NCBI GenBank assembly: GCA_907163375.1
Contig: CAJQUW010003387.1
Coordinates: 248,001 to 312,000 of the forward strand
Direction of reading: 5' to 3'
DNA length: 64,000 nt
Origin: Prostheceraeus crozeri
Taxonomy: Eukaryota > Platyhelminthes > Polycladida > Euryleptidae
Part shown: piece by piece, positions 1-64,000 of the stretch
How the letters are laid out: each line of letters opens with the position of its first letter
Numbering within the stretch: position 1 is the stretch's first letter
The notes under the pieces: model-generated
Seen by the model: only the letters and a program-made list of their open reading frames with translations
What the model was told of the DNA's origin: nothing
The model's database searches: none
Made by a program: the position numbers and the translations under genes

Positions 1-713
1 GTGTGCTACTGCATAAAATCTAATACTTAGGTATAATTCAACTGTTATTTGAAGATATTCACTGTATGAATCTTCCTTCTATCTTACGATAATGATCTTA
101 TTACGTCAACCCCCATTTTCACGGGGGAGGTCTCCTGGAGCTCCGGTGTGCACATTTTCTGATATTGTTTCTGGTATTCTTTTCTGACTTTTAGCTCCTA
201 CGTATTTCTGATAACTTTTTTACATTTCACCAAATATGGCCAAGGGGAACATAAAAGTTTCACATCTCTTTAAAGTTCTTTTTTAAAATCGAGATGCTCT
301 GTCAATATCCTCAAATGCGTTCATTGATTTAGATAAGTAGTTTATGAATGTTATAAGCTCAATAGTTTGAATTTTAAGCATACATGCATGTAATTGTGTT
401 TTTTACAGGATTGATTCTCACAGCTTTTTTCGATTACGTATGGTTGATAAATAACATAAGCATCGAAACTGGACAACAAATGCATTATTATTCACGGCAA
501 TTTTCTATCTGTGGTTATTGAGACACATCAATAGATGAACAATCAGCTACATCACGTTTTGCAAAGTTTCTTCAACCTTCAGTACAATTGCTGTTAGTTT
601 TTGCTCCCAATGCGATCCATCGCAAAAAAAATTGTTGTTTTATATTTGAAGGACTTTCCTTCAACACTATGACGTGGCCATAACGATTAATTCACGATTA
701 TCGATTCATTCAA
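1..713. other. AT-rich DNA with no recognised feature
   Basis: No open frame of note, RNA gene or clear repeat is visible. The end of the stretch leads directly into the transposase-like frame that becomes recognisable at about 714. It may contain the diverged 5' part of that element, but I cannot align it by eye. Confidence 0.5.
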
Positions 714-1582
714 TTTAACGATTACTTTGACGATACTGCGCTTTCTGATGACCCAGGTGCTCGCAACGTTGTTGTTCCTCGAGGAACAAGGCGAGTTGAA
801 GTGGTCAAGGAGCATAGCAAGATGAATATCTCTATCATGGTTTGTGGTTCAGCAGATGTTGAGTTATTGCTTCCGTATGTGGTGTATAAAGCACAAAATT
901 TGTACGACGGATGTACTCTTGGCTGCCCAGCTGGAAGTCGCTATAGGGTGTCTACATCTGGATGGTTGGACATGGAAATCCTCGAGAAATGGTTTCGTGA
1001 CATCTTCCTGGAAGCTGTTGGTTCTAGACCTGGAAGAAAAATCCTAATCGGTGACAATCTTGCGTCTCACTTTTCTGTGAAATCCAGCTTGCTTAGGAAA
1101 ATGACGTTCTTTGATGACACAACCCCTTTCATGCAACCATTGGATGTTTCCGTTTTCCGACCATTCAAGAGAATTTCGGAGCGCATCCTGGACAACTTCA
1201 GGAAGGAGTCACGGACAAAGGGTGCTCTCCCAAAGGTGAGCTTTGCTGTCTTGCTACATCAGCTATATCAAGAAGTGAAGAAAAGCATCGCTGTCAACCT
1301 TCAGTCTTGGTTCAAGACTACTGGATTGTATCCTCTGAATCCACTAGAGTCATTAAAGCATCTTCCTGACGCCGCTGCCGCTAATGCGACTCGCTCTCAA
1401 CAGAGCTTGGGCGTTGTCTGGATGCTTCTCTTATCGAGTTGCTTCGCAATCACCGCGGAATTGATAAGGAGAAGACAGCGGGAGGAAGAAAAATCATTCC
1501 AGGTCGCCCGGTTGTACCGGAAACCCTTAGAGCAATCGGGGGTCCTTACGGTACTATGATGTGCGTCTTTGCTGCTATTTGA
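714..1582 (+). pseudogene. pogo/Tigger/jerky-type DDE transposase, 3' part, frameshifted
   Basis: The frame is open from 684 and becomes recognisable at about 714. It encodes the catalytic core of a DDE_1 (pogo/Tigger/jerky) transposase, which cuts and rejoins transposon DNA in the nucleus. All three acidic blocks are visible: a first Asp in YFDDTALSDDPG near 729, a second in LIGDNLASH near 1050, and a third in MQPLDVSVFRPFK near 1140. A GSAD...LLPYVVYKA block and an SGWLDMEILEKWF block lie between the first two. The N-terminal helix-turn-helix DNA-binding half is missing. About a dozen residues seem deleted just before the third Asp. Near 1395 the homology jumps to another frame, continues through IELLRNHRG and IIPGRPV, and stops at 1580-1582. 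The start is unknown: a GTG at 801 is internal to the homology. It is a non-functional remnant, though the triad survives. Confidence 0.82.
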
Positions 1583-1995
1583 GTTAAAAAAATATTTGAA
1601 TTATCTGCCTCATCTACCCTCATCGCCTTACCTCATCAAACTTATCTACTACTCTTACCTTATCCAATATCCTTTTCGCCTTGTCTCATCTAATACAATG
1701 ATGTTATCTTATAAAGATCAATAATCATCATTTTATTAACCACATTAACCAGATATTTCGATAAGTGCATGGTTTGTTAGTTTTTGATGTCATTTTCCAT
1801 TTCAAATACTGATCCAGTGGAAATTTGTTAAAACTTGTCGTTTTCTTCTACCTTTGACTTTCACCTCAGCCCAGGGTTGACCGTAGAAATAAAAGTAATG
1901 CTGTTTTTCTGAGTCCTTTTTTAATGCCCCTTCCACTGATGTGTGGTTTGGCAAAATTGGTATTATGGTTTGGAGATCAGCAGGGTGATGGGACA
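1583..1995. repeat. Dispersed repeat P, copy 1 (inverted partner at 11228-11552)
   Basis: Read on the minus strand, this stretch aligns over about 330-410 bp with 11228-11552. Shared blocks include the AATTTTGCCAAACCACACAT block, AAAAAAGGACTCAG, TTACTTTTATTT, CTGGGCTGAGGTGAA and TGTATTAGATGAG. The copies differ by many substitutions and small indels, so they are old. This copy starts immediately after the transposase stop, so it could be a 3' tail of that element or a separate insertion. A degenerate CTCATCTA-rich run lies at 1605-1700. Confidence 0.72.
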
Positions 1996-4139
1996 CGTTC
2001 GGAAAAATACCTCATTGGGGCGAGCGCTAATAAAGTCTGCTAGAAGCCACAAGCATCGATATCTCAGTGTTGTAATTTCAGTTGAAAGAGGGAGGAAAGT
2101 GAATAACACGGAAACTAAAGAGTCAATTTCCAAAAATTGCAGCTGTTTTTCCTCTGGAAATTCTAAGCTACATGTACATTACACATTCCTTCCGGAAACT
2201 GTGAGCAAGGAAAATTAGAAGAGTGCCACCCTCTTTCAGCTCTGAATTTGCCATGATATTGAATTTGCAATTACATTTGCCAGATCAATCAGAGAATTTC
2301 GATTATCGATTGGAGTAACTTGGCTGCTGTAGAATGCAGGAAAGTAGAAAGATAGCAACCGATTTCTATAGGTGATAGACAAAATACACTTTTAAGACGG
2401 GCAATCGATTGAGCACGCTTCGGCGGAACTGTGATCAAGACAGAAAAAGTTGACCCCTCCAATAAACCCAGTTCCTGTAAATATATGTCTCAGGCATACC
2501 TCCGACAATGGTCTTCAAAATTGCAACCTAGCTATTCGACTTCCGCAGCGATTAAAAAATGGCGCCAAAATCAATATTGATGTCGTTATTTGAGAAGGAA
2601 AATTACGGAAAGCGAAACTTCGTTCATCAAAAATAATTTCTCATCCTTTGTAGATTCATTTCTAAGCTTCATTGCTTGATTTGTGATGTCTCTGGCATAA
2701 AGATTAATTTTCATAAACAGTGCATACCTTAGAAAGCTAATATTCATATCATACTACTTATCAAAAAATTATGAGCAATTGAAAATGAAATCGAGTGCTC
2801 AAAGAATACTGATCTTGTACTTAGGCAGTCTATAAACATGTTTATCTTGTTTCCATGTCATCCTATTAAATCTATACATGAAACTGCGAGTAATTCATGC
2901 CTACTATTATAACGAATAGTGACTGCGAATAAATTACTCCCGAATTTAGACTTCAATTCGGCTATATAATCTGCGTGAAAAGATTCAGTGGCTTGTTCAC
3001 GAAGTCTCCAAATAATACTGAGCCGAAGCATCAAATGCACAGTTCGCCGAAGCTGGCTCATCACGCAGCGTATAATAAAGTCGTATTGACATCTTTTACC
3101 GGAAATTTGCAAGCACCAGCTGCACCTGCATCATTTTAACAGCTGTATTTTGTGCCAGACTTCTCACCACGCCTGAAAATCGTACAGAATGCAAGGAAGA
3201 GATAACTGAAAATTATTGATTTGGACAGTCACAGTATGTAAAATGGATTGGCCGGGCCACGAGCCTGAATACTAAAGACTATGCATTCCACTTGAGCTTG
3301 ATATATTCCAGCATTGCTATGAACCGGTTCTGGTATCTTATTAACTTTGTAATTTGAATAAAGTGCAATTATTGCTGATACAGATGACGTAGAATATTGG
3401 CATTCGAAATGGCTTTTATTCTGTACAAGTCTGTGGAAGCGGACTGAGACCCGGGTCTCACCGGAGTCATTTTGATTTTTGAGGTGCATGTACAAAGAAA
3501 GAGGTCAAGAATCACTGCCGACATGAATATGCAGTTATTCAATTGGTTGGTGGCATGGTTTATGAACAATTGGCGAAATTTCCAAGGTAACTGAAAATAA
3601 TTCCCAATTGAAGCATATTCTTTACAGACCAGATGCCAGGTACACATCGCAAAATCAAGCAATTTTTAATACGATCTTTTATAAAAAACTCCCCAACCCA
3701 ATTCCGTTCACGGAAAATGCTATGGACAGCAATATTATCAGAAACACCCAAAGGTGAAAGGTGCGACCCGGAGTAGCAGCTATCTAGCCCAATCCACCGA
3801 TACGAAGCAAACAACAGCCATGTACCACTCTTGGAGGCCCAACGATAACAACCCTGTCAGCAGTTCTGTACATTATCAGGAATATATTTTTTTTAATAAT
3901 TTTACGGTTGATTTAATTAATATTATGCAAAAAATAGCAGAACTAAGAAAGGTAAGTCATAATGAGGAGTGATGAACAAGCTTATTGAAGAGGATAGTAT
4001 CGATCACCAGATCATGAAACACCTCGCACACTTCAGTTCAATTCTTGATATAGACTTTTTTATTAATAGTAAAGAATCAAACCTTACTCAGACATCTGGA
4101 AAATCAGTTGCCCATTTTATATCAGAAACAGCAAATACA
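1996..4139. other. No recognised gene; small repeat relic near 2035-2100
   Basis: Several unsupported short frames lie here and none resembles a known protein. A weak repeat relic at about 2035-2100 (AGAAGCCACAAGC, GATATCTCAGT) also occurs at about 29780-29810 as AGAAGCCGCAAGC and GATATCTCAGT. Otherwise I see nothing definite. Confidence 0.4.
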
Positions 4140-4530
4140 CAATCTAAGCTACGCACACACATGAGAGCTGAGACCTGAAACTCAGGCAATTATCCAGTCA
4201 AACGGCAAGATTACAGTTTCCATCGTCGATTTCAAACGTCATTCAAAATTATGCTGCGGCTAACTCCATTGTCTGAACAGTCCTAAGACATGCCTGAGAC
4301 CCACTAACTTCATCCGCTGTCGTTTGTGTGGGGCGACCAGAGGGAGACTCACCACGTTTGCTGAGAGATAGTGTGAACGGTCCTGAGACAAGCTTCTCTC
4401 AATGTTCTGAGAGAAGCCTGTGAGACAAACTCCTCGATCCTTGTCTCATGTGTGAACAGCCCTGAGACCTTCAAATGAGACAACGGCCATGTCTCAGCAA
4501 AAGTTTTATGCGTTTCAACTTTTCTGAGAC
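4140..4530. repeat. Cluster of TGTGAACGG / CTGAGAC motifs
   Basis: About 390 bp hold repeated short words: TGTGAACGGTCCTGAGAC near 4371, TGTGAACAGCCCTGAGACC near 4450, CTGAACAGTCCTAAGAC near 4273, and many further TGAGAC or GTCTCA copies in both orientations. The same compound motif recurs around 8130-8275 and 9080-9160. Short motif clusters in both orientations resemble subterminal repeats of a DNA transposon or MITE. No open frame accompanies it and the ends are not defined. Confidence 0.55.
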
Positions 4531-4756
4531 TTCCTTGTTATCAATATCCAACTGGATTGTGTATTCGACGCTCATTTATTTTGTACACATATACGCGGAA
4601 TACTACTTTGTGTTCATGTGTTTGTGTTGGTTACACAAGTCAATTCAGTCTAAACCAGTGATTCATTTGATGACATTTACGATATTTATGATACTTGTAA
4701 ATATTGTCATGTTTTGCTTCTTTCAGAAATCTACGATGAACCAGACAGAAGCATAA

Positions 4757-6289
4757 CGAGGCACGCACATGTTACTTTAACTTGATTGATGAAATTAGTT
4801 TTGAGCTATATCATGATGGCCATGTTTTTTACTACCAAAAGCGGGACACTAAATAGTCAGTAGTAGAAGAAACATGAAAAACAGCGGACTTGCATCTACA
4901 TGTTCATAATGTCAATGCGTTGAATCACGACGCGCACAAAATTACTGTGGTAACAAGGAGCTTTTCATTAGGATTTCTTCGGTTAGTTCATTGCCACGTG
5001 CATGCCGAATGAAACCAGTGTTGTCAATTCAGCTTTTCAAGAAACTCAGCTAACCTAGTTTACCGGAAATTAACCAAGTTAAGTTAAGCTCGGCATACTG
5101 AGTTTCCTAAAACCTCAGCTAGAACTCAGTAAGATCTTCCAGCAATACTCGGTTAAATCGGTTACAAAGGAAAAATACATCAAAATATCAAAATAATATT
5201 TTAGCAGCATTATCACTAAAATGATTATCGAAATAATTGATTAAAAAGCCGAAAGCTGCATTTTATGCCATTTTGTTTCTACTATTTCGTCTTCACAGCC
5301 TGAGTACCTAGCTTTTCTTCCTAGCTTGGGTCAAAACCCAAAACCCAAGCCCAAGGTTCAATAATTGAGTAGAATCAAGTAAGCGAAGTACATTGCTTGT
5401 ATTTTTTGCTGCCATAAGAATTCTTCTATAGGCCAAAATTCCTATTGGTCCATGAGAAGTGTGGTATTAGTGTGAAACGATTTTTTTATTGCAATAACTG
5501 CAATTAGTAGCCTAAGTATGTGTATCACGTTATAAAGCTTTCTTATTTTAACATACACTGATATACTGACTAATTGAAGATTTTTGATCTAATTATGATT
5601 GAATTGCGCATTGCTTATAACAAAGCAATTCCTTTCATTTTATCAATCAGAAATATAAACAGACTTGATAAATGGCAGCTGCATAGTCAGTGCATTGCTA
5701 AACATGCTTAGAATACGAAATTGGAAATAATTCATTTTTGGATAGATGTCGGCTATTGCAGAAAGTTTAAGGGTGTGAAGATAACTACTGCGAAGATATC
5801 CATGTAATATGCATGAAATATGCAAATATTTAATGTGCAGCAAATTACATGTAAGCTTGCAGCAAATGCAATATGTATGAACTTTCAATGCGCGGCATTG
5901 TCAAACCCAGAGTGAAACATCCATTCATCACTAGTATTTGATTTTTGAAATATTCTGTGAATTGAGTGAAACTTTGATTAAAAAATCAGAACTTCATGAT
6001 CTTATCGCGCCTCAAATCAAAATATCAATTTTATAACTTTATTTGTGTAGGTCGTATATGCAGCATTAATAGTGCAGCAGACCCAAGTTTTGAATAGAAA
6101 AAACGTTTTGTATCACTTACCCAGGGTCGACCGAAAACCCAAGGTCCAACCTTGCAAACTATTAGAAACATTATTATTAAGGTATATGTTATAAGCGCTT
6201 CAATCGAGAGCTTTTTCATCAAAGTTTGGGGGAAGAGTATGAGTCATTTCATCATCTAGGTAAATGTCCCCAAGTAGAAAATTAAAAAC
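4757..6289. other. AT-rich DNA, no recognised gene
   Basis: No protein similarity is recognised. Around 5025-5160 there is a loose repetition of AACTCAGCTAA-like words, too degenerate to delimit. Nothing else stands out. Confidence 0.4.
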
Positions 6290-6396
6290 TAGTCCGGGAG
6301 CTAGCGTGAAGTTGTGCAGGGAACGAGGCAGTACACAAAACTTTTACATAGCATAGTACACCTCTAACCTGCTGCAAAACTTCGCGTCTGCCGGAT
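6290..6396. mobile_element. Short foldback/MITE-like element, ~107 bp
   Basis: The left end (AGTCCGGGAGCTAGCGTGAA) and the reverse complement of the right end (ATCCGGCAGACGCGAAGTT) form an imperfect ~30-bp inverted repeat around a short centre. The left end also resembles the left arm of the much larger foldback at 8290 (AGTCCGGCAGC, then GCAG.GAACGAGGC). The two therefore look like small and large members of one terminal family. No coding capacity. Confidence 0.5.
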
Positions 6397-6736
6397 CAGA
6401 TCATTTGCTTTTCAGAAATAGAGAGGATAACACAATCCTATGTATTTCCAGTGGTAAAATTGTGACATTTAAGGCGTTGATTCCATTTTTTCGAATTTTT
6501 GCTCATAAAAGTTACACAAATTGGTATTTTGCTGAACTGGTTATTACAGAAATCATCTACAGATCATGATCTTTCAAATGAGTTATCATTCAGTGACAGA
6601 GGATGAAGTAAAGTGCACAAACAGACATTTTTCGTTGGTGTGACTTCAAATTTTAACATAGAAATTTCAGGAAAATTGTTGATATACTTTGACGAAAAGT
6701 GTCTGTTTGTACACTTTTTTTGTACACACACATTTC

Positions 6737-7275
6737 AACTTCGAGAGAATCTTCTTAAGCGTGATCATATGAAAAGTAACCTGCCACTAGTACAGCAAAA
6801 TAACAGAATCAAAGACAATGACTTCAATTGACTTTGAAAGATGTAAATGTGTCCACATCACTATTCAAATTCAAAAAGTGAATTTAGTGAATCTTATGCC
6901 GGTGAAAATTGAATTAGAAACTTGAAATTTCAGCTAAGAGAGCACGAATAATATCGTGACTTTTTCATGAAGACTTCCATTATAATGAGGTTTGTGAAAT
7001 TCCCTTGATAATCAGCTTAATTTCCGCTTAGTTAGGATACATATTAGGTTGCTTGTTATTATATCCAACTTGTTTCATGCTACTTATATAGGGGCGTCAT
7101 CTCAGTAGTATATAAATTTGCAAAGTTTTGACTTTCTTAAAACTGCTCAAATGTTTCTTTTGGACCACGGGAACGCTATCTCCGCAAAAAACTGAATCTT
7201 TTCATACAAAAAGTTTCACTGTATACAGATACTTTTTTGAGTCGACACTCTACCTATATACCCCTGATCTATGGC
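6737..7275 (+). mobile_element. TAGGTAGAGTG-TIR element, copy A (5' part lost or diverged)
   Basis: Aligns with 49330-49790 and 53830-54350 through many blocks: CTTAAGCGTGATCATAT, ATGCCGGTGAAAATTGAATT, CTTTTTCATGAAGACTTCCA, TCGGTAGTATATAAATTTG-like and GGACCACGGGAACG. Only this copy and copy C keep the right end; here it reads GTCGACACTCTACCTATA, whose complement (TAGGTAGAGTG) matches the left ends of copies B and C. No transposase frame, so it is a non-autonomous DNA element of unknown superfamily. Confidence 0.72.
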
Positions 7276-8090
7276 ACATACAAAGACAAATATAGAGAGC
7301 ACTATACGACAAAGACATTTCAAAATTGGTGCAATTAGCGCTGGTCCATGGGAGCAGTCTAACAAAACTTAAATGTTGTTAAAATACAAGATTAAATGTA
7401 GTGATCAGGAAATGTTGAGACATGAATGTTAACTCAGTCAGTCCAAGTATTACTAACAATAATTGCTGCAGTCGGGAAGAACGATCCTTCTCGTGGTAGC
7501 TTTACAAGGTGGTAAAACTATACCTGTCCTCAAAATGGAGAGGTTGAAAGAGGATGCTAGAAAGTAATATGACAGAGCTGATCTGAATTCGCGCGAGAGA
7601 GATAAGTTAGAAGAACTTCTAGACTATGTAAAATTTAGGCTATCTCCATTGATGAACATTTTGGAGGCATAGAGCCTAGGGAAAGAAATACTAGTGCCTC
7701 ATGCCATAGACCACCATGGTTTTGTGCTTGATAAATTTGATAAATGTTGGTGAAGATTCTTATTGCTTCGTGTTTTCGGAAGTCTTTGTTTGTTTGATTT
7801 ATTTTTTAGTGCTTGAAAACAGCCCCATAGGCCCAGTAGGCTTATGAGCATTTCATGCTTGTGCTGACAAGTTGACGAAAAGGACCAATATAAATGAGTA
7901 GACCTTCAACAATAATTTGAGATTTAAGTTCAAAGGAAATCAATTAAGTAAAAATTACTCATTATGTAAAAATTTCAATGCGTTAAACAACCTACGTAAA
8001 TAAGTCGATGACCTGTTTAAATGGAATATTTTACGAGTACCTATAGGCTTTTAGCGGCTTGCCAACATTCTTCATGACGATTTATGACAA
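7276..8090. other. No recognised feature
   Basis: AT-rich sequence between two mobile-element clusters. No open frame resembles a known family, and I could not pair any segment with another part of the window. Confidence 0.4.
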
Positions 8091-9165
8091 AAAGAATCAT
8101 GAGTCTCAGCAAGCTCTCACATAGTCTGAACGGAACCTGAGAGTTAGCACAACAAAAAGGTATAAATAGAAATTTTTTCAAATTATCTGCGACCTGATGT
8201 CGGTAGTGTGAACGGGTCTGAGACCTAGGTCTCAGCAGATCTCAGGACATGTCTCAGCGAGTCTCAGCGTCGATAGTTCAGTGAAGGAGTAGTCCGGCAG
8301 CCAGAACGAGTTTCTGCAGTGAACGAGGCCGAAAGTGAGACTTTCACAGAATGATGCACAGCCTATGCCTACTACGAATCGACACGTATGCCGAGTTCTA
8401 GTGAGTTCCTCTCCTTGTCAGACACGATCAAAGAAAAACACATGTAAATCCAGATTGCAGATTGCAATTTTTGCAAGATTGCAGATTGCAGTTTTTGGCT
8501 AAAATGAAATTTTGTATATTTTCTCTGATTAAACGAAAATTAGTAAGCCCAGAGTGATAATTTTTGGCATGAAATGTCTTCAGGTCATTTCCTTTCATTT
8601 TCATACACCCCTGTCTATAAACCTAATCACATTTAGATTTGGCGAGCCTCTTACTGTCGGCAAACACAGACGTTTTGAGCAACTTTATCCACAGTCAACC
8701 AAATTCTCACATACATTGCCGATCAGATGCATGATAATAGCACATGCACATCATAGGAAATGACCTGAAGACATTCCATGCCAAAAATTATGACTCTGGG
8801 CTTAATACTTTTCGTTTAATCAGAGAAAACATACAAAATTTCGTTTTAGTCAAAACTGCAATCTGCCTCCCATTGGATTTACATGTGTTTTTCTTTGATC
8901 CTGTCTGACAAGAAGAGGAACTCACTAGAACTCGGCAGACGTGTCGATTCGTAGTAGGCATAGGGTACACATCATTCTGTGAAAGTCTCACTTTCGGCCT
9001 CGTTCCCTGCAGAAACTCGTTCTGGCTGCCGGACTAGAGAGGCTCAAGAAAATGAGGGGTAGCTTTTTTCCTGAGATCTCTCACTCAAGTGTGAACGGGT
9101 TAGTCTCAGTCTCAGGTTTGATTTGAGGTCAACTCTCAGGTTCTTCTCTCATGTGTGAACGTAAT
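8091..9165. mobile_element. Outer element carrying TGTGAACGG/GTCTCA ends around a foldback core
   Basis: The foldback core (8290-9036) is flanked on both sides by the motif cluster also seen at 4140-4530: left, CTGAACGGAACCTGAGAG near 8130 and GTGTGAACGGGTCTGAGACC near 8208; right, GTGTGAACGGG near 9088, CAGTCTCAGG near 9106 and TGTGAACG near 9151. The distribution on both sides suggests a ~1 kb composite or an older element holding the foldback. Target duplications were not identified, so limits are approximate. Confidence 0.45.
8290..9036. mobile_element. Long inverted-repeat (foldback) element, arms ~280-310 bp
   Basis: The left arm 8290-8602 and right arm 8754-9036 are reverse complements over almost their full length, around a ~150-bp unique centre. 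The outer ends read TAGTCCGGCAG and CTGCCGGACTA. Inner blocks GGTCATTTCCTTTC-like / AAATGACCTGAAGACATT and CCCAGAGT / ACTCTGGG pair closely. The left arm has a small internal duplication of AGATTGCAGATTGCA that the right arm lacks. Short frames in either arm are mirror translations and not genes. It has no transposase frame. The RNA or single strand would form a very long hairpin. Confidence 0.85.
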
Positions 9166-11139
9166 AGATGCATTTTGTAAAATTTATGAATTATTTTCAA
9201 AGTTGAAGGCTCCTTCGACTTTTTTCAAATGCAATTTGTGGGCATTCTGTTCATTCTACGAGATTGACGAGATTGGGAATGGACCAACAGAAGCGCATCC
9301 ATCGTTTCTTTCTTATGGTTGCAAATTTTGGTCGCTATAGAATCATCTTTGCTGTACATCGTTTTCCTAAAAGGTCCAAATATCGTCAATGGATGGTTTA
9401 TGTGAGCTATGTTGATGTGATGAACATCATCACATGAATGAACATTTTACGATTGTCAAATGCATCAGGCAGAAAAAGACACTTTCGAGCCTTGGTGTCT
9501 TAAGTTGCAGCTCTTAGTCAATCTTGTAACTAAAATAAAACCAAAGTTAGAAAACTTTTTTCAAACATGGTTTTCTGACAGACTATTTTCCTCCTTTGAC
9601 TCTTTAAAACTATGATATGCAGAGACGGCACAATAACGAGGCCGACTGAACAATGCATGAAGGATATAGCGACTTCACTGAATTTGATTAGATTAATGCA
9701 GCAGAAATACATAGAGAATTTAGCTTCTATAGTGTAAACTTTTCTGGGGGAGGAGTAGACACACTTTCAAGCTGCCATCAGAAAAGGTCGCCAGATCCCT
9801 CCAGGTGAAATTGTTAATCAGGTCAGTCATTGTCGCTGCTGAAGATTAATTAAAAAGGTTTCCATCCAGCAAAAGCATACTTTCACGGATTAACATTTTC
9901 CTTGATAGGTCGACATTTTAAATTGCGAGACTAGCATCTCTCAAACAGTTTATCAGTCAAATATGATGAGTTATCTAATAACTAAATCAGAAAGCAATCA
10001 CATTATATGACTGCAGATATGAACTTGAACTTTTATAGTTCAAAAAAGCAAGAAAGGTCAAATGCTTTTTTCTTTATACATACATACTTATATTACTTAC
10101 GCGCGTGTATATATTTACTCAGCACCTTAGCCCCACTCGAGTCGTCACTGCAAAATGTCGACATCTTAATTTCATCAAGCTATTTTCAAAACGATGCTCG
10201 AAAGACTTTCTAACAGCTGGAAGATGAATTGTTTGATAATAGCTAGAAAATGATTATGCCTTTGAGCCACAATCCTCAAGGGATGCTCTCAATTTGAAGA
10301 TATTCTATCCATGATAGGAAATACTTTTCAAATCATTCAATGTTTTCATTTCGTGATAACGTCAAGTTGCATGTGGAAATTTTAGTTGTATTCTAGTGCT
10401 TCCGGTAACCCTATTGATATCCGTTAAGCTGCAAATTCAGATTTCATTGCTTTTTTCTCATTAAAGTCTTAATCTTTCAACTTCTACTAAAATTTTTTAT
10501 AATGCTGTCATGAAAATCAGTAAATTGAATCTCAGAATGAAGTCTCAAATCCTTCTGTCATTTTAACTAAATTAATTCATCTCTCTGACACAGGTCTCCT
10601 TTGAAGAAAATAAATGAAAAAATCACATTAAGAAGATGTTGATACTCATTCGTCTCTCATCTAGATCTTTTAGAATATTGCTATACACATGTTCTTCCTT
10701 TATGTAGAAGTCGTCAGCCGGATTTCACATTAATTAGCTTTGTTATGCTTTGGCCGTGTGTATAGCTTGCCTACGAGCATCGCAGTTTCGCTTGAGCTGC
10801 GACTCGCAGTTTCTGAATTTTAAACCTGTCAAAAGGAAACTTTTACTGACGTGTTAACGACTTGTCATCATTTCGATAACGATCCGTGATCTATTATTTG
10901 CTTGATGAAATTCACCCACAATAATTTGCAGCATTTGAAAATCGAATTAAACAAACAGTATATGAAAGCAGTTACAAGTTGAATGTACTTGTGATTTTTT
11001 AACAGATCAATTAACAGCTTTCGGTAGATCTTGTATACACTATATGTCGGTGCCACTAGTTAAACCAGCTGATTGATGTTTTCAGACAGAGGCATTTTTG
11101 AAAATTCAAGTTTTCAGACACGTGTGCGTATTGCTATTT
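9166..11139. other. No recognised gene
   Basis: AT-rich sequence with scattered short open frames, none resembling known proteins. No tandem or inverted repeat long enough to call. Confidence 0.4.
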
Positions 11140-11985
11140 AACCCTGTCGCCCCACAGAGGCATTTTTCCGCGCGCGCCTCACCAGGGGGGGAGAGAATTT
11201 CGCTCCCAATGATCTCCCGATAAACCTCCAAACTATTATACCAATTTTGCCAAACCACACATCAATCGAAAGGGCATTAAAAAAGGACTCAGGGAAACAG
11301 CACTACTTTTATTTTTGAGGTCATACCTGGGCTGAGGTGAAGGTCAAAGGTCAAAAAGCCCCAATTTTTGACAAATTTCCATTAGATCACTGTCTAAAAT
11401 TGTAAAGTGACAACAAAAATTAATAAACCGTACATTAATCGAAAGATCTGGTCAAGGTATTTAATCAAACGATGATCGTCAATCGTTAAGAGATTGCATC
11501 ACTGTATTAGATGAGCTCAAAGGTCAAATAATTCAAACTTTTAGTTAAACTCACATCTCATTAGAATACATCTTCTGAAACACATTTACTTGTCTCATGC
11601 AGATATAAATGTTTCCTCACATTTTATCTGTTAAAAACTTTTCAATATTCTTCAGTATATTAGATGCATTTGTGAATATCTATAAATTGATAGGAAGAAT
11701 CCTTTATGTAATCCCAACTTATTTCATTAAGAATTGATGCCGCAATGTACATTAGAAGTGAATATACCGAAATTTGCCAAAATATTCCAAACATTCAAAT
11801 TTCAAAATATATCTCACCCAAAAGTATTGTGCCAAATTAATTATCCAACTGTCAAAAGTTTCATAATACTTAGAAAGCAAACTATTAGAAATCTGTTGGC
11901 AGTCACTTGTATGGTTTAAAAAATTATTCAAAAAATTCGCCATGGGGCTAAGCCCGCCCTCCCCAGTGCGGCGAAGGTTTCAAGT
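11140..11985. mobile_element. Possible TTAA-flanked non-autonomous element with GC-rich ends
   Basis: The left end is TTTAACCCTGTCGCCCCAC and the right end, reverse complemented, is TGAAACCTTCGCCGCAC. These are similar GC-rich termini in an otherwise AT-rich region, with a TTAA at the left and a degraded equivalent (TTTCAA) at the right. TTAA plus CCC..GGG ends are characteristic of piggyBac-type elements. The interior holds repeat P (11228-11552) and no transposase. The terminal match is short and imperfect, so the call is tentative. Confidence 0.35.
11228..11552. repeat. Dispersed repeat P, copy 2
   Basis: Inverted partner of 1583-1995, with the shared words given there. Here it lies inside the GC-rich-ended candidate element, suggesting that the 1.6 kb copy may be an internal fragment of the same family. 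Confidence 0.7.
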
Positions 11986-13274
11986 TCTCCTCTCAGACTG
12001 CCAAAACTGTCAAACATACACATAACTTCTCGCAAAATTTCATTGTATTTAAATTCAAATTAGCTTACTTATGCAAGTATCAAGAATTGGAAATTTGAAT
12101 ATTGTTCACGAATCATCTATACTGCTATTCATTAAGTCCCAAATTAGTACTAGAAAGAGCACTGAACATGAGTACTAACTACGAACAAGAAGTGAGTCCC
12201 AGAATCTGGTACTGTTTGGGTTCGAAATATTGGTACTCATTTTAGAACTCTTTTGGTTCGAAAGCACAGTACATAATTCGTACTCATTTAAGTGCTTATT
12301 TAATGAGTTACATAGGACTAGCACCTCCACTATATCCAAAAATGCCATACGGCATGCGAGTATATAACACGTCTTATCACATTCTCACATCCATCGAAGA
12401 ACTGCTTTGGCAATTATACACAAATGTATTTGGATCAATAAAATATGCGGAGGAATCAAACCGCAGTTGGTGAGGATGGCAAACATTGACAGGCCTCAAA
12501 GCACTGTCGGTGAGGATGCTTTTGATTCAAATTGATGTCTTAGGTTCATTAAGAGGATATCGATAAAATATTGCAGATTGGTGTTTACAGGATCACTTCC
12601 TGCTTCATTGTACCCAATTCGATATGTAGAAAGACACCAAACCGTCATTTCCTCAGCACTCGCTACCTGAGACAGAAGCGACCCGAGTGATAATTTTGCT
12701 TCAGGAACTATGAGCAACTACGTTGACCATTCGATAGAATATCAGAATACCAGAAATGTATATTTTTTTAATTGAAAAGACGCATAGAAAAGTTGATAGA
12801 AATGAATGAGATGATTGATGACAAGGCGAATTGAGATATTTATAGAATCACAATAAAGTGGAGGTGAGATTAATTAATTGATATTATTGAAATACGGAAT
12901 GACACTGTCTGGAAGGAGAGGACATTTTCATTCATAGTTAAAAAGTTTAGGTAAGTCATGATATCATCTGTAAAACACATGCATCAAACTTTTAAATGGC
13001 ACATCAAAGCAGATCAGTATATGTATTCAAAATTAATAACGTGCCCCAGCATTCTTCTCGCCTAATCATTAAGTCCTACTTTTTAAGATGTCCGAAACGA
13101 GAGGTGATATACATGCATATATGAAACAATAAGATCATATCGTGATCATTAAAAAGTTCAGCAATACGCTTAAAAAGTTCAGCATCTTACAGGATCGATT
13201 AATGAGAAACGTGAAGTTGTCAGATATGTTTCGGACCTCACTTTGCTATTCGTATATCTAATTCGAAATGAACG
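11986..13274. other. No gene; GTACT-rich inverted segment at ~12124-12312
   Basis: At 12124-12312 the two ends share CATTAA followed by AAATTAGTAC on the left, and in reverse complement CATTAA followed by AAATGAGTAC on the right. GTACT words lie in between. This could be a ~190-bp MITE relic. The rest of the interval shows nothing recognisable. Confidence 0.35.
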
Positions 13275-13535
13275 TTATGTTGCGCTGTCAAAACCTTTAA
13301 TACATCTGAATACTAATTGCGATGTCATTGGTCGCTGACGCAATTTATCTGTTCTGATGTCATTTGCATTGTTTGTGTACTTGGTCAATGTCACAATTTT
13401 GCCTATTTCCAAAGTTTCTAGCATTAGGCCTACATAGAAATCTTGCTTCGAGATATCTACAAAGAATAGTGTGAATTGCACCGTGATATCATTGTACAAT
13501 GCGCATTCACAAATGAAATGGTATACAGTTTCAAC
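13275..13535 (-). pseudogene. LINE ORF2 C-terminal fragment (HF..C..Y module)
   Basis: On the minus strand the frame reads VETVYHFICECALYNDI, matching the C-terminal cysteine/histidine module of many LINE ORF2 proteins (a pattern like ETxxHFLxxCPxYxDLR downstream of reverse transcriptase). The frame meets the MITE at 13536. On its far side (about 14064-14115, minus strand) lies RYDERLCS, a stop, then CND, which resembles the expected preceding ERLCxxC segment. The LINE was therefore probably already decaying when the MITE split it. Reverse transcriptase itself is not found next to it. Confidence 0.6.
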
Positions 13536-14055
13536 CACAGAATTAGACAGGTCGTCTCTTCTTCTGCTTGACTAGAAAGGAAGCATAGGAACATGAAACG
13601 CTAATGAAAAAGCACAATCTGCTGACTAAATACCATAGCAATCAAACACTGAGCAGCCAGTTCAACATTTAACACACCAAATTGTGTGATAATTCAGAGA
13701 TTGTTATCAACCGGATACACAGCAAAGGGACACAGTCGATGTCAAGTTCTTCAGAGAAGTTTGTAAACGTTTTTTGTGCGCGTTCTAACTTTTTTAATAA
13801 TGATCGGAGGGCCCAACATTATCGAGAAAACTTTTGCGCAATGATCTGAATTCTTCGAATCTGAAGGAATCGTGGCGATCGGAGCATTTTGAAAGAATTC
13901 AGAGCAACGCGCAGGCGGCTCATGACTATTTTTCTTATCTCTTTAAGGTATTGGAAGTTCCTTTTTGCCCACTCAGTAAGTTCCTGCATGTGCCATCTGT
14001 TTGAATCATTTTGCACTTCTAGCAAAGTGACACGATTAAACAATCTAATTCTGTG
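13536..14055 (+). mobile_element. hAT-type MITE 'CACAGAATTAG', copy 1
   Basis: 520 bp with terminal inverted repeats CACAGAATTAGA... and ...TCTAATTCTGTG. Flanks GTTTCAAC and GTTCTATC match at 5 of 8 positions, compatible with a decayed 8-bp target duplication, the hAT hallmark; copy 5 keeps it perfectly. It is inserted in a LINE tail. The interior carries blocks shared with copies 4-7 (TAATGATCGGAGGGCCCAAC, TTTTTGCCCACT). No coding capacity; the short frames are repeat translations. Confidence 0.85.
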
Positions 14056-14640
14056 GTTCTATCATTGCACTAACTGCACAATCTTTCGTCATACCTCAAT
14101 CGATTTCTACAACATCCAGTTTTAAGTGATAGGTCATGATTCCCACATCACAACTTCAACAAAGTGCTATAATATTTTGTTTAATTCTGAGTTAAATAGC
14201 TTCTCATGCTACAATCGAATTGACTTACTCCAAGCAGTCTATTCAGGTTCTACTTTTCTTTGTATCATTTATCCAAATGGCTCTAAAATGCTCTATTAGT
14301 CCGGTTTTTTCTATAATTTTGCATTTGCGCTTATTCATCTCTAAGCTGTTTTGATCTAACCAAAGATGTGATAAATTAATTTGCTTTAAAGATATTTTAT
14401 TCGCCAACACCATGTATATGAAAAATTGCTATTGCCTAAATTATTTAATCGAATTGTCTAAATTATTCAATTAAAATCAATTGTTCCCACAGTCACTGCT
14501 CGTCAACAATGCACACTCGTGTCTCACCTGGGAATAGACAAATTGTCTATATTACATCGAAGCGCACGCCAGCTGCATGCTGACTCACTGAATTTATTTA
14601 CATGGATGTTTCATCATTAGTGCTCAACCAGCGTGTTTGT

Positions 14641-15240
14641 CACAGAATTAAATATTTTGTTTGTCTGCTTCGGTTTTCTAGAAATGTGATTAATACGAAA
14701 TGGACGGCACATTGAGGAACCTATTAGGTGGCCAAAAAGAAACTCCTAATACCTTACAGTGACAGGAAAAAAGTTGTGAGTCGCTTGCGGATTAATGTGA
14801 GTTCCAGCAAGGTGCTTCGATTGCCACAATTCTTTCAGATTCCAAGAATTCGGATCATTGCGCACAAGTCTTCTCCATAATGTTGGCCCTTCCGATCATT
14901 ATCAAAAAAAGTAGCAGGCGTACGAAAATTAGGTCACTTGATGATTTCACCATCGTCTTCTCACCATTCCTTGCTGCATAGTGCATACACTGAATCGAAT
15001 GTTTAACCACACAGCGATGTGTGTTTTGGTGTATGCGAAGACATATGCGCGCACGCATCTCTCGCTGGCTCTGGTATCCCTCGCTGACAGCTTATTGTCT
15101 ACCATTTCCAATAGCACGAATTATCCACTCGAGAAGGAGCAAGTAGTCTAATTACGTGATGTGCCATTTCGATATTAGGGTTGCATACAATCCTTCCTTT
15201 CTAGGAAACCGAAGCGCGCGCAGATGAATCTAATTCTGTG
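14641..15240 (-). mobile_element. hAT-type MITE 'CACAGAATTAG', copy 2 (inverted)
   Basis: 600 bp from CACAGAATTAAA to CTAATTCTGTG, opposite in orientation to copy 1. Flanks GTGTTTGT and GTTTTAGT match at 6 of 8. It is closest to copy 3, sharing GACGGCACATTGAGGAACC and TGTTGGCCCTTCCGATCATT. The interior includes segments absent from the 520-bp form, so two length variants exist. Confidence 0.83.
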
Positions 15241-15248
15241 GTTTTAGT

Positions 15249-15952
15249 ACATCTGCGAATTTAAGTTCGGCAATTCTAGTACTCTTCTGTTTAGTACTTA
15301 GATTCATACTTAAATAGGACCTGATCATCTGCAGTGTATTTTAGCATGTGAAGTCAGCGCGGAGATTAATGATATCGTTGTCGTAGTCTCTATGTCCCCC
15401 ATTAACACAAAAATACGTAAAACCTACGCATGTTTTCGTCAGATTTTGGCAGAGACAGATTCAGAAATAAATTGCGTACGTTATTGCGCAAGTGCTACCT
15501 AGATTTGGTCAACGCTTGTACTTCCCAATATCATTCTGCATTTATTGCAGGAGAGACAATGTTATTCATTGCTTCGTTTTGACTTCTTATTATCATGCAT
15601 GATTTTTTATATTGTCGTTATCTGCACAGTATTTGCAATTAGATTTCATAAGTATTGCATCAAGAATCACATAACTGGGCATTTATCAAAACTTGCGCAA
15701 ATGCGACGTAAGGTCAATTATACAAAAATATGCAATTGTTACGAAAGGAATTTCAGTCAATAGTAGCTCGAAGACAACAAGATCTTGGCAACAATAATTC
15801 AAATAGCACGGCTCATATGCTAACTTCTGGATGTGTAAAGTAATCTGCCATGAGATGAAAAGTGTCACAGATCAATATTTCTTATCTTGCTGTTCTGGGA
15901 GGCCAAGATAAATTTTACCATGTGTAATTGGTCTTTACTTATAAGGCATTTG

Positions 15953-15953
<1 letters not shown>
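15249..15953. other. No recognised feature
   Basis: Spacer between the MITE and the TA tract. No recognisable coding sequence or repeat partner. Confidence 0.4.

Positions 15954-16005
<52 letters not shown>
15954..16005. repeat. (TA)n microsatellite
   Basis: About 26 uninterrupted TA dinucleotides directly upstream of a Penelope-like 3' fragment. Frames across it give Ile/Tyr repeats and are artefacts. Confidence 0.97.
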
Positions 16006-16008
<3 letters not shown>

Positions 16009-16024
16009 AAAAATATAAAAGCAA

Positions 16025-16334
16025 AAATGGCAAGTAATGGCAAGATAGTGATCATATTTACGTTTTGCCATGCAGGGGCTGTCAGGATTTATACGTGGGA
16101 CAGACAGGGACTTCCCTGAGAGCAAGAACTCGAGTCCACCGACAGCAAGTGAAAGATGACAAATATCGAGTTCTTAATGTCAGTCATCATATTCATTCAT
16201 GTGCTAAAGACATGGATCCTCCATTTAACATCATTCCGATATTGAAACTCCCCACCAATTGTGATCGTTCATATAGGGAAGGCAAAGAAAAGCTATGCAT
16301 CAATATAGTTAGACCATCACTAAATCGTGTTTGA
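16025..16334 (+). pseudogene. Penelope-like element GIY-YIG endonuclease fragment
   Basis: The frame is open from about 16025 and stops at 16332-16334. It encodes a GIY-YIG-type nuclease domain as found at the C terminus of Penelope-like retroelement polymerases, where it makes the target-site nick. Visible landmarks are HIYVLPC..C (the GIY position), DLYVGQTG (the YIG position), then RARTRVHRQQ with the expected Arg and His, an HIHSC segment, and SYREGKEKLCINI with a candidate catalytic Glu near the end (PSLN finish). A TAA precedes the frame and no reverse transcriptase is upstream, so it is a 5'-truncated copy. (TA)n tracts flank it on both sides. Confidence 0.75.
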
Positions 16335-16472
16335 TATGTACATAGACATGTTAATTCTCTGCTTCTTTCATTGCATTCTTTCATAACTATTGATATTTCA
16401 TTTCAGTGCATGATTTCTTTGATTTAACTTTGTGAAATGCATGTAAATATGATATTTCTTCATTAAATGAAT

Positions 16473-16513
16473 GCCCTTGAAAAGCTTGGGTGACCAAGTG
16501 AAACCGGTCGGGC
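16473..16513 (+). ncRNA. Hammerhead-ribozyme-like relic in the Penelope 3' region
   Basis: In order: GCCC (16473-16476), TTGAAAA, a stem GCTTGG/CCAAGT with a GTGA loop (16484-16499), GAAA (16500-16503), CCGGTC, then GGGC (16510-16513), which pairs with the first GCCC. That is the three-stem order of a type I hammerhead, with a palindromic ACCGGT stem III and a UC cleavage dinucleotide. The core CUGAUGA is degraded to UUGAAAA, so activity is unlikely. Hammerheads are known in Penelope-like elements, and this lies 140 bp downstream of the GIY-YIG stop. Confidence 0.45.
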
Positions 16514-16556
16514 GATAAATTTGCAAGTTTTTTCTGATATTCGCGTGTCTGATTTC

Positions 16557-16558
<2 letters not shown>

Positions 16559-16607
<49 letters not shown>
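16559..16607. repeat. (AT)n microsatellite
   Basis: Uninterrupted TA/AT dinucleotides just after the Penelope 3' region. Together with 15954-16005 it brackets the retroelement fragment. Confidence 0.97.
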
Positions 16608-16609
<2 letters not shown>

Positions 16610-16648
16610 TTTATCTATTCATCTACGCCTCCATATTATTTGCATTAT

Positions 16649-16700
16649 TTATATATATATATATATATATATATCTATATATACATGTATATATATAGAG
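16649..16700. repeat. Second, interrupted (TA)n tract
   Basis: TA dinucleotides interrupted by CTATATATACATGTATATA. Part of the same microsatellite-rich patch. Confidence 0.95.
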
Positions 16701-18177
16701 GATAAGCTATTCCATGAATCCACGCAGGCAAGAAAATCGTAGAAATCCTTATCCACTTCGCGGCCTGTTTTCCATTGAATGCATCAATGTTTATGTCCGA
16801 TAGCTATGTCCTTGTAGTTATTTCACCATAGCGACATCTTATGATTACGAGATAGTTTCCTAAAAGCCCATACATAATTCATATTTTATTGACAGTGCCA
16901 CGTTTACATGCACTAGGTTAGGGTGTGACACACTCGCTTTGGCGGCTAACTGTAATTTCACTTTAGCCACTAATGCTCACATTGAGCCTTAACGAAGGTG
17001 ACGTTCCGTAAACGTGAAGCATTATTCGTTCATCAGGAAATCGCATACACCCACTTTCAAATGTTCCTGTTCAATAATCCATGCATGCTATATATAATTT
17101 CAGCTTCCATACTTACAGAAATTATGTCTTTGTGTGATGTTCTAACCTTTGCGCTTGCGGTGCTAACACTTAGCGTATTCTGAGGAAGTGCATGATGATT
17201 GCACAGGAACTCCTGCTATTTAGCATGCAATTAAAAGTCTTTATCATTAATGCCCAAAACATTAACATATTGCATGAACAAAATATATTGATGTTGTTTA
17301 ACACACAATTTCCATGAATGAAAGGCTGATGTAACAATTCACTCTATTTGAGAAATTTCCGGAATGCGATCCCAAAAGTAATTAAGAAAATCATGTCAGC
17401 GATCTGTTTAATTACAGTCATATAAGGAAATCTATGATCGGCAATGACATCATTTTGCGATTTTTAATGCGATGTCATTATATATCATTTTATTTTTTAT
17501 AATGAAAATATTCTTCCTAGTGAAGTATGCGCAGGCCTGCACCGCCAATGGATCTAGTCATACAAATTATTCGATTTACACTGCCACCATGCTACTTTTA
17601 CTGCTCTTGGCAATGAAATTGAAATTAGATTGCATGCAACATCGATAGAGTCCAAATAATGAAAGACCGAAGAAAGCAGTTTTGTCATGCAAAGATTCTT
17701 GTATGTCAAAAGTTAGGTAGGTTCTATAGATACATTAGACATCGCAAGTTTTGATTTAAGCTTTATACACTCGAATTACAAATATGCCTACAATATGCTG
17801 TTGGTTAGGCCAAAAGTATCAAAAGTACGAAAAAATGATAAAACATATTTTAGATTGCAGTCAAAAAATCTCAAGATAGTGTTATCAATGAGTTGTTTGA
17901 CAATTTGTTTGATAGACAGACTGACAGTCAATAGCCAATTGCTTTTCGCTAGATGAATTACCAGTGCGGAAGGACATGGGTAGACAACACAAAAGATACT
18001 AAATTTGATTCAATACAAAATGCGAAGAATTGATGATTATAAAATATAATGGAACAAAAATTTTTGATGATATCATTTTACCTCAAAATAAAATTATCTC
18101 ATTCTATCATTGCCAATCTTAGAAGAAAATCGTTCATGACTCGATCCTAGCTGACAACAAGACTTCAATACTCTGCT
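16701..18177. other. No recognised feature
   Basis: AT-rich, with only short unrecognised frames. No repeat partner noticed elsewhere in the window. Confidence 0.4.
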
Positions 18178-19152
18178 TTAACCCTCAGAGACCTGAGCTT
18201 TTTCACACCCTCTGAGACCTGAGGGGGGGGTCCAGTGGACCATTTTAACATATTCTCAGTTTACCTGCTTAAATCGATATCAAAACATTAGGAAAGTTGA
18301 TTTTAAGTAAAACAATGATGTTTGCGTGTAGCAGGTCGGTATAACGAATCCCTTGAGTGACTTTCAGCCTTCTCAGTAAACACGTGCGAAAATATGGTGT
18401 TTTTGTAAGTCAATCACATTTAGTACAGCATCATTTGTACTGGGAGGCGGCTTTGCGATATTTTGTGTCACCATAAAGCCTCAGATAGTTGATTTTGATG
18501 AAGTTGATTTAATTCATGCAGCTAATCCTTTCCATTTGTACATTCCTTCAAATTTATCCAAAGCTATCAGAAATAGACCTATAATGAGTCAAAATTGCTG
18601 TGCTTCTAGAACCAAAAACAGCTGTGGAGATCTCAAACTTATCATTACTGCTGTGAAAAGTTTGTCATCAATCAGTTTTTGGTGCTCAACTATGAATATG
18701 ATAATAGCTTTCTTTTCGGACATCGATTTATGTCGAGTTGTTCATATAGGCCAACCAGTCACGCGAGATCATGTGCGAAAGCAAAATATTCACATTTTGC
18801 GATCTTCCAACACATTGCACATCTACGAGCATGATGCAAAAAATGAATAAATGACTTTCACTCTTTATACACCATCGTGGACATGTTCGAAATCATTTTT
18901 CATCTAATTACAAAAATTTTGTGATGGAATTTCTACACCCTCTGAGACCTGAGGGGGGGCCAGTGGACCACCTTGGCCTATCTGGCATACTTCTACTGAT
19001 TCAATTGAAATGAAATAACACTTGCAGATTCACTGTCAGAAATGATGATTTTGTATGGACTTGAGTGGTTGATATATCGTCAGCGTAAAAATTGAAATAG
19101 AAAAATGTGGCTCCGGGGTCCACTGGACCACCCCTCAGGTCTCTGAGGTTCA
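18178..19152 (+). mobile_element. piggyBac-like non-autonomous element, copy 1
   Basis: The left end is TTAA at 18178 followed by CCCTCAGAGACCTGAG. The right end, reverse complemented, is CCTCAGAGACCTGAGGGG, next to TTCAA (a one-base change from TTAA with an offset). A second copy of the terminal motif lies just inside the left end (18211, then GTCCAGTGGACC) and another at about 18942 in direct orientation. The mirror-symmetric GGTCCAGTGGACC/GGTCCACTGGACC is also terminal. TTAA plus CCC ends suggest piggyBac. A ~104-codon open frame (18536-18850) resembles nothing I know. A ~650-bp interior segment recurs at 57232-57881. Confidence 0.6.
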
Positions 19153-20216
19153 AAAGCGTGGCGGTCTTCCTACGGCTACAATTGAAAAAGAAGCTTCTAA
19201 CTTGTTCATCAGAAGGATTTTTTAACTAACAAAAGAGACGTGTAAAGGACGTCCTTGTTATAATTTACCGAGAAGATGCTAAAAGGACTGGAAGTGATTG
19301 ATGCTCATCAACGATTAAGCTCTGCTCTCAGAAGCCTTTTTGAAATATTAAATTGATTTTAATCTCGATGAACTATCTGACTCTGTACTACTCATGATTG
19401 CTTATAACCAATACGTCGGCGGCCGTGCTGTGATGGAATCATGACTCTCAGCTTCCGCATCAGTGTGAATACATTCAAATGACGATTGCTGTTCAATTAT
19501 TGAAAAAAAATCTTATTCGCCATTATTGTTCTGAAAATATAGATCCTAAACTTCAAGTTATTCATGATTTTGATTGATTTCAATATCTGTCGTAAATTGA
19601 TTTGTTTTTTAATAGAATTACCGCCACATTGTGCATGTACATCCACATGATGACAATGCAAAATAGACAATCCATCATAGCGTCTACATGCACGCTGAAA
19701 ATCACATAGCTACGAAAAACAGCATCCGAATAACAACATGACTAGTAATTGTGAGATCCTTTGTGATATCAAAGTTAGAAAGTGGAATTAGAATTAATAA
19801 TATTCAATATATATCATGTAATAATATAAATAATATAAATATAAAGGCATGAATAGGCGAGAGATACAAAACTTGTAGATATGCTGCTAGATGCCGATAT
19901 ATCACCCGCGATGAATGCAGGTCGCAATTTAGCGCACAATTCTTTGGCAGATGCGATGATAAATCAAATTGTAGGTAATCACAAGTATCATGCAATTCAA
20001 GAATTATGAATAACGGTGTTGAAAGTAATGCTGAAATCAATTCTTTCTTATCTCCTGCTTAACATCATTCCGCAAAATTTTGATGAGGTTTATTTTTCCT
20101 ACAGTTTGGCATTTTTATTCTGCGTCACTGACGAACTGACTTTCTCTTTTACTAGCGTAGTTCGAAAGTACGTACATGTATATGACGACATCATTATTCG
20201 TACTAACTTAGCAGAC
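19153..20216. other. No recognised feature
   Basis: AT-rich spacer between the piggyBac-like element and the left 31-bp inverted repeat. No supported gene. Confidence 0.4.
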
Positions 20217-20703
20217 CCCTAGATGCCCGTTTTTGGATAAAACATGCGTGATGCATGTATCACGGACAAATACTATCAAGAAATTTCATTCCTTATTAAA
20301 TAAAATGGTCATTTTTGGTGTAGATATAACTATATTAATAATATTTAGCATTGTAAAGAGTGGGAAATGTATATAAGAATTACTCTGAATAGTAATTTGG
20401 AATTGTACATGGTATTTACATCGATGATCCATGACCGTGGATAAAATACATAAGTAAAAGAGCGTTTCCTGTAGATTAGAATTGTCCATTTGGGTTAGAT
20501 ACCGACTTTACTAATAATATGATGCTGTAAGAAGTAACAAATGCATTTAAATTACTCAAAGAATCGCTCATGGATGATCCATGGATATCGACATATGAAA
20601 CATGTAGGGCCTATGCGACATATGAAATATGCATGTCTACCATTATTTCGAGTGTTTTATATATGCTCTTTATATTTGATGAAATGGTGTGTATAAAAAA
20701 GAT

Positions 20704-20780
20704 ATTCAGGTGACTTCATCGCTTCTCTCTCTCTTTCTCACTCACTCACTCGTTCCTCTTTTCTTCTTCTTCTTCTACTC
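20704..20780. repeat. Pyrimidine-rich (CT/TTC)n low-complexity tract
   Basis: CTCTCTCTTTCTCACTCACT followed by repeated TTC triplets. The open frame across it is a low-complexity artefact. Confidence 0.8.
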
Positions 20781-21324
20781 ATTTTTCATCATCTTTCACA
20801 TTCAGTACATGTACACTGTAGCTACAATAGCAACAATATCAGTCAATGCTGACGAACAGGTCAACAATATTAGGCCTACACATGACATATATTTTCAATA
20901 TTAAGCAATTCTATCGGCACACACTTTTCTTCTCAAATTGAAACATTTATTGAAGTTTCTAAGTTCCACACCCTGCCCATCAGCAAGTCGACTTTGATCA
21001 GTTTGCTCGTGTGTTCGCTAAATTACTTAGCTAGTAATTTGCAAAACTTATGATATTAAATCAGTATGTAACTGAACCAAACAATTGCATAAGTATCTCG
21101 CTCAGTCTGCGTTATCGTATCTCGCTTCTATAACTTTCTGTCACTATATTAAGGAAATTCGCCACGGGCACACAGCTGAGGAAGTTAGGTCACATTGTTG
21201 GCAGCCTGGTCGTGGCCGCATTCGTGAGCCATAAGAGGTCGATAATATTCTCTCGCTGGGAACTGTTGATACCTGTGACTCAGCGTCCCTGCTTAATAAT
21301 TATTGTCAGCCCATCACGTGGGAC

Positions 21325-21929
21325 CACAGAATTAAATATTTTGTTTATCTGCTTCGGTTTTCTAGAAATGTGATTAATACGAAATGGACGGCACATTGAG
21401 GAACCTATTAGGTGGCCAAAAAGAAACTCCTAATACCTTACAGTGACAGGAAAAAAGTTGTGAGTCGCTTGCGGATTAATGTGAGTTCCAGCAAGGTGCT
21501 TCGATTGCCACATTTCCTTCAGATTCGAAGAATTCAGATCGTTGCGCACAAGTTTTCTCCATAATGTTGGCCCTTCCGATCATTATTAAAGAAAGTAGCA
21601 GGCGTACGAAAATTAGGTCACTTGATGTTTTCACATCCTCTCCTCGGCATTGCTCACTGTATAGTGCATACATTGAATCGAAACCAGGCATCGATGTGTG
21701 TTTTGGTGTGTGCGAAGTGATATCAGAGCACGCACGCATCTCTCACTGGCTCTGTTGTCCTTTGCTGACAGCTTATTGTTTGCCATTTCCAATAGCAAGC
21801 GATACACGAATTTTCCATTCGAGAAGGAGCAAGTTGTCTAATGTGATGTGCCATTTCGATATAAAGGTTACATATAACTTACTCTTCCTTTCTAGGAAAC
21901 CGAAGCGCGCGCAGATGAATCTAAGTCTG
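21325..21929 (-). mobile_element. hAT-type MITE 'CACAGAATTAG', copy 3
   Basis: Aligns with copy 2 over nearly its whole length and in the same orientation. The left terminus CACAGAATTAAA is intact; the right terminus has decayed to CTAAGTCTGG. No target duplication is visible. The 130-codon open frame across it (21564-21956) is mirror translation of the repeat, not a gene. Confidence 0.8.
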
Positions 21930-22521
21930 GACAGAAAGCTGCGCATGGCGCAGTAGCTTGTGCGCTCTTCGTTCTCGTGGTCTATCGAACCCGTGTTAAC
22001 TGCTTAATATTACAAAAGTCAGAGCATCAAGAGGATATTCTACTTACACACCTTTATTTATTCATCGTCGGATCGTCTACGTTTTTTCATTATCTTACTT
22101 TGTTTTCATGCACAACATGGAGCACAATTCGAAAATGAACACTCGCATGTAGTCAGTGAGTTCTTCCATTCAATGAAGCCATCAAGTTCCTTTGATTTGT
22201 GCATCAGAATTGAAAATTCATCTCTTGGATCAAACCGCAGAAAAAGGGTAAGCTTCTAATTGTTTCCAAATTTATTTTGTCAACTTGCAGCATTTAGCTG
22301 CAAGTCTAGGAACATGTATTTGGAAATCCCGAAAACAAAATCAAAGGAAAGATTTGGTCATATGATACAATCGATAAATCAAAAGTTGGTTTATTGACCA
22401 TGAACACGTAGAGACATTTCTATGACTATACTGCTATCTCTGCTATTAATTTTGCAAATACTAGAAAACTACTAGCGTCATACTTAATTTAATTTACTGG
22501 CAACAACAAAATATCTCAATT

Positions 22522-22617
22522 CCTCTTGGTTCCTCATGGTAGCACATTTTGGGAGTCCTATATTTATACATAAATATCATACCTATCAAGAACTCCTAAA
22601 ATGTGCTGCTAAGAGGA
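22522..22617. other. Strong hairpin 1 (pre-miRNA-like geometry)
   Basis: An 18-bp stem formed by GTAGCACATTTTGGGAGT (22539-22556) and its partner around 22591-22609 pairs completely in RNA if two G:U wobbles are allowed. A second inner stem ATATTTAT/ATAAATAT sits in the loop, and outer CCTCTT/AAGAGG pair further out. Whether it is transcribed is unknown. Confidence 0.6.
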
Positions 22618-22629
22618 ATTCTTAGCATA

Positions 22630-22711
22630 TTGAATTCAAAGTGAATTAGTCTTGGGCATGTGACATCATTTGTGTGATGGAAAACCCAAGACTTATTCAC
22701 TTTGAATTCAA
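22630..22711. other. Strong hairpin 2, 27-bp stem
   Basis: 22630-22656 and 22685-22711 are reverse complements with a single mismatch (TTGAATTCAAAGTGAAT.AG..), around a 28-nt loop. It directly follows hairpin 1. It could be a tiny inverted-repeat element or a structured transcript. Confidence 0.7.
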
Positions 22712-25700
22712 CATGAGAATGTGCATGCATATCAGTTTTCACGACGACGTTTCTCGTTGAAAAATCGATCAAAAGTTGATTGTGTCGTGAAAAGAATCAT
22801 AATCAAATGGGAATATGTTGAAATGGTAATACACTGCTTTTAAATTCGTAATTTCTGATTGCTTTGAAAATAGCACGAAAATCTGGTCATGTTGAGACAA
22901 AATAGTTGCATGCTAGAAACTATGAGCATGAAAGAACTTAATTAACGCATTAAAACCATTTCAATTTAGCACTTCAATAGTAGGCTATACTTGTGCTATA
23001 GCATCAATATTTGGATGACAAATAATTGAAAAAAATTTTGAAACAATTGAACATGGTATAAGGCATAAAAAATCTATTCCAGGACTACAAAAAGTTTAGA
23101 TGGAGAATATTTTTATCAATGCGGACAAACTATTGAGCTATTCGATATCTGCTTAAGTTATACAATTTAATCTTTTTTCTGAAAAATGGATCCATCACGG
23201 AAGCTTGTTTAAATAGGTCACTATTTCCATTTCATAAATATTGAACTGAAAACCTGTAGCTAACGCCCATGATATTCAATTAATTTTTTCAGAATTGCTA
23301 CATTTTAGAAAATGATATCGATTTGATATTTCGAGTCGTTTAAGAAAAATGATCAAGCACACAAAAAGGCATATATGCTACACGACGGACTGCACACTGT
23401 AATAAAGATCAGTTATGCGTTGCAGTCCAACAATAGGTTTAGTTTTGCAAAATCAATTATTTTTCATGCCTTACGATTAATATAAAACAATCAAAGTGCA
23501 AACTCATTGCCACTCTTTTATTTCAATTTGTGTTTACTTATTACAAATTATGCATCGCACTTTTCATATCATCGTAGGTCTAGTTATTATGGTCACATGT
23601 TAGTTGTAGGCCCGCATGTCACCATGAATACCTGAAGAGATGCTATCATATAAACGGTAGACAAGATGACATTATGTGTGTGTGTTTGCAGATTGTGATT
23701 TTAACAAAATGAAATTACATGTACGGTGTTAATATTATAGATAATTCAAGCATTCCTGACTATCTTCATCTCATGAACGATTGACAGGCGGTCGGCATTA
23801 GGCTATACTCCGTTTTTATTTGCAGATTGCATTTTTCTAAAAACAGTTACCGGTCCTTGAATATCAAAATAAAATTATTAATAGATACTACAAACATTGA
23901 TTAAAAAATAATTCATAAATTGTTAATGATCACAATTCAACCACTCCTGAATATCTTCATTTGCTATGAAAATTCCTAAGAATAATATCCCTTGCCACAT
24001 TGTCAGAGATGAAATGAGTCAAAAGCAGTTTTCTTAATAGTCTTTACTACAACACCTAAAATTACCATAAATGATTTCTCTTCTAAACTTTGAGTAGGCC
24101 TACCCATAGAATGTTAATTAAGATTAGTTGAGGATGATAATTCTAGCTGCTCTGCACATCAGCACAAAATTTGTCTTCTTTTTACAGGTGCTTATTGCTG
24201 AGGCTGCGCAAACTCGTCGCATCTGTGCATCAATGACTCAATACCTGACCTACGCTTGGCTGTTTTTTCGTCTTGTCTTGTGATATTAACCCCGAAATAC
24301 TGGAATTATTATTTACCCATAAATCTCTCATATATTCGCAACGTCCCACCGATCATCAGATTCGGACAAACGTTTTGTGCTCCAACTGAAGATGTTTTTT
24401 CAGTGACCTTGTATCATCGCTTCAAACTTCATAGTACTAGTGATTGTTTCTCCGTTAAACTGTAAATTTTTCGTGACATCACCTCTATTCTTAAAAATGT
24501 GATGATGATGTCGCGACGGTGTTCGACTCGAAATGACAGTGTTTCAGATGACGTGAAATACGCATTCGGACTGTGGGCATGTTTTCTGGTTGGAAGGATT
24601 TTCAAATGAAGGATGATCAAATCCGGAAAGAGAAATTTTCTTTATGCCGATAACAGTGATTTTCATCAAAATTATTTGTATCTGATCGTTCGATGTGTGC
24701 TACTATATGAACGTCATCCTATACGGTGGTAAAACTTTGTGCATTTTTTAAATACGTATGAAAAATTGTATTTTTGAAGGATATCCATTCCTTCTGCTGT
24801 TTACTTGGGAGAGCAGGGCTCAGTTTTTGTAATCTCTATGAATGCTATCGTACAAAGTATAATTTTAGTAAGAATAATTATTTTACCAAATGTAGGTCTA
24901 ACAAACATTTTCTTACACGATTACTATTACGCGGAAAATCAATCATGCTTGAAATTTGAATTAAGAACAAGAATACACTTCAATCTACAGCATTATATTC
25001 GGTATAGCTCAAAGGGAAGAAGCGTACAGTGCCATAACATATTTGCTCCAGAAGAAAACTCCATAAGCTGAATGAGTGATCAATCGTTTCTTATTATAAT
25101 CTGAAATATCTTTCAACTAAATTTCTGAATAAATTATCATGTTACCCTTCCAGTCGACAATGCTGCATCAAGAAAATATATAAAGAATATTTCAGAGTAA
25201 CATCTTCCGAATAATCGCTTGCACTGCCACTTTAATCGTTTTAAAACATTTCTAGAAAATACACATCTCTGATAGCTTTTTGAATTATAATTTGTTATTC
25301 GATCAGAGCCTTTTTTTGAAAAATACCTTATTTTACTAATTACAAATCACATGTAAAAGCTCTTCTTTCTAATTTTTTATTCCATAAATTCATTAGAAAT
25401 GTTTTTTGAATCGGAGATTGAAAACTGTGTTAGAGACTGATTCATTTGTGTTTCATTAATTCACGTTATGCATGAATTTTCCTTGTGTCTTCAATACATT
25501 GCTATAAACATGATGTTGATTTTATACACGGTTATTTAATTTGCATTTGAATGCCTCTGTGACATGTGCAATTTTATATCGAAGATAATGTATGGCCTTG
25601 CGCCACATCTATGGAGTGACTGGAATTTGCCAGGGATGTAATGAATGTATTTCAAGTTGTAAAGTGTGCATGTTCGTAAATTTTACAATGTTGTATTCAT

Positions 25701-25850
25701 TCAACATGTAGACTTTATCAATCCACGAAAAAATGTGCTGTGAACCTACAATACAGATTGTACAATGATACTAGCATCCCTGATTAATTTCATCTATTCG
25801 ATGGTAAAATTATAGATGTCACATGATTTAATCATTGATATTTCATTGAC
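22712..25850. other. No recognised gene inside the 5.7-kb interval
   Basis: Only short open frames occur, the longest under 90 codons, none with a known motif. If the interval is one transposon, this part does not encode a recognisable transposase. Confidence 0.4.
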
Positions 25851-26499
25851 AAAACATGCATGTCTCATAGATATAACATGGATGTCTCATGGATAAAACA
25901 TGCATGAAAATCATGGGAATCATGCATGTTTTATCCAAAAACGGGCATCTAGGGACGAATTCAGAATCACTTCACACTTAATAGCTTTGTCACGAAGCAG
26001 ACAGGAAGGGATGTGAACTACACGTTTTTGTGGCTGCCCAATCTCATATTTTCCATTTTGTTGCAAAGCTTAGCATCGAAGTCTTTATCTAATCATCAAA
26101 GCATTAAGGAGAAATATTCAAAATTTGCTTAGTCGGTCTTCATATCTCTTTTATCTTAGCCGCCAAATGTCTCTGAAGTTAATGGGGTTTCTAATTCTCT
26201 CCATGAAGGTTATTTTACAAACCCGCTTCCTTCGCAGTTTTCTCTAGACATGCATTGATAGGCGCAATATTCAAAGAGCAGTTCTTATATAATGATTAAC
26301 AAATGCAACGTACAAATTGCGCAGGATGCTTGAAACCATAAGTAGATCAACAACTCATTGAGCAAGGGTCTTAATCATCAAAAGGCAGTTGATTTTATCT
26401 AAAACACTCTTTCAAAATCATCATCCAATGATGGTTTTAAAAAATACCATGTTGTAGCTTTGGGAAAGTTGTCAACACACGCATGCAAGATATATACCG

Positions 26500-27502
26500 A
26501 CTGCATGAATACTTGTACTTGTACTTACTTTGTACTTATTGTCGAAAACCAGTAGGGTGGTGGCTGACAATGGGTAAGTTTGCGACGTCCCCAATGAAGG
26601 CTCTCCACATTGGTCGGTCTTGTGCCATATCCACAGCAGCATCTAAACATCGTTATCGTGGTCTTGTTCTTATGCCACCAAGATTGAGATCAACAGAAAT
26701 ATGTCTCTCCCATGATAAGCGAGGAGCATTTCTGAGGCATCTCCATAATTCAGGGCGTTCAGAAAACAGAATTCTCCGTGGGATTCGAGAATTCGGCATA
26801 CGTGCAACATGTCCGAACCACCGCAATCTTGAGCTTCGAATGAGTTGGGCTATTATCGGTTGGTTGCCGCACTCTCCGCGGATTTTCTGATTTGGCAACA
26901 TGTCCCGAATGCTTGTGCCTAAGATCTTCCGGAGGCAGCTCATTTGAAAGACTTCAAGTTTTTGTAGATCGGCAACTGTGTACATCCACGTTTCGGCTCC
27001 ATACAATAGGACAGGTAGGATGGCACTGTTGAAGACCCGCATCTTTGTTTTCTTTGGTATGTCCGTTCTGTGAAACATGGACTTGTCCAAACGACTAAAA
27101 TGACTCATTGATTTTCCAATGCGCGTCATCACTTCTGCCCCGCACGAGTTAGTGTCCGCTGAGAAGATTGAACCCAGTTAAGTAAAACCATCCACTTGCT
27201 CTACTGATTCTCCATTCAAATGTAGGTTTAGGTCCGCAGATGCCATGACTTTTGTTTTCTTAGTATTGATCGTCAGACCAAGAAAGGAAGCAAGCTTATC
27301 CAGACGATTGAGGAGCAGCTGTGCATCTTCCTCCTTCTCTCCAAGATAGACAATATCATCGGCGCAGTCGAGATCTGTTGCGCTTTGAGTTTCAATGAAA
27401 GTGAGCCCCTTTAATTCATTAACTGCCTTCCGCAGGATGAAGTCCAGGACCACGTTGAAGAGGCATGGTGAGATGACACAACCCTGCCGCACACCGGTGC
27501 CT
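26500..27502 (-). pseudogene. LINE (non-LTR) reverse transcriptase, 3' portion, two nonsense codons
   Basis: Minus strand, reading from 27502 down. It begins GTGVRQGCVISPCLFN (RT motif B), then LDCADDIVYL, the catalytic YADD with Tyr replaced by Cys, then INTKKTKVM and HLNGESVEQVDGF. A TAA at 27178-27180 replaces the residue before LGSIFSAD. The thumb region follows (AILPVLLYGAETW, LEVFQMSCLRKILG, LRWFGHVARMP). A second TAA near 26650 precedes MAQDRPMWRAFIG. It ends in an irregular TACTTG repeat (26502-26540), a typical short tandem LINE tail. The 5' part, including the endonuclease and RT motif A, is missing after a stop just upstream. The clade is not assigned. Confidence 0.85.
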
Positions 27503-28051
27503 TAACAAACCGTGACATGAATACAAAGTATGCATAGTACTGTATTGGACTGTGACACGTAGTTGCTGTTTTGTAATCATGTTACTGATTGTCACGTATG
27601 TTACTGACGGCGCAGTCATGAATGATGTACAAGGTGCTATCACACTTGAGAGCGTATAGCGCCGGTGTTATGATATTCTTTCCTCCTTATCTAAATTGTT
27701 GGGCGGAAAAAGTGAAAGCCACTTATCCTCGGTGAATTGGCAAAAGGTCTTCTATGCAAAATTTCCATTTTTCAGGAGAACGTTATTTCTTTTTTTTTCA
27801 AAGCGTTGCACAATATTGAAAGTAATGAAATAGCCAAGTGTTGTCATTTAACGTTGTCATCAAAAATTGCTGCAGAATTGTTTTATTGTAGATTGTCCTC
27901 TACAGTTCTGGAGGTCCCCTTCGGCACATATACCCTTTTGCATCCCTGCTATATAGGTGTATGGCATGGTATAGCATGTATTTCTTGAAATAATGAAAAT
28001 CACATAAAATACAGGTTGATACGTGGTACAATTTTGAAAAAAACGAATAAG

Positions 28052-28498
28052 TCAAAATATAGAAAAATAAGTCAATGAGTAAATTAAGTTCTCACTAATA
28101 GCACAGCAGTATGGAACAAACGTGTTGAAGCGGCTGGCACTCCGCAAAGCTGTCTGAATAAAGCGGTTGGATCTCGATGATCGCTGTGGCATGATGTCAT
28201 ATAGGATATGTTGGCAATCGCTTGAAGATTCCTGGAACAAACGAAGAGCCGCCGCGAGGTGACGTTGTTTTAAGTAGGGAAAACCCCCACATTCACAGTC
28301 GGATGTTCGAAAAGACAGATGAAGAGAACAAATAAACCTATGCTCACGTTTCTGAAATTGCTCAAGCTGATATTCGAGAGAAACAGGAAGAGTCACAAAA
28401 ACACAAGATGCGTATACTCGAAAATGCTTCTTATAAGCGAGTGATAAAGTAGTCATATAAGTCAGTTCTTGCGGGAAAATGAGAGATTTCAGTGCCAT
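28052..28498 (-). pseudogene. LINE ORF2 C-terminal fragment
   Basis: The 148-codon minus-strand frame has the pattern seen after reverse transcriptase in CR1/jockey-type LINEs: YASCVF, then LEYQLEQFQKREHRFI (the LExxQKRAxRxI block), LKQRHLAAALRLFQ, and near the end IMPQRSSRSNRFIQ with SRFNTFVPYC (resembling PPRSSRSHR...RFxNSFIP). No catalytic RT motif is included. The sequence differs from the 26.5 kb and 58 kb LINEs, so it is a third lineage. Its ATG is simply internal to the homology. Confidence 0.65.
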
Positions 28499-28764
28499 AC
28501 ATTCTCTGGTTCGCCGTTTTCAGAAGTGCATTTGTATGAGTGTCTCAACTGAGCCTGTTATTTAAATGCACACATAAGTGTACATAACACCTTTTGAATT
28601 TAGACCGACCGATATGCTGTTTTTTTCGGAGAAAGTTAAAGGAGAATATAAAAATACTACATATTCAAAAATCTATCAGCAAGGCGAATTGAAAATTCAA
28701 TACTTCCATTTGATACAACATACCTAATAAATGATTCAAAATACATGCACATTAAAAAGGACAT

Positions 28765-29030
28765 CGTGATAGTGTCTCTGTTTTGAGCTGCCTCTTCCGC
28801 GCACCTTCTCCATGTCTTCTTCGGTCTTCCTCAGTCTCTTTCCATCCACTTCCTTCACAAGGCAACCTTCTTCCATTTTATAAACATGGCCGAACCACCT
28901 GAGTCTTCTCTGTCTGATCTTCTCAGCTGGGCCAACTATTTTCCTGCTATTTCTCTGCTACCTCCGCCCTCCTGTCTCTCCATCCTGCATCTCCCTCCTG
29001 CGATAGCTCTCAGCATTCTTGTGTAGAAGA
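28765..29030 (-). pseudogene. LINE ORF2 C-terminal fragment (LRWFGHV type)
   Basis: On the minus strand one frame reads KIRQRRLRWFGHVYKMEE, followed by LVKEVDGKRLRKTEEDMEKV. This is the widespread LINE tail pattern IRxRRLRWFGHVxRM...GRPxxxW. The frame immediately upstream is out of phase (stop, then KIVGPAE), implying a frameshift. No RT motifs adjoin it. The tail of 26.7 kb shares LRWFGHV but differs otherwise. Confidence 0.6.
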
Positions 29031-29723
29031 TTCGTAGAATATTAAGCACAATATAGAGAGTTATTCCAAAATCCATTCAGCTCCAATCAGCAAAGCAGTA
29101 AATAACTGCAAATTGTCAGCACATCCATAAATAGCTATTAAAAGGGCAACTAAATATATCCAGAGACTTCGGGACCCTAGTCATTCTTGATTTTGTTAAT
29201 CGAACGGACATTTGATTGAGATCTATTTTAATCTATTTTATCGCTCTGCAGTCGGGACTCCAGTATCTACGACTGATTATGATCATCGAACGTGGACAAA
29301 TTAATTTTAATCCATTTACAAAGCGCATATATAGTTCTGTGATCGGGAAAGCAGTATACAAGTATGGCTGGTTTATTCCGCTAGTTGCCGGTTTTCGAAA
29401 TTAGATGAAAGCCATTAAGGGTAGCAGAGATACCACTTCCATTTTACGAAAGTGGTTTATGAAAAAGAATGAAATAATCAGTCACATGAGGCCTTTTGCC
29501 GGTTACTAAAATGGAAAGTCGACACACAAGGCATTTTGCATTTTCTAAATTTAAGCAAAATTGTTGATCGAATTTGAAGATATCCTCCTGGGACCTGATG
29601 TAAAATACAATTTAGAGCATTTCTAAGTTAAAAAGTCATTTTTGAAAATTTTGGCCATAAGGGTTTTTGCCGATACACCGGCGTTATATTACTGAATTTC
29701 CCTCTCGGAAAAAGAGAGGCAAA

Positions 29724-29999
29724 TCATCTTTCTACAAACCATAATATCAATCTTATAATCCGTCTCTTATAATAGTTTCTCAGAAGCCGCAAGCTTTGAT
29801 ATCTCAGTTTGGTATCTTCAGTTTGAGTCTTAGAAAGTTCAAGGTCAAGCATTTTTATGATTTTTATTCCAATTTTAGAGCAGACATCTTCCAGAGTAGG
29901 CAGAGATGTGATATTCCTCTTAGCTGGCAGTTTGTACGAGTTGCTGCTGAAGATAATAAAAACGTCATGACAACCGCTGTTACTGCTGCAGATAAACAA
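29724..29999 (-). repeat. Repeat M, copy 1 (inverted partner at 31443)
   Basis: The first ~41 codons (29877-29999, minus strand) align without indels to 31443-31565 on the plus strand: both read MFICS.N.GC.DVFII, ..SNS.KLPAKR.I, and LPTLE.VCS. The nucleotide match is also high (CTGCCAGCTAAGAGGA, GACGTTTTTATTATCT). The maintained frame might reflect former coding sequence, but I recognise no protein family. The downstream part resembles a relic near 2035-2100. Confidence 0.55.
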
Positions 30000-30481
30000 A
30001 CAGACTGACCTGATTGTAAAATGTGATTCATAGAATTTCTTTTAGTACAAAACGGTCTCAGTCATTTGATTGTTTTAGGATCTAGCAGCATATACCTAAT
30101 CGGTGTCTGGTCGAGCAGTTAAAATTCCCTTCAACAAAAATTTATTGTCTCTGAAAGTTAATCATGAAGCTAACTTCAAAAAGAATAAAAAACACAACAG
30201 AGAGATAGAGAAGATTCGGGTAAGTCGACAAAGAATGTTTCCCGTACCTAAGTAATGGATTTCTGTTTAAATGCAGCAGTCCTGTGTGAAAATTGAGCGC
30301 AATGAGTCCATGAGAAACCGACAAACCAATTAGACAATTAGATTCTATTTGTCGATAGTTCAGAAACGGCTTTAGAAATCATTGGTCACGCGGTCTGATT
30401 ACTATGATTCATACAACTCATAAATGGAGGAAGTAATGTCAGTTTGGCAGAAAAATCTGGGTGACAAAAGTCGGTTACACC

Positions 30482-31000
30482 CACAGAATTAGATAGGTCG
30501 TCTCTTCTTCTGTTTGACTAGAAAGGTAATATTGGAACATGTAACGTTAATGAAATAGCACAATCTGCTGACATAATACCATAGCAATCAAACAATGATT
30601 AGCCAGTTCAACATTAAACACGCCAAATTGTGTGATATTTCAGTGATTGTTATCAACCGGATACACAACAAAGAGACACAGTCGATGTCAAGTTCTTCAT
30701 AGAAGTTTGTGACGTTTTTTGTGCGCGTTCTAACTTTTTTAATAATGATCGGAGGGCCCAACATTATCGAGAAAACTTGTACGCAATGATCTGAATTCTT
30801 CGAATCTGAAGGAATCGTGACGATCGGAGCATTTTGAAAGAAATCACAGCAATCTGCAAGCGATGCGAGACAAATTTTCCTATCTCTGTAAGGCATTGAA
30901 GTATCCTTTTTGCCCACTTATTAAGTTGCTGCATGTGCCATCGTTTTGAATCAGTTTGCACTTCTAGCAAAATGACATGCTAAAGCAATCTAATTCTGTG
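30482..31000 (+). mobile_element. hAT-type MITE 'CACAGAATTAG', copy 4
   Basis: 519 bp, CACAGAATTAGA...TCTAATTCTGTG. Flanks GTTACACC and TTTATACC match at 6 of 8. It is very close to copies 1 and 5 through GATCGGAGGGCCCAACATTA and ATCTGAATTCTTCGAATCTG. It lies between the two inverted copies of repeat M. Confidence 0.87.
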
Positions 31001-31442
31001 TTTATACCTCTCTCGATTAAACTCGCGCTTCGCGCTCATGTAATCGCTCTTGGTGTAACCTTTAACTGTCCATTCTTGTCCCACTAACTTATGCAAACCG
31101 AAATCTGTTGGTAGAAATAAATTCTGAAAATAAGACTTTTATTAAATAGATACTGAACCGATTCAAGGCAGATCATAATTAGCGTTGATCTGATGAGATG
31201 AAATGGTTCGCTAGAACTAAGACAGTCAGCAAGAATGACTGAAACGCATCATGCACGCTAGTGATGTGGATACCGTTTACACTTGTCTAAATACAAGTGA
31301 AGCAAGAAGTCGAACTGAAGAAGAAATGAGAATTGTCTATCTCAATTCACTATCCTCTGCTAAATTCCCGTCTTTATAAAATATAACGTATTGCGCCTTT
31401 TATAAATTCTATAAATCTCAATTTACAATCAGGACAGCCTGT

Positions 31443-31589
31443 TTGTTCATCTGCAGCATTAACATCGGTTGTCAGGACGTTTTTATTATCTCTGACAGCA
31501 ATTCGGGCAAGCTGCCAGCTAAGAGGAGGATATCATATCTGCCAACTCTGGAAGAAGTCTGCTCTGGAAGAATCAAAGTCATAAGATTT
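31443..31589 (+). repeat. Repeat M, copy 2
   Basis: Inverted partner of 29724-29999; the shared reading frame is described there. It is followed directly by the outer end of the Penelope-palindrome left arm (from ~31590). Confidence 0.55.
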
Positions 31590-31663
31590 CATAGCATTTT
31601 AGCGAAGCTTGGATTTTATCGGTCCCATGTCTCAGCTAACTGTGCGGCACGAACTGAATTTCA
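31590..31663 (-). repeat. Outer piece of Penelope left arm, cut off by the Sola-like insertion
   Basis: GAAGCTTGGATTTTATCGGT and GTGCGGCACGAACTGAATTT match, in reverse complement, 42849-42930 at the outer end of the right arm. This copy lacks ~17 bp present on the right (TTCCCTTCGGAACAGAG-like). The homology resumes at 38154, on the far side of the transposon. Confidence 0.8.
31660..31663 (+). repeat. 4-bp target-site duplication, left (TTCA)
   Basis: TTCA immediately precedes GGGTGAATTCAGC. The identical TTCA follows the right terminus at 38154-38157. The empty site at 42848-42851 (minus strand) has a single TTCA. Confidence 0.9.
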
Positions 31664-32041
31664 GGGTGAATTCAGCTAGAACTCCCGATTTGATGTCTTC
31701 TGCTGCTCAAATATAAAATAATGTTATTATGACTGCAAAATTTTTTCACTGATTAATATCAGTTCAAATTGCTTAGGTACAAATATTCTTTTTTCTCAGT
31801 TATCACTTCTTTGAGCAGTAATACATGATCAAAATCCAAGAACATGCCAAAAACAAGTGTCTTCAATGCGACAAGGGTATCTTTCGACAATTTCTACGGG
31901 TTGATAGTTGAAATTTGCTGCTTGATGATTTACTAATATATTACTCAGTAGAAATATATATTTCTAAAAATATAAATTCCGTTCATTGCAGTTGTATACT
32001 TAGTGCATGCCACCACAAAAATACATGTCCTCGAAAATATA

Positions 32042-32443
32042 TGTTCCTTAACCGACGCTATTAAACAATGAAAGAAAAATGATATTTTGAAGTATTTTGG
32101 AATGATGCAGTAGTCTATATAAGTTATGAAAACATAATAAAATATGAATGCCGAAACTATAAAGGAAATTTCCCTATTTTGAAGATTTTGTCATTTGTCG
32201 TTCTGATTTTGACCACAAAATGTCCCTTAACCGACGCCGATGTTAAATCATTTTTAGAGTTAACTGCTAAGTTTGTAATTGATATACACTTATTATGTGA
32301 TTGAGATAAAATATGTGTTCGAAATGAGACAAAAAGAATAGCAATTAAACACCTCTTGCAGTCAACAATATCGCAAAACATTCACAAAACGTCCATTAAC
32401 CGACGCCGTCGGTTAAGGAATAAATGGCGTCGGTTAAGGGACA
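32042..32443. repeat. 5' subterminal iterons TGTCCCTTAACCGACGCC
   Basis: Copies occur at 32042-32059 and 32390-32407 (imperfect) and at 32220-32237 (perfect), all in direct orientation, and in inverted orientation at 32405-32420 (partial) and 32426-32443 (perfect complement). The third and fourth overlap to form a palindrome centred on GCC. The same 18-mer forms a tandem array at the 3' end. Such end-biased repeats are typically transposase-binding sites; this role is inferred. Confidence 0.85.
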
Positions 32444-32850
32444 TGTTATACGATAGAAATCTCTAGATTCGTTAATTGAATCTTATGTTGACTAATCTTC
32501 TAGATTCGTTAACTGAATCATTTGAAGTTTTCTGTCAGAATGTTTTGAAAATACAGAGCAAGTCAAGTCGGTCATGGACTCGTAGACATGGGGTATACTA
32601 TCTAGGAATTCATGAGTCTCCATAAACGCAAGACGTGATGACGTAACATTCAGATTTCCGACAAGTTGGTTCGTCGAATTGTAGCTCAACTAGTCAATTA
32701 GTGCTTCTTTTTTTCCGCCTCCGACGCCCACTATCTGCAACAGTCACAAAATATCTTTGACATGATGAAGATATTGATGTGCGCGCGCACATTTTCTCAG
32801 CTCGTTAGGACATAATCATGAGTCACTGTCGAGTTTGGGAAAAACATCAA

Positions 32851-32927
32851 TATAAAGATATCTTAAGATTCAAGCGTCACAAATTGACGGTCTGCTCTCG
32901 ATTGCATAGTGAAGCTCACAAGCAGGG
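32851..32927 (+). promoter_or_regulatory. Possible TATA box and 5' non-coding exon of the transposase gene
   Basis: TATAAAGATA at 32851 lies about 75 bp upstream of a strong 5' splice site, GCAGGG|GTAAGTA at 32927/32928. The coding ATG at 34136 is preceded directly by an acceptor (TTCTAACAG), so an upstream non-coding exon is needed. This is the best candidate, giving a 1,208-bp first intron. Prediction only. Confidence 0.45.
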
Positions 32928-34135
32928 GTAAGTAAATGACTATCATCACGTTTCATTTTGCTTTGATATTCCTTTGATGATGCAAACTCAGTATTAATCC
33001 TAAGATCTTCCTTTCGGTGCTGCAGATTTCATAAGGTAGATGAATAAAATCGATCCTTCTTTTTCTTACCAAAGTTGAAGCTATTCATAGACAAAGAAAC
33101 ATATAGTCTTGCATCATCAAAAGGTACTTTTGAGACCATTGTTGTCTCTTTCTTTTCGATGTAATTCCTTAACCCGGTTCTTGGGGGTAGGAACTTCTCC
33201 ACACCTTCTTTAAGTTAGCTGACTTGTTTTAATAAGGAATGATTATCAGCTAGATGAATTGATGTTTAAATTTCTTTGCTGTTAAGGATTTAAATAGGTT
33301 GATAGTTCACCTATCAGAATTTAAGTAAGACTGAATTTAAGTAAGATTTAAGTCATTTTTCATTGAAATTGCTTAAGTTGATAAATAATCCATTGTGTAA
33401 CTTAAAGCATCGTCAAATCGTCGTAAAGTAGGCTTACGTCTCTATTCTTATACGTTGGAAATGAGTAAAATTTCAGTGCGCGATTTTCTAAGTAGCCTAT
33501 AAAGATAGTGCCTGAATAAACGATACATAGGCCTAACCTCCTTTTATCACTTAGTAGGTCATTATCAGCTTCAAATTATCTATGCATAATCCAAGAATTT
33601 GAATTTAACCCTAACAGAGGTTAATCATAGAAAGTCTACAGCCATAGAAGGAGGTTATGCCACATATTGGAATCATTGACATCTTTGACGTCTCGCGCCA
33701 AGGACATTCTGTGCCAATAATTCCAATATTCGTACTACATGTATATCTATCACATAAAACGCATGACATAAGACATAGCCTAAAACTCAGCTGTAAGTAT
33801 CTTTGTTATTAACTGATAATTGGATATATTTTGGAAGTTAAGTTAAGTAAAATTTATGTAAATATTAGAACATAACGTCGATGTATCTCAGGTATTTATT
33901 GCGAAGACTACTTTTTATCTCTTTGATGTCTTATTATTGATAGGCTTGTCTACATAATGTCGTAATGTCGCAAGTTTCTCGTTCGTGTCATAATTAATCA
34001 TCATGTCTACTAATGATATGTAAATTAAAATGTCTAATTAATAAGTACCTACATACTGTAAGCGATGAGTATATTTACAACCTTTCTATGAAAGTAGTAG
34101 TAACTGAACATTTACTAGACTTCCTCTTCTAACAG

Positions 34136-37100
34136 ATGCCGCAAAATATCGAATTGAAACGCGCTAGGGATCGTAGATATCGGGAAAGAAAAAGAAATGA
34201 TCCGGAATACAGAGCCCGCAGATCAGAGGCAGTGAAGCGTAGTCATAAGAGAAAACTTGAGACCGAAACTCCTCGGGAAAATAGAATAAGGAAAAGAAAA
34301 GACAGAATAAGAAAACAGCAATATAGAAAAAAGAAAAACGAGGTTCTCCTTCCTCTTCATGTAAATCAGGAGCAGGAAGAAATTCTCTTCCTAAATTTAA
34401 GCTGTTCTTCAGCCAAGTCAGATGCGGCAAAAGACAGAGAAAAGCGAAAAATGAAGCAATCGCTAGTAAATCTAAAGCGAGAGAATATACAGCTACAACG
34501 AAGGGTTTGGAAGTTTTCGAAAAAACTAATTCGCAGTCGTAGAAAGATTGAGGCCCAAGACATACCGAGAGCAACACATAACTCGCCTAGAAAACTAGGG
34601 TTAGACGACATGCAGTCATGTAAACGTACTCGAAGAACACTCGTCGCTCACTACAGATTGACAAGATATTTGAGATGCAACCCTCAAACAAGAAAAGTTC
34701 TCCTTTCGGCTGCTAGGAACATTGTTCGAAAATATCAAGGAATGAAAGGCACATTCAAAAAGTCCTCTATTAACTACAAGTCTATGAAGAAGGTTGATTC
34801 AAAGCCTCGTCCGAAGAAAATGCCACCAAACGTCATAACCGAATTTTATTGCCGCGATGACAACAGTCGTTTAACGGCTGGTAAAAAGGAAACCATTACG
34901 CGGAATAGACAGAAAATCCAAAAGAGATATCTGAATTTTTCTATTGACTTCTTATACGAAAAGTTTACAAGCGAGCACGGAGATGTTGTTGGCAGGACCA
35001 CATTCTACCTCAACAGACCTTTCTTTGTTGTTAAACCGAAGATCAACGACAGAGAACAATGTCTATGTCTACAATGTGCCAATGTTCAGGTTAGTTCTAT
35101 AAAGTTTTAAGCCGTAAAATGTATAAAATCAAATACTTTATTGTGCAAGAAGGTGTGACAATACATTTATTAGAAATATTATCATATCATAAGACAGAAA
35201 TGTTGAAATAGCCATTTCGTAAAATCCATTGTACATTGTATTCATTTAACTTATGTAACCAAAATCTAGGTTCTTAATCTTATACGGAAGAATACTCTAT
35301 CTATCATAGAATTTCACAGAAATTTAGTGCATAATGCATACCAGCTTACCAGATATCAATTATGAAATTTAAATAAAATTTAATTTAAATTTGCCAGTGG
35401 CTTATTTAAATTTCATAAGAAATTTATTTGACCTGAACAGTACAACTTAAGTTATTCAGTATAAATTGATGCATCATGTAAAAGCATGTAATTGATTCAT
35501 GGTTAAGGAAAACATAAAAACGTTTAAATATAATTCTGAGTTTTTTCATACAGTACGATTATAAACTGAAATGGAAAAGTAGTATATCACGAGCTGCTGA
35601 TACAAATAAAGTTCTTCGCGAATATGCCGGCATTCAATTTACACGATGTGCATGTACGCGTATAGATTAACTTACTTATCTTCACGCCTTTATTGGAATC
35701 TAAATATCGCTACGGATTCTTCCGAGATATTTTATAAAGTGATTGAGGTCATTGCTCTGATGAAAGTTCTGAACGAATAACAGCGCTTTAAATTTTCATC
35801 TACTATAAATAGGCAAATTCGATAGCTGGTAACTTGCTTAAATTCCCTTTTTTCAGCTGATGGTGGATGCTCTGTACGGTCACAATATCCTCAATAATCG
35901 AGATCTTCCGACCCTCATCAACAGAATCGTGTGCTCAACCGATTCCATAAAGTGCGTGGAACGTAAATGTGAAACATGTGCTACGCTGAATGCTTCTCAA
36001 ATGAGTAATGTTACCGCAACCTTTATCACGTACTATCGGTGGGAACGCAATCAAGATGAGGCAACACATTTCATCAGTACGAAATGTATGCAGGTAAGGT
36101 TGACTTATGAAAAATGATCAGAATTTTATCAACGTTTTGATTTGTTAGTTGATAAACAGCTAATTCAGAGTTTTTAGGCCTATTCTAGGAACTTATTTAC
36201 AAATTATCAATTAAATAACGTAAAACAAAAAAATAACATAAAAAAGCGTAAATAACTTCACATTGATAGGACGGGCGTGGAAAATTTTAGTAATAGCTAT
36301 AAGTATCGTCAACAAATTGGATCTCAGAATCAGCTAGTAATAAATAATATCGCAACATCGATACTTAATTCGTAGCGAGGAATTTACCATGTGCGTATAA
36401 GTGATTATTTGAATTATCTACATATATTTTCTGTTATATTTCAGAAAATCGAAAGTGCTGTTGGACTCGTACGACAATTTGAGGAAAATTTGGCTAAATA
36501 TGCGATTCATCTCTTCAGAGTCGTTAATCAGTTCCGGCAAATTCGATTTGTGAAGTCTAATTTATCCGAAGATGAGATGATAATTCATATTGATTTTTCC
36601 GAGAATTACACAACGAAAAATAGTATGGAAGTACAAGCCGCCCACTTCGGAAATCACCATCAGATAACTATCCATCAAGGTGTTTGCTACACTAAAAACA
36701 AGCCTCCACAATGCTTCGTGACCTTATCCGATGATAATCGCAAAACTGCAGAGGAGATTGCAGCTCACGTCAATGCATTCCTCCTCGACAATCATTCGAT
36801 GATGAAAAAGGTACGGAAATCAAATATCTAGGCTATATGATACTAAATACACTATGAAAAGTTTGTATCCGAGAAAAAGTACTTAAATTCGTATCACCTT
36901 ATAAATTGATTTAATATATTTTAGATTTTAATTTTTTTTAATTTTAATAATTTTGTTATAGATATGATTTCCTATTCGCAAAGAATTTGTTTGAAGATAT
37001 TTGTTGATTTGCCTATCAACAACATGTTTCCATTCAATCATGCTTCGTTTTCTTATGCAACAAATTATAGATAACTTATAAAGTGAGTATTAAACATACG

Positions 37101-37742
37101 TGCACTAATTAGTTGAGCTCATTTTTGTTTCAGATAACGATTGTGTCGGACTCCCCTCTGAGTCAATATAGAAATCGCTCGATGTTATATTTGATGATGA
37201 AAGTGTGTATCGCTCATGGTATGGAGGAGTATGAATGGATATACACGGAAACGGGTCACGGGAAAGGCGCACCGGATGGGCTTGGTGCTATAGTAAAGCC
37301 GATGGCCGATAACCATGTGTCCCATGAAAGACATTCTATCCAGTCTGCAAGAGACATCATTCCTCTTCTATCTCAAACTAAGATAGATGCAAAAGTGGTA
37401 GGTTTTTCTATTATTTCATTTTGTTGTGAATAAGTTAATTTTGATCAACTGATTTTCGAGTAATCTAAAGGAATAAAAAACAAAATAAGCTTACATTGTT
37501 TTAATCCATATTTTCCTTTAATTTATAACTTTGAATGTTTCTTTCAGGTGAGCAGTAGAGAAATCGATGTAATGAAGAATATGCTCAATAATATCCGACT
37601 ACGGCCTATAATTGGTATCGCCAAATGCCATCACGTGGTTTTTCAGAAGGAAAAAATCATTTTCCGGGATTTGGCTTACAACTGCAGTAGACCTATTGGA
37701 TGCAAATTCTTTAATTCACAACATTGGCAATATCTGTACTGA
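34136..37742 (+). CDS. Sola-like transposase, five coding exons, 671 aa
   Basis: The coding exons are 34136-35089, 35857-36093, 36445-36810, 37134-37397 and 37548-37742 (TGA). Every junction is GT-AG (donors GTTAGT, GTAAGG, GTACGG, GTAGGT; acceptors TTTCAG), every intron is phase 0, and the frame stays open throughout. Residues ~1-70 are extremely Arg/Lys-rich with bZIP-like repeats (RRYRERKRNDPEYRARR), probably DNA binding and nuclear import. Around residues 245-330 lie DDNSRLTAGKKET, RNRQKIQKRYL and CLCLQCANVQ. The catalytic candidates are Asp in IIHIDFSENY (exon 36445), Asp in ITIVSDSPLSQYRNR at the start of exon 37134, and Asp in TGHGKGAPDGLGAIVK, giving a DDD pattern. CxxC-like pairs in exon 35857 (CVERKCETCATL) may bind zinc. 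It should excise and insert this element. No polyadenylation signal is obvious before the 3' array. Confidence 0.82.
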
Positions 37743-37851
37743 CAATGACTTTTGTGACTTTTGTGATTGGTTGCATATTTCTGAAGAAATACTGTCATGA
37801 AAACTTTGAGTATTTCAATTGCCTTTTAATTCCCCCAGCTGGCACAGTCTG

Positions 37852-37978
37852 TAGTCCCTTAAATAGCGCTTGATGTCACTTAATCGAATCATGTTGTCCC
37901 TTAACCGACGCCTAATGTCCATTAACCGACGCCTGATGTCCCTTAACCGACGCCTGATGTCTCTTAACCGACGCCTTA
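37852..37978 (+). repeat. 3' subterminal tandem array, six 21-bp units
   Basis: The unit is TGTCCCTTAACCGACGCCTGA. The last four (37895-37978) are nearly identical: TGTCCCTTAACCGACGCCTAA, TGTCCATTAACCGACGCCTGA, TGTCCCTTAACCGACGCCTGA and TGTCTCTTAACCGACGCCTTA. Two degenerate units precede them. The array begins only ~110 bp after the transposase stop codon and ends ~175 bp before the transposon end. Confidence 0.9.
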
Positions 37979-38153
37979 TTTCTTAAAAATCACGTCTATA
38001 ATCAAAACTCGTAAAGTGGTGTGGTTTTCATTGCTTTTTCTGCAATCTACAGCAAATTTCGATTCAGATATGCGTTTTATTTGTAAAAATTGAGTTACAA
38101 AATCTGAAAGACAATTTTGACCCAAAAAGTAGGAGTTGTGGCTGAATTCACCC

Positions 38154-39055
38154 TTCAGAACCCCTTTGAAAGCACTGTCAGAATGGTAAGATTACCGGTT
38201 TGAATATTTATCGGTATGGCTAGGTAGCCAGTCACGGAGAACTTTAATCCATATTGAGAACGCTCTATGAGGATTCTGGAAAAGGCATTTTGGCATCCGC
38301 GTCGTTTTCGAATGTGAAGTCGATGCATTTGCTGTTAAACACTATTATGCCAATCCCTATTGTTGGCCATGTTGGCCATTGCCAGGAATTTGTGGCATGA
38401 TTTCATGCAAGACCTCTATTCCGATTGGTGAACTTCATAGCAAATTGCAATCCACGAACAATTTCTCATATGAGACTGCACTACTGATTTTACTTTTGGG
38501 AATATTACTTGGCCAGTCATTATATTTTTAGAGATTGGAAAGAGCCAATAAAAATTAGTAGAATTTATCAATAATTGCTAATTAGTGCAATACATTTCTG
38601 CTACTTTCCGTAGCTATCATCAGGCAGTAAATGAATGATTTACAGAATAAAATTTGAACTTCACATCAAGAGGTACATATTGTTTTGCTGATGTTGGGTG
38701 ATTGTTGTCTGAACGAGAAATATAGACAAATAATAAACCCAACCACTGTTGTAATTATAGCCTATTTCTTAACATGGATATCAAGACTTCAAGACAAGTC
38801 CTCGCAAAGTAATTTTAATGATAGCGAATGTCTTCTAATTCCAGGCAACGACTAACTTATATGATAAATTGTGATATTAAATTCATGATGCATGTAATTA
38901 ATTATCGCCTCTTCTGTTATTCCTTATTATTATTATGTCACGTGCTTGTACATTCCATCTGTCACCTCATTGATTTTACATAACCATTTTATCATTTTGT
39001 CACTCATATAGATCATTTTTAAATCACGTGTTTCAAATTCAAGACAAACGTTTAA
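38154..39055 (-). repeat. Penelope palindrome, left arm (complement of 41737-42851)
   Basis: Reverse complement of the right arm over ~900 bp. It includes TTTGAAAGCACTGTCAGAAT at the outer end, GGCCAACATGGCCAACAATA-like blocks, and a segment homologous in antisense to the 3' untranslated region at 40628-40790. The right arm carries an extra ~215 bp near 42087-42303 that is absent here. The arm continues outward at 31590-31663, on the other side of the Sola-like insertion. Confidence 0.88.
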
Positions 39056-39106
39056 AATTTTTAACTTATACAATAAACTTTTCATTATGAGATGGTAAAC
39101 TCAGCT

Positions 39107-39474
39107 TTTTTGATCATTGTATGAGGATAACTGCTAAGTTGAAGAGTTCTATGAAAACTATTCTCACACTTTTTTTATTTTGCATCATTCGAGCATCGTT
39201 CTGCTATTCTGTCTTTCTCGTTTTTTATAAAGTTCATTTTTACTTCTTGAAGTATATGGGAACGATAATGCACCAAACGGTTTTTCTTTGCTGGTTTACG
39301 ATAAAAGTCGAAAGTGCGTTCATCTGAAGCATGTAGTGTAACGCAGACGTCAAGAAGTCTCAGACGATTATGATTGCCACCAGGTAATTCAACATGAAAT
39401 TTTGTGTTGTCGTTTTGAGAATTAGGATGTTGAAGAAGTAACATTGCTTGATATTTGTTTTGTACAATCGCAAA
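39107..39474 (-). pseudogene. Penelope-like RT fragment, inverted copy
   Basis: On the minus strand it repeats, at about 95% by eye, the part of the RT frame from FAIVQNKYQAM to RCSNDAK and the bases beyond. It is the complement of 39596-39962, separated from it by a ~120-bp spacer. Motif C (YVDD) lies in the spacer side and is absent from this copy. Plus-strand frames here are antisense artefacts. Confidence 0.85.
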
Positions 39475-40458
39475 TGACAGTGGCTTGTATACCGTCATTC
39501 ATAATGTCTACATGGACACCATTGAAGCTACCGCTCTGATAAGAATGAGATCAATGCACGATGAACCATTTTTCATGCGCTATGTCGATGATTGTTTTGC
39601 GATTGTACAAAACAAATATCAGGCAATGTCACTTCTTCAACATCCTAAATCTCAAAACGATAACACAAAATTTCAAGTTGAATTACCTGGTGGCAATCAT
39701 AATCGTCTGAGTCTTCTTGACTTCTGCGTTACACTACATGCTTCAGATGAACGCACTTTCGACTTTTATCGTAAACCAGCAAAGAAAAACCGTTTGGTGC
39801 ATTATCGTTCCCATATACTTCAAGAAGTAAAAATGAACTATATAAAAAACGAGAAAGACAGAATAGCAGAACGATGCTCGAATGATGCAAAATAAAAAAA
39901 GTGTGAGAATAGTTTTCATAGAACTCTTCAACTTAGCAGTTATCCTCATACAATAATCAAAATCGCAAGCAATAAAGAAACGACAAGAAAAAAGGAAACG
40001 AAGTGAACAGAATGTTGAATACATGCATTTCCCATTTCCATTCGTCTCCGAAAAGTAGACAAACAAATCAAGAACGTGTTTGGCCGAGAAAACATAACTG
40101 TTAGAGTAACAAGGAAGAACAAAACCTTACGAAGTGCTTTGAAGCAAAAGCGACCAAATCAAGAGTGCACACTTCAAAATTGTCCCATCAGAGGCAAAAA
40201 AATGTGTTTCCAAAGGTGTGTAGTATATCAAGTTACATGTGACAAGTGCAAACAATTTCATATTGGTGAACACAGCACCAACATCAACTCATCCGTATTC
40301 AAACACTTGCAAACGTGCAACATCTCTAAGACAAGAATAACAGCAACAATGATTCAACCAACCTTCGTTTGAGAGAAGCCTATTACATTAACAAGCTACA
40401 ACCAAAGATCAACTCAAGACACGAACTTGACAGTTATAAAGATTTCCTCTTTCATTGA
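39475..40458 (+). pseudogene. Penelope-like element: RT palm end plus GIY-YIG endonuclease, frameshifted
   Basis: The first frame (to 39895) holds VYMDTIEATAL, then FFMRYVDDCFAIV, the catalytic YVDD of Penelope-type reverse transcriptase, LSLLDFCVTL, and FYRKPAKKNRLVHYRSH. After a frame jump near 39893 it continues KKCENSFHRTLQL; further jumps near 40003 and 40050 lead to FPFVSEK and then VDKQIKNVFGRENITVR. The GIY-YIG domain follows: CVVYQVTCDKC, QFHIGEHS, KHLQTC. A last jump near 40345 gives RLREAYYINKLQPKIN with a candidate catalytic Glu, ending at 40456-40458. RT motifs upstream of YVDD are missing. At least four frame breaks make it a pseudogene. Confidence 0.85.
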
Positions 40459-40627
40459 CTTTATTATTCTACAGTATTCAGATGTTCAATTCACATCCTA
40501 TTTCATCCCTTTTTTCTTCCTGTCAGGTCATTAACTATAAATGCTATTGGTACTATGAAACCCTTTACTACTTGCCGCGTAGCTCCTTCTCTTATCTTGC
40601 CATAGTTTTGTATATTTTGTATATCTT

Positions 40628-40790
40628 TCTTATGCATCTCTTGATGTGAAGTTCAAATTTTATTCTGTAAATCATTCATTTCCTGCCTGATGATAGCTAC
40701 GAAAAGTAGCAGAAATGTTTTGCACTAATTAGCAATATTGATAAATTCTACCAATTTACTTGGCTCTTTCCAATCTCTAAAAATAAACTG
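40628..40790 (+). repeat. Penelope 3' untranslated segment (three copies), with CTGATGA...GAAA motif
   Basis: GTGAAGTTCAAATTTTATTC to CTTTCCAATCTCTAAAAATA recurs at 42334-42485 in the same orientation and at 38527-38690 in antisense. It holds CTGATGATAGCTACGAAAAG followed by TAGCAGAAATG: CUGAUGA, a GCTAC/GTAGC stem, then GAAA. This looks like a hammerhead core, but I could not find a convincing stem I or cleavage dinucleotide. The 42.39 kb copy has CTAATGA. Confidence 0.7.
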
Positions 40791-41736
40791 ATTTTGCTGC
40801 ATAATTAGACTACGGATGCCAAATATTATGCTATTAGAAAAATATTCACTGAATAGCTTTCCCAATAACTATGATCAATTAATTTCTTTTTTCCGAGCTT
40901 TGATATGATGATATTTTCATGATATTTTATCATTAATATTTCAGAGTCCATTGATACTACATGGGAAATAGTCAAGTCTAGAAGTGACCTTGACAGATCC
41001 TCCTGTGTGTCCTTCACCAAAGCTTTTGACCTTTACAGTTTATATCAAAATATATAAAAGATTCTATACTTTCGAATTTTACATTTTTCATAAAGAATCG
41101 CTGTATTTGAACTACTGGAAGGTCAAAATTTTTGAAAATTCTTCTATCGAATTTTTGAATATTTTTGCAAGCATTTTGTGTGATAACTTTGCGACGCTAA
41201 TGCTGCGATAACAGGGCTCCCCGATTTTCAGCATGAGTCAGTATCATGTGACAATGTAGGTCTTCCTGAATTCGTGAATATGTAGATTTCATCTTAATAT
41301 ATTACGATCATAGCCTCATTTTGACTGTCATGTATAACGGCGGACATATCCATATCGAGTGAATATGGTGCATTGTCTCGGAGGTGTACTTCGCAATCCA
41401 TGCTCTGTGGGAATCGCCTCCGGAGAAATACTACCTGATTTTTCAGCGTACCAATATTCTCTATGATACCAATGAAGTCAAGGTGGTGTAGTAATGTGAG
41501 CAACATCAAGTTTCGTGTTAGCGTCCTAGATATTGTTAATACATAAAGTTAATACATGAAGCTCTATAAACTTAATTTACCATAGTGAGCTTCAGTCTTT
41601 GGAAAAACAATATCTAATAGGTATCTGATATCTATAAGTATCTAACACCTAATTACCTAAGAAATTTGTCTGCTGAAAAAAATTTTCCGCTGACTTTACG
41701 ATTTCATAGTCAAAGTCTATTATAAGTTAGAAATTC
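40791..41736. other. Unique spacer inside the Penelope palindrome
   Basis: It begins at a junction where CTGATTTTGC, found in reverse in the arms, follows the 3' segment directly. The ~900 bp have no partner in the left half. Short frames are not recognised. Confidence 0.45.
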
Positions 41737-42930
41737 AAAACGTCTGTTTTCAATTTGAAACGCGTGATTTAAAAATGATCTATATGAGTGACAAAATGAT
41801 AAAATGGTTATGTAAAATTAATGAGGTGGTAGCAGGAATGTGCAAGCACGTGACATAACAATAGGGAATAAAAGAAGAGGCGATAATTCATTACATGCAT
41901 CATAAATTTAATATCATAATTTATCATATAAGTTAGTCGTTGCCTAGAATTAGAAGACATTCGCTATCATAAAAATTACTTTGCGAGGACTTGTCTTGAA
42001 GTCTTGATATCCATGTTAAGAAACAGGCTATAATTACAACAGTGGTTGGGTTTATTATTTGTATTTATTTCTCGTTCAGACAACAATCAGAGTTTATTAA
42101 TAAATTTTGTTTGTAAGTTTTGGAAAGCCAGTCTATATACAGTCATGCAGTTGTCATGCATTTAATCAAATAGAATTGTGAAGTTATCAAGTAACTCACC
42201 TGTGATCGAATTGACAATTATGAAATACAAGTATTGCGAGAGCTACTGAAATTTTCTTCCAAAATTCGTGCACGAGCTTCTTATTATTGTTAATTTGTAG
42301 ATTGTCACCCAACATCAGCAAAACGACATGCATCTTTTGATGTGAAGTTCAAATTTTATTCTGTAAATCATTCATTTACTGCCTAATGATAGCTACGGAA
42401 AGTAGCAGAAATGTATTGCACTAATTTGCAATTATTGATAAATTCTACTGATTTTCATTGGCTCTTTCCAATCTCTAAAAATAAATGACTGGCCAAGTAA
42501 TATTCCCAAAAGCAAAATCAGTAGTGCAGTCTCATATCAGAAATTGTACGTTGTTTGCAATTTGCTATGAAGTTCACCAATTGTAGTAGAGGACGTGCAT
42601 GGAATCATGCCACAAATTCCTGGCAATGGCCAACATGGCCAACAATAGGGATTGGCATGGTAGTGCTTAACAGCAAATGCATCGACTACACATTTGAAAA
42701 CGACGCGGATTCCAAAATGCTTTTTCTAGAATCCTCATAGAGCGTTCTCAATATGGATTAAAGTTCTCCGTGACTGGCTACCTAGCCATACCGATAAATA
42801 TTCAAACCGGTAATCTTACCATTCTGACAGTGCTTTCAAAGGGGTTCTGAAATTCAGTTCGTGCCGCACAGCTAGCTCTGTTCCGAAGGGAACCTGAGAC
42901 ATAGGACCGATAAAATCCAAGCTTCGCTGC
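41737..42930 (+). repeat. Penelope palindrome, right arm, with empty Sola-like target site
   Basis: Complement of 38154-39055 plus 31590-31663, so the homology runs uninterrupted across 42848-42851, where the left arm carries the 6.5-kb transposon. It includes the 3' segment with the CTAATGA...GAAA motif and an extra ~215-bp insertion at ~42087-42303. Frames here, such as those at 42802-43038, are repeat translations. Confidence 0.88.
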
Positions 42931-43855
42931 AATGCTGTGGTCGTAGTGAAGAGCAATGTCGGTTGAGGTGCAGGCGAGAGTCAGGTGGGACGCTGAATGA
43001 GAGGCGAAAAGGGGAAAACAAAGAGCAATCATGAGCATGGATGTTGAACGCTCTGAGGTAGACAGGCACTCTCTAGATCATGATATGACTCTGTGCGGTA
43101 TAGAGGTAATTGATAGAGAACAAATTTGGAGGAAGAGGATTGTTAAAGAGGCTGTCTAGACAAAGAAATTCAAATATTCCAATCGCACAAAACACACCCT
43201 CAGCTCTCATTGGTGCTATATTCTTAAATCCCGCGACTAGATTGGAGTCATGAAGAGCGACGTGTGCTTCTAGCAGACGCTATGCGGGTTGTGTTTTATT
43301 GCCAAGCAGTGTCTCAATTTGAACCTATGATACTTTAAAGGAATTAAGGAACATGGTACTATATAGCACATCATTGTGGCTAAAACAATTAAGCCGACCC
43401 TTGTTATTTTTCTATTTTAATTAATTAACAACTGTAAGCAATTGTGAGAGCCATATCAGACATCTCATTATCTATACTCATTCCAACTTTTCGCAGACTT
43501 GTGTGTGCTTTTGTGTAATTATTTAAAATATAACTTTATTAATGGCATCATATGATTATAAACTGAAATGAATTAAAATGACGTAAAATTGCAACACGTC
43601 TGCACATTAAGTAGGCGAAAGAGGCTTCGCAAATTCTTTGATTTAATCAGGAATGTCAAAGCGCCAAGTGGTCGAAAATTGACTTTTTTTGTAGGTGCTG
43701 TTGGAAATTCGCTGCAATTTCCTCTTGAATACAGGAATAATTGTAGACTATCACGTGTAGGCCTTTCACGCGGTTGACTGCTTCCTAAATCGTGATCCGA
43801 CCAGCATTTGAAAGAGATTATTTCTATTCATTGTGAGTTGCTGAAGATGCAGATA
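42931..43855. other. No recognised feature
   Basis: Flank beyond the right Penelope arm. No gene recognised. Confidence 0.4.
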
Positions 43856-44060
43856 AAATAATTGAATATTGAGTTACATTCTCAGTTGAAAAATGGGAAC
43901 AGAATTGAATAACTGCCATTTAATCCAATATCAGGAATCATCAGCAAGTCTACTTTACGTGTCTGAACACCGACACAACTCCCTTTTTAAAGTTGTAAAT
44001 TTTACCATACCAGTTGTAAATTTGAGATTTGCAACTAGTTAGTTAGTAAAATTTCAACAG
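43856..44060 (+). repeat. Dispersed repeat F, copy 1
   Basis: Aligns in direct orientation with 47315-47525. Shared words: GAATATTGAGTT/GGATATTGAGTT, CCAATAT.A.GAATCATCAGCA, CGACACAACTCCCT, TTTAAAGTTG. Moderately diverged; nature unknown. Confidence 0.6.
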
Positions 44061-44508
44061 GCACTCATTAAATATCAAACATTTCTGAAGATGGCTCTTG
44101 TAAGTCAAGCTTCTCTCTACTGTCACACCGAGGTAGGTAGGAGTCGGATAGTGTTTGACACGAACACAGTTCATATAAATGTCCAACGCATTTTCATTTT
44201 GGCTGTTATTGAGGTGGAAGCTCGATTCAACAGTTTTCATTACACTATGCCGAAGATACTTCAACCCTCTGCAATTAGCTGCCATCTATGCCTTGTCGTT
44301 GCACAAAAATCAGTCTGATTTGACCAATATTTTTTAGAAACACATGGAAGACTTTATCGTATCCAGTCATTTCATCACTCTTTAAGGCACCAAGTGTTTC
44401 CTCCTCAGTCAGTGGGTCGGGTTTCACGGTGTTGCTTGATTCGACGTAATTTGCGTTGCTTAATTCTCTAATTTTAGCCTTATCGCGAGTTGGTTTTCCT
44501 TGTTTCAC
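44043..44508 (-). pseudogene. LINE fragment with the RT core deleted
   Basis: Minus strand. The upstream part (44508-44320) has SSNTVKPDPLTEEETLGALK...FLKNIG, resembling the LINE segment before RT (FTxEEVxxALKxxKxxGxDxIxxEFLKNLG). The next frame (44285-44100) has VESSFHLNNSQNEN and YPTPTYLGVTVERSLTYKSHL, which resembles the region after RT (KTxxxxFHLNNxxA, TPxYLGVTLDRxLTYKxHL). The catalytic RT motifs expected between are missing, so an internal deletion joins the two near 44280. Confidence 0.6.
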
Positions 44509-44510
44509 CA

Positions 44511-46214
44511 GATGACCAGCGAAAGCGTTCGGATTCTAGCTGGACTGTCCCACAGAGAACTTTGTTTGTCCAGAGCTCAGTGATGAAATTCATCATCATG
44601 TGATAAAATGATGTGATGCAATCCATAACTAAATGCATCTCTATAATAGCCAGTTGTCACGCCGAGAAAAGGCTCAAAATCCAGCATAGGGCACAAATCT
44701 GTCGCATTCCTGTTTTACAGACCTTGTCGTTCGACATTTTCTACTATATTTGTTTGTTACTGACAAATGCAATTAATGTGCAATGATAAGAAATATGAAG
44801 TCTAGAATCTTTCGATATTTTAATTATGAAATGAGACAAATAAGGATTATATATCGCGGTTTGAGTGCGATGAATCAAATTGAAAATATGAACATGCAAG
44901 TAATTCATTTGCAAGATCAAAGCAATTTTCGTAATGTCTATCGCGTAAACTTAATTGAAATATAAAAATAGGCATTCTGCTTTCTTTCTGACAGTGGTAA
45001 TCATTATGACAAAGCAAGCAATGACACATATTTTAGACTTATCCTACCCGTTACTGTATACAACTGTCGCGATGGTGCATCTTTTGTTGCAAGTCCTGTA
45101 CCAATGCTTAAAGTATCTTCGCCTATGTTTTAATGATGACGATCTAATGGAGACCATACACCAAGTCCACAGGATTTGAAAATTATTAGGTGTCTCAGAG
45201 GTGAGCTACAAATCAGAAGACGAAAGGTTCAAATCTAACCACAAATGTAAGAGACGAGGTGAGGAAAATCACAGTCAAGATCTGAGCTCCAAGAGACAGG
45301 ACAACATTTGGTAACTTCCATGTTTCGGATAAGTTATGTGTTTGAATCAGAATTTCAAACTGCGTTCATTACACTGACTGCGTTATGCCGTCAATGCCGT
45401 GTGTAATTTGACGCATCAGGTTTCAACAGCTGTTCTGAGCCTTGCAATTCGTCGATAGCAAATTCATTCATTACGTTGAACACTATACTTCAATAATAAT
45501 TACTGAGTAATGACAAAGTCACTTGAATAAGCTCTGGCATCAGTTACGGAGGTCGTTAGTTTGCATCTGTGCAATTCTTCTGGCGATCAAAATGAATTCT
45601 CAACCTCTAAAATTTGAGTCATGTCTTCCTTTTGAGGATACTAATTATAACCAAACTTTTTTGCGCCACTTTCTCTTTTCCAGGCTTCATTAAAATCTTC
45701 TGTTTAAGTGAACAGTTCTCTAGCATCCTACAAACTTCGTGTTTGTATTTTTCATTATTAACTTTTATCTCTTCTGATACGGTTTTTTATACTTAGAAGA
45801 CACGTACAGCATCAAACAATCAATTCAAGTCAGTATAGTTTAGAAGATATTGGATTGAAAATTGCAGCTTGAAAGTTGAGATATTGCAGTTTTCAACCTT
45901 CATGACTATAATGCAGAATTGCTGACAAGTCTCTCTAGGTGTATTCATTAGCACAAATCATCACCATTTATCAGACTCAGTAGCCGACGGATGTCGTGCC
46001 TGAAGAAACCAGCATGTTGTGAAAGGGGTCAACAAGTTGGCTTGCTTCAAAACTATATATACTCATTGACAAAATTTTTGAAACATTTACTTCTTTAACT
46101 TCTTTCATTTTTGACTGGTATATATACATGTATGTATGATACCTTGATAATTTAGTCACAATCTCCACCAAGTCGCTAGCACAGAAAAACAACGCATGTA
46201 GCAGATTCAACTTT
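44511..46214. other. No gene; possible tRNA-like pol III promoter at ~45190-45235
   Basis: TGTCTCAGAGG resembles an A box with one mismatch. It is followed after ~25 nt by GGTTCAAATCT, matching the B-box pattern, and then by TAACC, which could close a T-arm. No cloverleaf folds convincingly; it might be the head of a SINE. The rest of the interval shows nothing recognisable. Confidence 0.3.
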
Positions 46215-46690
46215 AATAGCGCGTGTGCCCCCCTCTAGCTCCAATACATTCAGTAATCAGAGATGGCATGGATTCACAAAGTTTCTGAATGAAGGATGTT
46301 TCAAGGAGAAGCCACTGCTCTGTCTTTCAGAGAGAATCTTCAGGGACACTGGTGGAAGTGAATAGCGGTCTCTCACTCACCGCCCAAGCTCGTCCCAGAC
46401 TTGTTCAATGGGTGACAAGTCAGGTGAGCGTGCAGGCCAGTCAAGGGTTTGAATGTTCAATCTCCTCACAGTGGCAATGACAGCCGAGGAGCGATGTGGT
46501 CTTGCGTTGTCGTCTTGGAAGACGAGATCCTCCACCCTGACCACTGGGGCAGCAACAGGAAGCACAATTTCATTGAGATACCTCTCTCCAGTCAACGTGC
46601 CTTTGATGATGACTGCTGTTGTTCGTCCGCCATGCCAAATGCCACCCCACAGCACAACACTTCCACCACCATATCTGTCGTGTTCAATTG
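46215..46690 (-). pseudogene. Tc1-type transposase fragment (C-terminal catalytic part)
   Basis: Minus strand. It begins HDRYGGGSVVLWGGIWHGGR and continues YLNEIVLPV, LVFQDDNARPHRS (second catalytic Asp) and WPARSPDLSPIEQVWDELGR (catalytic Glu, DD34E spacing). A TGA interrupts the frame downstream. Homology then goes on to the family's usual ending GARGGHTRY with a stop at about 46216. The N-terminal DNA-binding domains and first Asp are absent, and upstream sequence has no terminal repeat. A different subfamily from the 51.8 kb element. Confidence 0.85.
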
Positions 46691-49009
46691 ATTGAAGAAA
46701 TACGTTTTCTGCTTATTGATTTTTAAGATTTTCTAAAATAATGCTGATGCGAAATTTACTTATGCATAGTAAAAATCGACTTTGATAATTTGTAATCTGC
46801 TTTCATCAGCAACTTTTTTTCTGCAGTTTAAATGGCTTTGACTTCTTTCGGAGGACGGAAGCTTCCGCACCTCTTAAACTGATTCAAACATCGGGTTAAA
46901 ATAATGCTTTAAATAAGAGACGAAATCTTCCGTCGTCAAATTGTAATCACCAGAGCCGATTAATTTTAACGTTTAATGTCCTGTGCACGGTTTTTTCAAC
47001 AGATTCAACGTTGCAAAACCAATAACTGAAGTGATGACTTCATGAGAACTGCATTAGGTTTGCACATCAGAAACTATTGAGAAACAATTTGACACAGATA
47101 AAGACAACACTTTCTATAGAATGTCCTATTTGTAAACATTGATAAACATTGATCCAAAACCAAAATCGCGCGGCCAAATTTGCCCGCGGTCAATGAAAGC
47201 GCGCAACATGTGTGAAGAGCTCCATAGGCTCTATTATGTTAAGCAAACACCTGCGTGACTTCCGTGCTGCAAAAAGTCGCATGTGTGAAGTACCCCTTGC
47301 TGTACGACAATTGGATATTGAGTTGTATCCTCAGATGAAAAGTGACAACAGACCTGAATACCTGCCACTTCATCCAATATTAAGAATCATCAGCAGGCCT
47401 GGTTCACATCTCTCAACATCGACACAACTCCCTATTTAAAGTTGCAGTCGTGCACGGGTGCGAGATTCGCAAATAGTGAGTTTAAAGTGATATTTAATGA
47501 ATGCCGGTCGCAAATTTCACTAATTTGCTAATTGCAAATCTAAATTTTGCAAAATACACAAAAGTAAGTAAAACTTACTTGAATCAAAATTCATAAATTG
47601 GGCAAAAGACAATGGTAAAATATGGGATGCGTTCCAGACGTAGAAAATTTACAGATCAACTACGCATTCTGTCTAAAATAGATGATTATTTCGAACTCTA
47701 AATTAAAAGGAAAAGTAAGGTTGAGTAGCCGATGTATCTATGTGAAATTTTGTATCCTGAATTATGCTCATGTGGATTTTCACATGTCCAAAAATGGCCA
47801 CTCTGTCATCTTCTTTAATTATTTTAGCAGAGCAAGGTAAGGATAAATATACGTAGAACAACATGGTGTGCATTCCTTCAGCTTGTTCAGCCATTCATGT
47901 AGATGTCATCAGCTAATTTTGGCTATTCCGAACCGTTCTGATGAAAGATTATATGACGAAGGGTACCGGACATCTGCTAAGGAATTGTGGGCTTATGAGA
48001 TGGTTCAAGCATAAGGAAAGCTCAAATATCATTCAAGTGATGCTTAATGTGAATGCGTCTGTTGAGCACATGCATGTAAAAAAGCAAGAAAAGAGCGTGA
48101 TTGTGTAAAAAGCTCAGAGATGGGTTCATCTGTCGCGAGTCTATCTCAGCCATTGTATGCGATGGCAGAGAGAGGTGGAAAGATCCGTCTCCGTTTGGTT
48201 TACGTGATTGGCCAAGAGCACGCAATGCGTAAGGAAAGTTGCATTAGGGAACATACGATCTTTCGGTTTCACATTGAAAAGTGGAAATCTGCCAAGTGAT
48301 TATTACCTATCTTTGACTCAATGTTTCTCCGTGATAAATTCATCAAATGGAAATATTATTCACATCGCTCGACTCCTCACGATCTAAATTTACTGACTGT
48401 GAACGTTCAATGTTGTGTCAATGATTCAGTTCGTTAGAATTCAGGCTTGAATTTGCATTGCGTTCAATGGAAAATGGATCTTGCTACCCCTTGGGGCTAG
48501 TTCTAAGCGTGACCATCAATATTAATAAATGTCATCTCTAGACCAAACAACGCAGACAGACAATGCAATCTATTTCTATGGTAAAAAGTAAGCACACAGT
48601 AGACGATACCTACACGCTCAAAAAGTTGAGTCAGGAGCTTATTAATTTAATTATACAGCATTGTGATCATTTTTCTCATCATGCATGTTAAGTATAACCT
48701 TGATGTGATTCAGGGCAATTTTGAAACCATCTCATTTTATTGTTTAGAAAGCTCTCAATTTACATCAATTGACTGACAATTTTCCAATTATTTTTGCATC
48801 TTGTCAATGGGCTTGTTCTATAAAGCGTCTTTAACTAAATGAGAGCTTAAAGGTGCCTCATTTAAGTGTCATTAAAAGGATGCTATCATTTATTTTGCTT
48901 CATTTAAACGTCATAATCTTTTAATGGAAGGGTGTTCACGAACTCGTCATAAAAAATATCATTCATTAATGGAGCCTAAATGAAAGCAGAATATTTAGAG
49001 GAAGGTGAC
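46691..49009. other. No recognised gene; repeat F copy 2 at ~47315-47525
   Basis: Contains the second copy of repeat F, in direct orientation to 43856-44060, and otherwise unrecognised AT-rich sequence with short open frames. Confidence 0.45.
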
Positions 49010-49795
49010 ATAGAGTACATGTGTTAGGTAGAGTGGTAACTCCGCATTTATTAAATCCTCAATGTGTATACACTTCCGATTTTATTAAATAAACTCGAGG
49101 GGATATAGTTGGTAATTGCTACCAAATGTGAGATATGCAGATTTTTGCAGTTTTGAAGAAATTGCCACGGAATTGAATAATCATGATAGCAATGCAGAAG
49201 GAAAGATGGTATTTTGCAGATTCTCAATGTCATGACAGCCTTGGAGATTTAATGTTTGTTAATTAACAATTGGATAGGTTCCTATTACTTTCATGCTCAA
49301 CCTCAAGAGTAATCCCTTAAGCGTGATCATATCACAGGCAACCTGCCACTGGCAGACCAAACCAACATTTCAATTAACTTGGAAAGATGTGAATGGTTCC
49401 ACATCACTATTCAGATTCAAGAAATGAAACATCAATCATAAAATCATGCCGGTGAAAATTGAATTAAAAACTTGAAATTTCAGACAAGAAAGCATAAATA
49501 ATATTCCGACTTTTTCATGAAGACTTCCATTATAATACGGATCATGAAATTCCCTTGTAAACTAGCTCTATTTCCGCTTAGTTGGGATGCTTGTTAGCAA
49601 ATATTCATTCCTCTTGATATCCGACTTGTTTCATACTACTTACAAAGGGGGCGTCATCTCGGTAGTATATAAATTTGCAAAATTTTGACTTTTTTTAAAA
49701 GTGCTCAAGTATTTATTTTTTGGACCACGGGAACGTAATCTCGGCAAAACCTGAATCTTTTCATACAAAAATTTTCACTGTATAGAGATTGCTTT
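49010..49795 (+). mobile_element. TAGGTAGAGTG-TIR element, copy B (3' end lost)
   Basis: Starts ACATAGAGTACATGTGTTAG, then GTAGAGTGGTAACTCCGCAT, nearly identical to the start of copy C. It follows copy C throughout, including the TATATAA stretch and GGACCACGGGAACG. Homology stops after TTTTCACTGTATA near 49790, before the right terminus. Confidence 0.8.
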
Positions 49796-50394
49796 TGTAT
49801 ACTGATATATTTGCTTTCGTAATCAGCTAACCAAAGATCAAATCTTGGTGTTCCAGACCATTCTTTATTAATTGTTTCGATGTCTGTGAATTGCTGGCTA
49901 CAGAATGAATAAGTTATTTACGTCATTTACGTTTCAAATCCATGGTGGAAAATGATGCCATATTTTACAACGATAACAATACATTTAATGATTTTCTATG
50001 TAATGATGTCAGAATGCGACAAAATGACATCATGAAATCCTGTTACACGCGACGTTCTGAAAAGTCAATGGAAGATTATGCGCATCCCCTGTTTGATGAC
50101 AGTTAGATGGAAGCATTCTAAAAAAGAGTTTCTATGAGCACCAAAATAACTGTCATTTACATGGCTTCATTATACTGTCTTTAACGTTTAATGACGGTTA
50201 AATAAATGACGCGTTATCGGACAACCCCAATAATTGCCCGTTCAACATCCAGGTGACAACCTCATGACTTATATCGGTGATAGAAGACTTGAGCAAGCTA
50301 TCCCGTGCCATCATCAAAAGCAACAACACAAAATAACTTAAGAAATTCATTAACACGAAATTGAATACCGCTTTGTAATAGTCACAGTGAAAAT
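49796..50394. other. No recognised feature
   Basis: Spacer between two non-autonomous elements; no gene or repeat recognised. Confidence 0.4.
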
Positions 50395-50915
50395 CACAGA
50401 ATTTGACAGGTCGTCTCTTCTTCTGTTTGGCTAGAAAGGAAACATTGGAATATGTAACATTAATGAAAGGGCACAATCTGCTGACATAACACCACAGGAA
50501 ATCGAACAATGAGCAACCAGTTCAACATTAAACACGCCAAATTGTGATAAGTTTCAGTGACTGTTATCAACAGGATCACACAGCAAAGAGACACAGTCGA
50601 TGTCAAGTTCTACAGAGAAGTTTGTGAACGTTTTATCGTGCGCCTGCTAACATTTTAAATAATGATCGGAGGGCCCAACATTATCGAGAAAACTTTTGCA
50701 ATGATCTGAATTCTTCGAATCTGATGGAATCGTGACGATCGGAGCTTTTTGAAGGAATTCACAGCAATCATCAAGCGGCGCACGATAATTTTTCCTATCT
50801 TTGTAAGGCATTGCAACTTTCTTTTTGCCCACTTAGTAAGTTCCGGCATGTGCCATCGTGTTGAACAAGTTTGCTTTTCTAGCAAAGTGATGCGCTTAAA
50901 CAATCTACTTCTGTG
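50395..50915 (+). mobile_element. hAT-type MITE 'CACAGAATTAG', copy 5, perfect 8-bp duplication
   Basis: 521 bp, CACAGAATTTGA...TCTACTTCTGTG. GTGAAAAT occurs immediately before (50387-50394) and immediately after (50916-50923). This perfect 8-bp duplication sets the family's superfamily as hAT-like. Interior as in copies 1 and 4; no coding capacity. Confidence 0.92.
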
Positions 50916-51285
50916 GTGAAAATGCTCGCATTTCTTCCTTTGTAATTTATTGGTGCCTACAGACCAAACGATGATCTTTATGAATAAAATGGTCAACATT
51001 CCGTGCCACCGACACTTCTATGGGCCGACTTCTGACTCTTCACCATAGAAATAGATAGCAATAAAATCAATAGAACGGAAATATAACTTCTCACGGTACT
51101 CAATAACGGCAAAAAATTGCATATATTTTCACTTGGAAGCATTTGTCAACCACTGTATGATTGGATTAGAAACAGTCACGTAATTATAAGCTTTATATTG
51201 GTGATTCATGCTTCAACTTAGTTCCCCGACTGTGCCGCGACCTTGAGTCAGTTAGCATTCTTGCCAACTTCAGATAAACAATATA

Positions 51286-52876
51286 CAGATTGTTTCATAA
51301 AAAATGGATCACCCTTAAACATCGCCTTAACTTCAACTTTGTCTAACTTGAAAACTTGAACTTGAAAACTTGTAAACTTGAACGAATTTCTCTGAAATTT
51401 GGAAGATATGTCAGTTGTGCTTACTAATATCATTGTTGGAAATTTCAAGCATGAATATTGAGTTGTTTTCCTGTTATAGATAAAAAGTAGTAGATAATTT
51501 GATCTTCATTTAGCAATGTTACACAAAATCATACCTCACTCTTATAAAATTACATTTGTTTCCTTTGTTATGTAATATGTTGTTCTACAAGCCAAAAGCT
51601 ATCAAGCAAAACAAAAATAAAGAAAATCGGTCAATCAGAGCCAGTATAGCGCCATTATTCATCAACAATAATGTAACTGCTACATGTGATTAACTGGACT
51701 TCATGTTCCATAGCTTCCTGATTTCGTTGCGGTGGTGTTGACAGCACTCCTGATTGCTTTCAGCTAGAAATCTATCTCTTACCGGTTGAAAACAATACAA
51801 AGCACAAATGAACAATAACGAGATCGCATTCACAAAAGGCAAAGTGTCAGCCTTGCTAGAAATAGGGTTTTCTTTGCGAGCTACAAGCAAGCGACTAAAT
51901 GTCCCTTACACAAATGTGCATCGATGGCATAATGATGATTTTCGACTCTGTCGTAAAGAGGGCTCTGGCCGTCCACGCAAAACATCCAAACATAGAGACC
52001 GCCTAATTTTGAGATTTGTTAAAGTTGATCCAAGTCTCTCGTTAACTGAGATGGCTGCACTAGACTCGTCTATTTCTAAGTCCACTATTCGTAGAAGACC
52101 TATTGAGTCGAATTTCAAGAGCTGTAAGAGGCCCTCTCAGATCGAATTAACAGATCAGCATACAAAAAGACGTCTCAGATGGGCAATGAGTCATTGTCAC
52201 TGGCGAAATCAATGGGATCGGGTTGTCTGGTCTGATGAGGCATCAGTCCGTCTGAAGGATAGTGATGGTCGATTGAGATTATGGATAAAATCTGATCAGG
52301 AAATTCCGAGACATTTACATCGTCCCCGGGTACAAGGTGGTGCGACTCTACTGATTTGGGCTGGCATTTGGACCAATGGCCGCTCTGAACTTCACATACA
52401 GCAAGGAACCATGAATTCTGAACGCTATGTGAATGTTTTACGAATGAACATTGGTCAAATGACAGATCAACTTGTTGCTCCATCGACTTGGGTATTTATG
52501 GATGATAATGCTACGTGTCACAGGAGTAGTAGAGTCAACTTATGCAAGTCTCAATTAAGGCTTAGGACATTATCTTGGCCAGCTCGTTCTCCTGATCAGA
52601 ATCCCATAGAAAATGTATGGAGAAAGTTAGATCAGTCAAAATTCAACGATATCATCGAATCAATGCCTAGACGAATTGGTAATGTCATTGACAAAAAGGG
52701 TAGGGCCACAAAATATTAGCTTCTTAAGAACCGTTACTGTATCATAGTTTATCAGATTAAATAAAGACATTTAAATATATTAGGGACATGAAATAACATG
52801 AAAAATGTTTTCTGCATCATACTCATGTTTTATTTAGTCAAATTTTAGGATGATCCACTTTTTATGAAACGGACTG
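51286..52876 (+). mobile_element. Tc1-type transposon, 1,591 bp with TIRs
   Basis: The left end CAGATTGTTTCATAAAAAAT (then GGATCACCC) and the reversed right end CAGTCCGTTTCATAAAAAGT (then GGATCATCC) are matching terminal repeats, each flanked by TA, the usual Tc1/mariner target. It encloses one transposase frame. It sits 67 bp upstream of MITE copy 6. Confidence 0.92.
51808..52719 (+). CDS. Tc1-type DD34E transposase, internally shortened
   Basis: 303 codons with no stop. Residues ~8-45 form the first helix-turn-helix (FTKGKVSALLEIGFSLRATS). A GRPR hook (SGRPRKTS) follows near 55, then the second DNA-binding part. The catalytic triad is present: Asp in VVWSDEAS, Asp in VFMDDNATCHRS, and Glu in SPDQNPIENVW with exactly 34 residues between the last two. 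After WRKL the sequence jumps to DQSKFNDIIESMPRRI and ends DKKGRATKY. Relatives usually have ~30 more residues at that point, so an in-frame deletion is likely. The first ATG is used and lies ~520 bp inside the left terminus. Activity is uncertain because of the deletion. Confidence 0.9.
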   Translation: MNNNEIAFTKGKVSALLEIGFSLRATSKRLNVPYTNVHRWHNDDFRLCRKEGSGRPRKTSKHRDRLILRFVKVDPSLSLTEMAALDSSISKSTIRRRPIESNFKSCKRPSQIELTDQHTKRRLRWAMSHCHWRNQWDRVVWSDEASVRLKDSDGRLRLWIKSDQEIPRHLHRPRVQGGATLLIWAGIWTNGRSELHIQQGTMNSERYVNVLRMNIGQMTDQLVAPSTWVFMDDNATCHRSSRVNLCKSQLRLRTLSWPARSPDQNPIENVWRKLDQSKFNDIIESMPRRIGNVIDKKGRATKY

Positions 52877-52943
52877 TAATTCTGTGCTCTTCACAGAAGT
52901 CGGCGCAAAAAGATGTTAGTAACATGAAGCGATATGTTGATGC

Positions 52944-53345
52944 CACAGAATTAGACATGTCACCTCTTCTGCTGTTTTTCTAGAAAGGAAGCATTGGAGC
53001 ATGTAACGCTAATGAAGCGGCACATTTTGCTGACATAATGCCATAGCTATCGAACCATGTGCAGCCACTACAAAACTAAACACGCCAATTTGTGCGAAAA
53101 GTTGGATCACACAGCAAAGAGACACAGAGAAGTTCGTGAGCGCTTTTTCGTACAATTGCTATCTCTTTTAACAATCATCGCTAGGACCAACATCATTGAG
53201 AAAATTCTTTATTTTACAGCAGTCCAGAAGCGAGGAACAACTATTTTTCCTATCTCAGTAATGCATTCAGACTTTTTTGCTCACTTAGTAGGTTCCTGCA
53301 TTTACCATCTTTTTGAATCATTTTTCATTTCTGGTGCAGATAATT
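52944..53345 (+). mobile_element. hAT-type MITE 'CACAGAATTAG', copy 6 (3' end decayed)
   Basis: Starts CACAGAATTAGACATGTC and follows copies 1, 4 and 5 with many changes (GACACAGAGAAGTTCGTGA, CTTTTTTGCTCACTTAGTAG). The right terminus is not recognisable. It is the most diverged of the + orientation copies. Confidence 0.7.
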
Positions 53346-53521
53346 GACAACAACGTTTTGAACTGACGACGAATTTGAGACTATCAAATATCAGCTGTTT
53401 GAGTCTGTCTCGATGTCACTACCTCCATTAAAAAAGGTTGAGCTCATAGACTTCTTCTATGATCTACACTGGTAAACAAAATGGTCTGTAATAAAGGTTC
53501 CGAAGGGTCCATATCCATAGG

Positions 53522-54350
53522 TCCGGAGCATAGAGTAATGTTAGGTAGAGTGGTAACTCCGCATTTATTAAATCCTCAATGTGTATACACTTTCGATTTT
53601 ATAAATGAACTCGAGGTGAATACATTTGGGTATGTTACTAAATGTGAGATATGCAAATTTTTGCAGTTTTGAAGAAATTGTCACGGCATTGAATAATCAT
53701 GATAGAAATGCAGAAGGAATTATGACATTTTGCAGATCCTCAGTGTCACGACAGCCTTGGAGATTTAATGTTTGTTAATTAGCAATTGGATAGGTTCCTA
53801 TTACTTTCATGCTCAACCTCAAGAGTATTTCCTTAAGCGTGATCATATCACATGCAACCTGCAACTGGCAGAGAAAAATCACATAATCAAAGACAATGAT
53901 TTCAATTAACTTGGAAAGATGTGAATGGGTCCACATCACTATTCAGATTCAAGAAATGAAACATCAATCATAAAATCATGCCGGTGAAAATTGAATTAAA
54001 AACTTGAAATTTCAGACAAGAAAGCAAAATCAGATCGCGACTTTTTCATGAAGACTTCCATTATAATGCTATTCATGAAATTCCCTTGATAATCAGCTTT
54101 ATTTCCGTTTAGTTGGGATGCTCGTCAGCATATATTCATTCTTTTTGATATCCAACTTGTTTCATACTACTTATATGAGGGCTTCATCTCGGTAGTATAT
54201 AAATTTGCAAAATTTTGACTTTTTTAAAAGTGCTCAAGTAATTTTTTGGACCACGGGAACGTAGTCTCCGCAAAAAAATAAATCTTTTCATTTTTTCACT
54301 GTATGCAGATACTTTTTTGAGTCGACACCCTACCTATTCTATGGTCCGGA
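53522..54350 (+). mobile_element. TAGGTAGAGTG-TIR element, copy C (most complete)
   Basis: Both ends are present: left TCCGGAGCATAGAGTAATGT then TAGGTAGAGTGG; right, reverse complemented, TCCGGACCATAGAATAGG then TAGGGTG. This gives imperfect ~30-bp inverted termini. The interior matches copies A and B. It has no open frame with transposase motifs, and no target duplication was found. Confidence 0.82.
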
Positions 54351-55842
54351 GAGTCAAGATATAGGGATCATGAGATCCGCATCTTACAAGGGTCCGCTAT
54401 GCTGAACAGGCCGCTTTGAATGCCCGAAAGGGTCCTTGTCCTATAGGGTCTTTTGGAGATTCAAATTGAGCTACATGCCTTCGGCATTTAGATGAAGTTC
54501 ATTTCCCTACCTTCACCACATTAATCCTGTGGTGTTTAGCCAATCTTTCCTTTTGAGATATGAGTGATATTCAATTGATTGATGGATGAATCAATTTATA
54601 TGAAATTTCTTGCTAAATGCTTGCGAGAAACCTTGTTTTCAATGTTTTTGTTGGTCTTTAACGTTTGCAAGATTTCTTGGTTGGTCATGATCGGAAATGT
54701 CGGCACTTATCTGGCTGTTGTAAAGTCATCTAAACAATAAGATAAAGATTCAGCAAGAGTTTTCTTACCTCTATAATATGGCAGCCATAGGTACAATAAA
54801 TTTCATGAGATCATATGGAAAGTTAAGTGACGTATCAACAATAATTGTACTCTACTGCGTGTTGGGTCGTCTCATAAGAACAAATCTCAAAACAGCGAAC
54901 TTATGTTATTCAATGTTTAGATGAAATAAACACGCCATGTAGGTCTATACCTACATTTCAACTTGCTTTAAAACTCTCAGCATTGCACAATATCAGTTCG
55001 CTTTTTTGAAATTCTCTCTTTTGATTCATAGCCCGTTGATAAAGTAGCATTTGACATTTACCAAAAGCTTAAAAAACAATTTTAACTATATTTCACTTGA
55101 TGGAATCTACGGATATGAATCTAAATGTGCATATTTTATGCATTTTGCTTTATTTGGCTCTGCGTAGAATGAGTTTGTCATATTAAGATGATAGAAAACA
55201 ATGATCAGACTATATATGTCATTCAAAAGAAATTATACTTTCTTATCTCGGAGGATTGATCGTCGACCTTTTCCCTCGCAAAAGCATATGCTGTTTGGGT
55301 CACTATCTTGCTTATATTGCATGTAAAAGAGAAAATATTTCCAACAAAGCTGGAACTACTACTTTCGAAAATTATGATTATCGCAGTGTTTTTTTAAGGT
55401 GTTCCGCGAGGGTCATATTCTTCACCGTGGAATTTTCGACTTGTACCGTGGATTTTGAGCGTTCATCCGCTACATTTAGTGAGCCATAGCTAACACTATC
55501 AATGTCCAGAATTCATTTCAAGATAGCTCATTAACATGGAGGATGGAGAGAAGAGATACGCTATCGTTATCAACACTCGTAAGATGCATGTCAGTCATAT
55601 TCAATGCAGCCTTTTCTTCTTGATTTTCTTTGTACGATCTTTGACTGAATGGTGTAGAAAATATTTGATCGACTCAGATCATTATGAAAATTTATAATCC
55701 AATAATAGTCACTAAGTCTAATAATATCAGTGTTCACACGAGACTGATGCGTGTGACGCGCGATGCTAATGATAACATCGTCATTGCCTTATATACTACA
55801 TTTATGACTTCTGTTTTTGCTCATAAATCCTGAGTGCGTTAG
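54351..55842. other. No recognised feature
   Basis: AT-rich sequence with short open frames only. GGGTCC words near 54400-54450 echo those left of copy C and may belong to its flanks or to an extended terminus. Confidence 0.4.
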
Positions 55843-55850
55843 GCGTACAC

Positions 55851-56919
55851 CAGGCTTGCCGTGGGAATGGGAATTCCCATGAGATGGGAATCTTGCTTCA
55901 TGTCATGGGAATCCCATGGGAATTAAATGAAGATTTTGATCACCAAAATAAGATAAATTTAAATCTTATTTGAAAGTATCAACTCTTTTTTGGTTTGCAA
56001 AGGTTGTGAGAAAGCGAGAATGCAGCCTGTAGTTGCACTCATCTTACTGGATGACTAGGCGAAGCCGCTCATGAATGACGCACAGATTGAAGTGAAAATA
56101 CAACATTTATACATGTACATTGTACAGGTGTGTCTACAGTAAGCAGGCTGTCCTTGTCTGAAAAAAGCATGATTCTATCAGGGTGACGAAACACGGGTCG
56201 GTAACCATCATCATAACAATTTTTTCTTGGCTTTTCTTGGCTTTCTTGTTTCTCGAATATAAATTTGTCTTTTTGCATTTGTGGCTTTATCATCAAAGTT
56301 AGATAAAATTGGAATTACACCGTACCTAAATACATGGGATGCGAGCGAGCGTATTCATAAATCAGTAGTTGTTTTCTGTTGATAAGTCATAGAAATATGC
56401 GTAGGCGAAGTATTGACTTCATTGCTTGTATACAGGCACTGTACTTGTATTGTAAACTTAAATATGATATTGCGATGAGCTAGAAGTTTGCCATGTTCAT
56501 CACAAGTACGGCACCGCATGAAGTGAATCAGAGTGAATATACATGCGAATATGTGTATGTATAGGCCTATTTGTAATCGAAGACTATTTCGATGAAGTCG
56601 TCTTTATTGATTGACTAATGAAACAAAATGATAGATAGTTTTGATAATTAGTAAAAACTTGCAATTTTTGGAAATTACAAAATAATATAGATTGATATGA
56701 CAATACTTTTTCATCCAAAAGATAGGTCAACTAAAAGCGCTTAATCTCATCAGTTCAATTACGAAAATCCGTTAATCGACTTGTAGTCCGAAAGAAGAGA
56801 GCCATAAACCGTATACAGGAAGAGTAATGAGCCATGGGAATTCTGATAGGAAATACTGAAAAATCCCGTGGGAATGGGATAGGAATAGGAATTCAAAATC
56901 AATTCCCGCGGCAAGCCTG
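55851..56919. mobile_element. hAT-like non-autonomous element, 1,069 bp
   Basis: Inverted ends CAGGCTTGCCGTGGGAAT and (reversed) CAGGCTTGCCGCGGGAAT. GCGTACAC occurs directly before (55843-55850) and directly after (56920-56927), a perfect 8-bp duplication. Both ends are dense in GGGAAT/ATTCCC words (55860-55920 and 56830-56910), probably subterminal repeats. No transposase; a small minus-strand frame at 56069-56296 is not recognised. A hAT family distinct from the CACAGAATTAG MITE. Confidence 0.9.
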
Positions 56920-57231
56920 GCGTACACTAATGAAAGTCGATCTTGAGACGATTTGATTGTGACCTGTGAGAATGATCAGATGATCCGTAGCAAAAACCTT
57001 AGAAAACCTGATTATCGTGCTTGCAATTGACTAAGGTGTTCAAGACAGTAATTGTGATTACAAGCTGTTGTTACATACTGTACATTTTTACTATAGACTT
57101 AGCATGTTTATGAGTTCAATAATGATCATGTCTGTTGATATCAGAAGTGATAAATACAGGGTGAATAAAAAACAACCGGGCAGTCAAAACCTTGGAAGCT
57201 TTTCTAATGACATCACTCGCATCACGTTTTT

Positions 57232-57881
57232 TGCGATATTTTGTGTCACCATAAAGCCTCAGATAGTTGATTTTGATGAAGTTGATTTAATTCATGCAGC
57301 TAATCCTTTCCATTTGTACATTCCTTCAAATTTATCCAAAGCTATCAGAAATAGACCTATAATGAGTCAAAATTGCTGTGCTTCTAGAACCAAAAACAGC
57401 TGTGGAGATCTCAAACTTATCATTACTGCTGTGAAAAGTTTGTCATCAATCAGTTTTTGGTGCTCAACTATGAATATAATAATAGCTTTCTTTTCGGACA
57501 TCGATTTATGTCGAGTTGTTCATATAGGCCAACCAGTCACGCGAGATCATGTGCGAAAGCAAAATATTCACATTTTGCGATCTTCCAACACATTGCACAT
57601 CTACGAGCATGATGCAAAAAATGAATAAATGACTTTCACTCTTTATACACCATCGTGGACATGTTCGAAATCATTTTTCATCTAATTACAAAAATTTTGT
57701 GATGGAATTTCTACACCCTCTGAGACCTGAGGGGGGGCCAGTGGACCACCTTGGCCTATCTGGCATACTTCTACTGATTCAATTGAAATGAAATAACACT
57801 TGCAGATTCATTGTCAGAAATGATGATTTTGTATGGACTTGAGTGGTTCATATATCGTCAGCGTAAAAAATGAAATAGAAA
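57232..57881 (+). repeat. piggyBac-like element interior, copy 2, lacking both ends
   Basis: Near-identical to 18451-19105; I count only about four or five differences by eye over ~650 bp. It starts inside the element (TTGCGATATTTTGTGTCACC) and stops inside (TGAAATAGAAA) without either terminal repeat, then abuts a truncated MITE. An open frame of 186 codons (57068-57628) runs across the left junction and is therefore not one ancestral gene. Confidence 0.88.
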
Positions 57882-58091
57882 CTGTGGCAATCGAAGCACT
57901 TTGTTGGAACCCACAGCAATGCGCACGTGATGCACGACTTTCTTGCCTATCTCTGTAAGGTATAAGGAATTCCTTTTTGCCCACTTAATAGGTTCCTCGA
58001 TGTGCCGTCGATTTCGAATTATTCACACTTCTAACAAACCGAAGCAGACAAATATAACAAAATAATATTAAACAAAATATTTAATTCTGTG
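57882..58091 (+). mobile_element. hAT-type MITE 'CACAGAATTAG', copy 7 (3' half)
   Basis: From GTGGCAATCGAAGCACTTTG to TTTAATTCTGTG, it matches the reverse complement of the first ~210 bp of copy 2. The left half is absent and replaced by the piggyBac-like fragment; the right end abuts the LINE. Confidence 0.8.
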
Positions 58092-59380
58092 GGCACACCT
58101 CATAAATGTTCTCCCGCTCCCTAAGAAGGATTCATGTGCTCATCGTCCCATTTCCATTTTGCCCTTCTTGAGCAAGTGTCTTGAGAAATTGATTCGAGAT
58201 CTTATTCTTCTACCTTCCCTACAAGGCAAATTCGATCGCCGACAGTTCGGTTTCATCCCAGGTGATAATGGTGGTTGCACTAATGCCCTTCTGACCATTC
58301 GTCTCACTTCCCTTCAACACATCGCTAGCAGCCCCTCAAACTTTTGTCGACTGCTTGCCATTGATTTCAATAAGGCTTTCGATTCACTCAGTCACCTCAC
58401 CTTGCTCCAAAGTCTTGGAACCCTTTTCCCTTCCAATCCCCTTGTAGTGAATCTCATACAAAGCTTTTTGTCAAATCGTTTTCAACGTGTTTACGTTAAT
58501 GGCATTTCCACACCTTGGAGAGAGGTGACCAGTGGGGTGCCTCAGGGCTCTGTGTTAGGACCTCTACTTTTTGTTGTCATGATTAATGATGTCCCACAGT
58601 TCGCTAACACGAAGGTTATTTCGTATGCTGACGATATAACCCTCATTCACTTATCGAATGGTAACACCAGTAATGATCTTTTTCAAGAGGACGTTGACAC
58701 CTTTTGTAATTGGGTAGCCCAAAAGAAAATGACAATAAATGTGAATAAAACCAAATGTATGACTCTTTCTAAGCGTTTTGATCCCACCAGATGTACTAAT
58801 ATTGTTATCAATGATGAAGTCATAGAGGAAGTTGTAAATTTGAAAATCCTCGGTGTTTTCTTTAGTGCTAATTTGACATGGGACTCTCATGTCTCGTTTT
58901 TATACAAAAAATGCTGTAGTATTATGTCCATTATAAAGCGTCTGAAGATCAGTTGTAATGAAGATCATGTTGTGTGGCAGGCATACATGGGTCTTGTTTT
59001 TTCTCGTTTATCATTTTGTTGGCCCATTGTATGTGATATGAAAATGAAACACTTTTGCAAATTTGAACGTCTGGATCGTTTGGCCAAACGTTGGTGCAGC
59101 ATATACAACAAGCCATCCCTAAGACAAATGTTAGATCGTGTTTGCGTTAAACTCATCCGCAAAGTGTCTCATCATCGTGACACTCATCGCCTGTCCTCCT
59201 TTTTCAACGTCCGTCAACATATCAGCAAAGTTAGACATCAAAGGCAACTGTCAGCTCCTCTGCGGAAACCATCTTATTACACCAACTCCTTTGTCAGATT
59301 TTCACAGTTTACATGACTTTGCAGTCATAACCATGTACCGCTCTATGTATTTTGGTTTCAATAAAGCATTATTATTATAA
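58092..59380 (+). pseudogene. 5'-truncated LINE with long open reverse-transcriptase frame
   Basis: The frame is open from the junction at ~58092 to a TGA at 59314-59316; GTG/TTG/ATG positions are all internal. RT landmarks in order: INVLPLPKKDSCAHRPIS and LEKLI; motif A LLAIDFNKAFDSL; motif B SGVPQGSVLGPLLF; motif C VISYADDITLI; then INVNKTKCMTLSKR and LKILGVFFSANLTWDSHV. All catalytic Asp are kept, with no stop or frameshift in ~400 codons, so insertion is recent. AATAAA at ~59360 and a short ATT-repeat tail (to 59378) mark the 3' end. The endonuclease domain and ORF1 are missing, so it cannot move alone. A separate family from the other LINE pieces here. Confidence 0.9.
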
Positions 59381-59384
59381 ACTG

Positions 59385-60335
59385 TAAATGGCTGGATACA
59401 CAAATGACACACAAACATATACCAAAATCACATACAATTTGAAACCAACTTCTAATACGAGATTATCGTATGCTTAAAGAGATCTGGTATGTTTTTCATA
59501 CCACATCTCACTTACTTTCGCTGTTTTACACTGAAATACGAGTTGTTGGTATGTTTTATATACGAGACCAGATGCAAATTCATCCTTATTCGTATGCCTC
59601 TGGTATCCATTTCGCATGTACTGCTTTAAGTCACATAGCAAAAAAATATATGTATTGCATACTACTGTCAAATAACGGCAATACCAGTCGTGAATATTTT
59701 TTGTTTGATAGAGTGATGTTTAACTAGAATAAATTTATTGTGAATTTTATGCTCCACGAGAATGTCGTCGGTGATACTTGTCTAGCAGCATTAACAGGAC
59801 GTGTAGTTAGTTCTATTTTATGAATCAATTTGATAAATATCAATTCAGTCAAACTGATCATGTTGACTTATATATCTCAAACTTTACTATTTTTGCGTTC
59901 ATGAATTATAATGTGTTTATATTTTGGATTGATAATATGCTTAATTTCAAAATTACATAATACATAATTGTTGATGGTTGAATACTTATTGATTATTTAT
60001 GAGATGCCTTAGACTTATACGTATTAAAATCGAATTCAGTATTCGAAGTATGACTCTTGAATGTCATTATCTCACTACTTACAGAGAAGTAGTAACATTA
60101 ATGTGATCTTTATTGACAAAAGTCCCTAAATCAACATACTTTGGACATGATTTATGCTTTCTTTTAAGATTGTGCTGGTATTGCTTTAGTATGTAAAGCA
60201 TACCATATTTGAAATAACATACGAAAAGCATACAAATGCATACCAAGAGAATACAAAAATATACCAAAAAATATTTTGGTATCCATCTTTCGTATGTGAT
60301 TGGGATTGAGCGATTTACTGTGTAGCTAATAGCCA
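59385..60335. repeat. CATACC/GGTATG-rich segment, possible degenerate TIR element
   Basis: Near the left, ACTGTAAATGGCT; near the right, reversed, ACAGTAAATCGCT. Between, the words GGTATG, CATACC, GTATAC-like and CGTATG recur many times, concentrated within ~250 bp of either end. The left edge coincides with the LINE tail. No target duplication found. Confidence 0.4.
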
Positions 60336-60819
60336 TTCATCCTACTCTCTCGGTTTTGTGTCTGACGTAAAATATATGTTGTCTGAATAAAACATTCTAT
60401 TTAAGGTAAATATTTAACTGACATTTTGAGAAGAGCCTGCAGAATAAGATTGACAGTGTTTCTAAAGACTATTGCAGGAAGTAGGATGTCTCTCGATCAC
60501 GGAAGGAATGAAATTGAATTTATCAAGCGGATTTCCTAGGTGATGTTATTGAATGCCTCATAACATTCATCTCTAATTTAGCTTTGACTAAGAGATTTCA
60601 ATATACATGTAATGCTTCCGAATTTATGAATAGCAAAGATGATGCTTGATCGATTTTGAAATGATTCCTTTATTTTTATTTGAAATGCGGTAATTGATTC
60701 GCTATATTTAGTACATTAAGATACAAATTGATGCTGAAAAAACATATAACGCAACTACTTTTGATGTGTCTCAAATTGACGAAGTCTCATATTCTGGCGA
60801 TAACAAATTCAAGTGAAGA

Positions 60820-61055
60820 AATAGCATTTTCCATGTGTAGTTTTGGGCATAGTGTGTGTAGTTCAATTGCTTTCGCTGTAGTAGAGTGTCACTGTAGTTC
60901 TATTGTTTACCTCCATTATCCATTTTCCACTTATCCACTATTGCCATTATCCACTTTACATTATCCACCATGTGTAGTCTCAGTTATAGTGTATTAGTTG
61001 ACTTGTAATCGGTGTAGTAGTATCACTGTAGTTCTATGTTTTACCTCCACCTTTC
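60820..61055 (+). repeat. Two-copy imperfect tandem repeat, period ~140 bp
   Basis: CCATGTGTAGTTTTGGGCAT to TTTACCTCCA recurs as CCATGTGTAGTCTCAGTTAT to TTTACCTCCA. GTAGTTCTAT and TGTAGTAG are common to both. Between them are several TTATCCAC words. Confidence 0.65.
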
Positions 61056-64000
61056 TAATTTTTATCCATCGGTTTCCTGTTGCTTTATAATATCCATTTT
61101 TGATTTCCTTAACCTATGATGACCATTGTCTTATTCTATTTCCACTACCAGTATCTGTAGTCGGTACAGTATATTAGACGTCTGTTTTGAACGTGTATGC
61201 GGCAATGTTTGTATTTTAGGGCATTAGCATAGTAACAGTAAGAATGAGTAGTGCTACAAGTCTTAAGATTTCCATTTTTACCAGATATTGGGCCAAAGCT
61301 GATCAATTTTAATTCGTTGCCACAAGAAAGCTCCATTGAGTTCTTTTAAGAATTGATCAATCCAATAACTACAGTAGGATTGCACATGCACACTTGCGGA
61401 TTGGAGAACGCCATCAGTCCTCATTAGGACTACTTCAATTAATAATTTAAATAAGCAAGCATTATATTCTATTATAAATGGCTGCTGGGATGATTTTCAT
61501 CATCGTATGAGAATTCCATAACAATGAGATGGTATGTCCAAGGCAACTCATTAACAAATGCCTCATGAAATTCATTAATTCTGCGATTTTTATGCTTATC
61601 ATAGTTTTGTCAATTTCAGTATCTGTTGTGTGTTGATCTGCATGGCGGAAGAATTTCCAGTATAAAGTGAATATTTTGTTTCAGATAACTGACGCGCTTT
61701 TTCATTAAATGGACTTTAACTCTAACCGTTTTTCTTGGTATTATTGCGTGAGAGAACTTCATGAAGAAAAAAAAATGTGACTTTGACGTCTCATTCGAAT
61801 TTGCGCCTACCAAAAGTTCTGTTATTTTCTGATCGGCATGACAGGCAGAGTTTTATGTTTTCAATTTTTCATTCATTCTATTTATAAAGTTTCATTCTAA
61901 TTTTTAAGTTTGAATCGTCGACATACATGTTTAATAAAATTGTTGTATTAATAATTTGCGATGTTATTGTAAACAGTTTATCGAAATTATTGTGAAGCCT
62001 TATCATATGCTGAAGATTTTTTGTGCCACTTTCTCCGAATATTGGGAGCTGAAATAGTGATAATGTTTTCCTTCAGTAATGGAAACTATAGCCAACTTCG
62101 GCCGGCATCTCTTAATCTTGCTCTCAGAGTTTTTATTTTTGGAGAAATTTTTGTCATCATGCATTAATAAACCTAACACACGATTGAGTTTTGTTTTTGA
62201 TAATTTTTGTATATTCAGAATATCCTATTAATCGCAAGTCCATCATTTTAGATCTGTCCGGAATGCAAGTGTAATGGTTATGGATCAAAAGCGAACATGG
62301 TGATAGCTGATCACTCACAATTAAATAAACCGAGAGAACTGCATATCGAACGCAATAAACGCAAGTTATGCTAGAAATCAGCGTGATCTGTTGCTTTTGA
62401 TATGAATGCAATTTGTTTGGTTTGAACTTCTCTTTCCATAAAGCTGAATTTAATTTGTGAAATGGTGCTGTTCTGCTAATTCGATCGGCTACCCTCAAAG
62501 TAGAAGGTCGGATAGCTCTGCGGCTCTGCAATCCGTGCAAGTAGCTCGTAAGCCTTCTTGCCATCTTGAATGTCAATGATGGAATTCTTCAAGTCACGCA
62601 TAACAATATGTACACCGGAAATACTGTGTGAAATGAGATAGATATCTTGGATGTTTTGGACTAAAAGGACTGATTCTTAACATCAAAAATCTGCCAGATC
62701 GTTATCAGTATATTCGCCACAGTCAAATGACTCTGAAACGAAGACCACATCAGAAGTGGATGAAATATACTTATGAAGAAGATGGGAAAATAATTTAGCG
62801 ACAATTACTTCTGGCTTACAAGCTTGACTAAAGAAATCCAACGTGAATGATATCCATAAATGAACGAAGCCTTAAACCTGAAATTATTTGATTTAATTAT
62901 TGATGTGAATATTCTTGTTTCATGGGATATTCCAATCACACATATTGAGGAATTTGATGATGAGGACTTAGAAGTGTGACTTCATTAGTGCCTTTTTGCA
63001 TGCATTTATCTACCTGTATGATGATCAGCCACAGCTGTTTATATTTCAATATATGTCTCTTATTGCTATTTTTTTATTATTTTTATTTTTGTTATTATTA
63101 TTAAAATTCTATCGATCATTTTGCGTAGCTTCACATATTGCATTGCTGGATACTCGATCATAACATGATCAAAATTATAATACTACGTTTACATCCATGC
63201 GTACCAACATATCTATGGAACCTGCAGTTTTGATCAAAGTTAATGCGAGAGTTACAGATGATGATATCTTATTTATTTTAAGATTTTTAGAATTATAATC
63301 TGATGTGAGAAAGCGACTGCCCTGATTACATATTGCATTAAAGTAACCAGAACCTTACTTACGCAGGTCCAATACTTTCCAGACAGCTGCTCAGGCCGGC
63401 CGGCGGACCATAGTGACCCGAATATTTCGGTGAAGTCCCCTGTAGTTCAGGGATCTGACCATGAGCTTATTCCTCACCAAAATTACTTCTTCCATTATAC
63501 ACGTCAGCGTTTTGAGCTTAAATTGCGGACAAAAGTCATCACATGCTTCATTCTCGACTATGGGATATCCTTAAATTGTTTTGAAAGCGGCTTTGCCTGC
63601 CATGAACTATCTACATTTGTAACAAATAACTCACACGTCATGAAGGGACGATGGTTATGTGACACAAAATTAAGAATAGCATACCTTTCTTGCATCAAAT
63701 TTGATCTTCTCATATCGTGACTGAAATCTCCATAATGAATAATTCCTTACTTGGTGAGATAGATGTTCGATACTGAGTTATTTTGTTTTCGTAATTATTT
63801 CGGAAAGAAGTCAATGTTATATTTCATATGACTGTTTCCAAATACTTATAATCAGATAAACCGGTAAATATAGAGCTGTTTGCGCAGTTAGATCCAGGAG
63901 ACGTCTTATTAAGGCCATAGTATGGTAAATTAGGCTTAGCCCATTCCAGAGCATTATTTCTGTGGCCGTGCGTTGACTTTCTTTTTCAGCTTCACATTTT
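61056..64000. other. No recognised feature
   Basis: AT-rich sequence with several unrecognised short frames; the longest, on the minus strand at 62157-62576 (139 codons), matches no family I know and shows no splice or coding signal that convinces me. A T/A-rich low-complexity patch lies at 63067-63105. Confidence 0.4.

Follow-up and report, generated by a model that had tools for sequence, protein, structure and literature searches.

The Sola1, Sola2 and Sola3 DNA transposons were reportedly first described by Bao et al. in 2009. Among other transposon groups, piggyBac elements create TTAA target-site duplications (TSDs). Kolobok elements likewise duplicate TTAA (PMC9587614), and Tc1/mariner elements duplicate the 2-bp TA (PMC10741241). 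Sola elements, in their published description, use DDD transposases, generate 4-bp duplications, mostly measure 2-9 kb and carry terminal inverted repeats (TIRs) of 11-1124 bp, and they are said to extend to bacteria (PMC10741241). Within the group, Sola2 is given AWWT duplications and 12-21-bp TIRs (PMC3627910), and a choanoflagellate Sola1 element has a 4-bp TSD and a 32-bp TIR (PMC6875170). No reference transposase sequence was found in the portions of the Sola literature available here.

The element considered here occupies positions 31664-38153, forward strand, of the window, the 64,000-nucleotide stretch of Prostheceraeus crozeri DNA that was analysed (G000:C2812:248001-312000 of a 2.05 Gb host assembly). 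It is a complete, well-bounded DNA transposon copy of 6,490 bp with a 4-bp duplication, TTCA, on its left (31660-31663) and right (38154-38157). End comparison and a pattern scan place the 22-bp left TIR, GGGTGAATTCAGCTAGAACTCC, at 31664-31685 on the forward strand and its inverted partner, matching at 20 of 22 positions, at 38132-38153 on the reverse strand. With up to three mismatches allowed, this pattern hits only the two ends of the element in the whole window, and nothing in 100 shuffles. A longer TIR with its start shifted outward by one base was rejected, because the four flanking bases then mismatch.

A paralogue of the insertion site lies on the reverse strand of the same window, at 41935-42939, and lacks the element. 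For comparison, both flanks were joined, one TTCA was removed, and the result was aligned to the reverse complement of the paralogue. The alignment runs without a break across the junction, with a single TTCA, at 92% over 636 columns (42305-42939); a second stretch, 41935-42089, aligns at 97%, and the sequence between the two is specific to the paralogue, which also has, a few bases from the junction, 18 bases absent from the left flank of the element. The right flank (38154-38528) pairs with an inverted copy at 42477-42851, and this inverted-repeat match, I2, starts precisely at the edge of the element. As an empty site with a single TTCA, the paralogue fixes both element ends and the duplication. 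The matching inverted termini, perfect 4-bp TSD and full length claimed in the earlier note are thus borne out: the TIR pair is unique in the window, the empty site demonstrates the duplication, and other genomic copies share the same start and stop bases.

The surroundings of the element hold further repeats and coding frames. Just to its right, the inverted repeat I1 (39108-39474 / 39596-39962) has 367-nt arms that are 98% complementary, with 121 nt between them. Repeat D6 (18452-18751 and 57230-57529) comprises 300 bases that are 100% identical at a distance of 38.8 kb, and is among the most alike of the listed repeat pairs. Open frames at 51790-52716 and 46380-46712 look, from their translations, like mariner-type transposases, and a reverse transcriptase frame of 414 aa lies at 58072-59313, with 44 proteins at E <= 1e-40, all listed with PF00078, and a best-scoring match that is 53% identical.

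A DNA search of the assembly returned at least 70 matches, with 40 of the 391 candidates scored. Twenty stretches were fetched around listed matches, and both ends are present in 14; just one end is visible in L019, L020, L021, L022, L026 and L028, which were excluded from the duplication count. The siblings start and stop at the same bases as the window element, so that the search for further copies recommended earlier upholds its ends. Perfect 4-bp duplications flank 11 of the 15 both-ended copies, window included (TTCA, ATGT, AAAT, ACAG, ATTT twice, AAGT, AGTT, TATA, ATAT and TCAT); a control with mispaired ends gave 0.27 on average and never more than 3. The remaining four, L013, L014, L015 and L027, lack a perfect 4-bp duplication; in L013, a 5-bp reading gives GTACT on either side. 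A right flank is common to L016 and L022, and another to L020 and L028, so these stretches may be duplicated segments and the copies partly non-independent. L027 (G000:C2273) is a short non-autonomous derivative made of element bases 1-280 and 6281-6490, with unmatched flanks.

The copies lie about 1% away from the family majority. The tree of twelve long elements, among them the window copy, is near-star, and a number of its inner branches are short with weak support. Well-supported groups are L010/L011, L013/L014 and L010+L011+L017+L023. The private branch of the window copy measures about 1.1%, and this copy is an ordinary member of the burst, with siblings of similar age. Its divergence from the majority is 1.05% in the part left of the gene, 0.74% over the exons, 0.82% over the introns and 2.19% in the part right of the gene, compared with means of 1.10%, 0.75%, 0.91% and 0.89% for the other copies. 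The pairs L010/L011 (0.2% different) and L013/L014 (0.3%) are nearly identical at different sites, and hence transposed after the main burst. An internal deletion is common to L024 and L025, which have different duplications, and L013, L014 and L019 share an in-register stop; both patterns suggest that broken copies were mobilised by a working source elsewhere.

The element carries a spliced transposase gene on the forward strand. Exon 1 (34136-35089) supplies the start codon and the basic N-terminal half, exon 2 (35857-36093) conserved cysteines, exon 3 (36445-36810) the conserved D447, exon 4 (37134-37397) the conserved D525, E558 and D567, and exon 5 (37548-37742) a C-terminal cysteine motif and the stop. 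Exon 1 rests on the joined open frame and alignment to the relative P0001, and exons 2 to 5 on these and on further relatives. Joined, the five exons keep an open frame of 671 aa, and all four introns are GT-AG. P0001, 41% identical, spans each of the four exon junctions; within 20-residue stretches around them, two alignments are gap-free and the other two have a gap at least 6 residues from the join. The earlier proposal of a complete spliced gene agrees with this open join and with the junctions backed by P0001.

The transposase is RNase H-like. D447, D525, E558 and D567 are invariant among 42 relatives, and since E558 is as conserved as D567, it could be the third catalytic residue instead. 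Foldseek found no match in the PDB at E <= 0.001; its three best rows, at E 2.0e-3 to 2.5e-3, are two PIWI proteins and a viral terminase nuclease domain. Searching the PDB by sequence gave five matches at E <= 1, the best at 0.058, and each of them was either unrelated or lay outside the catalytic core. A viral structure library gave three at E <= 0.001; these share no family, and their TM-scores do not exceed 0.28. Retroviral integrase catalytic cores share only the fold, with 10% identity in the matching row; the termini of the element differ from those of a retrovirus, and no retroviral genes were found in it.

Subterminal iterons, also claimed previously, are indeed present at both ends. 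The unit TTAACCGACGC, with at most one mismatch, matches nine times in the window against 0.46 expected, every time inside the element. A pattern scan places three direct and two inverted units (one inverted unit with one mismatch) at 32048-32437 on the left, and four exact units spaced 21 bp at 37901-37974, forward strand, on the right, within a tandem array at 37867-37976. On the left, four direct units without mismatch occur in 7 of 11 other copies, and in most copies of the family the units lie about 384, 407, 586 and 755 from the element end. The number of exact units in the right array ranges from 2 to 10 among 11 other copies (L009-L018, L023). A related element, C965, 51% identical, has left iterons (up to two mismatches) at 383, 405, 582 and 750 from its end, and shares with the window copy an inverted unit 10 bp past the last direct unit. 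At its right end, no iteron occurs in 251 bases, which start beyond most of the region matching the right array of our element. The conservation of the iterons suggests that they are putative transposase binding sites.

C965 was one product of a wider survey of relatives. With exon 1 as query, the host assembly yielded 2434 candidates and 125 scored matches, at identities between 100% and 30%; certain rows represent fragments of a single copy, and many are free of stops. The left end of C965 was placed at L029:1173 and its right end by eye; the ends begin GGGTAAATCC and GGGCAAATCC, and the flanking bases AGGT and TGGT match imperfectly in this one related-family element examined. In a homologue search, 69 proteins matched at E <= 1e-3 among 5221 candidates, and a profile search found 23, with P0021 and P0001 already among the 69. 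All species names given in the two lists are arthropods, most rows having no name. P0001, P0086 and P0002 are 41%, 39% and 38% identical to the window protein over at least 650 residues and form the nearest tree branch; P0002 differs in having an additional C-terminal cysteine-rich segment.

One fetched host stretch, L031 (G000:C6227), is of separate interest. It holds a COX1 frame on the minus strand with eight TGA codons inside, read as tryptophan, preceded on the same strand by a frame recognised as cox2. The best PDB chain matches of this COX1 form a group that includes 1occ, which we take to be bovine. The host is likely an animal, and the arthropod-rich relatives and the mobile elements suggest an invertebrate.

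Compared by published traits rather than by sequence, the element is likely a member of Sola. Its 4-bp duplications, seen at the empty site and in the 11 perfect copies, and its length and 22-bp TIR, both inside the published Sola ranges, agree with the group. The conserved D447, D525 and D567 in an RNase H-like fold would suit a DDD transposase, but E558 is equally conserved and may be the third residue. The Sola-like label of the earlier note fits the TSD length and the element and TIR lengths, and only partly the AWWT preference of Sola2, which appears in 4 of the 11 perfect duplications; the first base is A or T in all 11 and the last base in 10. TTAA occurs in none of the 11, which sets aside piggyBac and Kolobok, and duplications of 4 bp rather than a 2-bp TA do the same for Tc1/mariner. 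The family might instead belong to a different superfamily, one that resembles Sola in its 4-bp duplications and D/D/D core but is too distant to be filed there, which we regard as unlikely. The partial AWWT fit favours that view, as does Pfam, where the window transposase has no match at E <= 1 and no family matches more than two of the 42 relatives at E <= 0.1; Pfam may, however, have no Sola model. Although Sola is said to reach bacteria, a 140-aa query piece found no match in phage records, and none of 22 pattern matches in viral contigs or 217 in prokaryote genome contigs was confirmed as a relative; the contig scans relied on three short peptide patterns and can detect only relatives in which these are retained. 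Those published Sola traits open to testing here are present or uncontradicted. A bolder version, somewhat less probable still, makes a superfamily of its own from an animal transposase lineage with more than 100 scored host matches, named arthropod relatives, no Pfam model, and iteron spacing nearly fixed between families about 50% identical in protein.

The present state of the window copy can be judged against 16 other copies with all five exons, none of which has an open frame. L010, L011, L012 and L014 each carry a single coding lesion, where assembly errors are possible, so calling the window copy the only open one may overstate its distinction. The majority sequence of the 16 is open, stopping one codon earlier than the window copy, and the family source gene was thus probably intact. 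Relative to this majority, the window copy has 14 nonsynonymous changes (one of them the one-codon stop shift) and one synonymous change over 1596 nonsynonymous and 420 synonymous sites; the other 16 sum to 256 and 50, with 68 and 10 from L019 alone, whose 3' end is truncated. Three window changes fall at columns at least 85% conserved: 501 (Ala in 72/83), 575 (Arg in 74/83) and 651 (Cys in 72/83). Position 661, His or Cys in 70/83 relatives, is also altered. Overall the window protein departs from the relatives at 17 of 90 such columns, most departures being common to its own family. Three segments of 23, 32 and 69 bp that at least 9 of the 11 other long copies possess are also missing from the left side of this copy; the 23-bp segment holds one left iteron unit, and the copy alignment places the 69-bp loss at 33003/33004, upstream of the coding exons.

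From the conserved-site substitutions, the left-side losses and a drift like that of its broken siblings, we infer that the activity of the window copy is reduced or lost. The phrase "without visible lesions" in the earlier note is right for the reading frame and wrong for the three left-side losses and the 14 nonsynonymous differences; its suggestion that the copy could be active is not supported, given a divergence close to that of the broken siblings and altered residues at conserved sites of the transposase. An autonomous element that is active today would fit the retained ends and TSD, a frame that alone among 17 five-exon copies is open, and a family that kept moving after the main burst. 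It is nevertheless improbable in view of the excess of nonsynonymous over synonymous changes, with no sign of recent selection on this copy, the altered residues at 575, 651 and 501, the private branch of about 1.1% and the missing iteron unit. That single open frame among the copies compared could also point to a host gene or domesticated transposase with a coincidental symmetry of flanks. Such a reading is contradicted by the empty paralogous site and by other copies with identical ends, and the window copy bears no sign of purifying selection, which leaves it with hardly any probability at all.

The explanation that we consider probable as a whole, a Sola-kind element with a burst and neutral drift, builds on the observed ends, duplication, sibling copies and drift. 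The element would be a cut-and-paste DNA transposon of the Sola kind, whose spliced gene would yield an RNase H-like DDD(E) transposase, with the 22-bp ends and probably also the subterminal iterons as its recognition sites. This enzyme would excise the element and insert it into a staggered 4-bp target, giving rise to the 4-bp duplications. The window copy would have entered repeated host sequence, together with its genomic siblings, in a burst about 1% divergence ago, and then drifted neutrally, its frame kept by chance. With neutral drift and a frame open by chance, it is by now probably a weak source or a dead one; it may remain movable in trans.

For the study of such elements, this example illustrates that an open frame by itself is no marker of an active transposon. 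It also provides a spliced element with clear boundaries from a transposon group that has been little studied, together with an empty site, siblings and 11 perfect duplications. These data suffice for delimiting the ends of the family, for describing its target preference and relative age, and for starting a profile model.
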